Shown: positions 1-50,951 of the stretch, piece by piece
Numbering within the stretch: the first letter of the stretch is position 1
Layout: each line of letters starts with the position of its first letter
Source: an uncultured Pelagibacteraceae bacterium
GTDB taxonomy: Bacteria; Pseudomonadota; Alphaproteobacteria; Pelagibacterales; Pelagibacteraceae
NCBI GenBank assembly: GCA_902546765.1
Contig: CACCLG010000007.1
Location: 1-50,951, forward strand
Direction of reading: 5' to 3'
Length of the DNA stretch: 50,951 nucleotides
Notes under the pieces: generated by a model
Database searches by the model: none
Told to the model about the DNA's origin: nothing
What the model saw: the letters and a program-made list of their open reading frames with translations, nothing else
Position numbers and translations under genes: made by a program

Positions 1-324
1 GAAAAATTTCATAAAAAGCATCCTGGTATGGCTCAGTGGAGGCAAGATCAGATTGATATAATTAAAAAGGGAAATGCACCAATTTTAATTTTCACTCATC
101 CAATGGATCATTATGAGGGATTAACATCTGACTGGATGGATAATGTTCCTAACTTTCAGAGAATTGTAATTTCTGAAAATAAAAAAATAAACGGAAAAAA
201 ATGTAATTTAGCTGGATCAGATTGGCAAGCACCATTAGAGGAAGGTCATATTATCATTAAAGCAGATTGCTTTATGCATTATCACCCATTAATTAAAGAA
301 TATATTTCCTCAAGAATTCAATAA
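1..324 (+). CDS. 3' end of an unrecognised protein (5' truncated by window edge)
   Basis: Frame 1 is open from the first base to the TAA at 322-324, so this is probably the C-terminal part of a longer gene that begins outside the window; the first in-frame ATG at 28 need not be the start. The visible 107 residues are soluble, with FTHPMDHYEGL and FMHYHPLIKEYI as the most distinctive histidine-rich segments. I do not recognise the family and assign no function. The stop lies one base before the folB start, so it is likely the upstream gene of the folB-uvrC-pgsA operon. Confidence 0.6.
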   Translation, partial: EKFHKKHPGMAQWRQDQIDIIKKGNAPILIFTHPMDHYEGLTSDWMDNVPNFQRIVISENKKINGKKCNLAGSDWQAPLEEGHIIIKADCFMHYHPLIKEYISSRIQ

Positions 325-325
325 T

Positions 326-751
326 ATGAGAAAGAATAATTTAAAAGTTATTAAGATAAATAAAACTAAAAGCTTATTTAATTACGAAAAGAAAGTTTTA
401 ATTAAGGAATTAGTATTAGGATTAAAACTTGGATATTTTGATTTTGAAAAGGAAAAACCCCAAAAAGTAAAATTTAATTTAGAGGTAAATTATCAAGATA
501 AACAACCCTCAAACGACAAAGATATTAAATCCATAGTTAATTATGCCAAGATAGTCAGGTTAATAAAAAAATTAGTAAAAAATAAACATTACAATTTTCT
601 TGAAACATTGGCAGAGGATGTTTTTGATGAGCTATTCAAAGATAAGAGAATAGATAAAATCGCTCTTCAAATTGAAAAGTTAGAAATAATGAAGGATTGC
701 AGCTCAGTTGGGATCCAAATTTCTAAAAAAAGAAGCCATGATCAGTTCTGA
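326..751 (+). CDS. folB: Dihydroneopterin aldolase-like protein (FolB)
   Basis: Likely dihydroneopterin aldolase, which cleaves 7,8-dihydroneopterin to 6-hydroxymethyl-dihydropterin in folate synthesis. At 141 residues it is slightly longer than typical FolB (about 120) because of a lysine-rich N-terminal extension of some 20 residues. The family pattern is visible: a first strand with [15 protein letters not shown], the QKVKFNLEV strand, [16 protein letters not shown], and [14 protein letters not shown], which matches the LIE-LAE segment holding the catalytic glutamate. The usual active-site lysine region is less clear. It starts one base after the preceding stop and overlaps uvrC by 14 nt, so it is translated in the same operon. 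Assignment is by pattern only and divergence is high. Confidence 0.75.
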
Positions 752-2573
752 TATAGGCAAAGAAGTAATAAAAAAAGAATTACCCTTAGTTCCTAAGCTG
801 CCAGGTGTTTATCGAATGTTAAATTTTAAAGGTGACATTCTTTATGTTGGTAAAGCAAAAAACCTTCCTAACAGATTAAAAAGTTATGTTTCAGAAAAAA
901 ATCATATCATCAGAACAGAGAGGATGCTCTCTCAAACAAAAAGGCTAGAAATTACAACTACTTCAAATGAGAGTGAGGCTTTGCTTTTAGAGGCAAATTT
1001 AATTAAAAAATTTAAACCAAAATTTAATATTTTATTAAGAGATGATAAATCGTTTCCTTTTATTTTTATAGGTAACAAGGATAAATGGCCACAAATTAAA
1101 AGACACCGAGGAAAAAAAAGTAAAGATGGATTTTACTTTGGACCATTCGCATCGGCTGGATCTGCAAATTGGACAATAAAAATGATACAGAAAATATTTC
1201 ATCTAAGAATTTGTGACGATACTGTTTTTAAAAAAAGAGAGAGACCTTGTATACTTTATCAAATTAAGAGATGCTCTGGCCCTTGTGTTGGTTATGTAGC
1301 AGAGAGTGATTATAGGCAGACTGTAGACGATGCAATTGAGTTCGTATCAGGTAAATCTAGAAAAATACAAAAAAGTTTGTCTAATCAAATGGAAAGGGCT
1401 AGTGAGGACCTAGATTTTGAGAAAGCGGCAATATTAAGAGATCGAATTAAATCATTAAATATAATTCAATCATCGCAAAGAATTAATGAAGCAAATTTGA
1501 TTGAAGCAGATGTGATTGCTGGATACAAAGAATCTGGAAAAACCTGTATTCAAGTTTTTTTCTATAGGTCAAAACAAAATTGGGGCAATCAAGCATTTTT
1601 TCCAAAGCATGATCCAGACGAAAATTTAAATGATATAATCAATTCTTTTGTCTCTCAATTTTATGAAAATAAAAGTGTGCCATCGTCAGTAATTTTATCA
1701 AATGAAATTAAAGAAAAAGAACTTATTGAGAAAACACTTACTCAAAAAGAGGGTAAGCAAATTACAATTACTGTTGCAAAAAAAGGTACAAAATTAAAAG
1801 TAATAAATCAGGCAATAAATAATGCAAAAGAAAGTTTGAATAGAAAACTCTATGAAAGTCAAAACAATAGAGATCTTTTTGATGCAATATCAAAAAAATT
1901 CAATCTTGAAACTAACATAAATTTAGTGGAGGTATATGATAACAGTCACATTCAAGGGACAAATAGTGTTGGTGCTTTGATTACATACGGTGATGAAGGT
2001 TTTATCAAAAAAAGGTACAGAAAATTTAATATTAAGATACAAAAAAATTCTCAAGATGATTATGGAATGATGAAAGAAGTTCTTAACAGAAGATTTAAAA
2101 GAGCTGTTCAAGAAAAAGATAATTACCTGACTTTTCCTGATTTAGTTTTAATTGATGGAGGTAAAGGTCAATATTCTGTGGCAAGAGAAACCATGAATGA
2201 ACTAGGTCTGCATGAAATTCCAATTATAGCTATTGCTAAAGGCAAACAGAGAAATAGTGGAAATGAAACCTTTTTTCATAATGGAAAAGAATTTAAATTT
2301 GGAAAAAATGACCCCACTCTATTTTTTCTTCAAAGAATTAGGGATGAAAGTCACAGATTTGCCATAAGTGCTCATAGAGCAAAAAGGAAGAAAGGAATAA
2401 GCAAATCTCTGCTTGATCAAATAGAGGGGATTGGTGCCGTGAGAAAAAGGTCACTATTAAATCATTTTGGATCTGCAAGAGCTGTTGAATCCGCTAGTTT
2501 AGATGAAATAAAATCAGTTGAAGGAGTTGAGGAAAAGGTAGCAAAAAAAATATATAACTTCTTTCACGAATGA
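738..2573 (+). CDS. uvrC: Excinuclease ABC subunit C (UvrC)
   Basis: UvrC makes the 3' and 5' incisions of nucleotide excision repair after UvrA/UvrB damage recognition. From the ATG at 738 it has 611 residues, normal for the family. I prefer this to an upstream TTG at 708 because family members begin shortly before the GIY-YIG domain (GVY at 23-25, YVGKAKN at 36-42). Four cysteines, in the [13 protein letters not shown] region (about 159, 171, 179, 183), match the reported [4Fe-4S] ligands of UvrC. A UVR motif that binds UvrB lies near 214-242, followed by the RNase H-like nuclease half ([21 protein letters not shown]) and two C-terminal helix-hairpin-helix motifs ([21 protein letters not shown]). 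It overlaps folB by 14 nt and pgsA by 4 nt. Confidence 0.97.
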
Positions 2574-3154
2574 GATTTAAATTTCCTAATTATCTAACAA
2601 TTGGAAGAATAATAATTGTTCCTATATTTGTTTTTACTTTTTATTTGCCTGGATTTTATGGAGATATTTTGCCATTTGTACTTTTTGTAATTGCATCATT
2701 CACAGATTTTTTAGATGGTTTATTAGCAAGAATGTATAAGGAAGAGTCTAAGCTTGGAGAACTTCTTGATCCTATTGCAGATAAAATCATAGTAGCCACT
2801 GCCTTATTACTTTTAGTAATGGATCAGACTATAAAAAATTATGAAGTAATTGCAGCAATTATAATATTAACTAGAGAAATTCTAATATCTGGATTAAGAG
2901 AATTTTTAGCTAAAGGGAAAATTAAATTGCCAGTTTCAAATTTATCTAAACTAAAAACTTTTTTACAAATGTTCTCAATATCTTTACTTTTACTAGGCGA
3001 TACTGGAAATAAAATTTTAAACTTTCAGGATTATAATGCACAAACAATTGGGATTATACTTTTATGGCTCTCAGCTTTTCTGACTTTATATACTGGTTAC
3101 GATTATCTTCGAAAAGGTATAGATCATGCCATCTCCGAGGATAGCAAAGATTAA
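2570..3154 (+). CDS. pgsA: CDP-diacylglycerol--glycerol-3-phosphate 3-phosphatidyltransferase (PgsA)
   Basis: Integral membrane enzyme that makes phosphatidylglycerol-phosphate, the committed step to phosphatidylglycerol and cardiolipin. The CDP-alcohol phosphotransferase signature is complete: D46, D49-G50, A53-R54, G63, D67 and D71 (within [10 protein letters not shown] and [10 protein letters not shown]). The N-terminus [13 protein letters not shown] is typical, and several hydrophobic helices follow. Length 194 is normal. The start overlaps the uvrC stop as ATGA, so translation is coupled; the uvrC-pgsA pair is common in proteobacteria. The stop shares a TTAA with the convergent ilvE stop, leaving no room for a terminator. 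Confidence 0.96.
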
Positions 3155-4032
3155 GCAGCTTTCTTTTTTCTTACTACTTTTTGATAGCTATCAGAAAGAT
3201 CTAAAATTGTGTCACATACTTTAAAGCTATGATGTGCTATTTGAGAGACAGGTGTAACTTCTGCAGCCGTTCCTGTAAGAAAACAACCTACAAAATTTGA
3301 CATTTCATCAGGTTTTATTTTTCTCTCATTAACTTTTATATTTTTAGATTTTGCGATTTCAATAACAGACCTTCTTGTAATTCCATCCAAAAATGAGTCT
3401 GGAATTGGAGTATGTAACTCATTATTTTTATCTTTAAAGAAAACATTTGCACCTGTGGCTTCTGCAATGTTTCCCTGATGATCCAGCATAAGGGAGTCCG
3501 TGTATCCTTGGGCCTCCGCTTCATGCTTTGATAAAGTGCAAATCATATATAGGCCTGAAGCTTTTGTATCCCAAGGTATTGTATCTGGCGCAGGTCTTCT
3601 CCAATTAGATATGTTTAATTTTATTCCCTTTATTTTTAAATTTGGATCAAAGTATGAGCCCCACTCCCATGTAGCTATAGCAACATGAATTTTAGTTTGT
3701 TGTGCAGATATAGCCATCATTTCACTTCCTCTCCAAGCAACAGGTCTTACGTAACCATTTTGAACATTTTGAGCTGAAATTATTTTATTACTTGCTAAAT
3801 TAATTTCTTCTTTAGAATATGGAATTTTAAAACCCAATCTTTCTGCTGAATAAAAAAATCTGTCGGTATGTTCCTCTAGTTTAAAAATACTTCCATCATA
3901 AACTCTCTCTCCTTCAAATACGCAGCTACCATAATGTAACCCATGACTCAAAACATGAATCTTTACATCTTGCCAATCTACAAGTTCATTATTATACCAG
4001 ATCTTTCCTGAGCGTTTATCGTAAGGTATCAT
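3151..4032 (-). CDS. ilvE: Branched-chain amino acid aminotransferase (IlvE)
   Basis: PLP-dependent class IV aminotransferase that performs the last step of valine, leucine and isoleucine synthesis. The 293-residue length is typical. The PLP lysine is K157 in WDTKASGLY, and the cofactor-binding EATGANVFF segment lies near 192-200, followed by DGITRRSV and the FLTGTAAEVTPV segment near the substrate carboxylate site. It starts at ATG 4032, facing the divergent MarR gene across 60 nt; the same ilvE/marR/response-regulator neighbourhood occurs in other alphaproteobacteria as far as I recall. D-amino-acid aminotransferase is the main alternative in this fold, but the sequence pattern and length favour IlvE. 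Confidence 0.95.
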   Translation of the reverse strand: MIPYDKRSGKIWYNNELVDWQDVKIHVLSHGLHYGSCVFEGERVYDGSIFKLEEHTDRFFYSAERLGFKIPYSKEEINLASNKIISAQNVQNGYVRPVAWRGSEMMAISAQQTKIHVAIATWEWGSYFDPNLKIKGIKLNISNWRRPAPDTIPWDTKASGLYMICTLSKHEAEAQGYTDSLMLDHQGNIAEATGANVFFKDKNNELHTPIPDSFLDGITRRSVIEIAKSKNIKVNERKIKPDEMSNFVGCFLTGTAAEVTPVSQIAHHSFKVCDTILDLSDSYQKVVRKKKAA

Positions 4033-4092
4033 AAAAAAAAATTTTCTTAAAAATATATTTGTATATATGATATGTCAATATAACTTACCAAT
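4033..4092. promoter_or_regulatory. Divergent ilvE / marR intergenic region
   Basis: This 60-nt, almost pure A+T spacer must hold the promoters of ilvE (-) and the marR-ompR-envZ operon (+). On the minus strand TTGACA is present (plus-strand TGTCAA at 4073-4078), followed after 15-17 nt by TATATT/TATTTT, a plausible ilvE promoter. No clean MarR-type palindrome was found. Low confidence because AT-rich DNA gives such hexamers often. Confidence 0.35.
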
Positions 4093-4536
4093 ATGAAAAA
4101 ACTTTTATATCTTAAAGATCATGAGCTCAAACAATATATTGAAAAAATATTTATGGGGTATAGAGAGACCGTATCTGACGCCAAAAAAGTATTGGATAAA
4201 TACTCAATTGGAGTTGCACATAACAAAGTTATTCATCTAATTTCATTATATGAAGGTATAACTATTTCAGAACTTTTAAAAAAATTAAAAGTAACAAAAC
4301 AAAGCTTAAATAGAGTTTTAAAAGACCTTATTAAATTAAAGGCCATTAATTACAAAAAAGACGACAAAGATACTCGAATTAAACATGTATATTTGACTGA
4401 AAATGGCATGAAATTATTTGATGAGATTTTTAGTACACAAAAAAGAAGGTTATACAAAGCTTTTCTTAATTCGGATTCAAATGAAGTAGTAAGTTTCGAT
4501 AATGTTTTAAAAAAAATAATTAATGAAAAATTTTAA
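4093..4536 (+). CDS. MarR-family transcriptional regulator (PetP-like)
   Basis: Winged-helix DNA-binding protein of 147 residues, the family's usual size. The recognition-helix region ITISELLKKLKVTKQSLNRVLKDL (about 56-79) is followed by the wing with DDKDTRIKHVYLTENG, the hallmark D-R-R-like wing and the LTENG strand of MarR proteins. It overlaps the following response regulator by 14 nt, giving a marR-ompR-envZ operon. This arrangement resembles petP-petR of Rhodobacter, where a MarR-like and an OmpR-like protein act on cytochrome bc1 genes; that role here is inference only. No ligand can be predicted. Confidence 0.88.
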   Translation: MKKLLYLKDHELKQYIEKIFMGYRETVSDAKKVLDKYSIGVAHNKVIHLISLYEGITISELLKKLKVTKQSLNRVLKDLIKLKAINYKKDDKDTRIKHVYLTENGMKLFDEIFSTQKRRLYKAFLNSDSNEVVSFDNVLKKIINEKF

Positions 4537-5200
4537 TGCACATATATTAGTTGTTGATGATGATGATGGCATCAGAGATCTGGTCAAACAATATTTAGAT
4601 CAAAATAATTTTTTAGTTTCAACGGCAAATAGCGCTGAAGATGCTTTAGAAAAAGTCAAAATAATTAAATTTGATTTAATTGTATTAGATATAATGATGC
4701 CAGGTAAAAGTGGTTTGGAGTTTACAAATGAAAATAAGCCAAAATTAAATACACCTATAATACTTTTAACTGCCAAGGGAGAGGCATCTGAAAGAGTTGA
4801 GGGTCTTGAAGTTGGCGCTGATGATTATTTACCAAAACCATTTGAACCAAAAGAACTGATCCTAAGAATTAATAATATCTTAAGTAAAACAAAAAAAGAC
4901 AATCACAAAAGAGTAATCGAATTTGGAAGTATTAAAATAGATCTAAATAAGCTGTTCATCTATAGGGGAAGTCAAAATCTAAAAATTAACAGTACTGAAA
5001 AAATTATATTAGAAAAAATGATCAACTCGCCTGGTAAAATATTTAAAAGAGAAGAAATAGGAGGACTGATAGATTTAGATAAAGAAAGATCAATTGATGT
5101 TATTATTACAAGATTGAGAAAAAAGGTCGAAGAGAACCCAAAAAGTCCTAAATATCTTCAAACAATCAGAGGAGAAGGATATGTCTTATGGATTGAGTAA
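4523..5200 (+). CDS. ompR: OmpR-family DNA-binding response regulator
   Basis: Two-domain response regulator of 225 residues. The receiver domain (about 7-120) has the acidic pocket VVDDDD, the phosphoacceptor D56 in VLDIMMPG, the switch threonine in ILLTAKG and the conserved lysine in YLPKPFEP. The C-terminal winged helix (about 128-225) ends with IDVIITRLRKKVEENPKSP and IRGEGYVLW, diagnostic of OmpR/PhoB. It overlaps the MarR gene by 14 nt and the sensor kinase by 20 nt, so the three are translationally linked. SAR11 genomes are known to carry only a handful of two-component systems, one described as EnvZ/OmpR; this pair fits it, although PetR-like is an alternative name. Confidence 0.93.
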   Translation: MKNFNAHILVVDDDDGIRDLVKQYLDQNNFLVSTANSAEDALEKVKIIKFDLIVLDIMMPGKSGLEFTNENKPKLNTPIILLTAKGEASERVEGLEVGADDYLPKPFEPKELILRINNILSKTKKDNHKRVIEFGSIKIDLNKLFIYRGSQNLKINSTEKIILEKMINSPGKIFKREEIGGLIDLDKERSIDVIITRLRKKVEENPKSPKYLQTIRGEGYVLWIE

Positions 5201-6494
5201 TTACATAAAAAATTTACTTCCAAAAAGATTATTTTACAGAGGTTTATTAATTGTAGCTGTGCCCATTGTAGTATTACAAGTTACAATATCTTTAGTTTTT
5301 TTTGATAGCTTATGGATCAAAACAAACACAGGAATGACAAGAGGTCTTATTGCAGAAATAAAAACATTTATAGATGCTTATGATAATGACCAGCAAGATA
5401 AAGATTATATAATTAATTTATTTAAAAGTAATCTTGAAATTGAAATTCAACATAAAGAAGGAAAGGTAATACCTGGTGATATACCTGAGCGGTGGTTTAG
5501 TCCTCTTGATAGATCACTAAGAAGAGAGTTAAAAAGCAAACACTTTGTTTATTGGTTTAATACAACTAATTATAAAGATTTAGTGGATATAAAAATTCAA
5601 CACATAGACGGATATTTTCAATTTTTTGTTCCAAAAAGTAGATTGACCACAAGTTCAGCGAGATTGTTTGGATTATGGATTACTCTTCCTGCGTTTTTAA
5701 TGATTGCTATCGCAATTATATTTTTAAAAAATCAAACTAGACCAATAATTAAATTAGCTGAAGCCTCAGAGAAATTTGGTAGAGGGGAAGATCTAGACGA
5801 ATTTAGACCCTCTGGTGCTTTAGAAATCAGAAAAGCTGGCCAAGAATTTGATAAAATGAGAAAAAGGATTATTCGTCATTTAAATCAAAGATCTGAAATG
5901 CTTTCAGGTATAAGTCATGATTTAAGAACTCCTTTGACAAGAATAAAGCTTCAACTAGCAATGATAAAAGATAAAAATTTATCTATGAAATTATCATCTG
6001 ATGTAGATGATATGGAAAAAATGCTTAATGAGTATTTGCAATTTGCTAGTACTGGGGCAAAGGATAGATCTGAGACTTTTGATATCTCAGAACTTATTTT
6101 AAAATTGATAAATAATTATAACAATCCGAATATAATTCAAAATTTTAAGGAAGAAATCAACTTTAATGGGAGGAAAAATCTTATTGCAAGATGTATAAAC
6201 AATTTAATAGAAAATTCGCTTAAATATGCAAAAAAAGTTGAAATAAAAATGGATAAACAAAAAGAAAATCTAAAAATTATAGTATCAGATGACGGTCCAG
6301 GTGTGCCAGAAAAAGAGCATGAAAATATAATCAAACCATTTTATAAAATTGATAAAAGCAGATCTGAAAGTAAATCTAGTGTAGGACTAGGCTTGTCAAT
6401 AGCATCTGATATTTGTAGATCTCATGGTGGAGATATTAAATTTAGTAAATCTAAATTTGGAGGTTTAGAAGTTTCTATTTCTTTGCCTTTTTAG
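5181..6494 (+). CDS. envZ: EnvZ-like sensor histidine kinase
   Basis: Membrane sensor kinase of 437 residues. A transmembrane helix at about 21-43, a periplasmic domain of about 120 residues and a second helix at about 162-182 lead into a HAMP linker. The phosphoaccepting H246 sits in SGISHDLRTPLTRIKL, which is nearly identical to the EnvZ H-box. The HATPase domain shows the N-box (NNLIENSLKYA), G1 (DDGPGVP) and G2 (VGLGLSIA). The start overlaps the response-regulator gene by 20 nt. The 3' end overlaps the convergent BMFP gene by 20 nt, so both stop codons lie inside the neighbour's coding sequence. Its stimulus cannot be read from sequence. Confidence 0.93.
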   Translation: MSYGLSNYIKNLLPKRLFYRGLLIVAVPIVVLQVTISLVFFDSLWIKTNTGMTRGLIAEIKTFIDAYDNDQQDKDYIINLFKSNLEIEIQHKEGKVIPGDIPERWFSPLDRSLRRELKSKHFVYWFNTTNYKDLVDIKIQHIDGYFQFFVPKSRLTTSSARLFGLWITLPAFLMIAIAIIFLKNQTRPIIKLAEASEKFGRGEDLDEFRPSGALEIRKAGQEFDKMRKRIIRHLNQRSEMLSGISHDLRTPLTRIKLQLAMIKDKNLSMKLSSDVDDMEKMLNEYLQFASTGAKDRSETFDISELILKLINNYNNPNIIQNFKEEINFNGRKNLIARCINNLIENSLKYAKKVEIKMDKQKENLKIIVSDDGPGVPEKEHENIIKPFYKIDKSRSESKSSVGLGLSIASDICRSHGGDIKFSKSKFGGLEVSISLPF

Positions 6495-6726
6495 AACTTC
6501 TTGATTTTTTAACTTTTTTTGTTTGTTCAATTTTTTTTTCAAGTATAGCAATTCTCTTATTTAAAATTTCAATCTCCTCCTTGCTTGCAAGCTTCATTCT
6601 AAATATTATTTCATCTCTTTTTGATTTTAAAACATTTATTACCTCATCACTTAAGTCTTTGTAACTTACTAGGCCTTGTTCTAATACCTTTGCGAATTTA
6701 TCGAATACAAATCTTGATTTTGACAT
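6475..6726 (-). CDS. ubiK: BMFP-domain protein (UbiK / YqiC-like accessory factor)
   Basis: Small 83-residue protein matching the BMFP family: an N-terminal amphipathic segment (FDKFAKVLEQGLVSYKDLSDEV), then RDEIIFRMKLASKEEIEIL, then a heptad-rich coiled coil and a lysine/serine tail. UbiK proteins form coiled-coil trimers and assist aerobic ubiquinone synthesis through a lipid-binding role with UbiJ; membrane fusogenic activity has also been described for the family. Because the gene is short and composition-biased, the family call rests on the alternating L/V pattern and on the motif order. It is divergent from lgt (39-nt gap) and convergent with envZ. Confidence 0.75.
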   Translation of the reverse strand: MSKSRFVFDKFAKVLEQGLVSYKDLSDEVINVLKSKRDEIIFRMKLASKEEIEILNKRIAILEKKIEQTKKVKKSRSSKKAKK

Positions 6727-6765
6727 AATAATTAAATACTTAAATTATATTATTTATAATTAATA

Positions 6766-7548
6766 ATGTTTATCAATAATTTTGATCCAGTTGCTTTTCA
6801 AGTATTTTCTTTTGAGATTAGATGGTACTCATTGTCATATATATTTGGGATTATTTTCGGTTGGATTTATTGTAACAAGATTCTAATTAAAGACTCCAAG
6901 ATTAAAGATTTATTTAGTGACTATATTAGTTACTTAATTATTGGAATTCTAGTTGGTGGTAGATTGGGATACGTATTTTTTTATAATTTTAATTATTATT
7001 TCAATAATCCTGTTGAGATAATCATGATATGGAGTGGTGGAATGTCTTTCCATGGAGCATTAATTGGAATTATATTTGTAACAATATTTTTTTCTAAAAA
7101 TAAAAATATCAATCCATTTTATTTTTTAGATTTAGTAGCCGTTACAGCGCCAGTAGGTATTTTTTTGGGCAGAGTTTCAAATTTTATAAATTCAGAACTT
7201 TATGGAAGAGAAACTGAGTTATTTTGGTCAGTAAAATTTATCAAAATAGATGACTTAAACCGACATCCATCTCAAATCTATGAGGCAATATTTGAAGGTT
7301 TAGTTTTATTTATTGTGTTAAATTATCTATACAAAAAACTTTCTCCGCAAAGTGGTTTGCTTTCGGCTGTATTTTTAATTCTCTACTCAATATTTAGATT
7401 TGTTATTGAATTTTTAAGAGAACCTGATGCTCAATTAGGTTTTGTAATGATGAACTTTACTATGGGTCAATTAATAAGTGTATTCACTTTATTGGCTGGA
7501 ATATATTTATATTATTTTACTTATGGAAAAAGCAATTCCTCTAGATAA
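6766..7548 (+). CDS. lgt: Prolipoprotein diacylglyceryl transferase (Lgt)
   Basis: Inner-membrane enzyme that transfers the diacylglyceryl group of phosphatidylglycerol to the lipobox cysteine of prolipoproteins. 260 residues with about seven hydrophobic helices. Conserved Lgt segments are visible: RWYSLSYIFG near the N-terminus, GGRLGYVFFYN, the IWSGGMSFHGALIG signature, GRVSNFINSELYGRET, HPSQIYEAIFEG and RFVIEFLREPD. It starts the seven-gene run to ychF and overlaps the midA-like gene by 26 nt when that gene is started at 7523. Confidence 0.97.
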   Translation: MFINNFDPVAFQVFSFEIRWYSLSYIFGIIFGWIYCNKILIKDSKIKDLFSDYISYLIIGILVGGRLGYVFFYNFNYYFNNPVEIIMIWSGGMSFHGALIGIIFVTIFFSKNKNINPFYFLDLVAVTAPVGIFLGRVSNFINSELYGRETELFWSVKFIKIDDLNRHPSQIYEAIFEGLVLFIVLNYLYKKLSPQSGLLSAVFLILYSIFRFVIEFLREPDAQLGFVMMNFTMGQLISVFTLLAGIYLYYFTYGKSNSSR

Positions 7549-8554
7549 ATTTATTGAACATTCTTTGTACGACAAAAAAAAAGGATATTACATAAATAAG
7601 AATCCTATTGGTGAAAATGGTGATTTCATTACCTCTCCACAAATATCTGTTCATTTTTCTGAAATGATTGCAATTTGGCTAGTTGGGTTTTGGGAAAAAT
7701 TGGGGAAACCAAAAAACTTAAATATAATTGAACTAGGCGCTGGTACAGGTGAAATGATGTATCAAATAAATAAATCAATTAGTAGCTTTAAGCAGTTCAA
7801 ACAAAGCTGCATTTTTTACATTTTGGAAATTAGTCCAGAATTAATCAAAATACAAAAAAAAAGAAATAGTTTAAATAAAATTAAATGGATTGATAATCTT
7901 AATGATATTAAAAAAAATCCATCAATTTTTTTAGCTAATGAATTTTTTGACTCACTTCCAGTAAAACATTTTATAAGAGAAAATAACGAATGGTTTGAAA
8001 AATATATTACAAAAAAAAAAAATAAATATTTTTTTAAAAATAAAAAGAAGAAATTAGCTCAAATTGAAAAGATATTGGGTGAGAAAATAAAAAAAAATTT
8101 GAATTTTATAGAGGTTTCACCAAAATCAATTGCAAAAATAAAAAAAATTTCATCAATAATTAAAAAAAATAATGGAGGTATATTAATAATAGATTATGGA
8201 CACTTTAAAAAAAAAATGTCAGACACTATCCAATGTGTTAAAAATCATAAAGAAGTAGATTTTTTAAATAATATTTATGACTCTGATATTACTCATCTAT
8301 TAAACTTTAATTTTTATTTAAAAAAATTTAGAAAAAATTTAGATAAAGTAAAAATTACAACCCAAGGTGAATTCTTGACTAATATGGGAATATTTGAGAG
8401 AGCCGAGATGATTAGTAAAGGTCTAAGTTTTAGTAAAAAATCAGATTTATATTATAGGATACAAAGATTAGTCGATCATAAACAAATGGGAAAATTATTT
8501 AAGGTTATGTTTGCTACTAACAAAAAGAATAAGTTTAGTATGGGATTTAAATGA
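7523..8554 (+). CDS. SAM-dependent methyltransferase, MidA/NDUFAF7 family (DUF185)
   Basis: Class I methyltransferase-like protein of 343 residues. I start it at ATG 7523 (MEKAIPLDKFIEHSLYD), because the family begins with such a PL--FI--SLYD segment close to the N-terminus; the upstream ATG at 7478 adds only hydrophobic residues encoded over the lgt end. Motifs: GYYINKNPIGENGDFITSP, the SAM-binding IIELGAGTGEMM, FLANEFFDSLPVKHF and GILIIDYGHFKKKM with downstream SDTIQC, all typical of DUF185. The mitochondrial homologue NDUFAF7 methylates an arginine of complex I; the bacterial substrate is not established. Very lysine-rich. It overlaps pgeF by 4 nt (ATGA). Confidence 0.88.
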   Translation: MEKAIPLDKFIEHSLYDKKKGYYINKNPIGENGDFITSPQISVHFSEMIAIWLVGFWEKLGKPKNLNIIELGAGTGEMMYQINKSISSFKQFKQSCIFYILEISPELIKIQKKRNSLNKIKWIDNLNDIKKNPSIFLANEFFDSLPVKHFIRENNEWFEKYITKKKNKYFFKNKKKKLAQIEKILGEKIKKNLNFIEVSPKSIAKIKKISSIIKKNNGGILIIDYGHFKKKMSDTIQCVKNHKEVDFLNNIYDSDITHLLNFNFYLKKFRKNLDKVKITTQGEFLTNMGIFERAEMISKGLSFSKKSDLYYRIQRLVDHKQMGKLFKVMFATNKKNKFSMGFK

Positions 8555-9303
8555 TTAAATCAAGATTGCTATCAAATTTTAAAAATATATCTCACGGATT
8601 TTTTAATTCTGAGGGAGGTTATTCAAATGGTATTTATAAAAGTTTGAATTGTGGTATTGGATCAAAAGATAAAAAAAGAAGAGTTTTACTTAATTTAAAG
8701 AAAGTTTCAAAAAAAATAAAAGTAGATAATAATAATTTAATTTTATTAAATCAAATTCACAGTAACAAAGTAAAGTTCGTAAATAAAAATACAATAAGTA
8801 GATTTGTTGGCGACGGCTTAGTTACAAATAAAAAAAATTTAGCCTTAGGAATTTTAACAGCAGATTGTGCGCCAGTTTTAATTTTTGATCCTAAAATGCA
8901 AAATATAGCAGCATTGCATGCCGGTTGGAAGGGTGCCTATAAAAATATTATCAAAAATACTTTAAACAAATTGAGAGAAAAAGGATCAAAAATGAGAGAT
9001 TTGATAGCTGTTGTTGGTCCCTGCATATCTATAGAAAATTATGAGGTAAAAAACGATTTCTTGAATAAATTTATCAAAAAATCTATTCAAAATAAAAAGT
9101 ATTTTAAATTTTATAATAATAAAATTTTTTTTAGTCTTAACTCATATTTAAAGTCACAATTAACAAAATGTAACGTCAAAAAAATTGAAATAATTAATAA
9201 AGACACTTACCCCAAAAAAAATAAGTTTTTCAGTTCTAGAAGATCAATTAATGAAAAATTTAATGATTATGGTAGAAATATATCAGTAATTATGATTAAA
9301 TAA
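8551..9303 (+). CDS. pgeF: Peptidoglycan editing factor PgeF (YfiH / laccase-domain, DUF152)
   Basis: 250-residue protein of the multicopper-polyphenol-oxidase-like DUF152 family, whose E. coli member YfiH removes wrongly incorporated amino acids from peptidoglycan precursors. The metal-site residues are present: NQIHSNKV, LTADCAPVLIFD and LHAGWKGAYKNI, with later VVGPCISIENYEV. Start ATG overlaps the preceding stop as ATGA. Older annotations call this a laccase; the family lacks the full set of laccase copper motifs. Neighbours lgt and prs do not define the function further. Confidence 0.9.
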   Translation: MIKSRLLSNFKNISHGFFNSEGGYSNGIYKSLNCGIGSKDKKRRVLLNLKKVSKKIKVDNNNLILLNQIHSNKVKFVNKNTISRFVGDGLVTNKKNLALGILTADCAPVLIFDPKMQNIAALHAGWKGAYKNIIKNTLNKLREKGSKMRDLIAVVGPCISIENYEVKNDFLNKFIKKSIQNKKYFKFYNNKIFFSLNSYLKSQLTKCNVKKIEIINKDTYPKKNKFFSSRRSINEKFNDYGRNISVIMIK

Positions 9304-9316
9304 AGACTTCTTCAAG

Positions 9317-10249
9317 ATGAAACTTCTCACTGGTAACAGTAATAAAAATCTTAGTCAAAAAATATCTAAATTTTTAAAAAACAGATTAGTTAATTCAAGT
9401 ATAAGAAAATTTTCAGATGGTGAAATTTATACTGAAATAAATGAAAACATTAGAGGAAATAGTATCTTTGTAATTCAGTCGATATCATCGCCCGCTAATG
9501 ATAACCTTATGGAGTTATTGTTATGCATAGATGCATTAAAAAGATCTTCAGCTAAAAATATAACAGCTGTAATTCCATACTTTGGATACGCCAGACAAGA
9601 TAGAAAGGTAGTGCCTCGTACATCTATTTCTGCAAAGTTAGTTTCCAATTTAATTACCAAAGCGGGTGCAGATAGAGTTGTAACGGTTGACTTACATGCT
9701 GGTCAAATTCAAGGTTTCTTTGATATTCCAGTTGATAACTTATTTGCAACACCTATTTTTGCAAGACATGTAAAAAAAAAGATAAAAACCAAAAATCTAA
9801 TATGTATAGCTCCAGATGTTGGTGGAACTGAAAGAGCTAGAGCGCTTGGAAAACTTCTTAATGTGGGACTTGCAATTGTTGATAAAAGAAGACCAAAAGC
9901 AGGTCAATCACAAGTTATGAATATTATAGGAGATGTAAGAGGAAAAACTTGCATAATTGTTGATGATATCATCGACTCAGGGGGCACAATAGTAAATGCG
10001 GCTGCAGCTTTAAAAAAAAGAGGAGCAAAAGATGTTCATGTTTATGTAACTCACGGCGTTTTGAGTGGTGGAGCTGAAAATAAAATAAAAAAGTCGAATA
10101 TTAAAAATTTAGTAATAACTGATACCATCGATAACGCAGTAAAAGTTAAAAATATAAAGAATATTGAAGTGTTAACTATCTCAAATTTAGTTGGTGAAGC
10201 AATTAAAAGAATATCTAATTCAACTTCTGTATCAGATTTATTCAAATAA
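9317..10249 (+). CDS. prs: Ribose-phosphate pyrophosphokinase (PRPP synthetase)
   Basis: Makes PRPP from ribose-5-phosphate and ATP for purine, pyrimidine, histidine, tryptophan and NAD synthesis. 310 residues, typical of class I enzymes. The N-terminal FSDGEIYTEINENIRG, the ATP-loop region IPYFGYARQDRK, the cation site VDLHAGQIQGFFDIPVDN, and the PRPP-binding IIVDDIIDSGGTI are all clear. It lies 13 nt after pgeF and is followed by rplY after 45 nt; prs-rplY-pth-ychF is a common proteobacterial order. Confidence 0.98.
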   Translation: MKLLTGNSNKNLSQKISKFLKNRLVNSSIRKFSDGEIYTEINENIRGNSIFVIQSISSPANDNLMELLLCIDALKRSSAKNITAVIPYFGYARQDRKVVPRTSISAKLVSNLITKAGADRVVTVDLHAGQIQGFFDIPVDNLFATPIFARHVKKKIKTKNLICIAPDVGGTERARALGKLLNVGLAIVDKRRPKAGQSQVMNIIGDVRGKTCIIVDDIIDSGGTIVNAAAALKKRGAKDVHVYVTHGVLSGGAENKIKKSNIKNLVITDTIDNAVKVKNIKNIEVLTISNLVGEAIKRISNSTSVSDLFK

Positions 10250-10294
10250 TTTACTTGTAAATCTATATTTCATAAGTTAAAACGCCTCAATTTT

Positions 10295-10990
10295 ATGAGT
10301 ACAATTCAAGCAACAATAAGGAATACAAAAACTAAAGGTCAAGTTAATCTTCTAAGGCAAACTGGACAAGTCCCTGGGATTATTTATGGAGGAGAAAACC
10401 CTAATGAAAAGATTTCTCTATCCAAAAAAGAGGTAACTAATTTAATTAATAAAGAAAACTTTTTATCGAATGTAATCTCAATGACTATAGATGGTAATGA
10501 ACAAAAAGTTTTACCAAGAGAAATTAGTTTTGATACTGTTACAGATGAACCTATGCACATTGATTTTTTAAGAATTGTAAAAGGTGCAAAAATTATTTTA
10601 GAAATACCAGTAAGATTTATTAATCATGAACTTTCGCCAGGACTAAAAAGAGGTGGGGTTTTGAACATTGTTAGAAGAAAAGTAGAACTAAGGTGTCCAA
10701 CTGAAAATATTCCAACCGAATTAGTGGTAGATCTTGAAGGTTTAGATATTGGAGCTAGTATAAAAATTTCATTTATCAAATTGCCAGAAAATGTGACTCC
10801 AACAATTCAGGGTAGAGATTTTGTAATTGCAACTGTTGCTGCTCCAACGGTGGTTAAAGAGCCTGAAAAACCTGTTGAGGCTACAGAGGAGGCTAGTGCA
10901 GAAGGCGAGGCCACATCTGAAGGTGATAAACCAGCTGAAGGAGAAGATAAAGCAAAAGAAGAAGCTAAACCAGCTGCAGAGAAAAAATAA
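10295..10990 (+). CDS. rplY: 50S ribosomal protein L25/general stress protein Ctc (bL25)
   Basis: Ribosomal protein that binds 5S rRNA. 231 residues: the L25 domain (about 1-95, with RQTGQVPGIIYGG and EPMHIDFLRI), the longer Ctc-type beta domain (about 96-185, with IPVRFINHELSPGLKRGGVLN), and an acidic Glu/Ala/Lys tail of about 45 residues typical of alphaproteobacterial forms. The tail DNA is locally richer in G and C than its surroundings, explained by the Ala/Glu codons. Gap to pth is 30 nt; rplY-pth adjacency is conserved in many bacteria. Confidence 0.97.
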   Translation: MSTIQATIRNTKTKGQVNLLRQTGQVPGIIYGGENPNEKISLSKKEVTNLINKENFLSNVISMTIDGNEQKVLPREISFDTVTDEPMHIDFLRIVKGAKIILEIPVRFINHELSPGLKRGGVLNIVRRKVELRCPTENIPTELVVDLEGLDIGASIKISFIKLPENVTPTIQGRDFVIATVAAPTVVKEPEKPVEATEEASAEGEATSEGDKPAEGEDKAKEEAKPAAEKK

Positions 10991-11020
10991 TCTTAATAGT
11001 GAAATATATCTAAAAAAATT

Positions 11021-11581
11021 ATGCTGTTACTAGTCGGCCTAGGTAACCCTACCCCAAATTCAAATAATAATAGACACAATATTGGATTTAAAGTTGTCGA
11101 TGCAATAAATCAAAAATTTGGCCTTTCAAAACAAAAGCCAAAATTTAAAGGTTTACTCACAACTGGTAATATTGGTGAAAAAAAAGTTTATGCCATTAAA
11201 CCTTTAACTTTTATGAATAATTCTGGAATTTGCATACGAGAATTATTGGAATACTTCAAAATGGATGCAGAGGACGTCATTGTTTTTCATGATGATTTGG
11301 ATGTTGAATTTGGAAAAATAAAAGCAAAGTTTGGTGGGTCAAGCGCAGGTCACAATGGGATAGCATCAATCGATAAATTCATAGGTAAAGATTACTCTAG
11401 AGTGAGAATTGGAATTGGAAAACCAGATAAAAAGATTTCGGTATCTGACTTCGTTTTAAATGATTTTACAGATGATGAACAAGAACACTTAGAGAAAATT
11501 ACATCAAATATAATTGAGTCTTTATCTATTTTAATTGATAAAAAATTGGATTTATTTTCTAGTACTGTAAACAATAATTAA
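11021..11581 (+). CDS. pth: Peptidyl-tRNA hydrolase (Pth)
   Basis: Releases tRNA from prematurely dropped peptidyl-tRNA. 186 residues, normal length. Catalytic histidine in NNRHNIGFKVVDAI, the substrate-binding KPLTFMNNSGICI, the HDDLDVEFGKIK segment and GGSSAGHNGIASI are conserved. The first motif reads GLGNPTPNSNN rather than the usual GLGNPG--Y, a mild deviation. It ends 4 nt before ychF, as in many genomes where pth and ychF are linked. Confidence 0.97.
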   Translation: MLLLVGLGNPTPNSNNNRHNIGFKVVDAINQKFGLSKQKPKFKGLLTTGNIGEKKVYAIKPLTFMNNSGICIRELLEYFKMDAEDVIVFHDDLDVEFGKIKAKFGGSSAGHNGIASIDKFIGKDYSRVRIGIGKPDKKISVSDFVLNDFTDDEQEHLEKITSNIIESLSILIDKKLDLFSSTVNNN

Positions 11582-11585
11582 TTTA

Positions 11586-12662
11586 ATGGGTTTTAAATGT
11601 GGTATAGTTGGATTACCTAACGTGGGTAAGTCTACTCTATTTAATGCACTAACCAACTCTAGCAAAGCACAGGCAGCTAACTTTCCTTTTTGTACAATCG
11701 ACCCTAACATCGGTTTAGTTCCAGTTCCTGACGAGAGATTAGATAATTTAGTAAATATTTCAAAATCCAAAAAAAAAGTTTATACAACTATATCATTTGT
11801 TGATATTGCAGGTTTAGTCAAAGGTGCATCGAAAGGAGAAGGTTTGGGTAATAAATTTCTATCCCATATAAGAGAAGTAGACGCAATAATCCACATGATT
11901 AGATGTTTTGATTCAGACGATATTCAAAATGTCAACCCTGATGTAAACCCAGTAAGAGATTTGGAAATTATAGAAACAGAAATGAAGCTTGCAGATTTAG
12001 AGTCTATTCAAAAGAGATTGGATAAAAAAAATAGAAAAAACATTGAAGAGGATCACATTAAAATCTTAGAAAGAGCAATGTTATTAATAAATAACGATGA
12101 GAAATTGGAACATCTTGATAATGAATTTGAAAAAAAAGATATAAAAATATGTGGTTTATTATCAACTAAACCAAAGCTTTATGTGTGCAATGTTGATGAA
12201 GATAGTATCGAAAAAGGAAATAATTATACAAAGGAATTTATAGAAACATTTGGTGAAGATAACACGTTAATAATATCTGCTGATATAGAAAATCAAATTA
12301 ATGATTTAGTTGATAAAAAAGAAAAGAAAAATTTTATGGAAATGCTTAATATTAAGGAAACTGGTCTAAATAATTTGATTAAGAAAGGTTACAATTTGCT
12401 ATCTTTAGAGACCTTTTTTACATCTGGTCCAGAAGAATCGCGAGCATGGACTATGAGAAAAAATTGTACAGCACCTAAGGCAGCAGGAGAAATTCACACT
12501 GATTTTGAAAAAGGATTTATAAGAGCTGAAACTATATCGTACGATGATTTCATCAAAAATGAAGGTTGGGTAAAATCTAAGGAAAGTGGAAAAATGCGAT
12601 TAGAGGGTAAAGATTATATTGTAAAAGATGGAGATGTACTAAACTTTAGATTCAACACGTGA
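11586..12662 (+). CDS. ychF: Redox-regulated ATPase / Obg-like GTPase YchF
   Basis: TRAFAC-class P-loop NTPase that prefers ATP and binds ribosomes; linked to oxidative stress response. 358 residues. G1 GLPNVGKSTLFN (about 7-18), switch II region VDIAGLVKGASKGEGLGN, a coiled-coil insertion (about 130-200), and a C-terminal TGS-like DUF933 domain with FFTSGPEESRAW, GEIHTDFEKGFIRAE and LNFRFNT. The normal NKxD motif is replaced by a NVDEDS segment, as usual for YchF. Its last 24 nt overlap the 3' end of convergent petC. Confidence 0.98.
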   Translation: MGFKCGIVGLPNVGKSTLFNALTNSSKAQAANFPFCTIDPNIGLVPVPDERLDNLVNISKSKKKVYTTISFVDIAGLVKGASKGEGLGNKFLSHIREVDAIIHMIRCFDSDDIQNVNPDVNPVRDLEIIETEMKLADLESIQKRLDKKNRKNIEEDHIKILERAMLLINNDEKLEHLDNEFEKKDIKICGLLSTKPKLYVCNVDEDSIEKGNNYTKEFIETFGEDNTLIISADIENQINDLVDKKEKKNFMEMLNIKETGLNNLIKKGYNLLSLETFFTSGPEESRAWTMRKNCTAPKAAGEIHTDFEKGFIRAETISYDDFIKNEGWVKSKESGKMRLEGKDYIVKDGDVLNFRFNT

Positions 12663-13415
12663 CCATATTTTTTTCATACTAAAATAAACCAAAACAGTAA
12701 GAATAATTAAATAAGAAATAACTCTAAATCCAGTTTTATGTCTTGTTTCTAGGTGAGGCTCAGCTGACCACATTAAAAAATTTACTACATCTTTTGCCAT
12801 TTGCTCTTGCGTTGCTTTTGTACCGTCAGAATACTCTACTAAATCATCCGATAATGGATTAGGCATTTTTATTTTGTTTCCATACATGTATTTATTATAA
12901 TAAACACCATCATCTAATTTTATACCAGAAGGTGGGTCCTCATATCCAAGTAATAAAGAATACACATAATCTGCTCCACCCTTTCTTGCTTTAACAAGAA
13001 CAGACATATCAGGTGGATAAGCTCCACCATTTGCAGATTTTGCTTCCTCATCATTTGCATAAGGCATTACAAATTTATCTGAAAGTTTTGCTGGTCTTGT
13101 GAACATTTCTCCAGTGCTATCTGGACCGTCTGTTACCTCAAAACTCGCTGCTATAGCTTTTGCTTCAGCCTCAGAAAATTCCGGTCCACCCTTCTCAGAT
13201 AGATTTCTATAACTTAAATACTTCATTGAATGACATGAAGCACAAACCTCTGTGTATACTTGATATCCTCTTTGTAATGATGCTCTATCAAATTTTCCAA
13301 AAAGACCTTTGAATGTCCAGTCTGTCTCCAAAAATTTTGCTGTATTTTCTGCAGCAAAAGATTTCGAATTTAATACAAGAAATAATATTATTAAAAATTT
13401 AATTATATTTCTCAC
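12639..13415 (-). CDS. petC: Cytochrome c1 of the bc1 complex (PetC)
   Basis: Haem-bearing subunit that passes electrons from the Rieske protein to soluble cytochrome c. 258 residues with an N-terminal signal peptide (about 1-21, cleaved near SFAAEN), the haem-binding CASCH at 58-62, the probable axial methionine in KIKMPNPLSDD (about 189), and a single C-terminal membrane anchor (VISYLIILTVLVYFSMKK). The start codon is GTG at 13415, immediately next to the petB stop with no spacer; no better start is seen, and the signal peptide begins there. Last gene of petA-petB-petC. Confidence 0.97.
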   Translation of the reverse strand: MRNIIKFLIILFLVLNSKSFAAENTAKFLETDWTFKGLFGKFDRASLQRGYQVYTEVCASCHSMKYLSYRNLSEKGGPEFSEAEAKAIAASFEVTDGPDSTGEMFTRPAKLSDKFVMPYANDEEAKSANGGAYPPDMSVLVKARKGGADYVYSLLLGYEDPPSGIKLDDGVYYNKYMYGNKIKMPNPLSDDLVEYSDGTKATQEQMAKDVVNFLMWSAEPHLETRHKTGFRVISYLIILTVLVYFSMKKIWSRVESKV

Positions 13416-14678
13416 TTAACTGATTTTCTCTACTTTATCTCTGGCGGTCGCAAAATTTGGTGAGCCTCCCAAAACTGGCTCTGTAATACTTAATGGCAAA
13501 GGTAATGTTTTTTCCTTAAGGCCTAATACTGGGAGAATAATTAAAAAGTGAGCAAAATAATAAATTGTTCCTATTCTAGCAATTAATAAATATAGACCTT
13601 CTGCAGGCATTGCTCCTACATAGCCAAGAATTAAAACATCAGCAACTAATATCCAATAAAATTGTTTATATAATGGTCTAAAAACTGCAGATCTTATTTT
13701 TGATGTGTCTAACCATGGTAATGCTGCTAAAATTAAAATAGCTGATAGCATTGCTATAACTCCCATCAACTTGTCAGGAACAGAACGTAAAATTGCATAG
13801 AAAGGTAAAAGATACCACTCTGGAACAATATGCGCGGGAGTCACTAAAGGATTTGCCTCAATATAATTATCTGCGTGTCCTAAAACATTGGGTGAATAGA
13901 AGACAAACATAGCAAATACGATTAAAAACATTAATAGAGCAAATGCATCTTTAATTACTATGTATGGATGAAATGGAACTGTATCTTTTGATGGTTTTTT
14001 AATATCAATTCCAACAGGATTATTATTACCTGGTACATGCAACGCCCAAATGTGTAAAACTACTAATCCTAAAATTAAAAAAGGTAGTAAATAGTGAAGA
14101 GTGAAAAATCTTGTTAAAGTAGGATTATCAACAGAATATCCTCCCCACAACCATGTTGTTATACTTTCACCGACAAGTGGAATTGCACTAAATAAGTTTG
14201 TAATTACAGTTGCTCCCCAAAAACTCATCTGTCCCCATGGTAGTACATACCCCATAAAGGCTGCAGCCATCATTAACAGATAAATAATTATTCCGATAAT
14301 CCAAATAATTTCTCTTGGAGCTTTATACGATCCGTAAAATAAAGCTCTAAATATGTGAATGTAAACTGCTAAGAAAAACATTGATGCACCGTTTGCATGC
14401 ACATATCTTAACAACCATCCATAGTTCACATCTCTCATAATATGTTCAACACTACTAAATGCATGATCTACATGTGCGATGTAGTGCATAGCTAAAACTA
14501 ATCCAGTTACTATTTGAGTTATTAGGCAAAATGTTAATATTCCACCAAATGTCCACCAATAATTTAAGTTTTTTGGTGTTGGATAATCAGTTAAATGATT
14601 TACAAGCGATAATAACGGCAGTCTATCATTAAACCATTTTCCAAATTTTGAACTAGGCGTGTATTCGTGATCACTCAT
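13416..14678 (-). CDS. petB: Cytochrome b of the bc1 complex (PetB)
   Basis: Core membrane subunit of complex III carrying two b haems and the Qo and Qi quinone sites. 420 residues with eight membrane helices. Haem histidines lie in [21 protein letters not shown] and [21 protein letters not shown]. The Qo-site loop with [14 protein letters not shown] and the [14 protein letters not shown] motif (PEWY) are present. Length fits undivided alphaproteobacterial cytochrome b. It lies 8 nt after petA and abuts the GTG start of petC. Confidence 0.98.
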
Positions 14679-14686
14679 ATATTTTA

Positions 14687-15208
14687 TTATCCAATCTTAA
14701 TAGTGTTATTATTTACAAATTCATATTTTGGAACTTCCATGTTAGTTGGTGCAGGTCCCTTTCTAATTCTTCCAGAAGTATCATAATGAGATCCATGACA
14801 TGGGCAAAACCATCCGTCATAGTCTCCTTTATCTGTAAGAGGTACACAACCTAAATGGGTACACACTCCAAGCATTACAAGCCACTCGGGCTTTTTAACT
14901 CTATCTTCATCTTTTTCTGGATGTTTTAAATCTCCTAAACTTACTTCTCTAGCTTTCTGAATTTCTTGATCTGTTCTTCTTTTAATAAAAACTGGTTTTC
15001 CTCTCCAAAGGACTGTAAGAGATTGTCCCGGTTGAACAGAGCTAATATCAACTTCTGTGCTTGCTAGAGCTTTAACTGATGCATCCGGGTTCATTTGGTC
15101 TACTACTGGCCAAATTGCTGCTCCAACTCCCACAGCTCCTGCTGCTGCTGTTGCTGTAAAAAGGAAATCTCTTCGTTCTGTCTTTTTTTTATCGTTTTTG
15201 TCCGACAT
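14687..15208 (-). CDS. petA: Rieske iron-sulfur subunit of the bc1 complex (PetA)
   Basis: Carries the high-potential [2Fe-2S] cluster that oxidises ubiquinol at Qo. 173 residues. Twin-arginine signal-anchor: RRDFL at 12-16 followed by an Ala/Gly-rich helix (about 17-36). Cluster ligands C116 and H118 (CTHLGC) and C135 and H138 (CPCHGSHYD), with C121 and C137 able to form the stabilising disulfide. First gene of the pet operon; the divergent trmL starts 60 nt away, and that gap contains a 14-nt perfect palindrome. Confidence 0.98.
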
Positions 15209-15268
15209 CTTTATTAATTTAATACTTTGGTAATATATGATTTCTTATAAGAAAAAAGATATTTTTCT
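15209..15268. promoter_or_regulatory. Divergent petA / trmL intergenic region with 14-nt palindrome
   Basis: The 60-nt gap must contain the petABC promoter (-) and probably a trmL-hemF-greA promoter (+). A perfect palindrome, TTTCTTATAAGAAA, occupies 15241-15254. It could be an operator for a dimeric regulator or a weak hairpin; all but two base pairs are A-T. No convincing -35/-10 pair was identified. Confidence 0.35.
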
Positions 15269-15757
15269 ATGGTAACAATGACACATAAACGGTTATTTTC
15301 TGGACCTAAAATTGCTCTCTACGAGCCTGATATACCTCAAAATACTGCTTCGATTATTAGAACATGCTCATGTCTTGGGGCGCATCTTGAAATAATTGAA
15401 CCTTGTGGTTTTCTATTTAATGATAAAAGATTTAAGAGAGTAGTTATGGATTACTTAGACGAAAAAATGATTACTTTTTATAAAGATTCTGAAGATTTTT
15501 TTGCAAAAAAGAAAGGTGAAAGAGTTATTCTTATGACAACCAAAGCTAAGACAGGTCTTGATGTTTTCAAATTTAAAAAAAATGATACAGTGCTTTTTGG
15601 TAGAGAAAGTGCTGGAGTACCAGTTTCAATTCACAAAAAAATCAAGAATAAAATTAAAATACCAATGATAAAGGAAAAAAGGTCTTTAAACCTAGCTGTA
15701 TCGGTTGCTATAACCCTTTCTGAAAATTTAAGGCAAACAAAATGGATAATGAAATAA
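15269..15757 (+). CDS. trmL: tRNA (cytidine(34)-2'-O)-methyltransferase (TrmL)
   Basis: SPOUT-fold enzyme that 2'-O-methylates the wobble base of leucine tRNAs. 162 residues. Family motifs: IALYEPDIPQNTASIIRTC at the N-terminus, VLFGRESAGVP (knot motif 2) and RSLNLAVSVAITLSENLRQ (knot motif 3). An in-frame ATG three codons later (15278) is an equally possible start. It overlaps hemF by 16 nt. Confidence 0.93.
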   Translation: MVTMTHKRLFSGPKIALYEPDIPQNTASIIRTCSCLGAHLEIIEPCGFLFNDKRFKRVVMDYLDEKMITFYKDSEDFFAKKKGERVILMTTKAKTGLDVFKFKKNDTVLFGRESAGVPVSIHKKIKNKIKIPMIKEKRSLNLAVSVAITLSENLRQTKWIMK

Positions 15758-16569
15758 AAAAAAAATTAGCCCGAAACTGGTTTAAAACTATTCAAGAGGT
15801 TTTGTGTAAAGATATTGAAGAATTAGAGGGTAGAAAAAATATATTTAAAATAACAAATTGGGAAAGAGGAAAAAAATTAAACGAAGGAGGAGGTGAATTT
15901 AGAATATTTGAAAATGGTAAAATTTTTGAAAAAGTTGGTGTAAATTTCTCTGAAGTGTATGGAAAATTCTCAAAAGAATTAAGAAATAAAGTTCCTGGAA
16001 CAAATAAAAAACCAAATTTTTGGGCATCTGGTATTTCTGTTGTGATGCATATGAAAAATCCAAATGTTCCTGCAATGCATTTTAATACAAGATACATATT
16101 TACTTCTCATGGTTGGTTTGGTGGTGGTATGGATGTAACACCATGTTTAAAAGATAAAAATTTAGAAAAGTGGTTTCACTCTGAATTAAGAAAAGCATGT
16201 AATAAACATAATAAAAATTATTATTCAAAATATAAAAAATGGTGTGATAGATATTTTTATCTACCACACAGAAATGAACCAAGAGGTATTGGTGGAATAT
16301 TTTTTGATTATAAAAAGGAAAATTGGGAAAAAGATTTTGCTTTTGTAAGGGAAGTAGGATTATGTTTTAAGAATATTTTTAGAGAGATAATATTAAAAAA
16401 ATCAAAAAAAAAGTGGACTAATAAGGAAAAAGAAATTCAATATTTGAAGAGAGGTAGATATGTTGAGTTCAATTTATTATATGATAGAGGAACAAAATTT
16501 GGACTACAAACAGGTGGAAATGTTGAAGGTATTTTAATGTCCCTACCGCCAATTGCTAAATGGAAATAA
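15742..16569 (+). CDS. hemF: Oxygen-dependent coproporphyrinogen III oxidase (HemF)
   Basis: Converts coproporphyrinogen III to protoporphyrinogen IX using O2, in haem synthesis. 275 residues, somewhat shorter than the E. coli enzyme (about 299). Conserved regions: FWASGISVVMHMKNPNVPAMH, TSHGWFGGGMDVTPC (catalytic His/Asp region), YLPHRNEPRGIGGIFFD, and the C-terminal GRYVEFNLLYDRGTKFGLQTG in separate parts. An aerobic HemF fits the neighbouring respiratory genes. The start lies inside the trmL end (16-nt overlap); greA follows after 3 nt. Confidence 0.97.
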   Translation: MDNEIKKKLARNWFKTIQEVLCKDIEELEGRKNIFKITNWERGKKLNEGGGEFRIFENGKIFEKVGVNFSEVYGKFSKELRNKVPGTNKKPNFWASGISVVMHMKNPNVPAMHFNTRYIFTSHGWFGGGMDVTPCLKDKNLEKWFHSELRKACNKHNKNYYSKYKKWCDRYFYLPHRNEPRGIGGIFFDYKKENWEKDFAFVREVGLCFKNIFREIILKKSKKKWTNKEKEIQYLKRGRYVEFNLLYDRGTKFGLQTGGNVEGILMSLPPIAKWK

Positions 16570-16572
16570 AAA

Positions 16573-17049
16573 ATGGAAAAGGAACCTATCACTGTTAACG
16601 GTTTAGAAAAACTAAAGCAGGAATTAATATTTCTTAAAGAAAAAAAGAGACCAGAAATAGTTGCAGCAATTGCAGAGGCAAGGTCTCATGGAGATTTAAA
16701 AGAAAATGCAGAATATCATGCTGCAAAAGAACAGCAGTCTCATAATGAGGGAAGAATTCAAGAAGTTGAGGATATTATAGCAAGAGCTAACGTAATTGAT
16801 GTAACAAAGATTTCAAATGATGGAAAAGTTATTTTTGGTTCATCTGTTTTTCTACAAAATTTAGATACAAATGAAAAAATAAATTACAAAATTGTTGGTA
16901 AAGACGAGGCCGATTTAAAACAAAAGTTACTTTATTTTAAATCTCCCATAGGAAAAGGTTTAATTGGTAAAAACAAAGGAGATCTTGTGGAAGTAAATAC
17001 GCCAGCAGGAGTAAAAAACTTTGAAATTATCGATGTAAAATATATTTAA
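16573..17049 (+). CDS. greA: Transcript cleavage factor GreA
   Basis: Rescues backtracked RNA polymerase by stimulating transcript cleavage in the secondary channel. 158 residues, typical. N-terminal coiled coil with the acidic tip in [17 protein letters not shown] (D and E residues near 40-44 coordinate the catalytic Mg2+), and a C-terminal FKBP-like domain ending with [18 protein letters not shown] and FEIIDVKYI. Its TAA shares TTAA (17046-17049) with the convergent cca stop. Confidence 0.98.
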
Positions 17050-18320
17050 TTAGAAAAAGTTTTTTCAATTTCTTTATCTGAAATACTAAATGAATTGTTT
17101 ACCCAAATATTTTCCAAATTTCTGAGTTTTTGCCCTAACTCACGACCCTCTTTTATATCAAATTTCTCCATTATACTTTTTGCTTTTATTGGAAAAACTG
17201 GTTTTTCTTTTTTCTGAAAATAATTTTTAAGCTCAATTAATTTTTTTTTCATTGTATTTGTTTTAATTAACTCAAAGTCAATTAAATCAATTACACTTGA
17301 TTTATTGTTATAATAAAAGATTTTCTCAAGGTTTTTTTTTGAAAAAAAATCTTTTTCTTTTAAATATTCAAAATTAGTCTTTAGGAATTTTATTCTATTT
17401 TTAGTGTCATTAGATAGATTGAATTTGTAAAGAAAATAATCTGCATTATCTGTCTCGTCTAAAATTAATAGAGCTAATAAAAAATCGAAACTTTTATTTA
17501 TTAGAATTTCTTCTTTTTTCTTTTCTAATTTTTTTAATATTTTTAGATTAATCAATTGAGGAAAAATAAGTGAAATAATCTCATATGAAAAATTATCCTT
17601 AACCAATTTAAATAATGCCCTTGATTTAAATATTTTATTTAATTCATCTAATAATCTTTCCTTGGATAGATTAGCAACACCACTGATATTTTGTTTTATT
17701 ATCTTTTTGATGTCATTGCTGTGATCTCTCGTACTATACAAAAGAAAAAATCTTATATACCTCAAGACTCTTAGATAATCCTCTTGAATTCTTTCATAAG
17801 AATTTCCAATAAATCTTACTGTTCCATTTTTCAGATCTTCTACTCCATTATTTGGATCAAATATATTTCCATCAATATCGGCGTATATTGAATTTATAGT
17901 AAAGTCTCTTCTAATTGAATCCTCCTTCCAGTCTTTTGTAAAAGTTACTTCAGCATGTCTTCCGTCTGTTTTAACATCCCTCCTTAAAGAAGTTATCTCA
18001 AAATTTTGATTACCTATTATTGCGGTTATTGTTCCATGTTTTATCCCAGTCTCAAAAAACTCGATTTTATTTAATGTCAAACATTCTTTTACTTGATCAG
18101 GATTAAGATTTGTTGCTAAATCTAAATCATCGTAATTTTCATTATTTAAAATTTTTCTTACACATCCACCAACATATCTTACATCGCTCCATTCGTTATG
18201 ACTAGAAATTGCATTAAAAATAGATTTTACATTTGATGTATTTTTAATATTTTGAAATAAAATTTCTTTTTGATTTAATTTTTTTTTAAAACTGAAAAAT
18301 TTAGTAAATATATTGTTCAT
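17046..18320 (-). CDS. cca: CCA tRNA nucleotidyltransferase / poly(A) polymerase family
   Basis: Class II nucleotidyltransferase, 424 residues. Head domain: VGGCVRKIL (about 50-58), catalytic DLDLATNL (DxD), the [15 protein letters not shown] region, [12 protein letters not shown] and the helical part starting [16 protein letters not shown]. The C-terminal half is lysine-rich and poorly conserved. CCA-adding and poly(A) polymerase (PcnB) members cannot be separated safely by eye; the alphaproteobacterial context favours CCA addition. The ATG at 18320 is only 3 nt from the 3' end of the upstream tRNA-Gln, with no room for a Shine-Dalgarno sequence outside the tRNA itself. Confidence 0.9.
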
Positions 18321-18323
18321 ATT

Positions 18324-18398
18324 TGGCTGGGGTGCTAGGATTCGAACCTAGGAATGGCGGTACCAAAAACCGCTGCCTTACCACTTGGCTACACCCCA
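18324..18398 (-). tRNA. tRNA-Gln (anticodon TTG), CCA encoded
   Basis: Read on the minus strand the 75 nt fold as a standard cloverleaf: acceptor TGGGGTG pairing with CACCCCA, a D-arm with TAGCCAAGTGGTAAGGC, an anticodon stem GCGGT/ACCGC enclosing TTTTGGT (anticodon TTG), and a T-arm with CTAGGTTCGAATCCTAG. The terminal CCA is encoded (plus-strand TGG at 18324-18326). It sits between ispE and cca on the same strand, 32 nt after ispE, so it is probably part of a tRNA-mRNA transcript. Confidence 0.97.
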
Positions 18399-18430
18399 AA
18401 ATTATTTTCGTATAACACAAAAAAAAAGCT

Positions 18431-19276
18431 TTATATAGTTTTAGATAAAATACACCAATAGTTTTTATATTTTTTTTTTAATATTTTTTGAGCTTTTTTT
18501 GCATTATTTTTTGTAGCTAAGTATAAGACAATTGAAGATCCTGACCCAGACATTCTAGTAAATAAAACATTATCTAATTTTTCAACAAATAATTTTATAT
18601 TTTTTAATTTTGGATATTTTTGAAATGCTGGATTTTCTAGATCATTTCTTAGTTTTGATAAGAATTTGAAAGACAAAAATTTTTTACTTTTTAATTTTAA
18701 CATAGCTCTGGAAAAATTTTTAACCTTTGAATATATATTTTTTGTAGAACAACCAAAATCTGGTTTAATTATTATTAAATGAAGCGGCGATTTAAGTTTA
18801 GCGTATTTTATTCTCAATTCTTTTGAAATAATTGGACTCTTGTTTAAGCCTAAAATAGTATCTGAGCCTATCTTTGAGCTGATTTTAGAAATATCATTTC
18901 GCTTAAGTTTTATATTATTTTTTTTAATTAAATATTTTAGGATACTTGCTGCATTCATTGAGCCACCTCCTAAGCCTGATTTAAGAGGTATATTTTTTCT
19001 AATTTTAATTAAATATTTTTCATTATTTAAAAGTTTTTTTTGATCTAATATTTGAAAAAGATTTGAAACAGTATTTTTTTTATTTATTCCATTAGAAAAT
19101 TCTCCATCAAATAATATTTTGTGGTCATTACCTTTAATTTTTTTTATGTAAATTTGATCATATAAATCAATTAAGCTCACTAAACTCTCAATTTTATGAT
19201 GTTTGGTTTTTAATTTTTTTAATACGCTTAAAGAAATATTTATTTTTGCGTAGGATCGGATTTTGTCAAATCTCAT
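18431..19276 (-). CDS. ispE: 4-diphosphocytidyl-2-C-methyl-D-erythritol kinase (IspE)
   Basis: GHMP kinase of the MEP isoprenoid pathway. 281 residues. N-terminal [13 protein letters not shown], the ATP-loop [15 protein letters not shown], and the C-terminal [16 protein letters not shown] (motif 3) are clear. It begins 3 nt after the TPR-protein stop and is followed by tRNA-Gln. Together with ispH at 35939 this window holds two MEP-pathway genes, which supply precursors for ubiquinone and for the crt products. Confidence 0.96.
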
Positions 19277-19279
19277 CGA

Positions 19280-20956
19280 TTATATTTTGCGAGGACCATC
19301 AATAAGTTTATTCTCAATTTCTTTTTTCATTTCTTCTTCTGTATCTTCAAGTTCTAATACGTGTTCCCAAAAATACTTTGCTTGTAATTTTCTATCTAGT
19401 CGCCATAGAACATCTCCATAGTGATCATTAACAATTGGGTCATCTGGCATTAGTTCAACGGCTTTTCTTAAGTATTTTTCTGCGTTTATAAAATCACCAA
19501 TCAAATAATATCCCCATCCAACTGAATCTGTTATATATGGATCGTTCTCTCTTAACTCGTAGGCTCTCATTAGCATTTTCATAGCTTGTTCTATTTTAAT
19601 ATTTCTTTCAAGCCAACTATACGAAAGGTAATTGAGAGTGTAGGCATGATCAGGTCGAATATTTAAAGACATCAACAAATCTTTGTCTGCTTTTGAATAA
19701 TTTTTTAATCTCTCATAAGTTCCTCCTCTTCTATATAAAACATCCGCATACATATTTGAATTTTTATCAATCTGATTTAAAACTTGCGTATAGTAATCTA
19801 TAGCTATTTTATAATTTTCAAAATTTTTATATATGTTTGCTAAGTCAAAAAGAATTTTTGGTGATTTTTGTTTTAAATCAGAAATATTGTCTTCAATATA
19901 TTTTAAAGATTTATCATCATTTTCCTCTTCAGAAATAATCTGGGCAATTTTTTTTATTTTGTACCAAAAATAAATTTCATCCTCTGAACCGAATTTTTCT
20001 AATATTTTCCTAGAAATATCAAAATTGTAGTTATCATAATAATTTTCTGCCAGTAGAGATAAATTAAAATAAAATTTTGGGTTGAGGTAATTAGATACAC
20101 TTAAATAAAAATTCGATGTTTCAATAATATTTTGTGATGAATATAAGTTAGATATCAGGAAAAAAAATTCAGATAAAAGATCATTTTCATTTTGACATGA
20201 AAAATGTTTATTAAATTTTTTATAATTTTCATGATCTATCCATTTTTTTGATTGGGATATTAATAACGTACTCGAAAAAGGTTCAATTGTTTTTGATATT
20301 TGTTTTGCAGTTTTATAGTCTTTATTTTCAATTACATTTGATAAGTAAAAAAATAAATATCTTGAGTAATCTCCTTCAGCAGAATTAATTAAATTTAAGA
20401 AATGACTATCTGTTTTATTAGAATTCAGATAGCAATTTTGAAAAGCATTCACAATCAAACTTAACTTTCCAAAATCACTTGTTGAATACTGTAATTTTTT
20501 ATTTTTAAATAAATTATTGAAGCTTTCTAAAGTTTTAATAATTATAAACTCGTAGGTATTTTCGTTAGATAAATTAAAAGTCTTAATAATTTTTGAAGCT
20601 TGTACATATTTTTTCTTATTCATCAAATCTAAAACTATTAAAAGCTTACCTTCAAAAAAATTTGAATTCTTCGTGTTACGCGATGATTTTATTTGATTTA
20701 CAGCCTTTTTTATTTGGCCATCTAGAACAAGAGAATATACGTATTCTTTTAAATAGTTGTTATGTTTTTTTTTGAGATATTTTGAAGATTCAAAAAATTC
20801 TAAGGCTTTATTATTTTTTTGATTATCAAATGAAATTAGCGCAGAAAAATAGCTTGAAAGGTACTTATAATTAAAATCATTTTTATCGCTTGTTTTAGTA
20901 TAACCTACAGTTTGGTATAAAAGAGCAAAAATAATATAAAAAATTTTTAAGAACAT
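19280..20956 (-). CDS. TPR-repeat protein with signal peptide
   Basis: 558 residues with a hydrophobic N-terminal signal or anchor (about 1-18), so probably periplasmic or membrane-attached. The C-terminal third has clear tetratricopeptide repeats (for example SKADKDLLMSLNIRPDHAYTLNYLSYSW, described here only by its A/L/Y pattern near 420-450, and the FINAEKYLRKAVELMPDDP repeat near 490-510). The middle is more degenerate helical repeat. In alphaproteobacteria a TPR protein often precedes ispE; its molecular function is not known to me. The start lies 10 nt from the divergent UDG start. Confidence 0.88.
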   Translation of the reverse strand: MFLKIFYIIFALLYQTVGYTKTSDKNDFNYKYLSSYFSALISFDNQKNNKALEFFESSKYLKKKHNNYLKEYVYSLVLDGQIKKAVNQIKSSRNTKNSNFFEGKLLIVLDLMNKKKYVQASKIIKTFNLSNENTYEFIIIKTLESFNNLFKNKKLQYSTSDFGKLSLIVNAFQNCYLNSNKTDSHFLNLINSAEGDYSRYLFFYLSNVIENKDYKTAKQISKTIEPFSSTLLISQSKKWIDHENYKKFNKHFSCQNENDLLSEFFFLISNLYSSQNIIETSNFYLSVSNYLNPKFYFNLSLLAENYYDNYNFDISRKILEKFGSEDEIYFWYKIKKIAQIISEEENDDKSLKYIEDNISDLKQKSPKILFDLANIYKNFENYKIAIDYYTQVLNQIDKNSNMYADVLYRRGGTYERLKNYSKADKDLLMSLNIRPDHAYTLNYLSYSWLERNIKIEQAMKMLMRAYELRENDPYITDSVGWGYYLIGDFINAEKYLRKAVELMPDDPIVNDHYGDVLWRLDRKLQAKYFWEHVLELEDTEEEMKKEIENKLIDGPRKI

Positions 20957-20966
20957 AATTTAATTT

Positions 20967-21668
20967 ATGACTTTAGAGGAAAAAAATCAAAATGACATTT
21001 TGAATGAATTCAATGATCCCAATGACATAGAATTCATCTTTAGCGATAAACCAATAAATAGATTTAAAACTAAACCAGAAGTAGAAGATAAGATTTCTCT
21101 TCTAGCAAAACTAAAAAATGATTTACAAAATATAAAAAATTGTGAGCTAAAGGAAAGTGCTAAAAAACTTGTATTCAGTGATGGAAATTCCAATAGCAAA
21201 ATAATGATTGTTGGAGAAGGACCTGGCCAAAAAGAGGATGAGATCGGCAAACCTTTTGTAGGAGATGCAGGCTTATTATTAAATAAAATGTTAAAAGCAA
21301 TAAATATAAATAAACAAGATGTTTATATTACTAATGTTGTAAATTATAGACCTCCTAATAATAGAAAACCAGAGCCTGCTGAAATAAAACGATACTCAGA
21401 ATACTTAAGAAAACATATCTCAATAATAAACCCAAAGATTTTAATTTTAATGGGTAGCACTGCAATGGAGTCGTTATTTGGATCAAAAATTAAAATTTCA
21501 AAAGGAAGAGGAAATTGGAAAAATGTGATTATAAACAATAAAAGCTACCTAACAATGATAACATTTCATCCAGCGTATCTTTTAAGGCAACCAGAGCAAA
21601 AAAAATACTCTTGGACAGATCTTAAAGAAATAAGAAAAAAAATTGATGAATTAGAAATAAAATTATAA
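20967..21668 (+). CDS. Uracil-DNA glycosylase, family-4-like, lacking most Fe-S cysteines
   Basis: Removes uracil from DNA to start base excision repair. 233 residues. Family-4 motif 1 is GEGPGQKEDEIGKPFVG (about 83-99), with NVVNYRPPNNRKP (about 123-135) and the motif-2 region TFHPAYLLRQPE (about 199-210). In characterised family-4 enzymes four cysteines bind a [4Fe-4S] cluster. Here the whole protein has one cysteine, C59, in the second position of the normal CxxC; the other sites read I56, Y127 and Y143. Some alphaproteobacterial relatives also lack part of the set. It may fold without a cluster. Followed after 4 nt by a small membrane ORF and then rnhB. Confidence 0.88.
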   Translation: MTLEEKNQNDILNEFNDPNDIEFIFSDKPINRFKTKPEVEDKISLLAKLKNDLQNIKNCELKESAKKLVFSDGNSNSKIMIVGEGPGQKEDEIGKPFVGDAGLLLNKMLKAININKQDVYITNVVNYRPPNNRKPEPAEIKRYSEYLRKHISIINPKILILMGSTAMESLFGSKIKISKGRGNWKNVIINNKSYLTMITFHPAYLLRQPEQKKYSWTDLKEIRKKIDELEIKL

Positions 21669-21672
21669 ATTT

Positions 21673-21807
21673 ATGATAGGACTGCACAAAAAGTACTTAA
21701 ATTTTTATAAAAAAAAATTTAATCTTTCATATTATAGTTTGGTTTTAATATCTTTCTTCAAGGGTTTTTTTATTGGATTAATTATTTATCATTTTTTTTT
21801 TAAATAA
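21673..21807 (+). CDS. Small single-pass membrane protein (44 aa), unrecognised
   Basis: An ATG-initiated ORF of 44 codons fits exactly between the UDG gene (4-nt gap) and rnhB (1-nt overlap, TAATG). The product has a basic N-terminal part (MIGLHKKYLNFYKKKF, about 1-16) and one strongly hydrophobic segment (about 19-42), predicting one membrane helix with the basic end in the cytoplasm. The tight fit in a genome with almost no spacers supports a real gene. Aromatic and AT-rich codons could also arise by chance in such DNA. No function can be proposed. Confidence 0.55.
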   Translation: MIGLHKKYLNFYKKKFNLSYYSLVLISFFKGFFIGLIIYHFFFK

Positions 21808-22376
21808 TGAAAAAGGTAGCTGGAGTTGATGAAGTTGGAAGAGGAAGTTTAGTTGGTCCAGTATTTGCTGCTGCAGTAATATTTAAAAAAAATATAGATA
21901 AAAGTAGGATCAAAGATTCTAAAAAACTTTCAAAAGAAAAAAGGAACATTTTAGAAAAATATATTAAAAAAAACTCTATCTGGAGCGTTGGATCTGCCTC
22001 TTTAAAAGAGATTGAAAAATTAAATATTCTAAATGCATCTTTATTGGCCATGAAAAGATCGATTAAAAAACTTAAAATAAAACCTACATCAACATTAATT
22101 GATGGAAATAAAATGCCAGAAATGAAGGGTTACAAACTAAAGTCTGTAATTAGGGGAGATCAAAAAATATCTGAAATATCGGCAGCATCTATAATTGCTA
22201 AGGTTGCAAGAGATCGGCTAATTACAAATATTTCCAAAAAATTTAGAGAATATGCTTGGGATAAAAATGCAGGATATGGAACTAAAGAACATCTAAAAGC
22301 CATTAAGAAATTTGGTATAACAAAGCATCATCGAAAAAACTTTAGGCCTATACACAACATATTGAGTCATAACTAA
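21807..22376 (+). CDS. rnhB: Ribonuclease HII (RnhB)
   Basis: Cleaves RNA in RNA-DNA hybrids and removes single ribonucleotides from DNA. 189 residues. Catalytic residues are visible: D and E in GVDEVGRGSLVGPV (about 5-18), the aspartate in LIDGNKMPEM, and the last in AASIIAKVARDRLI. The C-terminus GYGTKEHLKAIKKFGITKHHR is typical. It precedes ccrM, as in several alphaproteobacteria where rnhB and ccrM are neighbours. Its last codons contain a GANTC site. Confidence 0.97.
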   Translation: MKKVAGVDEVGRGSLVGPVFAAAVIFKKNIDKSRIKDSKKLSKEKRNILEKYIKKNSIWSVGSASLKEIEKLNILNASLLAMKRSIKKLKIKPTSTLIDGNKMPEMKGYKLKSVIRGDQKISEISAASIIAKVARDRLITNISKKFREYAWDKNAGYGTKEHLKAIKKFGITKHHRKNFRPIHNILSHN

Positions 22377-22457
22377 AACCTACAACAAGTAGAGTCTATT
22401 TTTTTCAATCTCTGGTTGACGCAGAATCTACCCTGGAGTCTAATTACTTTTTTAAAA
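22364..22457 (+). promoter_or_regulatory. ccrM upstream region with four GANTC sites and a candidate promoter
   Basis: GANTC occurs at 22364-22368, 22392-22396, 22424-22428 and 22436-22440. A candidate sigma-70-type promoter has TTGACG at 22416-22421 and TCTAAT at 22439-22444 with a 17-nt spacer; the third GANTC lies in the spacer and the fourth overlaps the -10. Transcription would then start about 7 nt before the ccrM ATG, giving an almost leaderless mRNA. This suggests methylation-sensitive autoregulation, known for Caulobacter ccrM. Confidence 0.6.
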
Positions 22458-23531
22458 ATGATAGTTAAAAATTCACATAACAAAATTATAAATGGGGACA
22501 GTCTAAAAGAATTAAAAAAAATTCCTGATGAAACATTTGATCTAATTTTTGCAGATCCGCCTTATAATTTACAATTACAAAACAGTTTAATTAGACCAGA
22601 CAGATCTAGAGTGAATGCAGTGGATGATAAATGGGATCAATTTGAGAGTTTTAAATCTTATGATGAGTTTACATACGAATGGCTAAAACAATCAAATAGA
22701 GTATTAAAAAAAGATGGGTCTATTTGGGTCATAGGCAGTTATCATAATATTTTTAGAGTAGGAAAAATAATTCAGGATCTTGGTTTCTGGATTTTAAATG
22801 ATGTAATCTGGAATAAAAATAACCCTATGCCAAACTTCCGGGGTACCAGGTTTACTAATGCTCACGAAACATTGATCTGGGCATCAAAAAGTAAAAAGTC
22901 AAAATATACTTTTAATTATCAATCAATGAAGTCATTCAACGATGATCTACAAATGCGGTCCACATGGAATTTACCAATATGTAACGGTAAAGAAAGATTA
23001 AAAGATAATGGAAAGAAAGTACATTCAACCCAAAAACCAGAAGCTTTAATACATAGGGTAGTATTAGCCTCTACAAATAAAAACGATTTTATTTTAGATC
23101 CTTTTTTAGGATCAGGTACAACTGCTGTGGTTTCAAAAAAACTAGGACGATCTTATTTTGGAATAGAAAAAGAAAAAAAATATTTTGAAGCTGCGAACAA
23201 ACGTATAAGAAATACTAAAATTATTATGGATGAATATTTGGATACACTCCAGAATAATAAATCAAAGCCGAGAGTGCCTTTTGGTTCATTAATTGAATTA
23301 GGTGTTATAAAGCCTGGTACAGAAATTTACGACAAAAAAAAGAAAGTATTTGCAAAAGTTATGGCTGATGGAAGTATTAAACATAAAGAGAACGAGGGAT
23401 CTATTCACAAAGTAGCTGCTCAGATATTAGGCGCAGAAAGCTGCAATGGTTGGACCTATTGGCATTATAAAGTAGGAAATAGTTTAAAGCCTATTGATGA
23501 ACTTAGGCAAAGTCTACGGCCAAGAGCTTAA
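22458..23531 (+). CDS. ccrM: Cell-cycle DNA adenine methyltransferase CcrM (GANTC)
   Basis: Methylates adenine in GANTC. From ATG 22458 it has 357 residues, the size of Caulobacter CcrM; a TTG 42 nt upstream only adds a non-conserved tail over the promoter. Beta-class order: DPPY at 33-36 in FADPPYNLQL, the CcrM-specific AVDDKWDQFESF and WVIGSYHNIFRVG, NPMPNFRGTRFTNAHETLIWASKS in pieces, then the SAM motif DPFLGSGTT at 214-222. The C-terminal DNA-binding domain has PRVPFGSLIELGVIKPG and NGWTYWHYK. No restriction partner is nearby, so it is an orphan methyltransferase. Its stop shares TTAA with the convergent monooxygenase. Confidence 0.97.
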   Translation: MIVKNSHNKIINGDSLKELKKIPDETFDLIFADPPYNLQLQNSLIRPDRSRVNAVDDKWDQFESFKSYDEFTYEWLKQSNRVLKKDGSIWVIGSYHNIFRVGKIIQDLGFWILNDVIWNKNNPMPNFRGTRFTNAHETLIWASKSKKSKYTFNYQSMKSFNDDLQMRSTWNLPICNGKERLKDNGKKVHSTQKPEALIHRVVLASTNKNDFILDPFLGSGTTAVVSKKLGRSYFGIEKEKKYFEAANKRIRNTKIIMDEYLDTLQNNKSKPRVPFGSLIELGVIKPGTEIYDKKKKVFAKVMADGSIKHKENEGSIHKVAAQILGAESCNGWTYWHYKVGNSLKPIDELRQSLRPRA

Positions 23532-24661
23532 TTCTTATAAATTTTACCCAAATAATTTTCTAAAAAACTTTTATTTTTAGAAAGATATTTAAGAAAAATA
23601 TTTCTAAAAAAAACATTTATAGGATTTGCAATATGGAATGCATGGTGATTGATGTAAGATCTAGAATTTATCTGTTTCGTCTTTAAAATTCTTTTTTTAT
23701 GATAATTTGATAAATTATTATTTAGATCATTGAAAAGATCATTTGCAGACTCAATCGATTGTGATGCTCCTTGCGCAAAAGAGGGCGGAAATGAAAAGAA
23801 CGCATCACCCATTAAAAAAATATTTTTATTACTTGGTATTTTAATTTTTTTACTCACAAAAATTGGAAAGCATTTAATTTCATTTACCAACTCAGTTAAA
23901 TTTAAATCTGATTTTGAGGAAATCTGGCTCATTAAGTTGTTTATAAAAGTTTTATCTTTAAATAGACTTCTATTTGTAATCTCAGTTTCTACTAATTTTT
24001 TCCTTACTATAGATATAAAATTAAATTCGTTATTTTGATTAATAGGATAAATTACAAAGTGAAAATTTGACCCTAAATATAGGGAAATATCTGAATTTTC
24101 AAAGTTCTGAATATTCCCTCTTAGTGCAATTGAATTAAAATACTTTGGTGTACCCTCTTTTTTAAATAAAATTTCTTTTGTTCTAGAATAAACACCATCA
24201 GCTGCAACTATGTAATCAAATTCCTCTTTCCTATTATCGCTGAAAGATAATTTTAATTTCTCATATTCCTCAATATTGATGAGATCTGAGTTAAAAATTA
24301 TTTTATCTTTTGGGATATTACTTAACAAAAATTCTATTAATTTTGATCTTTTTAATGTTGTGTATCTGTTATTCTCAAAGTTAAATTGAGATAAGTCAAT
24401 ATCGCATATCTTTTCCAACACTTTTGCATCAAAGAAATTTACTTTTTTTGGAAAAAATACTTCACTCGCATTCATTGTTTGAAATCCAATTTTATTTAGA
24501 AGATTAATGCTGTTTACTGATAACTGTATCCCATAACCATCGCTTAGATCTAATGAGGGTTTTTTTTCAAAAATTTTATAAGAAAAAGAGGTATTTTTTT
24601 CTAAGAGGTTTGCGAGAAAAAGACCAGAAATTCCAGATCCAACTATTGCAACACTTTTCAT
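23528..24661 (-). CDS. FAD-dependent monooxygenase (class A / UbiH-like)
   Basis: 377 residues with the class A flavoprotein hydroxylase layout: N-terminal dinucleotide-binding VAIVGSGISGLFLANLLEK (about 4-22), the DG motif YIVAADGVYSRTKE (about 145-158), and the second FAD motif LMGDAFFSFPPSFAQGAS (GD, about 283-300). The last aligns with the A-P region of aromatic and ubiquinone hydroxylases. The substrate cannot be told; a ubiquinone-pathway or other aromatic hydroxylase is possible. It starts 1 nt after the mutY stop on the same strand, so it is cotranscribed with mutY. Confidence 0.82.
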   Translation of the reverse strand: MKSVAIVGSGISGLFLANLLEKNTSFSYKIFEKKPSLDLSDGYGIQLSVNSINLLNKIGFQTMNASEVFFPKKVNFFDAKVLEKICDIDLSQFNFENNRYTTLKRSKLIEFLLSNIPKDKIIFNSDLINIEEYEKLKLSFSDNRKEEFDYIVAADGVYSRTKEILFKKEGTPKYFNSIALRGNIQNFENSDISLYLGSNFHFVIYPINQNNEFNFISIVRKKLVETEITNRSLFKDKTFINNLMSQISSKSDLNLTELVNEIKCFPIFVSKKIKIPSNKNIFLMGDAFFSFPPSFAQGASQSIESANDLFNDLNNNLSNYHKKRILKTKQINSRSYINHHAFHIANPINVFFRNIFLKYLSKNKSFLENYLGKIYKN

Positions 24662-24662
24662 T

Positions 24663-25649
24663 TTATTGTGATACTGAATTTAATATTTTTTTTGTAAATG
24701 AAGGTAAAATATAATTTTTAATATTTTCTTTGTTCAATATTATACTGTTATTTGTTTTTTTAACTTTAATATTTTTATTAATAATAATTTTCATATCCAT
24801 ATTTGACATTTTTACATTTATTTTTTTTTGAGTTGAATTTTCAAATTTATTCTCATCTATTTCTATCATTGGAAAAATGATCAAATTTTTTAAAAAATTG
24901 AATTTTTTATTTTTAATTAATATATAATTATTTTTATATTTATTCACATTTGCTTCAAAGTATTTTATTTTGTTAAATTTATTTTTAGATTTGATTAAAA
25001 AATCTTTTTTTTTATAAGATTTACAATTTTGTGAAAGTGGACAGCGAAGGCAATATGGCAATGAAGGCTTACAAATTAATGCTCCTATCTCCATGATTGC
25101 TTGTGCATAATCACTTGATCTTTTTGAAAATCCAAAAAAGGATTTTTTTTTATTTAAATTTTCTTTGGATATTTCATAATCAGTTTTAAGTAAAAAAACT
25201 CTTTTTAGTATTCTTTCAACGTTTCCATCCATTGGAATATAAGGCTTATTATGTGCAATTGCTAAAATTGATCTCGAAGTATACTCACCAATTCCTGGGA
25301 GAGATTTAAGTGTTTCAATATCTTCTGGTAACTCACCTTTATAGTCCTTTAATAGTTTTATTGCAGTTTTTTTTAAATTTCTCGCTCTAGAATAATACCC
25401 AAGTCCTTCCCAGTTTTTTAAAATTTTGTGGTCACTTGATTTAGCCAATAATTTTAAATTTGGAAATTCTTTTATAAACTTTTCAAAATAAGGAATAACA
25501 GTTTTAACCTGTGTTTGTTGAAGCATAAATTCACTTACAAGAGTAAAGTAGTCTTGTTTTTTTTTCGAAACTTTTTTTCTCCAAGGTAGGGTTCTTTTAT
25601 TATTATCGTACCAATATAGAATTTTTTTTGGTATGTTTTGATTTGTCAT
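24663..25649 (-). CDS. mutY: A/G-specific adenine DNA glycosylase (MutY)
   Basis: Removes adenine mispaired with 8-oxoguanine. 328 residues from ATG 25649; an upstream start at 25694 would run into the divergent gene and adds residues not found in the family. Motifs: WYDNNKRTLPWR (13-24), catalytic E40 in SEFMLQQTQV, the helix-hairpin-helix LPGIGEYTSRSIL (about 117-129), and catalytic D141 in PMDGNVERIL. The [4Fe-4S] cysteines C193, C200, C203 and C209 are all present in the Cx6Cx2Cx5C spacing. The C-terminal NUDIX-like domain is diverged and lysine-rich. Its ATG touches the divergent DUF721 ATG. Confidence 0.96.
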   Translation of the reverse strand: MTNQNIPKKILYWYDNNKRTLPWRKKVSKKKQDYFTLVSEFMLQQTQVKTVIPYFEKFIKEFPNLKLLAKSSDHKILKNWEGLGYYSRARNLKKTAIKLLKDYKGELPEDIETLKSLPGIGEYTSRSILAIAHNKPYIPMDGNVERILKRVFLLKTDYEISKENLNKKKSFFGFSKRSSDYAQAIMEIGALICKPSLPYCLRCPLSQNCKSYKKKDFLIKSKNKFNKIKYFEANVNKYKNNYILIKNKKFNFLKNLIIFPMIEIDENKFENSTQKKINVKMSNMDMKIIINKNIKVKKTNNSIILNKENIKNYILPSFTKKILNSVSQ

Positions 25650-26132
25650 ATGAATATTAAATACAATACTAAGCAGAGATATAAATCCATTCAAGGTTTA
25701 AGATCTTTTAAGGATACTTTGCCCAAAGAGGCAAAAAGAATACTTAATAAAAAAGGGGATGTTTATAATAAAACTCTTGATAATTGGAAATATATAGTTG
25801 GTAAAGAATTATTCAAAGAATGTTATCCAAAATCATTTAAGGGATCTAATAAGGTAAAAAATAGTTGTTTGACTATAATGGTTAAAAGAGGGTCTGAAGT
25901 GAATTTAGAATATTCTAAAAATGAAATTATAAAAAAAATGAATGCATTCTTCGGATATGAAGTTGTTCAAACTATAAAACTAAATACATTTGATGGATTT
26001 TTGGAAAAAAAGCTCAAAAAAAGCCCTGATTATGCGACAAAAAACAAACACATAAAAGACATAAGTAACATTAAAAATGAAAAAGTTAGAAACTCTTTAA
26101 TAGAGTTAAGCAATTTATACAAAAAAAAATGA
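25650..26132 (+). CDS. DUF721 (DciA-like) protein
   Basis: 160 residues from ATG 25650; a TTG 12 nt upstream is less likely. The DUF721 core is recognisable: LDNWKYIVGKELFKECYPKSF, then SCLTIMVKRGSEVNLEYSK and IIKKMNAFFGYEVVQTIKL. DciA proteins of this family load the replicative helicase DnaB in many bacteria; whether this divergent alphaproteobacterial member does so is inference. The C-terminal 50 residues are basic and unconserved. It is the first gene of DUF721-dsbA-smc, a cluster seen next to mutY in other alphaproteobacteria, and its start codon is fused head-to-head with that of mutY. Confidence 0.8.
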   Translation: MNIKYNTKQRYKSIQGLRSFKDTLPKEAKRILNKKGDVYNKTLDNWKYIVGKELFKECYPKSFKGSNKVKNSCLTIMVKRGSEVNLEYSKNEIIKKMNAFFGYEVVQTIKLNTFDGFLEKKLKKSPDYATKNKHIKDISNIKNEKVRNSLIELSNLYKKK

Positions 26133-26707
26133 AAAAAATTTTATTAACCTTTTTATTATCCTTCTTTTTGTTCCCTAATATCTCAAGTTCTGATGTAAAA
26201 CCAATAATTGATGGAAATGTTGATGCAAAGGTTAAGTTAGTAGTATTTGAATCTTTAACTTGCGGTTTTTGTGCAAACTTCCATAAGAAAATTTATCCAG
26301 AATTAAAGAAAGAGTTTATTGATAAAGGTTTTGTTTCAATTGAATATAAAAATTTTCCTTTAGATATTGCAGCATTTAATGCTGCAAAAATTGCTCATTG
26401 TAAAAACGACGGCAATTCTGAAGTCTTGCACTATCTATATGAGAAGCAAAGTGAATGGGTGAGAGGTGGTTCAATTGATGACGCAAACAAAAACATTAAA
26501 GAACTTATAGAAAATTCAAGTTTCAAAATAGATATTGAGAGTTGTTTAGCTGATAAATCTGTGGAAGATCATATACTCGAAGATCGAATCAATGGTGTAA
26601 AAAAATATGAAGTTAAAGCAACCCCTACTCTAATAATTAATGGTAAAAAGTTTGATAATCCAACAGACTATAAAAAATTAAAAAAATACATAGAAAAACT
26701 GATATAA
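26129..26707 (+). CDS. DsbA-family periplasmic thiol-disulfide oxidoreductase
   Basis: 192 residues with a signal peptide (about 1-20, MKKILLTFLLSFFLFPNISS). Active site C45-G-F-C48 in SLTCGFCANFHKKIYPEL, the KNFPLDIAAFNAAKIAHC helical insertion typical of DsbA/BdbD-like proteins, and the cis-proline loop in VKATPTLIINGKKF. It likely forms or isomerises disulfides in periplasmic proteins. The start overlaps the DUF721 stop as ATGA; smc follows after 8 nt. Confidence 0.93.
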   Translation: MKKILLTFLLSFFLFPNISSSDVKPIIDGNVDAKVKLVVFESLTCGFCANFHKKIYPELKKEFIDKGFVSIEYKNFPLDIAAFNAAKIAHCKNDGNSEVLHYLYEKQSEWVRGGSIDDANKNIKELIENSSFKIDIESCLADKSVEDHILEDRINGVKKYEVKATPTLIINGKKFDNPTDYKKLKKYIEKLI

Positions 26708-26715
26708 GTTAGTGA

Positions 26716-29289
26716 ATGGAATTTAAAAAAATCCAGCTTACTGGATTTAAATCATTCGCAGAAAAAACCAACTTTCTTATTGAAGAAGGTTTGACAGGTA
26801 TCGTTGGTCCAAATGGTTGTGGGAAATCAAATATTGTTGAGTCTTTGAGATGGTGTATGGGAGAAACATCAGCAAAAAGTATGAGAGGCTCTGGGATGGA
26901 AGATGTCATATTCTCTGGAACATCAAATAAACCTTCAAAAAATATTGCAGAAGTATCTATTGCTTTAAGTAATGAAAATAAAGACGGACCAATACAATAC
27001 AACGAGCTTGACGAAATAGAAATCAGAAGAAAAATTGAAAAAGATAAAGGATCGAAATTTTACATAAACAATAAGGAAGTTAGAGCAAAAGATGCACAAA
27101 TGTTTTTTGCAGACTTGTCTACTGGAGCACATTCACCATCTTTAATTAGCCAAGGTAGAATTGGAGCTTTAGTTACAGCAGAACCTGCTGACAGAAGAGC
27201 AATACTAGAGGAAGCAGCGGGAATTGCAGGTTTACACGTTAGAAGGCACGAGGCAGAACTTAGATTAAGTGCAGCAGAGAATAACTTAAAAAGAGCAGAC
27301 GAATTGAGAAGACAGCAAGAAAGACAACTTGCAAATTTGCAAAAGCAAGCAGAAGAGGCAGCAAAATATAAATCAGTATCTGAGGAAATTAAAAAAGTTG
27401 AGGCAGGTCTATATTATTTAAAACTTAAAGATATTGATCATGAAATAAAACTAGAAAATGAGATAAATACTGAGGCAGAAGATCAAGTTAAAGAGTTTAA
27501 TTCACAATTAGAAAATTTGGAAAAAAGAATTACAGATGAAACTAACAAGGTAACACCAATTAGAGAGAGAAACATTGAAAATCTATCTAAAATTCAGAGA
27601 CTTAATTTAGAATTAAAAAGTCTTGATGAGGAAAATGAGAGAATTGAGGACGAGATAAAGTCTATAAAAAATTCACTAAGAATGATTGATGAAGATATTG
27701 ATAGGGAAAAAAGTATTGTAATTGATGCAAACTCAAATGAAAAAAGACTTAAAGAGGAAAAAGGCGAGTTAATAGAAATAGATTCTAAATATTACGAAAC
27801 TGAAAAATTATCTAATCAAGATCTAGATGTTGCAAAAGAAAATTTGAAAAGAGAACAAGATAAAGTAGATAGAATTTTAGATACATTTAGTTCACAAATT
27901 TTAAAAAAGAATATTGAACAAATAAATAAAATTATTGATCAGATAACAGCTGCAAAAAATTTAATAAATGAACAAAATAATTCAGCTGCCTTAAAAGTTT
28001 TGGATGAATGTAAGGAGAACTTATCTTATTTAAATATAAAAATTAAAGATGCAGAGGAAGGTGATAAAATCACTGTATTGAACGAGACAAATGAAATAAT
28101 TAAAAAACTTCAAGAAAAATACGCTGATATTTATAGCAATAACCAAAATATTAAAAAAGAATCTGTTAAAAGAAATGAAAGAATTCAAAAGATAGATCTA
28201 GAAATTGAAAGTTGGAAAAATCTATTAACTAATTCTGAAAAAATGGTGAGGGAGTTAAACGATAGAAAAAATAAACAAACATTAAAATTGAATGATCTTG
28301 AAAAACAGCCCCAACTGCAAGCAGAGAAAAAAGGACAGATTTCTGAAAGTTTAAGAATTTCAGAAAAGGAACAAAATGAAAATGAAACTATCATTGTAGA
28401 GATAGATGATAAAATATTAAAATTAAGTAATAAATTAAAAGATACAAAAGAAAATTCTATTGAGATTAGAGAGAGAAAAGCTAGTTCAGGTGCTACTATA
28501 GATGGTTTGAGTAAGAGAAGAAGTGATTTGCTAGAAAGAGTAAGTGCAGAATTAAATCTAAGTGAAGAAAAATTGTTAGAATTTTCAAATTTAGAAAAAG
28601 AAGTTGAATTTCCTGATGTGGTTACACAAGAAGAGTTGCTTGATGAGAAAAAAAGACAAAGGGAAAAATTAGGATCGGTAAATTTAAGAGCTGACGAAGA
28701 AACTTCAAAATATGAAGTAGAAATTAAAAAAATGGAAAAAGACAGAGAAGATCTTGTAACTGCTATTATTAAACTAAAAGAAAGTATTTCTGAGCTTAAT
28801 CAAAAAGGAAGAGAAAGATTACTTGAGGCTTTTGAAAAAGTTAATAGAAAGTTTAATGAAGTTTATACCAAATTATTTAATGGTGGAAATGCAAAACTTG
28901 AGCTTGTTGACTCTGATGATCCATTAGATGCTGGACTAGAAATGTTAGTTAGTCCACCTGGCAAAAGACTTCAATCAATTACTTTGTTATCTGGAGGAGA
29001 ACAAGCTTTAACAGCCCTGTCTTTAATTTTTGCAGTATTCTTAACGAACCCCTCACCGATATGTGTGTTGGATGAAGTTGATGCGCCTCTTGATGATGCT
29101 AACGTTACAAGATTTTGTAATTTGTTAACTGAATTAACTAAAATAACATCTACAAGATTTATAATTGTTACCCACCATGCTTTAACAATGTCAAAGATGG
29201 ATAGACTTTATGGAGTTACAATGCCAGAAAAAGGAATAAGCCAACTTGTTGCTGTTGATCTTCAAAAAGCTGAGAGCATGGTTGCTTAG
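26716..29289 (+). CDS. smc: Chromosome segregation SMC-family ATPase, hinge domain not recognisable
   Basis: Coiled-coil ATPase for chromosome compaction and segregation. Only 857 residues against about 1150 in most alphaproteobacteria. N-terminal head: Walker A GPNGCGKSN (31-39), the Q-loop region, and SLISQGRIGALVTAEPADRR (142-161). Coiled coil about 175-386. C-terminal head: signature LSGGEQAL (758-765) and Walker B ICVLDEVDAPLDD (782-794), then IIVTHH. Segments DEDIDREKSIVIDA (325-338) and EIESWKNLL (496-504) match the alphaproteobacterial arms before and after the hinge. Between them, residues about 387-487 hold only helical, glycine-poor sequence (one glycine), with no hinge-like fold. 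Both arms are also short. Gene is uninterrupted, so this is not a frameshift. Confidence 0.93.
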   Translation: MEFKKIQLTGFKSFAEKTNFLIEEGLTGIVGPNGCGKSNIVESLRWCMGETSAKSMRGSGMEDVIFSGTSNKPSKNIAEVSIALSNENKDGPIQYNELDEIEIRRKIEKDKGSKFYINNKEVRAKDAQMFFADLSTGAHSPSLISQGRIGALVTAEPADRRAILEEAAGIAGLHVRRHEAELRLSAAENNLKRADELRRQQERQLANLQKQAEEAAKYKSVSEEIKKVEAGLYYLKLKDIDHEIKLENEINTEAEDQVKEFNSQLENLEKRITDETNKVTPIRERNIENLSKIQRLNLELKSLDEENERIEDEIKSIKNSLRMIDEDIDREKSIVIDANSNEKRLKEEKGELIEIDSKYYETEKLSNQDLDVAKENLKREQDKVDRILDTFSSQILKKNIEQINKIIDQITAAKNLINEQNNSAALKVLDECKENLSYLNIKIKDAEEGDKITVLNETNEIIKKLQEKYADIYSNNQNIKKESVKRNERIQKIDLEIESWKNLLTNSEKMVRELNDRKNKQTLKLNDLEKQPQLQAEKKGQISESLRISEKEQNENETIIVEIDDKILKLSNKLKDTKENSIEIRERKASSGATIDGLSKRRSDLLERVSAELNLSEEKLLEFSNLEKEVEFPDVVTQEELLDEKKRQREKLGSVNLRADEETSKYEVEIKKMEKDREDLVTAIIKLKESISELNQKGRERLLEAFEKVNRKFNEVYTKLFNGGNAKLELVDSDDPLDAGLEMLVSPPGKRLQSITLLSGGEQALTALSLIFAVFLTNPSPICVLDEVDAPLDDANVTRFCNLLTELTKITSTRFIIVTHHALTMSKMDRLYGVTMPEKGISQLVAVDLQKAESMVA

Positions 29290-29294
29290 GACAA

Positions 29295-29570
29295 ATGTCA
29301 GAGGATGAATTCAAATCTCGCTTAAAAATTGCAAAAAATAAAGCAGAAGTTCACAAGGATCAAAAAAATCCAAAATCTAGCTCCAACATGGGAACAGCGT
29401 TCAAAATGAGCACAGAATTGGTTTCTGCAGTAGCTGTTGGGACAATTATTGGGTTTATTTTAGACAATTGGTTTGGTACTAAGCCATGGTTAATTTTAAT
29501 ATTTTTTTTTGTAGGGGTGGCTGCTGGAATTATGAACGTAGTTAAAACCGCAAAAAAAATGCAAAAATAG
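29295..29570 (+). CDS. atpI: ATP synthase accessory protein AtpI/AtpZ
   Basis: 91-residue protein with two membrane helices. The AtpI-like pattern VGTIIGFILDNWFGTKPWLILIFF and GVAAGIMNVVKTAKK (in two blocks, about 50-88) is typical of the gene in front of the Fo subunits; it assists c-ring assembly or Mg2+ supply. It lies 5 nt after smc and 7 nt before atpB, which makes it the head of the Fo block and possibly cotranscribed with smc. Confidence 0.92.
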   Translation: MSEDEFKSRLKIAKNKAEVHKDQKNPKSSSNMGTAFKMSTELVSAVAVGTIIGFILDNWFGTKPWLILIFFFVGVAAGIMNVVKTAKKMQK

Positions 29571-29577
29571 ATTACAG

Positions 29578-30312
29578 ATGGCAGCAAACCCAATGAACCA
29601 ATTCAATGTTTACCGGATTGGTCCAGAAATAAAATTAGGTAACGTTGATATTTCATTTACTAACGCAAGTTTATTTATGGTTATTAGTACTATAGCTATT
29701 TTGATTGTTTTAAACTTAGGAGCTAAAAAAAAATCACTAATACCAGATAAATTGCAACTGCTTGCCGAATTAAGTTATTCATTTGTATCAAAAATGATCA
29801 GTGACACAGCTGGAACAAAAGCAAAACCATATTTCTCATTTATATTTTCACTTTTTATGTTTGTCCTCTTTTGCAATATGTTTGGGATGATCCCTTATTC
29901 ATTTACGGTCACAAGTCACATAATAGTTACTTTTGTGCTTGCAGCTTTTATATTTATTGGAGTTACAATTATTGGATTCATTAAACACGGCCTTGGTTAC
30001 TTAAAATTATTTGTGCCAAGTGGAGTTCCAATGGTTCTCTTACCATTGATTGTTATAATAGAAATTATTTCTTATCTAAGTAGGCCGATTAGTTTGTCAG
30101 TAAGATTATTTGCAAATATGATGGCTGGTCATACCATGATGAAAGTATTTGGAGGATTTGTTGTTAGTCTTGGAATAGTAGGAGGATGGCTACCATTAAG
30201 TTTTTCAGTTGCGCTAACAGGTTTGGAGATACTAGTTGCTTTTCTTCAAGCTTATGTTTTTGCAATATTAACGTGCATCTATTTAAATGATGCATTAAAT
30301 TTACACCATTAA
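29578..30312 (+). CDS. atpB: ATP synthase Fo subunit a (AtpB)
   Basis: Membrane subunit forming the proton half-channels against the c-ring. 244 residues, five to six helices. The essential arginine is R176 in LSVRLFANMMAGH; the last helix has EILVAFLQAYVFAILTCIYL. As in other alphaproteobacteria the Fo genes atpI-B-E-F'-F are separate from the F1 operon, which is not in this window. Confidence 0.98.
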   Translation: MAANPMNQFNVYRIGPEIKLGNVDISFTNASLFMVISTIAILIVLNLGAKKKSLIPDKLQLLAELSYSFVSKMISDTAGTKAKPYFSFIFSLFMFVLFCNMFGMIPYSFTVTSHIIVTFVLAAFIFIGVTIIGFIKHGLGYLKLFVPSGVPMVLLPLIVIIEIISYLSRPISLSVRLFANMMAGHTMMKVFGGFVVSLGIVGGWLPLSFSVALTGLEILVAFLQAYVFAILTCIYLNDALNLHH

Positions 30313-30320
30313 CAACTTAT

Positions 30321-30327
30321 AAGGAGG
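30321..30327 (+). promoter_or_regulatory. Strong Shine-Dalgarno sequence of atpE
   Basis: AAGGAGG lies 5 nt before the atpE ATG at 30333. Most genes here have weak or no Shine-Dalgarno sequence, so this full match stands out. It fits the need to make about ten c subunits for each a subunit. Confidence 0.85.
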
Positions 30328-30332
30328 ATATA

Positions 30333-30560
30333 ATGGAATTAGAAGCAGCAAAAATGATTGGAGCAGGACTTGCGGCAATAGCTCTTGCGGGCGCTGGAGT
30401 AGGAATAGGAATAATTTTTGGAAACTACCTATCAGGCGCGATGAGAAATCCATCTGCAGCTCAAAAACAATTTCCAAATTTGCTTTTAGGTTTTGCATTA
30501 GCCGAAGCAACTGGATTATTTGGTCTAGTAGTTGCACTGATTATTTTATTCGCATTTTAA
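30333..30560 (+). CDS. atpE: ATP synthase Fo subunit c (AtpE)
   Basis: Proteolipid of the rotor ring. 75 residues forming a helical hairpin: glycine/alanine-rich first helix (AGLAAIALAGAGVGIGIIFG, about 11-30), polar loop with RNPSAAQKQ, and second helix carrying the proton-binding E58 in FALAEATGLFGLVVALI. It lacks the extra sodium-site residues of Na+-type rings, so a proton ring is likely. Preceded by the strongest Shine-Dalgarno sequence that I noticed in the window. Confidence 0.98.
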   Translation: MELEAAKMIGAGLAAIALAGAGVGIGIIFGNYLSGAMRNPSAAQKQFPNLLLGFALAEATGLFGLVVALIILFAF

Positions 30561-30563
30561 TTA

Positions 30564-31151
30564 ATGCTAAAAAAAATAATTATTAAATTTCTTTTTAGCT
30601 TTGTACTAATTACAAAAGTACAGAGTGCTGAAAATGGAGGTATGCCACAATTAAATCCAGAGTTTTGGATATCTCAAATTGTTTGGTTAGTTATAACATT
30701 TGGTGCTTTGTATATTATTTTGTCGAAGATAATACTGCCAAAAATAAGTGATAATTTAGAAAGTAGAAGGTCACAAATTTTGGAGAATATAGAGATTGCT
30801 GAAAAACAAAGAGAGGAAAGTGAAGATAAAATAAAAGAATTTGATAAAATTATTTTAAATAGCAAACTAGAGGCAAAAAATTTGTTTAATGAGGCTCGTC
30901 AAAAAATACTGGATGATATAGATAAAAAAAGATCTGAATTAGAGACGAATTTAGAGGAAGAAATAGAAATTGCCGAAAAAGAAATTCAAAATTTAAATAA
31001 AAGTTCGGCAGAGAATATAAAAAAAATAGCCACAGAAACTTCTTCGGGTTTGATAAAACAACTCATCGGAGAAGAGATCAACAAAGAAAACATCTCATCA
31101 ATTGTAAATGATCTAACAAATAATTCCAAGGAGAATAGAAAAAATGTTTGA
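30564..31151 (+). CDS. atpG: ATP synthase Fo subunit b' (AtpF')
   Basis: Peripheral-stalk subunit, 195 residues. An N-terminal hydrophobic signal-like segment, then LNPEFWISQIVWLVITFGALYIILSKIILP as the membrane helix, then a long charged coiled coil. The NPEFW/Q-WL-I-F pattern and the order a-c-b'-b identify it as b' of alphaproteobacteria and phototrophs. The symbol atpG is used for b' in some annotations but for gamma in others, so it should be read with care. It overlaps atpF by 8 nt. Confidence 0.93.
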   Translation: MLKKIIIKFLFSFVLITKVQSAENGGMPQLNPEFWISQIVWLVITFGALYIILSKIILPKISDNLESRRSQILENIEIAEKQREESEDKIKEFDKIILNSKLEAKNLFNEARQKILDDIDKKRSELETNLEEEIEIAEKEIQNLNKSSAENIKKIATETSSGLIKQLIGEEINKENISSIVNDLTNNSKENRKNV

Positions 31152-31638
31152 TGCAACTTTTTGGGTAGCTGTTTCATTTGTAATATTTTTTGTAGGCTTG
31201 ATTTATTTAAAAGTTCCTCAAAATGTGAATGGTTTGCTGACGAAGATGATCGTTGAAATAAAAAACGAAATTGATGAGAGTGAAAAACTAAGATCTGAGT
31301 CAAAAAAATTATTAGATGATGCACAAAGCAAATTAAATTCTGCAGAACAGGAAAAGAAAAAAATTATCGACCAAGCGAACATTGAAGCAGAAAAGCTTAT
31401 AAAAGATATGAGTGAAAAATTCTCAAAATCAGCAGAAATAAAGAAAAATTTAGCTAATATAAAAATATCTCAAATGAAAGATGCTGCAATTAAAGATGTC
31501 AAAGATACATCCATCAAAATTGCAATTGAAGCAGTTAAAAAAACAATATCAACCTCGGTAGATAAATCAAAGTTAGATACACTATTTGAAAAAAATCTTG
31601 AGGAAACCAAAATTGAATTAAAAAAGGTTAATTCGTAA
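31144..31638 (+). CDS. atpF: ATP synthase Fo subunit b (AtpF)
   Basis: Second peripheral-stalk subunit, 164 residues: N-terminal membrane helix (FWVAVSFVIFFVGLIYLKV, about 5-23) and a lysine/glutamate-rich coiled coil that continues to the C-terminus and should contact the delta subunit. It overlaps b' by 8 nt and ends 49 nt before crtI. Last gene of the Fo block; whether transcription continues into the crt genes cannot be decided from sequence. Confidence 0.95.
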   Translation: MFDATFWVAVSFVIFFVGLIYLKVPQNVNGLLTKMIVEIKNEIDESEKLRSESKKLLDDAQSKLNSAEQEKKKIIDQANIEAEKLIKDMSEKFSKSAEIKKNLANIKISQMKDAAIKDVKDTSIKIAIEAVKKTISTSVDKSKLDTLFEKNLEETKIELKKVNS

Positions 31639-31687
31639 CAGATATTGTAAAGGTCGTTTTTTTTCAAAAATAAGATAAATTTAAAAG

Positions 31688-33139
31688 ATGAATTCAGTAG
31701 TAATTGGATCTGGTTTTGGGGGTATAGCCTCAGCGCTAAGATTGAGAGCAAAAAATCATAATGTAACTTTAATTGAAAAGCATAATGATTTAGGTGGAAG
31801 AGCGCGAGTATTTAAAAAAAATGGATTTACTTTTGATGCTGGTCCAACAGTTATTACAGCTCCTTATTTAATTGAGGAACTTTTTGAATTATTTAACAAA
31901 ACTTCAAAAAGCTACATTGAATTAAAGCCTTTAAATGTTTGGTACAGATTTGTTTTTGAAGATGGTAGTGAATTTGATTACTCAGGTGATGATGAGAAAA
32001 TGAAAGTTCAAATTGAGAAAATAAGTAAAGAGGATTTTATTGGATATGAAAACTTAGTAAATTTTACAAAAAAAATATTTGATAAAGGATTTACTGAATT
32101 ATCAGATGTCCCATTTGATAAACCTTTATTTATGTTTAAACAAATACCATCATTGCTTAAACTAAAAAGCTATAAATCAGTGTATAGCTTGGTATCTTCT
32201 TATGTTAAAAATGACAAGTTGAGAAGATTATTGAGCATGCATCCTTTATTAGTAGGAGGAAATCCTTTCACCACGACATCAATTTATGGATTAATATTAT
32301 ATTTAGAAAAAAAATGGGGAATTCACTACTCCATGGGTGGTACAGGTCAAATAGTAAGTGGTTTAGAAAAACTTATGCTCGAAGAAAAAATTAAAATTAT
32401 AAAAGGAAAAGAAGTTGTAGAAGTAATTACAAAAAATAAAAAAATTAGGTCTGTAAAGCTTGATGATGGAAGTGAATTAGATGCGAATAATGTTATTTGT
32501 AATGCAGATCCTCCAGCAGTTTATTCAAGTCTAATGAATGAAAAATTAAGTACATTTTTTAAGTATAAGATGAAACGTATGCAATACTCTATGGGTTTAT
32601 TTGTGTATTACTTTGGTACAAAAAAGAAATATGAAAATATTGAACATCACACCATAAAGTTTGGAGAAAAATATGAGGAACATTTAAATGACATATTTAA
32701 TAATAAAATATTGAATAAAGATATAAGCTATTACCTACATAGGCCTACTGCTACTGACGAGGCGATGGCACCAAAAGGCCATGATTGTTTTTATGTTTTA
32801 GTTCCTGTGCCTAACAATCAGTCTGGCATTAATTGGAGCGAGAAAGGTGAGGAAATGAAAAATCTGGTCATCGATAAAATGCAAAATTTAATGCCAGATC
32901 TTCGAAAAAACATTGTAGAGGACTTCTATTTAACTCCTGATTATTTTGAAAAAGAATTAAATACAAAATTTGGCTCTGGCTTCTCAATACAACCAAAATT
33001 TACTCAGTCAGCATATTTCAGATTTCATAATAAATCTGAGATATTTGATGGTCTATACTTTGTTGGTGCAGGGACACATCCTGGCGCAGGTGTACCAGGA
33101 GTTTTGTCCTCAGCGAAGGTACTAGACAAGATACTCTAA
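31688..33139 (+). CDS. crtI: Phytoene desaturase (CrtI)
   Basis: FAD-dependent enzyme that converts phytoene to lycopene. 483 residues. N-terminal VVIGSGFGGIASALRLRAK (about 4-22) and EKHNDLGGRARVFKKNGF with TFDAGPTVITAP; the carotenoid-oxidoreductase C-terminus YFVGAGTHPGAGVPGVLSSA (about 457-476) is diagnostic. Start of crtI-crtB-crtY-blh with 1-nt overlap to crtB (TAATG). The 49-nt gap before it has TTGTAA and A+T-rich -10-like sequence but nothing decisive. Confidence 0.97.
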   Translation: MNSVVIGSGFGGIASALRLRAKNHNVTLIEKHNDLGGRARVFKKNGFTFDAGPTVITAPYLIEELFELFNKTSKSYIELKPLNVWYRFVFEDGSEFDYSGDDEKMKVQIEKISKEDFIGYENLVNFTKKIFDKGFTELSDVPFDKPLFMFKQIPSLLKLKSYKSVYSLVSSYVKNDKLRRLLSMHPLLVGGNPFTTTSIYGLILYLEKKWGIHYSMGGTGQIVSGLEKLMLEEKIKIIKGKEVVEVITKNKKIRSVKLDDGSELDANNVICNADPPAVYSSLMNEKLSTFFKYKMKRMQYSMGLFVYYFGTKKKYENIEHHTIKFGEKYEEHLNDIFNNKILNKDISYYLHRPTATDEAMAPKGHDCFYVLVPVPNNQSGINWSEKGEEMKNLVIDKMQNLMPDLRKNIVEDFYLTPDYFEKELNTKFGSGFSIQPKFTQSAYFRFHNKSEIFDGLYFVGAGTHPGAGVPGVLSSAKVLDKIL

Positions 33140-33993
33140 TGAATAATCAAAACTATTTATCGATTTATGCAAAATCATTTTCTTGGGCAGGTTTTTTTCT
33201 AAATAAAAAGACTTATCAAAAGTGCTCTGATTTATACACTTTTTGTCGATATTTAGATAATATTGCAGATGAAACTGGAGAATTAGAAACTAAGAAATTA
33301 AAATTCAAAGAATTTAAAAATGATTTTAAATCAAAAAATTTCTCAAATCCAATAATTGAAAGAATGTGGAAATTAGTTGCCGATACAAATATTTCAACGA
33401 AAATTGTTTATGATTTATTTGATGGTGTTGAAGGTGATTTAGAGGAAAAAGTAGAATTGAAGTCTGAAAAAGAATTATTGATATATTCATATAGAGTTGC
33501 TGGAACTGTTGGATTAATGATGGCAAAAATTCTTAATGTAAAAAAAGAGAGTGCCTTTAAAGCTGCAATCGATTTAGGGATAGCTATGCAATTAACAAAT
33601 ATATCTAGAGATGTGATTGAAGATCAAAATCTCAATAGATATTATATAAAGTCTGATATCAAAGAAATCAAAGATACTTTAGAACTTGCTGAAATTTTTT
33701 ACAGGAGTTGTTTTTATTACATAAAAGATATTCCTTTTCGTTTAAGATTTTCAATTTGTGTTGCAAGAAGAGTGTATAGAGAAATAGGATTTCAAATTAA
33801 AAAAAATAGTAATTTTGAAGAGTATAAAAATTCTGGGAAAATATTTGTAAATAATTTTGGTAAAATAATACAAACTTTAATATCTTTATTGGATATGATT
33901 AAGCTGAGCTTAATGACTAATCAAGAAATTAGTTATACTCAAAATAAGCACAAAATTATCATGGAAGAAATTAATTTAAATGAAAGATTTTGA
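33139..33993 (+). CDS. crtB: Phytoene synthase (CrtB)
   Basis: Condenses two geranylgeranyl diphosphates to phytoene. 284 residues. First Asp-rich motif in YTFCRYLDNIADETG (about 31-45) and second in LTNISRDVIEDQNLNRYY (about 153-170). RVAGTVGLMMAKIL matches the substrate pocket. Squalene-synthase-type enzymes are related, but the adjacent crtI and crtY decide the call. Overlaps crtY by 14 nt. Confidence 0.96.
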   Translation: MNNQNYLSIYAKSFSWAGFFLNKKTYQKCSDLYTFCRYLDNIADETGELETKKLKFKEFKNDFKSKNFSNPIIERMWKLVADTNISTKIVYDLFDGVEGDLEEKVELKSEKELLIYSYRVAGTVGLMMAKILNVKKESAFKAAIDLGIAMQLTNISRDVIEDQNLNRYYIKSDIKEIKDTLELAEIFYRSCFYYIKDIPFRLRFSICVARRVYREIGFQIKKNSNFEEYKNSGKIFVNNFGKIIQTLISLLDMIKLSLMTNQEISYTQNKHKIIMEEINLNERF

Positions 33994-35053
33994 TATTGTA
34001 ATTATTGGAGGGGGGTGTAGTGGATTATCTTTAGCCTATCAATTAGAAATTAATTCAAAATTAAAAGGTAGATCTTTAGCTATAATTGATAATAGAGATA
34101 AATATTTTAGAGACAAAACTTGGTCTTTTTGGAAAGTAAATCAACATGATTTTGAAGATTGTGTGATAAAAAGCTGGAAACAATTTTCAGTTAATTCTAA
34201 AGATGGAACTTTATATAAGGATTGTAATAAATATCCATATCAATCAATAGATAGTGGTTTGTTCTATAATAAAATTTTAATTAAACTTAAACAAAATAAA
34301 AATATTTATTTTTTTAAAAGCAAAAACGAGATTAACACAAATTCTTCTATAGTTTTTAATAGCATTCCAGAAATTAGTAAAACTGGTGATAAGCTTTGGC
34401 AACACTTTTGTGGATATGAAATTGAAACTGATAAAGAATTTTTTGATGAAGAAATTATGAATCTTATGGATTTTGATTGCGATCAAAAAGACAGTGTTCA
34501 TTTTTTTTATACTCTTCCATTTTCAAAAAATAAAGCTCTAGTTGAAACTACATGGTTATCAACAATGAACAATCAAGAAGAAGAAGAATACGACCAACAA
34601 CTTATAGATTATATCGAAAATCATCTTAATCTTAAAAATTATAGGATTACGTACAAAGAAGTTGGTAAAATCCCTTTATTTAGAACTTCTAACATAAATA
34701 ATCAAAATTTAGTAAATATTGGAACTGCAGGTGGCATGACTAGGCTAAGTACGGGATATACGTTTTTAAACATTCAGGAACAATCAAAATATTTAGCAAA
34801 AAACATAGAAAAATTTAGATCTAATAAAGCCTTCAAAATAGCCACAAAATACGAGTTTTTAGATAAAATTTTCTTAAGAGTTTTAAAAAAAAGTCCAAAA
34901 ATAATGCCTAATGTATTTTATAAAATGTTCAACTCAAAATCAGAGGCAATTATAAATTTTTTATCCAACAAAAGTCATTTGGGTGAAGATTTATCAATTA
35001 TATTAAAAATGCCCAAAATACCTTTTTTAAAAGCTATATTCCAACAAAAATGA
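33980..35053 (+). CDS. crtY: Lycopene beta-cyclase (CrtY)
   Basis: Cyclises lycopene to beta-carotene. 357 residues. FAD-binding DFDIVIIGGGCSGLSLAYQL pattern at the N-terminus, the DKTWSFWKVNQHDF region typical of CrtY, LPFSKNKALVETTWLS (catalytic glutamate region), and GTAGGMTRLSTGYTF near residue 250. Translationally coupled to crtB (14-nt overlap) and blh (ATGA). Confidence 0.95.
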   Translation: MKDFDIVIIGGGCSGLSLAYQLEINSKLKGRSLAIIDNRDKYFRDKTWSFWKVNQHDFEDCVIKSWKQFSVNSKDGTLYKDCNKYPYQSIDSGLFYNKILIKLKQNKNIYFFKSKNEINTNSSIVFNSIPEISKTGDKLWQHFCGYEIETDKEFFDEEIMNLMDFDCDQKDSVHFFYTLPFSKNKALVETTWLSTMNNQEEEEYDQQLIDYIENHLNLKNYRITYKEVGKIPLFRTSNINNQNLVNIGTAGGMTRLSTGYTFLNIQEQSKYLAKNIEKFRSNKAFKIATKYEFLDKIFLRVLKKSPKIMPNVFYKMFNSKSEAIINFLSNKSHLGEDLSIILKMPKIPFLKAIFQQK

Positions 35054-35949
35054 TTAAAAAAATTAATTATAATCACTCTTTGATTTTTTTTATATTGTGC
35101 ATTTTTTTATCCTCTTTTGATTACTTAAGATCAAATTCATTTATTCTAATATGTTTTTTTTTAATTTTAATCTTAGGTGTTTCACATGGCGCTTTGGATA
35201 ATATTAAAGGAAGAAAATTAATTAAAATTCTAAAAATTAAAAATATTTCCTATTTTTATTTAGCATATATTTTGATTGGTTTAGGTATTATTTTGTTGTG
35301 GATACTATTTCCACAAAGTTTATTGCTACTATTTTTGATTATTGCATCTTACCATTTTGGTAAGGAAGACTCAGAATTTATAAGTAAAAATAAAAAACAA
35401 AGTATTTTTTTAAAAACTTTTAAAGGGTCAATTATAATAGTTTCACCATTACTCTTTAATCAAAATAAAACTTTAGAAATATTTAATTCTATAAATTTTG
35501 ATTTATCTAATACTTTGTTAGTAAAAATTGAGTTTTTAGTAATTTTACTTCTTCTATCATTTGTATCAAATTTAATATTATCTTTTAATAAAAATTATGA
35601 TGAAAAGTCCATTTTATTTATGGATTTTTTTTCAATAATTACTTTAAATATTTTTTTAAACCCTTTACTGGCATTTACAATTTATTTTTGCTTTCTACAT
35701 TCATTTAGACATTCCATTAAACTGATATTTGAACTTAATAAAAATTTTAAAATAGGTATTTTTCTATTTATTAAAAAAGCGCTTCCACTTACTTTTATAA
35801 CTGGAATTATTTTTATAGTAGCTTTAAATTTTTTAAATTATGAGTTTAAACTAAATGAAAGTGTGAATATGGTAATATTTATTGGATTGGCCTCATTAAC
35901 ATTTCCACATATATTGCTTGAATACTTAATTGAGAAAAATGAAAAATAA
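35050..35949 (+). CDS. blh: Beta-carotene 15,15'-dioxygenase, Brp/Blh family
   Basis: Integral membrane enzyme that cleaves beta-carotene to two retinals. 299 residues, strongly hydrophobic. Iron-binding histidine motifs are visible: GVSHGALDNIKGRK, IASYHFGKEDSEF and FCFLHSFRHSIKL. Its position directly after crtY shows that the pathway is meant to produce retinal, most likely for proteorhodopsin. No rhodopsin gene lies in the window. It overlaps ispH by 11 nt when ispH begins at 35939. Confidence 0.94.
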   Translation: MIKKINYNHSLIFFILCIFLSSFDYLRSNSFILICFFLILILGVSHGALDNIKGRKLIKILKIKNISYFYLAYILIGLGIILLWILFPQSLLLLFLIIASYHFGKEDSEFISKNKKQSIFLKTFKGSIIIVSPLLFNQNKTLEIFNSINFDLSNTLLVKIEFLVILLLLSFVSNLILSFNKNYDEKSILFMDFFSIITLNIFLNPLLAFTIYFCFLHSFRHSIKLIFELNKNFKIGIFLFIKKALPLTFITGIIFIVALNFLNYEFKLNESVNMVIFIGLASLTFPHILLEYLIEKNEK

Positions 35950-36883
35950 TAAAATTAAAGTTTTTTTAGCAGCACCCAGAGGTTTTTGTGCTGGTGTAGA
36001 TAGAGCAATTGAAATTGTTAAGAAAAGTTTAGATAAATATGGTTCTCCAGTTTATGTCAGGCATGAAATAGTTCATAATAAACATGTTGTAGAAAGTTTA
36101 AAGAAAATAGGTGCAATTTTTGTGGAGGAGCTTGATGAGATCGAAGACAAAACTAGACCAGTTATTTTCTCTGCTCATGGAGTTCCAAAATCAGTATCAG
36201 AAAATGCATCAAATTTAAAAATGAATTATGTAGATGCTACATGTCCCCTAGTTTCAAAAGTTCACCGAGAAGCTGAAAATATTAATAAACAAGGTATGCA
36301 CATTCTACTTATTGGTCATAAAAATCATCCTGAAGTAATTGGTACTATGGGTCAATTGCCTAAAGGATCAATAGACTTAATTGAAAGCACTGAAGATGCT
36401 AATAATTATATTAATAATGTTAACAAAAAACTGGCTTATATTACTCAAACAACTCTTTCTGTAGATGATACCAAAGAGATAATTGAGGTCCTAAAATCTA
36501 AATTCCCAGACATTTATGAGCCCAAAAAGGAGGACATTTGTTATGCAACAACAAATCGACAAGATGCAGTAAAAAAAATTGCCCCAAAATGTGAGATGTT
36601 TTTTGTAATTGGTAGCCGTAACTCATCCAATTCAGTCAGATTAGTTGAAGTTGCAAAAAAAAATGGTTCAAAATCAGCAAAATTAATACATTCTGAAAGT
36701 GAAATTCCTTTCAGTCAAATAAAGAATTGTAAAACAATAGGAATTTCATCAGGCGCATCAGCACCTGAAATTCTAGTTACCGACTTTATTGAGGAACTAA
36801 AAAAACAATTTACTATTGATATAGAAGAAGTAGAAATCACAAGAGAAAATATTACATTTAAAGTTCCCGGAAAATTAAACTAA
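35939..36883 (+). CDS. ispH: 4-hydroxy-3-methylbut-2-enyl diphosphate reductase (IspH)
   Basis: [4Fe-4S] enzyme that makes IPP and DMAPP in the last step of the MEP pathway. 314 residues from ATG 35939; a TTG three codons upstream is not needed. Cluster cysteines in APRGFCAGVDRA, VDATCPLVSKVH and DICYATTNRQDAV; substrate histidines in YVRHEIVHNKHVV, FSAHGVP and GHKNHPEVIGT. Placed directly downstream of blh, it may raise precursor supply for carotenoids. It overlaps thrB by 1 nt; ispH-thrB-rnhA is a common alphaproteobacterial order. Confidence 0.97.
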   Translation: MKNNKIKVFLAAPRGFCAGVDRAIEIVKKSLDKYGSPVYVRHEIVHNKHVVESLKKIGAIFVEELDEIEDKTRPVIFSAHGVPKSVSENASNLKMNYVDATCPLVSKVHREAENINKQGMHILLIGHKNHPEVIGTMGQLPKGSIDLIESTEDANNYINNVNKKLAYITQTTLSVDDTKEIIEVLKSKFPDIYEPKKEDICYATTNRQDAVKKIAPKCEMFFVIGSRNSSNSVRLVEVAKKNGSKSAKLIHSESEIPFSQIKNCKTIGISSGASAPEILVTDFIEELKKQFTIDIEEVEITRENITFKVPGKLN

Positions 36884-37848
36884 TGGCAGTCTACACAAAA
36901 ATAGGTTTAGATGAAATAAATCTAATTGAAAAAAATTTTAGTATTGGAAAAATATTAAATTATAGTGGTATTAAAAAAGGTATTGAGAATACAAACTATC
37001 TTATTAAATCAAAAAAAAGAAAATTTATATTAACCATTTTTGAGAAAAGAGTTAACTCAAGAGATCTGCCTTTTTTTATGAAACTTATGTCGGGTCTTTC
37101 AAAGTCTAAAATAAAGTGTCCAAAACCAGTTGAAAATAAAAAAGGTAAATATTTATTTAAGATAAAAGGTAAAAATGCGTGTTTGGTAACCTTCTTAGAA
37201 GGAAAAGATAAGAGCAACTTAAATTCTAAAGAATGCTTTGTCATAGGAAAAAATATAGCAAGATTACACAACTCATCAAAAAAATTAAGAATATTCCGCA
37301 AAAATTCACTTTCAGTTAATTCATGGGGAACTCTTTTGAAAAAAATTAGTAGAAAAATAAACAAAAAATTTAAGCATTTAACTGCGAATATGAAAATAGA
37401 TTATATTCAAATTAAAGAACTTTGGCCAAAAAAACTTCCAACAGGAATTATTCACTGTGATTTGTTTTTAGATAACATATTTTTTTATAAGGGTCGCTTT
37501 CATGGTTTTATTGATTTTTATTTTTCATCTAATGATTATTATGCATATGATCTTGCGATATGTGTGAATGCTTTATGCTTCAATAAAAAAAATAATAAAT
37601 TTATTATGAATAGGAATAAATCTTCAAATTTATTGAAAGGATATCAATCGGTCAGAAAATTAACGAAATTAGAGAAAAATAGTTTTAATACGCTTTGTAG
37701 GGGCTCGGCCCTAAGGTACTTGCTTACAAGGTCTTATGATTATCTAAACACACCCAAGACAGCTATTATCAAAATTAAAGATCCCAAAGAATATATTCAA
37801 AAACTTGATTTTCATAAAAATTTAAATTCATTCAAAGATTATTGCTAA
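36883..37848 (+). CDS. thrB: Homoserine kinase (ThrB, APH-fold type)
   Basis: Phosphorylates homoserine in threonine synthesis. 321 residues of the aminoglycoside-phosphotransferase-like ThrB type found in alpha- and gammaproteobacteria, not the GHMP type. Visible: YSGIKKGIENTNYLI, the kinase catalytic loop GIIHCDLFLDNIFF (about 186-199) and GFIDFYFSSNDYYAYDLAIC (DFG-like). Shares one base with ispH and one with rnhA (both TAATG). thrC is on the other strand at 40321. Confidence 0.95.
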   Translation: MAVYTKIGLDEINLIEKNFSIGKILNYSGIKKGIENTNYLIKSKKRKFILTIFEKRVNSRDLPFFMKLMSGLSKSKIKCPKPVENKKGKYLFKIKGKNACLVTFLEGKDKSNLNSKECFVIGKNIARLHNSSKKLRIFRKNSLSVNSWGTLLKKISRKINKKFKHLTANMKIDYIQIKELWPKKLPTGIIHCDLFLDNIFFYKGRFHGFIDFYFSSNDYYAYDLAICVNALCFNKKNNKFIMNRNKSSNLLKGYQSVRKLTKLEKNSFNTLCRGSALRYLLTRSYDYLNTPKTAIIKIKDPKEYIQKLDFHKNLNSFKDYC

Positions 37849-38270
37849 TGATAAAAATCTATACAGATGGTTCTTGTATTGGAAACCCAGGGAATGGCGG
37901 TTGGGCTGCAATAATAATTGAAAATGGAAATAAAACTAGAATTAGAGGTAGTAAAAAAAATACAACAAACAACCAAATGGAATTACTTGCTCCAATTAAA
38001 GCTTTAAAAAAAATTGCAAAAGGTAGCAAAGTTCAAATATTTACAGATTCTAAATATGTAAAATCTGGAATTACTGAATGGATACATAATTGGAAAAAAA
38101 ATGGTTGGAAAACAGCTAATAAAAAGGATGTTAAAAACAAAGAACTTTGGACTGAATTAGACAGTCTATCGAACTCTTTTGAAATTAAATGGAATTGGGT
38201 CAAGGCACATTCAACAGATCTTGTAAATAATGAGGTAGATTTTTTAGCGCGAACTTCAGCTTATGAATGA
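37848..38270 (+). CDS. rnhA: Ribonuclease HI (RnhA)
   Basis: Degrades RNA in RNA-DNA hybrids. 140 residues from ATG 37848, which overlaps the thrB stop by one base; an earlier TTG adds two residues only. Catalytic acids: D in IYTDGSCIGNPGNGGW, E in NNQMELLAPI, D in IFTDSKYVK, and D in NNEVDFLAR; the flexible histidine loop is WVKAHSTD. Together with rnhB both RNase H types are in this window. Convergent with the outer-membrane gene across 43 nt. Confidence 0.97.
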   Translation: MIKIYTDGSCIGNPGNGGWAAIIIENGNKTRIRGSKKNTTNNQMELLAPIKALKKIAKGSKVQIFTDSKYVKSGITEWIHNWKKNGWKTANKKDVKNKELWTELDSLSNSFEIKWNWVKAHSTDLVNNEVDFLARTSAYE

Positions 38271-38313
38271 AATAAATTAAGTGATAACCAAATTTTTATA
38301 TAAAATTAATTTT
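38271..38313. other. Convergent gap between rnhA and the outer-membrane gene
   Basis: 43 nt of almost pure A+T. AATTTTTATATAAAATT forms a weak near-palindrome with T- and A-runs on both sides, so it might serve as a bidirectional terminator, but with no G-C pairs the hairpin would be very weak. It is the only convergent junction in the window with a spacer. Confidence 0.25.
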
Positions 38314-39747
38314 TTAAAAGTTATATCTTGCGTAAAAAGATTTTGATGTTGCATCATAGTACATATCATGTTTTGAGCGTTCAATACCAAAAGATAAATT
38401 ATTTTGATCCATCCCAAAACCTATTGAATAAAAATTATCAATTCCTGAATAATCTGTGGTATTAAAATTATTACCTGGAATAAAATCCGTTTCACCTTGA
38501 TCCCACTTATGAATTCCAAGAGTTGCAGACAAAAAAACACCATTTTTTGGTATAAAATATTTACTATTTAATCCAACAGATGTTGAGTAGCTATCTATAA
38601 CCAAAAGATTATTATCTGAATTACATGTTAATACCGTCCCGCTTGAATAATTTCCTCTTAAATACCGACCATCTGTTGTTAAGGTATCTCCGTTATTACA
38701 TACTGTTGTAGATTCTCCAAACTGATTGAATGCAAATTCTAAATTTATGTCAATTGGCCTGTTATTATAATCTTTGATTAAATTTGTCCCACTTACAATT
38801 GCATATCCAAAGTCTTTTTCGTCTATAGATGCATTACCTGTTGGATTATAAAATCCACTTTCTACTTTCGAATGTAATGTTTTTATTCCAAAATAGTATT
38901 CATCGTTTTCAAATGAAGTTTTAAAGTTATCCACTATTTCTCTTTTTCCTGAAAATAGTTTACTTAGTTTTAGACCAAATTCTTTTGTAGTATTTGACGG
39001 CTCATAAGATCCTGAATCTAAAGTACTATCTTCAACACTCATGAATTCATAATACGGTTCTAGTATAAAATCTTTATATTTTGTTTCATAAGATACTTTC
39101 CATATGTATCCATCATTGTTTGTAAAAACTAAATCTTTATTTGAACCTCCTAAATAAGCCAGATAAGAAGTATTTTTTCCTGAAAAAATGTGATCAAATT
39201 CTAATTTAAGTTTTCCTTTTAATTTTAGCTCAGGAATTGGTGCATCTAATTCAGCTATAAATGGTATAAATACATAATCTTGCTCTCTATCATAGCCGTA
39301 ATGTCCAGTTGTAGAATTTCTGTTTTGCCAATAATGATATAACCTTCTGAAACCTATACCACTTTTAAGCATTAACTTTTTTGAATATTGTGATCCATAT
39401 AAAATTCTAGAGTTGAATATTCTTACTTTGTTGTCATCTAATGTTCCGGTGCTATTACTCCAATATGATTGATTCATGAGCTGATAGCTAATATCAAACT
39501 CAAATTCATTTAAATACTCATTGTTTAGTCTTGATTTTTTGAAATTATACAAAAAACCTAAATTCTGAAGTTTATCCCCCTTAGCAGCTAAACCAGATCG
39601 TAGATGCATTAAATCTGGCTCCTCATATTCATAGCTCCCGGTAAAGCTTAGTCCATAAGAGTGAATAGTTCCAAGATCAGATGATTGAGCTGATAACAAT
39701 TTTAAATTAAATAGAAGAGAAAGAAGCAAGATTTTTATTAATTTCAT
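38314..39747 (-). CDS. Outer-membrane beta-barrel protein of unknown function
   Basis: 477 residues. A clear signal peptide (about 1-20, MKLIKILLLSLLFNLKLLSA) and a C-terminal phenylalanine after alternating aromatic residues (SKSFYARYNF), the usual barrel-insertion signal. The body is rich in Tyr, Ser, Asn and Gly with alternating hydrophobic/polar strands, and contains two cysteines (near TTVCNNGDT and TVLTCNSDN) that could form a disulfide in an extracellular loop. I do not recognise the family and cannot say porin or receptor. It is preceded by a 91-nt spacer, the longest in the window, so it probably has its own promoter. Confidence 0.8.
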   Translation of the reverse strand: MKLIKILLLSLLFNLKLLSAQSSDLGTIHSYGLSFTGSYEYEEPDLMHLRSGLAAKGDKLQNLGFLYNFKKSRLNNEYLNEFEFDISYQLMNQSYWSNSTGTLDDNKVRIFNSRILYGSQYSKKLMLKSGIGFRRLYHYWQNRNSTTGHYGYDREQDYVFIPFIAELDAPIPELKLKGKLKLEFDHIFSGKNTSYLAYLGGSNKDLVFTNNDGYIWKVSYETKYKDFILEPYYEFMSVEDSTLDSGSYEPSNTTKEFGLKLSKLFSGKREIVDNFKTSFENDEYYFGIKTLHSKVESGFYNPTGNASIDEKDFGYAIVSGTNLIKDYNNRPIDINLEFAFNQFGESTTVCNNGDTLTTDGRYLRGNYSSGTVLTCNSDNNLLVIDSYSTSVGLNSKYFIPKNGVFLSATLGIHKWDQGETDFIPGNNFNTTDYSGIDNFYSIGFGMDQNNLSFGIERSKHDMYYDATSKSFYARYNF

Positions 39748-39838
39748 AGAAAATTAAGTATTTTAATTGTAAAATAAAATCAATTATTTTAGCACGTTAG
39801 AATCACGTATTAATTGAAATTTTTAAAAAAATTTAAGA
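39748..39838 (-). promoter_or_regulatory. Upstream region of the outer-membrane gene with an 11-nt-phased direct repeat
   Basis: Read toward the gene, ACGTG occurs twice with an 11-nt period (plus-strand CACGT at 39793-39797 and 39804-39808), followed by TAAAAT as a possible -10 and no good -35. Direct repeats one helical turn apart are typical for OmpR/PhoB-type regulators. Near the peroxiredoxin stop AAATTTTT/AAAAATTT could form an A-T-only hairpin. A GANTC lies between the repeats. Candidate only. Confidence 0.35.
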
Positions 39839-40324
39839 TTATAAAATATCTAGAATACCCTCTGCTGAAGATAAACCACATTCTTTAGTCTCTTTTTCAA
39901 CTTGAATATTTGATACTTCCAACTTCTCAATTACCATAGAATATCGATTTGATCTTATTCCCATACCTCTAGAATTTCTATCAACCTCTGCACCGATTGC
40001 CTTTGTAAATGATAAATAAGGATCGGATAGCATTATTATTTTATTTTCAATGTTATGTGCTTTTCCCCAAGCATCCATAACGTATGGATCATTAACAGAT
40101 ATACAAAATATATTTTGTATTCCTTTCTGTTTTAATTTATCTGCATTCGCCACATAACCTGGAAGGTGAAATTTGGAACAGGTTGAAGTAAAAGCACCAG
40201 GCAGCCCAAATAGAATAATTTTGCCTATGCCAAGAATTTCTTTAATTTTGCTTATTCTTGGCTCACCCTCTACTAGATGGAAAATTTCAGTGTCAGGAAT
40301 ATGATCTTTTATTTTAATTTTCAT
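39839..40324 (-). CDS. Peroxiredoxin, Prx5/redoxin family
   Basis: Thiol peroxidase of 161 residues. Peroxidatic cysteine C49 in LPGAFTSTCSKFHLPGY, then ISVNDPYVMDAWGKAH, and IRSNRYSMVIE. A second cysteine in KECGLSSAEGIL near the C-terminus is placed like the resolving cysteine of atypical 2-Cys Prx5. Cytoplasmic; reduces H2O2 or alkyl hydroperoxides. Overlaps thrC by 4 nt and is the last gene of the cox-thrC run before the outer-membrane gene. Confidence 0.94.
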   Translation of the reverse strand: MKIKIKDHIPDTEIFHLVEGEPRISKIKEILGIGKIILFGLPGAFTSTCSKFHLPGYVANADKLKQKGIQNIFCISVNDPYVMDAWGKAHNIENKIIMLSDPYLSFTKAIGAEVDRNSRGMGIRSNRYSMVIEKLEVSNIQVEKETKECGLSSAEGILDIL

Positions 40325-41694
40325 ATTGAATTTATTACATAATTTTTAACTTTTTCTAAATCATTTGATAAGACATCAAATTTTTCCTCTCTATCATAAA
40401 CATATCTTAGGCTTTCTGGCAGTTTTTCAGTTTTTGAGATGGCATCCTCTATTGCTTTTGGAAATTTACATGGGTGAGCTGTTGACAATACAACACAGTT
40501 TTTTTCTAATTCTAGTTTTTTTGCAGCTCCAATTCCAATTGCAGTGTGAGGATCAACTACTATTTGATATTTTTCATGGATATCTTTTATCATTTCAACA
40601 GTCTCATTTTCATCTAACATTTCAGAAATAAAATTTCTTTTAATCTTCTCTAAGTCATTATTATCAATTTTATATTCATTATTTTTTATTTTACTCATAA
40701 CATCTTTTGTAAATTCTGAATTACAATCTTTCACATCATATAAGAGTCTTTCAAAGTTACTTGCTATCTGGATATCCATACTAGGAGTATTTGTTTCTTC
40801 AACTTTCTTTTGAGTATAATCACCTCCAGAAATTGCTCTATGAAGAATGTCGTTTTTATTTGTTGCTACTATAAGTTTGTGGATAGGTAGGCCAAGTTTT
40901 TTTGCTAAGTAACCAGCATAAATATCTCCAAAATTACCTGTTGGAACAGAAAATGATAAAGGTTGTCCATTACCTATTTTAAAATATGCATAAAAGTAAT
41001 AAACGGCTTGAGCAATTATTCTTGACCAATTAATTGAGTTTACTCCTGACATGTTGATCTTATTTGAAAAATTTTGATCATTGAACATGGATTTTACTAA
41101 ATTTTGACAATCATCAAAGTTACCCTCAATTGCGATATTAAAAACATTTTTCTCTTCATGAATTGTCATCAATCGTCTCTGAACTGGTGAAATTTTATTA
41201 TGAGGATGTAATACAAAAACATTTAGATTACTTTTGCCTTTCAATGCATCAATAGCTGCAGCGCCTGTATCTCCTGAAGTTGCTACAATAATATTAATTT
41301 TTTTCTCTGCACTTTCTAAGTGATATTGGTAGAAATTACCTATCAATTGCATCGCAATATCCTTGAAAGCGAGTGTTGGACCATGAAACAATTCCAAAAT
41401 TTTAAATTTTCCTAAGTCAGAGATTTTTACAACATCTTCACATCTAAAATGTGAGTAAGATTTGGATATCAAGGAAGATAATTCTTTTTTCGTCATAAAA
41501 TTTCCAATAAATGGGAAAATAATTTCAGCTGCTAATTCATTGTATTTAAGGCTGCTAAGTTTGATTAAATCTTCCTTGCTAAATGGTTTAATTGATTTTG
41601 GCACAAATAGACCGCCATCATCTGCTAGACCTTTAAGAAAAACGTTTTTAAATGAGAAATGGTCTGAATTATTTCTGGTACTAATATATTCCAT
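40321..41694 (-). CDS. thrC: Threonine synthase (ThrC)
   Basis: PLP enzyme converting O-phosphohomoserine to threonine. 457 residues from ATG 41694; the longer ORF adds a hydrophobic tail that overlaps surf1. N-terminal MEYISTRNN and FKNVFLKGLADDGGLFVP, PLP lysine in GPTLAFKDIAMQLIGNF, the NIIVATSGDTGAAAIDAL loop, and SFSVPTGNFGDIYAGY. Its ATG overlaps the surf1 stop by one base (TGATG). thrC after surf1 is a known alphaproteobacterial order. thrB is only 2.5 kb away, but on the opposite strand. Confidence 0.97.
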   Translation of the reverse strand: MEYISTRNNSDHFSFKNVFLKGLADDGGLFVPKSIKPFSKEDLIKLSSLKYNELAAEIIFPFIGNFMTKKELSSLISKSYSHFRCEDVVKISDLGKFKILELFHGPTLAFKDIAMQLIGNFYQYHLESAEKKINIIVATSGDTGAAAIDALKGKSNLNVFVLHPHNKISPVQRRLMTIHEEKNVFNIAIEGNFDDCQNLVKSMFNDQNFSNKINMSGVNSINWSRIIAQAVYYFYAYFKIGNGQPLSFSVPTGNFGDIYAGYLAKKLGLPIHKLIVATNKNDILHRAISGGDYTQKKVEETNTPSMDIQIASNFERLLYDVKDCNSEFTKDVMSKIKNNEYKIDNNDLEKIKRNFISEMLDENETVEMIKDIHEKYQIVVDPHTAIGIGAAKKLELEKNCVVLSTAHPCKFPKAIEDAISKTEKLPESLRYVYDREEKFDVLSNDLEKVKNYVINSI

Positions 41695-42347
41695 CAGTAA
41701 TTTTTTTTTCTGAAATATAAATATATTAAAAATATAGAAACAGCTAATGAAAACCAAGTTAACGCGTATTTTAAATGGTTGTTGGAAATATTGGCTCCCA
41801 CTTGTTTTGGCTTTGGATAAATTCCTTCTTGCTTACTGATATTGTTTATAATGAATGGAGAAAATTGTTTACCAGTATAATTTAATAAATCCTCATCTTT
41901 TAATGTAAACCAATAGTTCTTATTTATATCATTATCTGGCTTAAAATAATTAAATTTACTTTTCAGTTTCAAAATCCCCTCGAACTTGCTTTCATCTGAA
42001 AAGTATTTTTTTGATTTAAAGTCTCTAGGAATCCATCCACGATTAATCAAATAACTTTTATTATTGATACTTATTGGATTGACAATATCAAAACCTGGCT
42101 CTCCTTTTTCACTTAAACTATACAAGTAAATGATTTTTGAATTATCTAATATTCCTTCAAATTTAATTTTTTTAAAATTAGTTGGATTACTACCGTTAAA
42201 TTCTATTGGTTCACTTTTTAAAGATTGTTCAATTGAGTTTATTAATTCAAGTTTCCAGTTTAACCTTATAATTTGCCAAGTACCTAGGGCTAAAAAAACT
42301 AAAATAAAAAAATATACAAATAATGAAAACGATAACTTGTTTTTCAA
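41694..42347 (-). CDS. surf1: SURF1-family cytochrome c oxidase assembly protein
   Basis: 217 residues with an N-terminal membrane helix (LFVYFFILVFLALGTWQIIRL) and a C-terminal helix (HLKYALTWFSLAVSIFLIYLYF), the standard SURF1 layout. The GTWQ-RL-WK pattern, YLINRGWIPRDFK and the C-terminal NNHLKYALTWF motif are conserved. It helps haem a insertion into subunit I. Lies 6 nt after coxC in the cox operon. Confidence 0.93.
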   Translation of the reverse strand: MKNKLSFSLFVYFFILVFLALGTWQIIRLNWKLELINSIEQSLKSEPIEFNGSNPTNFKKIKFEGILDNSKIIYLYSLSEKGEPGFDIVNPISINNKSYLINRGWIPRDFKSKKYFSDESKFEGILKLKSKFNYFKPDNDINKNYWFTLKDEDLLNYTGKQFSPFIINNISKQEGIYPKPKQVGANISNNHLKYALTWFSLAVSIFLIYLYFRKKNY

Positions 42348-42353
42348 ATTATT

Positions 42354-43142
42354 TTAACTTCCCCAAATGTATATGGCTGCAAATAAAAATAACCATACCA
42401 CATCGACAAAGTGCCAATACCACGCTGCTGCCTCAAAACCAAAGTGATGTTCTTTTGTAAAATGACCCAGTTTTCCCCTCCATAGACACACTGCTAGGAA
42501 GATTGTTCCAACAACCACATGAAAACCATGAAAGCCTGTAGCCATGTAAAAAGTTGCTCCATAAATATGACCTGAAAAACTAAATGAAGCATGTTGATAT
42601 TCATATATTTGTAAAAGAGTGAAGAATGCTCCTAGAGCAACTGTACAAATCAGACCATTAATAAATCCTTTTCTATCACCTTCTAGTAAAGAGTGATGAG
42701 CCCATGTAACTGTTGTACCTGATAAAAGAAGAACTAGAGTATTTATAAGAGGAATATCCCATGGATCAAATGTTTCGATATCTTTTGGTGGCCAAACATT
42801 ACCAGTAAATTCATTTGGAAATAAACTTGCATCAAAGTAAGCCCAGAACCAGGCAACAAAAAACATTACCTCAGAGGCAATGAATAAAGTCATTCCATAT
42901 CTATGATGGAGTTGTACAACTGGAGTGTGATGGCCTTGGTGCTCGGCCTCAATAACAACATCTCGGAACCACATAAATGCACAATAAATTAGCAGAGCAA
43001 ATCCAAGCAACATTGCCCACATTGCTTGAGCATGCAAATAATAAACTGTTCCTAGTGCAGTAATTAATGTAGCGAAAGAAGTAGCAATCGGCCACGGACT
43101 AGGATCAACTAAATGGTAATCATGCTTTTGAGCTGAGGACAT
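42354..43142 (-). CDS. ctaE: Cytochrome c oxidase subunit III (CoxC/CtaE)
   Basis: Membrane subunit of the aa3-type oxidase, 262 residues with seven helices. Typical: HDYHLVDPSPWPIATSFA, MTLFIASEVMFFVAWFWAYF, ATFYMATGFHGFHVVVGTIFL and AAWYWHFVDVVWLFLF. Stabilises subunit I and its proton uptake. 2 nt after ctaG. Confidence 0.98.
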   Translation of the reverse strand: MSSAQKHDYHLVDPSPWPIATSFATLITALGTVYYLHAQAMWAMLLGFALLIYCAFMWFRDVVIEAEHQGHHTPVVQLHHRYGMTLFIASEVMFFVAWFWAYFDASLFPNEFTGNVWPPKDIETFDPWDIPLINTLVLLLSGTTVTWAHHSLLEGDRKGFINGLICTVALGAFFTLLQIYEYQHASFSFSGHIYGATFYMATGFHGFHVVVGTIFLAVCLWRGKLGHFTKEHHFGFEAAAWYWHFVDVVWLFLFAAIYIWGS

Positions 43143-43144
43143 TT

Positions 43145-43693
43145 TTAACTCTCGTTTTTCTCAACTTTATAGTAGTCAGAGGAGAAAAAAGTATAGGACA
43201 TAGTAACATCCTCTATATTTTTAGTTTTTGGGTCGTTTACTAATTCAGGGTCTAGATAAAATACTAAATCATAAGATGCTTTTTCTCCTGGTTTAAGTGT
43301 CTGTTTTTCAAAACAAAAGCAGCCTAATTTGTTAAAATACTGGCCAAAAGACGAAGGGGAAACATTGTAACTTGCAACTGCAGATGAAGGTTGATCACCC
43401 AAATTTTCAACATTAAATTTGATTTTATAAACTTTGCCTGGTTTTACATCCAAAGTTTTTTCATTAACTGCAAAATCCCAATCTAACTGAGAATTCACGT
43501 TTGTATCAAGCCTTACATTTACTATTTTATCTAATACTATATTTGGTGCCTCTTTAGAGATTTGGGTAGTGCCTCCAAATCCTGTTACCCTACAAAACAA
43601 ATCATAAAGTGGTACTGCAGCAAATGATAATCCTAACATAAAAACGAATATTCCAGCTAACAAAAGAGGTGTTAATGTATTTTTTTTAATCAT
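43145..43693 (-). CDS. ctaG: Cytochrome c oxidase assembly protein CtaG (Cox11)
   Basis: Copper chaperone for the CuB site of subunit I. 182 residues; an N-terminal membrane anchor (TPLLLAGIFVFMLGLSFAAVPLY), then FCRVTGFGGTTQ, and the copper-binding CFCF motif in LGCFCFEKQTLKPGE. ATG overlaps the coxF stop (ATGA). Confidence 0.97.
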   Translation of the reverse strand: MIKKNTLTPLLLAGIFVFMLGLSFAAVPLYDLFCRVTGFGGTTQISKEAPNIVLDKIVNVRLDTNVNSQLDWDFAVNEKTLDVKPGKVYKIKFNVENLGDQPSSAVASYNVSPSSFGQYFNKLGCFCFEKQTLKPGEKASYDLVFYLDPELVNDPKTKNIEDVTMSYTFFSSDYYKVEKNES

Positions 43694-43812
43694 ATTGACC
43701 TCTCAAAGACACCGACATTATACAAAGTAAAAACAAACAAAATCACTATAAAAATTACAAGACCTAGCGCGGTCCATAAATTTTTCTTTTTTGTTTTTTC
43801 GTCTCTTATCAT
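43690..43812 (-). CDS. coxF: CoxF-like small membrane protein of the cox operon
   Basis: A 40-residue ORF exactly between ctaB and ctaG: its ATG (43812-43810) overlaps the ctaB stop by one base and its TGA overlaps the ctaG start by 4 nt. The product has a basic start (MIRDEKTKKKNLWTALG) and one membrane helix (about 15-33), ending YNVGVFERSI. The same position and pattern (basic N-terminus, R/KNL-ALGL, F-TL-, short R-x end) is seen in the CoxF proteins of rhizobial ctaB-coxF-ctaG clusters. Its role in oxidase assembly is not well defined. Confidence 0.85.
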   Translation of the reverse strand: MIRDEKTKKKNLWTALGLVIFIVILFVFTLYNVGVFERSI

Positions 43813-44720
43813 TAAATAAGTTTATCAATTAAAAATAACACAAAAATTAAGAATAAGTAAAATATTGAGTAAGCAAAAATTTGTTTTGCAATTTTGATCT
43901 CAAATTTATTTTTTTTATAATTATAAAGTTTAAAACAAAGATAATTATAATAAATAGTCAAGGTCAATCCAAGTGTAAGAAATAATTCTGATGTAAATCC
44001 AATCGCATATGGAAAAACCAATGTTGGTAACATTAGCAATGAATATATAAATATATTCTTTTTTGTGTTTTCAATCCCATTAGTAATTGGCAACATTGGA
44101 ATTTTCGCCTTTTTGTAGTCTTTAGCCTTATAAAGGCTTAGGGCCCAAAAATGAGATGGTGTCCAAACAAAAATTATTAGAAAAAAAACTAAAGGTTCAA
44201 TTGATAAAGAGTTTGTTGCTATGGTCCAACCAATAACAGGTGGTAACGCACCTGCAGCTCCTCCAATTACTATATTTTGGGGAGTTCTTCTTTTTAACCA
44301 AATTGTGTAAATAAACAAATAAAAGAAAATAGTAAAAAACAATAAGAAAGCTGAAATAGCATTAGCAAAATAATATAAGCTAAAGACAGAAATAACAGAT
44401 AATGTTGTTCCAAAGTATAAAGCCTGAGCTCTATTAAGTTTACCTCGTGGAATTGGTCTTAAACATGTCCTAGTCATCAATTTATCAAGATCAGCCTCGT
44501 ACCACATGTTCAATGCACCTGCTGCGCCTGCCCCAATGGCTACTATGAGTATACCAATAGCTGCCTGAGTTAAAGGTATGGAATTTGGAGCCGTGAGCAA
44601 ACCAACTGCGCAAGTAAATATTGCTAAAGACATTACTCTTGGCTTCATGAGCTTTATTAGCTCTGAGATAATTCCAAGATCTGTATTAGATCTTTTTTCT
44701 CTTAAGATAGTAGACTGCAT
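43812..44720 (-). CDS. ctaB: Protohaem IX farnesyltransferase (CtaB, haem O synthase)
   Basis: UbiA-family prenyltransferase that makes haem O for the oxidase. 302 residues with about nine helices. First Asp-rich motif NMWYEADLDKLMTRT with RPIPRGKL, and second loop YKAKDYKKAKIPMLP are clear. Haem A synthase (ctaA) is not in the window. Lies 27 nt after ctaD. Confidence 0.97.
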   Translation of the reverse strand: MQSTILREKRSNTDLGIISELIKLMKPRVMSLAIFTCAVGLLTAPNSIPLTQAAIGILIVAIGAGAAGALNMWYEADLDKLMTRTCLRPIPRGKLNRAQALYFGTTLSVISVFSLYYFANAISAFLLFFTIFFYLFIYTIWLKRRTPQNIVIGGAAGALPPVIGWTIATNSLSIEPLVFFLIIFVWTPSHFWALSLYKAKDYKKAKIPMLPITNGIENTKKNIFIYSLLMLPTLVFPYAIGFTSELFLTLGLTLTIYYNYLCFKLYNYKKNKFEIKIAKQIFAYSIFYLFLIFVLFLIDKLI

Positions 44721-44747
44721 TTTAATATTATATATTTTTACTAGAAT

Positions 44748-46385
<1,638 letters not shown>

Positions 46386-47198
46386 TTAATTACTCGCTAT
46401 TAAATTTTTATTAATTAAACTTTCGTCTTTTGCAAACTTTATTTTTGCATCTGACAACCACGCTTGATAGTCCTCATCAGAAACTACTCTTACTTCGATT
46501 GGCATAAATGCGTGCTTTATTCCACATAATTCTGAACATTGACCATAGTATGTTCCAACTTTTTCTGCTTTAAACCATGTTTCATTAATTCTTCCTGGCA
46601 TTGCATCTCTTTTAACTCCAAATGAAGGTAATGCCCATGCATGCAATACATCATTTGCTGTAATTAATACTTTTACAACTTTATTTACTGGCACCACCAC
46701 AACGTTATCAACTGCTAGTAATCTTGGTTGACCCTCTTTTAAATCCTCTTCTTCAATCATGTATGAGTCAAAAATTATATTTTCATCTGGATATTCATAG
46801 CCCCAGTACCACTGATATCCAATTGCTTTGATAGTTACATCCGCTTTTGGAATTGTATCTTGAGAATACAAAACCTTAAATGATGGAACAGCCATTACTA
46901 TTAGAATTAAACATGGAACCAATGTCCAAATTATTTCCACTGCAACATTATGAGTTCTTTTTGACGGATTAGGATTTCTAGATTCTCTAAATCTCACCAT
47001 CACAAATAACATCAGAAACAACACAAACGCACTTATTGCCACAATAATTGGAAGCAGCATATAGTCGTGGAACCACACAATATCTCTCATTGTCTGAGAT
47101 GCAGGCTCCTGAAAACTCAATTGCCACTTCTCCGGTTGATTGGCAAAAGCAGGCAGTGAAATTAATGAAGTTAATAAGGTTATTGTGAATTTTTTCAT
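46386..47198 (-). CDS. ctaC: Cytochrome c oxidase subunit II (CtaC)
   Basis: CuA subunit that accepts electrons from cytochrome c. I choose ATG 47198 (270 residues), because MKKFTITLLTSLISLPAFA is a normal signal peptide; the longer ORF to 47261 overlaps the rsmE stop. Two membrane helices follow, then the cupredoxin domain with KAIGYQWYWGYEYP and the CuA motif GQCSELCGIKHAFMP. No C-terminal haem domain. First gene of ctaC-D-B-coxF-ctaG-ctaE-surf1-thrC; a 59-nt gap to rsmE could hold the promoter. Confidence 0.98.
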   Translation of the reverse strand: MKKFTITLLTSLISLPAFANQPEKWQLSFQEPASQTMRDIVWFHDYMLLPIIVAISAFVLFLMLFVMVRFRESRNPNPSKRTHNVAVEIIWTLVPCLILIVMAVPSFKVLYSQDTIPKADVTIKAIGYQWYWGYEYPDENIIFDSYMIEEEDLKEGQPRLLAVDNVVVVPVNKVVKVLITANDVLHAWALPSFGVKRDAMPGRINETWFKAEKVGTYYGQCSELCGIKHAFMPIEVRVVSDEDYQAWLSDAKIKFAKDESLINKNLIASN

Positions 47199-47257
47199 TT
47201 TCAAAAGTTTATAAAGCCAAAAATATAAAAAAACACTAGAGATTTCGCGACAATTTA
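47199..47257 (-). promoter_or_regulatory. Likely cox operon promoter region
   Basis: 59 nt between the rsmE stop and the ctaC start. Read on the minus strand it has TTGTCG followed by a T-run and ATATTT, but spacing is poor. It is the only gap over 30 nt from ctaC through the peroxiredoxin gene, so a promoter for the oxidase genes is expected here or inside rsmE. Confidence 0.3.
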
Positions 47258-47956
47258 TCAATTTTTTAGAAAATTGATCACAGATAAAGCAGATATAACT
47301 GCAGTTTCAGTTCGAAGAATGTTATTACCCAATTTTATTGATTGTGTTCCACTATATTTAAGTATTTTTTCTCTCTCGACCTCAGTGTAATCACCTTCGG
47401 GGCCAATTAAAATACATAAAATTTTTTTGTTATTTATTTTTAATTTTTTATTATCTGAATTTAAATCTCCAAATATAAGATTTAAATCTTTATTATTTTT
47501 AAAAAACTCATCTAATTTTTGTATTTTATCTATTTCAGGAATACTTAACCTGTTGCTTTGCTCTGAAGCTTCTGTAACAATTTTTATTAGTCTTTCATAA
47601 TTTATATTTCTTACAACAGTCCTATCTGTAATTACTGGAATGAATTTTGTTACACCTAATTCTGTTGCTTTTTGAATCATGAAATTAAAAAAATTTGATT
47701 TAATAGGAGAAAAAGCTAACCAAAGATCAGTTTCATTTTCTTCATGTCTAAGTTGCTTAGTAACTTTAAAATTTAAATCATTTTTTGAAATTTTTTTAAT
47801 TATTGTTTGCCATTCACCAAACTTATTAAATAAAGAAAAATTACCACCAATAGGAATTCTCATCACTTTAGTTAAATAATGAGATTGTGCTTTATTCAAT
47901 TTTCCTTCTAAATTAATTGATAAACTTTCTGGATAAAATAACCTAATATTGCTCAT
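47258..47956 (-). CDS. rsmE: 16S rRNA (uracil(1498)-N3)-methyltransferase (RsmE)
   Basis: SPOUT methyltransferase acting on 30S subunits. 232 residues. N-terminal PUA-like part with KAQSHYLTKVMRIPIGG, middle QKATELGVTKFIPVITDRTV, the ASEQSNRLSIPEI segment, and the knot LIGPEGDYTEVEREKI with LGNNILRTETAVISAL. Divergent from the HAD gene with a 17-nt gap. Confidence 0.97.
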   Translation of the reverse strand: MSNIRLFYPESLSINLEGKLNKAQSHYLTKVMRIPIGGNFSLFNKFGEWQTIIKKISKNDLNFKVTKQLRHEENETDLWLAFSPIKSNFFNFMIQKATELGVTKFIPVITDRTVVRNINYERLIKIVTEASEQSNRLSIPEIDKIQKLDEFFKNNKDLNLIFGDLNSDNKKLKINNKKILCILIGPEGDYTEVEREKILKYSGTQSIKLGNNILRTETAVISALSVINFLKN

Positions 47957-47973
47957 TATATTTAAATTAAATT

Positions 47974-48636
47974 ATGAAAAATATTAAAGCAATAATATTT
48001 GATGCTTATGGAACTTTATTTGACGTCAATTCTGCTGCAGAAAAATGTAAAGGAAAAATAGGTGATAAGTGGGAAGATTTCGCAAATTATTGGAGAACCA
48101 CACAATTAGAATATACTTGGCTAAGGAGTTTAATGAATAGACATAAAGATTTTTGGAAAATTACTGAAGACAGTTTAGATAAATCGATGAAATTTTTTAA
48201 AATTGATAACTCCATGAAAAATGATTTATTAGATCTGTACAAAGTGCTCTCACCTTTTTCTGAAGTTAAAGAAACTTTAAATAAGTTGAAAAAGAAAGAT
48301 TTTAAGTTAGCAATTCTTTCCAACGGTACTCCTAGCTTGTTGGGAAATCTGGTCAAAAATAATAACTTAGAAAATATATTTGATGATATTTTTTCAATTG
48401 AAGAAGTGGGAATTTTTAAACCAGACTCAAAAGTTTATGAATTACCTGTAAATAAATACAAAATTAAAAAGGACGAAATTTTATTTTTAAGTGCGAATAC
48501 ATGGGATGTTTCTGGGGGTGGAAATTATGGATATAATTCTGTTTGGGTAAACAGGAATAAAAATATATTTGATAATCTTGACTATCAACCATTAGATGAA
48601 ATTCACGATTTAAGTGAGTTACTTGAAATTATATAG
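47974..48636 (+). CDS. HAD-family hydrolase, haloacid dehalogenase type II-like
   Basis: 220 residues. Nucleophile D10 in IIFDAYGTLFDVNSAA, motif II LSNGTPSLLGN, motif III lysine in GIFKPDSKVYEL, and motif IV LFLSANTWDVSGGGNYGYNSVWVNR in pieces. The DAYGTLFDV start and the SAN-WD ending are typical of L-2-haloacid dehalogenases (glycolate-forming on 2-haloacids), but close relatives act on other small substrates. Probably starts a short operon with pirin and qor. Confidence 0.88.
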   Translation: MKNIKAIIFDAYGTLFDVNSAAEKCKGKIGDKWEDFANYWRTTQLEYTWLRSLMNRHKDFWKITEDSLDKSMKFFKIDNSMKNDLLDLYKVLSPFSEVKETLNKLKKKDFKLAILSNGTPSLLGNLVKNNNLENIFDDIFSIEEVGIFKPDSKVYELPVNKYKIKKDEILFLSANTWDVSGGGNYGYNSVWVNRNKNIFDNLDYQPLDEIHDLSELLEII

Positions 48637-48656
48637 TTAAAGTATATATCAATTGA

Positions 48657-49496
48657 ATGAAATCAATAGAAGTTGAAAAAGTTATTGAACCCATATCAGT
48701 ATCAGATGGTGCTGGTGTAAAATTAAAAAGAAGTATTGGAGTTGAGCCAAATTATTTTGATCCATTTTTAATGTTGGATGAGTTTGGATCAGAAAATAGT
48801 GAAGATTATATTGCAGGCTTTCCGCCCCATCCTCATAGAGGTATAGAAACAGTAACCTACATGTTAGCGGGAGATTTTGAACATAAAGATAGTACTGGTG
48901 GACAAGGTAGAATGACAGCAGGAGATGTTCAGTGGATGAAAACAGGAAGTGGTATTATTCATTCAGAAATGCCAGCAATGAAAGAGGGTAAACTTCATGG
49001 TTTTCAATTATGGATAAACATGCCAGCGAGTATGAAAATGGATAAACCTGAATATCATTATATTGATGCTGACAAAATGAGTGTACATAAAGATAGTGAT
49101 AAGCAAATAAAAGTTATTGCTGGAAAATTTCAAAAAGCAGAAGGACCAATTAAAAAGCATAATGTAGAACCTGTTTATTTTGATGTTGAACTTAAAGAAG
49201 ATAAGGAATTTAATTTTGAGATACCCTCCTCTCACAATAATTTTATTTATTTAATTGAGGGTGAAATAAAAATTGGAGAAAAAAAACATGATAAAGTCAA
49301 AGACTCTACTTTGATACTTTTAACTAATGGTGAAAAATTAAAAGTAACTGCTTTGACTAAGGCTAAATTTTTATTAATATCTGGAAAACCAATTGGTGAA
49401 CAAATTGCAAGAGGTGGACCATTTGTAATGAATACAAAACAGGAAATACTTCAAGCTATTGACGATTACCATAATGGAAATTTTGTAAAACAATGA
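48657..49496 (+). CDS. Pirin-family bicupin protein
   Basis: 279 residues, two cupin domains. Metal ligands H58 and H60 in PPHPHRGIETVTY, H102 and E104 in GSGIIHSEMP, with the GDVQWM motif between them. Some bacterial pirins have quercetinase activity and others bind metabolic enzymes; the substrate here is unknown. Overlaps the quinone oxidoreductase gene by 4 nt (ATGA). Confidence 0.93.
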   Translation: MKSIEVEKVIEPISVSDGAGVKLKRSIGVEPNYFDPFLMLDEFGSENSEDYIAGFPPHPHRGIETVTYMLAGDFEHKDSTGGQGRMTAGDVQWMKTGSGIIHSEMPAMKEGKLHGFQLWINMPASMKMDKPEYHYIDADKMSVHKDSDKQIKVIAGKFQKAEGPIKKHNVEPVYFDVELKEDKEFNFEIPSSHNNFIYLIEGEIKIGEKKHDKVKDSTLILLTNGEKLKVTALTKAKFLLISGKPIGEQIARGGPFVMNTKQEILQAIDDYHNGNFVKQ

Positions 49497-50467
49497 AAAA
49501 AATTGAAATAAAAGAATTTGGTGGACCTGAGGTATTAGAAATAAAGAACGTTGATATTGGAAAACCTGGCCAGAATGAAGTGTTAGTTAAAAATTTATCT
49601 ATAGGTATAAATTATATTGATACATACCACCGTTCAGGTCTTTATCCCATCCCACTGCCAAGTGGTATTGGACTTGAAGCTTGTAGTATTATCGAAGAAG
49701 TAGGTTCTGAAGTTAAATTATTTAAAGTTGGAGATAGAGTGACTCGTGCTTCCATGCCAATTGGGACTTATTCAGAAAAACAAATAATACCTGAAGACAA
49801 ACTAGTAAAAGTTCCAGATAACATATCTGATGAGGTTGCATCGTGTATTACTTTAAAAGGTATAACAGCCGAGTATTTATTGCACAGAACTTATCAAGTT
49901 AATAAAGGAGATAAAATTTTATACCATGCAGCTGCAGGGGCACTTGGTCAAATTTTCTGTCCATGGGCAAATGCACTTGGTGCTGAAATAATAGGTACGG
50001 TCGGTTCAGATGAAAAAATAGAAGTAGCCAAAAAGAATGGTTGCCACCATGTTATAAACTATAATGAAAAAAACTTTGTTGAGGAAGTTGAAAAAATTGT
50101 TGGAAAAAATGGACTTGATGTAGTTTATGATGGAGTGGGAGCAAAAACATTTGAAGGTTCAATAGAAGTTTTAAAAGTAAGAGGGATGATGGTGGCTTTT
50201 GGAAACGCGTCTGGTTACGTTCATACATTAGATATAAAAAAACATATAAATACGAAAGGTCTTTTTTTTACTAGACCTTCAATCGCTCATTACACAATTA
50301 TAAGAAAAGAACTTGAAGAGTCAGCTGAAAAAGTTTTTGAAGCAATATCTACTGGTAAATTTAAAGTTGAAATTTCAAAAAAGTATTCTTTGGATGAAGT
50401 TAGAAAAGCTCATGAAGATCTTGAGGGGAGAAAATTACTTGGCCCTGCAATAATTTTACCAGATTAA
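49493..50467 (+). CDS. qor: NADPH:quinone oxidoreductase-like protein (zeta-crystallin/Qor, MDR family)
   Basis: Zinc-free medium-chain dehydrogenase of 324 residues. GroES-like domain with NYIDTYHRSGLYPIPLPSG and GLEACSIIEEVGSEV; Rossmann domain with ILYHAAAGALGQIFCPWAN (AAxGGVG-like) and GAEIIGTVGSDEK; C-terminal YSLDEVRKAHEDLEGRKLLG. The zinc-binding cysteines of alcohol dehydrogenases are missing, as expected for quinone reductases. Its stop shares TTAA with the convergent DUF2721 gene. Confidence 0.94.
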   Translation: MKKIEIKEFGGPEVLEIKNVDIGKPGQNEVLVKNLSIGINYIDTYHRSGLYPIPLPSGIGLEACSIIEEVGSEVKLFKVGDRVTRASMPIGTYSEKQIIPEDKLVKVPDNISDEVASCITLKGITAEYLLHRTYQVNKGDKILYHAAAGALGQIFCPWANALGAEIIGTVGSDEKIEVAKKNGCHHVINYNEKNFVEEVEKIVGKNGLDVVYDGVGAKTFEGSIEVLKVRGMMVAFGNASGYVHTLDIKKHINTKGLFFTRPSIAHYTIIRKELEESAEKVFEAISTGKFKVEISKKYSLDEVRKAHEDLEGRKLLGPAIILPD

Positions 50468-50868
50468 TCTATTTTTACATCCATGTCAGACATGTGTAAA
50501 TTAAGTGCATTTGTAGATATTTGAATCTCCCGTATAAAAAAAATAATTGATATAATCATTGACAAGCAGCATGAACCAAAAATTACTCTCGCTAAGAATA
50601 ATTCATTTAAATAAAGACCAAAAACTGTAAGCATATTAAATAAAAATCCAAACGCTGCAAACATTATCGTCCACCTTAAAATTGAAATTCTTCTACTCAA
50701 GTTGATAAATTGTTTTTTCCATTCTGCAGGAATATGTTTTTCATATACATGTTCGTCATGAAGTTCTCTAACCAACCTGCTTAAAGTATGAAATCTGTTA
50801 CTGTAAACCCCCATTAAAAGAGGAATTGCAGGAAACATTAAAGCTGTAACTGTATAATCTATATTCAT
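50464..50868 (-). CDS. DUF2721-family membrane protein
   Basis: 134 residues with three hydrophobic helices (about 6-22, 67-87 and 93-112). The pattern LMFPAIPLLMGVYSNRFHTLSRLVREL followed by LSRRISILRWTIMFAAFGF fits DUF2721, a small inner-membrane family of unknown function. The remaining 83 nt to the window end are intergenic as far as seen. Confidence 0.8.
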   Translation of the reverse strand: MNIDYTVTALMFPAIPLLMGVYSNRFHTLSRLVRELHDEHVYEKHIPAEWKKQFINLSRRISILRWTIMFAAFGFLFNMLTVFGLYLNELFLARVIFGSCCLSMIISIIFFIREIQISTNALNLHMSDMDVKID

Positions 50869-50951
50869 TCGAATCGAATTGATTATGAAACTAGCCTTTG
50901 TTATTTACAAGTAAATTAATGTTAAATGTTAAATTATTTATTGAACTTACA
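50869..50951. other. Non-coding end of the window
   Basis: 83 nt upstream of the DUF2721 gene. Contains TTTACAAGTAAA at 50904-50915, the reverse complement of a 12-mer at 10250-10261 between prs and rplY, and a tandem ATGTTAA/ATGTTAA near 50920-50932. A GANTC lies at 50871-50875 area. Probably holds the DUF2721 promoter and possibly that of the next gene beyond the window. Confidence 0.3.

Follow-up and report, generated by a model that had tools for sequence, protein, structure and literature searches.

Four GANTC sites lie close together upstream of a gene for the GANTC adenine methyltransferase CcrM in the DNA of a SAR11 bacterium, whose kind are among the most abundant cells in the sea. 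The locus raises the question of whether the gene is controlled by the mark that its own product sets. It is part of a window of 50,951 nucleotides (contig C7 of genome G000, which comprises 983,920 bases in 37 contigs), for which a sequence-only reading had proposed an autoregulatory methylation switch resting on all four sites. By CcrM, the nearest named relatives are Pelagibacteraceae (SAR11) genomes, single-cell for the most part. GANTC in the ccrM promoter and control by methylation are already known from Caulobacter; a 1995 study of that promoter reportedly found methylation sites in it. The features of the locus are collected in Table 1.

Table 1. Features of the ccrM upstream region, in positions of the window
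Feature	Position	Strand	Remarks
rnhB, ribonuclease HII	21807..22376	+	neighbour 5' of ccrM; ORF calls, family match
GANTC in the rnhB 3' end	22364..22368	.	probably no part of the switch
Upstream GANTC (GAGTC)	22392..22396	.	24 nt 5' of TTGAC; weak constraint
Rfam RF01784 'bablM sRNA' match	22392..22461	+	51.2 bits; interpreted as promoter DNA
TTCAATC block just 5' of the -35	22404..22410	+	half of the dyad TTCAA-N7-TTGAC; near-invariant
-35 element TTGACG	22416..22421	+	TTGAC with 0 changes in 103 distinct rows; TTGAC is also the row anchor
Spacer GANTC (GAATC)	22424..22428	.	between -35 and -10; conserved as GANTC
-10 GANTC (GAGTC)	22436..22440	.	its TC opens the -10 hexamer; conserved
-10 element TCTAAT	22439..22444	+	17 nt after the -35; AGTCTAAT near-invariant
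ccrM, GANTC adenine methyltransferase	22458..23531	+	357 aa; ORF, NCBIfam CcrM match

On recount, the positions 22364, 22392, 22424, and 22436 were all exact. The window holds 63 GANTC sites (1.24 per kb; the earlier estimate by eye was a few dozen, about one per kb), and dinucleotide shuffles gave a mean of 141, so that the window has less than half of the expected number. Since GANTC is depleted overall, the cluster stands out. The depletion agrees with that described for CcrM-bearing Alphaproteobacteria (PMC3973325). The wider count covered 303,048 bases of the same genome (~31%), namely the window and 13 further stretches, and yielded 335 sites or 1.11 per kb. In these 303 kb the cluster is the unique 77-nt stretch with four GANTC, which bears out the claim of a strong local excess; three sites within 77 nt occurred at two other places, each inside a called ORF. 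The intergenic count that the sequence-only reading had suggested, run on the same 303 kb, gave 1.47 per kb in intergenic DNA versus 1.08 in coding DNA, as delimited by simple ORF calls. One correction concerns 22364, which falls within the last rnhB codons and leaves only the other three in intergenic DNA. The four sites are unequal, and 22424 and 22436 sit in the core promoter.

We took ATG 22458 as the ccrM start because the open frame of many relatives has just 354–360 codons; a longer version is possible from TTG 22416 in the same frame. The gene had been called a clear CcrM. The product indeed matched the NCBIfam CcrM model NF050803 over residues 7–352, but its 576 bits did not reach the model cut-off of 830. 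That it methylates GANTC is presumed from its family and from the methylomes of Pelagibacter, whose GANTC sites carry methylation both in natural populations and in cultured cells, the methylated fraction showing a gradient between origin and terminus (PMC9516812). CcrM matches were found in 179 of 197 family genomes and in 111 of 134 genomes across the class, a count that includes matches to other methyltransferases. In the near-complete one-contig genome of L148, ccrM (G040:C1:621777-622828) is in two pieces with stops within the second, which may reflect either a frameshift or an assembly error.

The promoter candidate proposed earlier, TTGACG and TCTAAT separated by 17 nt, checked out at its coordinates (22416–22421 and 22439–22444). 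So did the placement of the two downstream sites, with 22424 between the -35 and the -10 elements and 22436 fused to the -10. Recognition sites for GANTC methylation are therefore found inside the core promoter of ccrM itself. The -10 hexamer lacks an A at its second position (-11), and for this reason a strict promoter scan of 22300–22520 gave nothing. The gap between the -10 and the ATG (22445–22457) is 13 nt, and all 118 genus loci keep it within 12 to 15 nt. This short and constant distance suggests a very short leader, and the ccrM mRNA may be almost leaderless. By promoter geometry, the methylated adenines would fall near -14 on one strand and near -12 on the opposite one, positions at which sigma regions 2 and 3 presumably make contact.

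Conservation within the genus was followed in 118 loci, each with TTGAC and including the window itself (L001); most are best matches to the CcrM of the window, so that the set leans toward near relatives. For the ccrM tree (length of 9.19), loci without a long enough ccrM were left out, leaving 110, of which 103 were distinct. Counts of distinct rows drop identical ones, and rows that had lost sites were kept in all counts. Measured from the first base of the last TTGAC, a GANTC starts at +20 in 117 of the 118 loci and at +8 or +9 in 110. The spacer site reads GANTC in 89 of 97 distinct rows, where N is A (45), C (38), T (4), or G (2). On the tree, its positions changed 3 (G), 3 (A), 7 (N), 0 (T), and 3 (C) times, in addition to five changes of register between +8 and +9; the register was set by the better GANTC match, which slightly favours the spacer site in these counts. 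The register-adjusted changes beside it amounted to 13, 23, and 23 for the three bases on the 5' side and to 19, 14, 16, 17, and 6 for the five on the 3' side. GA and TC are thus fixed around a free N, the form that conservation of a methylation target takes. Such a pattern is what one should expect if selection acts on a CcrM site and not on a fixed string.

The -10 site behaved in another manner. Of 97 distinct genus rows, 96 retain it; it changed once in all, and N was G in 96 of 96. L041 is the sole distinct row without it, and AGTCTAAT is still present there. AGTCTAAT itself (22437–22444) changed once in total across 103 distinct rows, and AGNCT, a control palindrome overlapping it, was found in 97 of 97. 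With N always G and AGTCTAAT almost invariant, the -10 site is inseparable from the -10 box within the genus. The two upstream sites were looser. The 22392 site, which is GANTC in 63 of 97 distinct rows (changes G14 A6 N16 T8 C10), appears weakly constrained. The 22364 site was found in 60 of 103 rows with no excess of changes at N over the other four positions (G6 A10 N10 T11 C10); it seems to be under no GANTC-specific constraint and probably lies outside the switch. As to the proposed switch, a methylation-responsive ccrM promoter finds good support in the anatomy at 22424 and 22436, but a single unit made up of all four sites is not supported.

The survey was extended to 200 Pelagibacterales loci from 17 genera, the window and its 118-locus genus set among them. 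For these and for the class loci below, we used the TTGAC with the most GANTC at each locus, a rule that favours finding sites. By this rule, 187 of the 200 loci carry a core-promoter GANTC: it lies at +19 or +20 in 154, in the spacer in 159, and in both places in 128. The 13 loci without one comprise 8 of 8 from genus g9, 4 of 6 from g12, and 1 of 7 from g5. Their genomes still carry CcrM and GcrA, which implies that the core sites are dispensable in those lineages. The SAR11 sister family f2 shares the +19 register of the class, with GAATCATATT in most of its loci, and the genus of the window stands at +20. A second GANTC follows further on in 10 of 12 loci of genus g4. By eye, the core GANTC pair in most of its loci L178–L187 forms an inverted repeat, GATTCAA-N7-TTGAATC, just 5' of the start codon; these loci seem to have lost the usual -10.

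For the rest of the class, we took the ccrM upstream regions of all 93 non-Pelagibacterales genomes with a match at E 1e-100 or better; 92 were used, L342 being too short (208 bases). A GANTC begins 19 nt (39 loci) or 20 nt (4 loci) after the first base of TTGAC in 43 of the 92. In 42 of these 43, the final C of the site opens a CANNNT; this hexamer follows TTGACN at a distance of 17 or 18 nt, where a -10 element belongs. Over 300 shuffles, loci with the GANTC at +19 or +20 numbered 1.4 on average and 6 at most, and 15 control gapped palindromes gave at most 3; both controls likewise count any TTGAC. For the broader interval from +5 to +20, GANTC was present in 62 of 92 loci, at most 10 for a control palindrome, and 30 of 92 had none by the same rule. 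Unlike in the genus, where N is fixed as G, N of the class -10 site is C in 32, A in 9, and T in 2 loci. The comparison with relatives, one of the refuting tests named in the sequence-only reading, thus came out in favour of the two core sites, which are conserved from the genus to part of the class.

These counts bear on the simplest objection, namely that ordinary conservation is at work: a strong promoter and an rnhB end would contain GANTC by chance, and methylation would be irrelevant. The overlap of the -10 site with an almost invariant -10 box fits this explanation, as do the lack of GANTC-specific constraint at 22364 and the complete loss of core sites in g9. However, the spacer site overlaps no core element, and its GANTC is kept while N varies and the position slides. 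At the +19 site of the class, N varies as well (GACTC, GAATC, or GATTC), which is seen for no control palindrome; moreover, GANTC is otherwise depleted in the window. We regard ordinary conservation as quite improbable.

The sequence-only reading had overlooked that the same stretch is already catalogued as an RNA family. Positions 22392–22461 matched RF01784 with a score of 51.2 bits, above the gathering score of 38. The family goes back to 2009, when candidate structured RNAs were surveyed in Pelagibacter (PMC2704228); neither GANTC nor CcrM nor the word promoter had a match in the main text of that paper. If it is a structured RNA, the transcript would fold into two hairpins and serve either as a cis-regulator of ccrM or as a small RNA. 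Besides the score, this is favoured by the origin of bablM, which was proposed from about 540 metagenomic representatives (PMC2704228). In the g4 loci with a second GANTC (10 of 12, an inverted repeat by eye), a helix of other geometry is possible.

The pairing itself argued otherwise. In the model, stem 2 joins the spacer GANTC to the -10 GANTC, and the two opposing N stay unpaired. We examined covariation in the 81 distinct rows, of 89, that have both sites. N and N could pair in 37 of 81 rows, and independent columns would give 37.0; in other Alphaproteobacteria, N × N pairs were found in 12 of 36. The base 5' of the spacer site and the base 3' of the -10 site do pair in 77 of 81 rows, a point for the RNA, with 77.0 expected from independence; the further pairs likewise gave 28 versus 28.0, 70 versus 67.3, and 45 versus 45.0. 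The tested pairs of RF01784 are thus near-invariant or close to independence, and covariation lends them no support. Stem 1 (TCAAT with GTTGA) barely varies and so speaks neither for nor against an RNA, a point also made by the original authors (PMC2704228). Three predicted folds were no better than shuffles (z of +0.92, +0.35, and +0.76). In 41 of 200 loci, the segment from TTGAC to the start codon holds one GANTC and no more; these loci have retained the site although they cannot form stem 2; 18 loci with another GANTC further on were kept out of these 41. The RF01784 model matched 3 of 20 relatives searched, one of them under the gathering score, and a transcript initiated from the -10 at 22439 would start 3' of both stems. 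The authors of bablM placed it among motifs with less evidence for RNA structure and described transcripts for genes, not necessarily for untranslated regions (PMC2704228). We consider the structured RNA very improbable. The helix probably reflects no more than the ability of two palindromic GANTC sites to pair with each other, and the simplest account of the stretch is a DNA promoter whose palindromic sites can be drawn as a helix.

The promoter has one more conserved element. TTCAATC, which abuts the -35, changed once over its 7 columns in 103 distinct rows. TTCAATC-N4-GTTGAC occurs once each in 15 of 31 genomes searched, all 15 belonging to the genus of the window (19 of whose genomes were searched), and the single copy in the window genome sits at ccrM. 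The dyad TTCAA-N7-TTGAC (22404–22420) spans the -35 and is near-invariant in the genus. A dyad of the form TTC(A/T)A-N7-TTGA(A/C) lies nearer the start codon in most other SAR11 genera examined, and it was not found in the ccrM upstream regions of g5 and g16–g18. In g2, g3, g4, g7, g8, g9, g10, and g12, the similar TTCWA-N7-TTGAA is closer to the start codon. Judging by this conservation, the dyad of the genus may be an operator for a putative factor.

Wider scans of the genomes were also performed. TTCAA-N7-TTGAA was rejected as a wider operator in the genus, with 12 occurrences versus 12 for the control in the window genome and 109 versus 106 in 13 genus genomes; eight sister-family genomes showed some excess (91 versus 60). 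A regulon with the same grammar as the ccrM promoter showed no sign at the level of TTGAC-N15-GANTC, which occurs five times in the window genome versus six for the reversed control. The palindromic pattern GANTC-N7-GANTC occurs there at four places. As a second target, gcrA was dismissed, as the 661 nt upstream of it in the window genome hold zero GANTC. Separately, a recurring 25-mer with two GANTC sites, of the form TTGACTCRTAAACNGCTTGNGAGTC, was seen in several genus genomes (for example at G078:C1:862887, G172:C8:299, and G216:C4:91034).

With a conserved block next to the -35, local protection has to be weighed. RNA polymerase, GcrA, or the putative dyad factor would keep the core sites unmethylated for most of the cycle, and the mark would be set by occupancy. 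The near-invariant extra element TTCAATC next to the -35 is in line with this, and in a natural Pelagibacter population two thirds of the sites unmethylated in every sample were intergenic (PMC9516812). On the other hand, 3477 of 3482 sites were fully methylated in cultured NP1, and the available account of methylation in that paper does not name ccrM sites (PMC9516812). We find local protection improbable.

We think it likely that 22404–22444 is a DNA sigma70 promoter of ccrM with two built-in CcrM sites, from which initiation would depend on methylation, probably as negative feedback. The architecture of this promoter is well supported; the effect of methylation and its direction in SAR11 are what we infer. 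As the replication fork copies the locus, the spacer and -10 sites would pass from full methylation to hemimethylation, and the action of CcrM would return them to full methylation. The state of the core sites would thus cycle with fork passage and CcrM, and ccrM initiation would follow it. In the most likely direction, the promoter would be active after replication, when hemimethylated or unmethylated, and would be shut by full methylation. Two precedents favour this direction. In Caulobacter, ccrM transcription is described as activated only from a hemimethylated chromosome (PMC2217572). In Agrobacterium, active CcrM goes with lower activity of the gcrA promoter, which has six GANTC in 250 bp; this also holds in E. 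coli, which has no GcrA, so methylation can act without GcrA (PMC11514494). Counting against our reading are the 13 of 200 order loci without core GANTC, the 30 of 92 class loci with none by the rule applied, the overlap of the -10 site with the -10 box in the genus, and the missing A-11.

What the sequence-only reading had also missed is that the genome encodes GcrA, a protein that reads methylated GANTC. It was found at G000:C10 (E 4.4e-33), matches both ends of Caulobacter GcrA, i.e., the DNA-binding and sigma-binding parts, and is present in 46 of 51 genus genomes (G000 and 45 of 50 further ones). The GcrA profile PF07750 also scored above its cut-off in a control genome, that of the archaeon Sulfolobus acidocaldarius. 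GcrA would be the likeliest protein partner of the ccrM promoter, since it reads methylated GANTC and binds sigma domain 2, the domain that contacts the -10 (PMC7403470).

The same protein, as a published activator at methylated promoters, would fit a positive loop equally well, and this is the main rival to negative feedback. Methylated core GANTC would recruit GcrA and RNA polymerase, so that prior methylation by CcrM would be required for ccrM transcription, giving a self-sustaining epigenetic ON state. The presence of GcrA in the window genome and across the genus is in keeping with such a loop, and so is its ability to aid open-complex formation at methylated promoters (PMC7403470). Four Caulobacter promoters lost 60–80% of their activity when GANTC was mutated, but a fifth GcrA-bound promoter was not crippled by the same change (PMC3667746). 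The -10 without A-11 is what an activator-dependent promoter might have. However, a strict positive loop could not restart after a loss of methylation, g9 retains GcrA and CcrM without core sites, and Caulobacter ccrM is described as active in the hemimethylated state (PMC2217572). We judge the positive loop to be rather unlikely.

The SAR11 ccrM promoter resembles known systems in part. The Caulobacter crescentus ccrM promoter also has GANTC, and models tie its transcription to hemimethylated DNA (PMC2217572, PMC8865702). It is activated by CtrA, whereas Pelagibacter is described as having no ctrA ortholog (PMC2877005), so the activator known from Caulobacter would be missing and timing would come from elsewhere. 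The GcrA-dependent Caulobacter promoters of mipZ, podJ, and ctrA (P1) share GANTC near or between the -35 and -10 elements, and GcrA is encoded here too. They differ in that we met no GcrA binding or dependence for SAR11 promoters in the literature surveyed; an earlier survey listed few Pelagibacter genes with a high probability of GcrA regulation (PMC7987155). The Agrobacterium tumefaciens gcrA promoter likewise belongs to a cell-cycle gene, is dense in GANTC, and is less active when methylated (PMC11514494), but the gene there is gcrA, whose counterpart in the window genome has the GANTC-free upstream region described above. The resemblance to bablM covers the same 70 nt (22392–22461), which are filed as a two-stem sRNA and whose conservation is explained here by a promoter and CcrM sites. 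A search of the literature on SAR11 cell-cycle dysregulation found nothing pertinent.

In the literature on ccrM and GANTC promoters and on bablM, with older papers only partly covered, we found neither the fixed distance across the class nor the SAR11 case described, nor RF01784 interpreted as promoter DNA. Taken together, and tentatively, since we hold it possible but somewhat short of probable, there may be one old alphaproteobacterial ccrM grammar, consisting of TTGAC, a spacer GANTC, and GANT(CANNNT), whose marks would be read directly by sigma70 with or without GcrA. In SAR11, which is described as lacking CtrA, the whole circuit would then be a one-gene methylation homeostat linking ccrM to the passage of the fork, and RF01784 would be a DNA switch and not an RNA family. 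RF01784 is a curated RNA family, and its conservation is better explained at the level of DNA; this is a warning for RNA discovery wherever genomes carry palindromic methylation sites. For the SAR11 cell, a promoter that senses the mark made by its own product would, if true, offer a very simple means of coupling a methyltransferase to replication.
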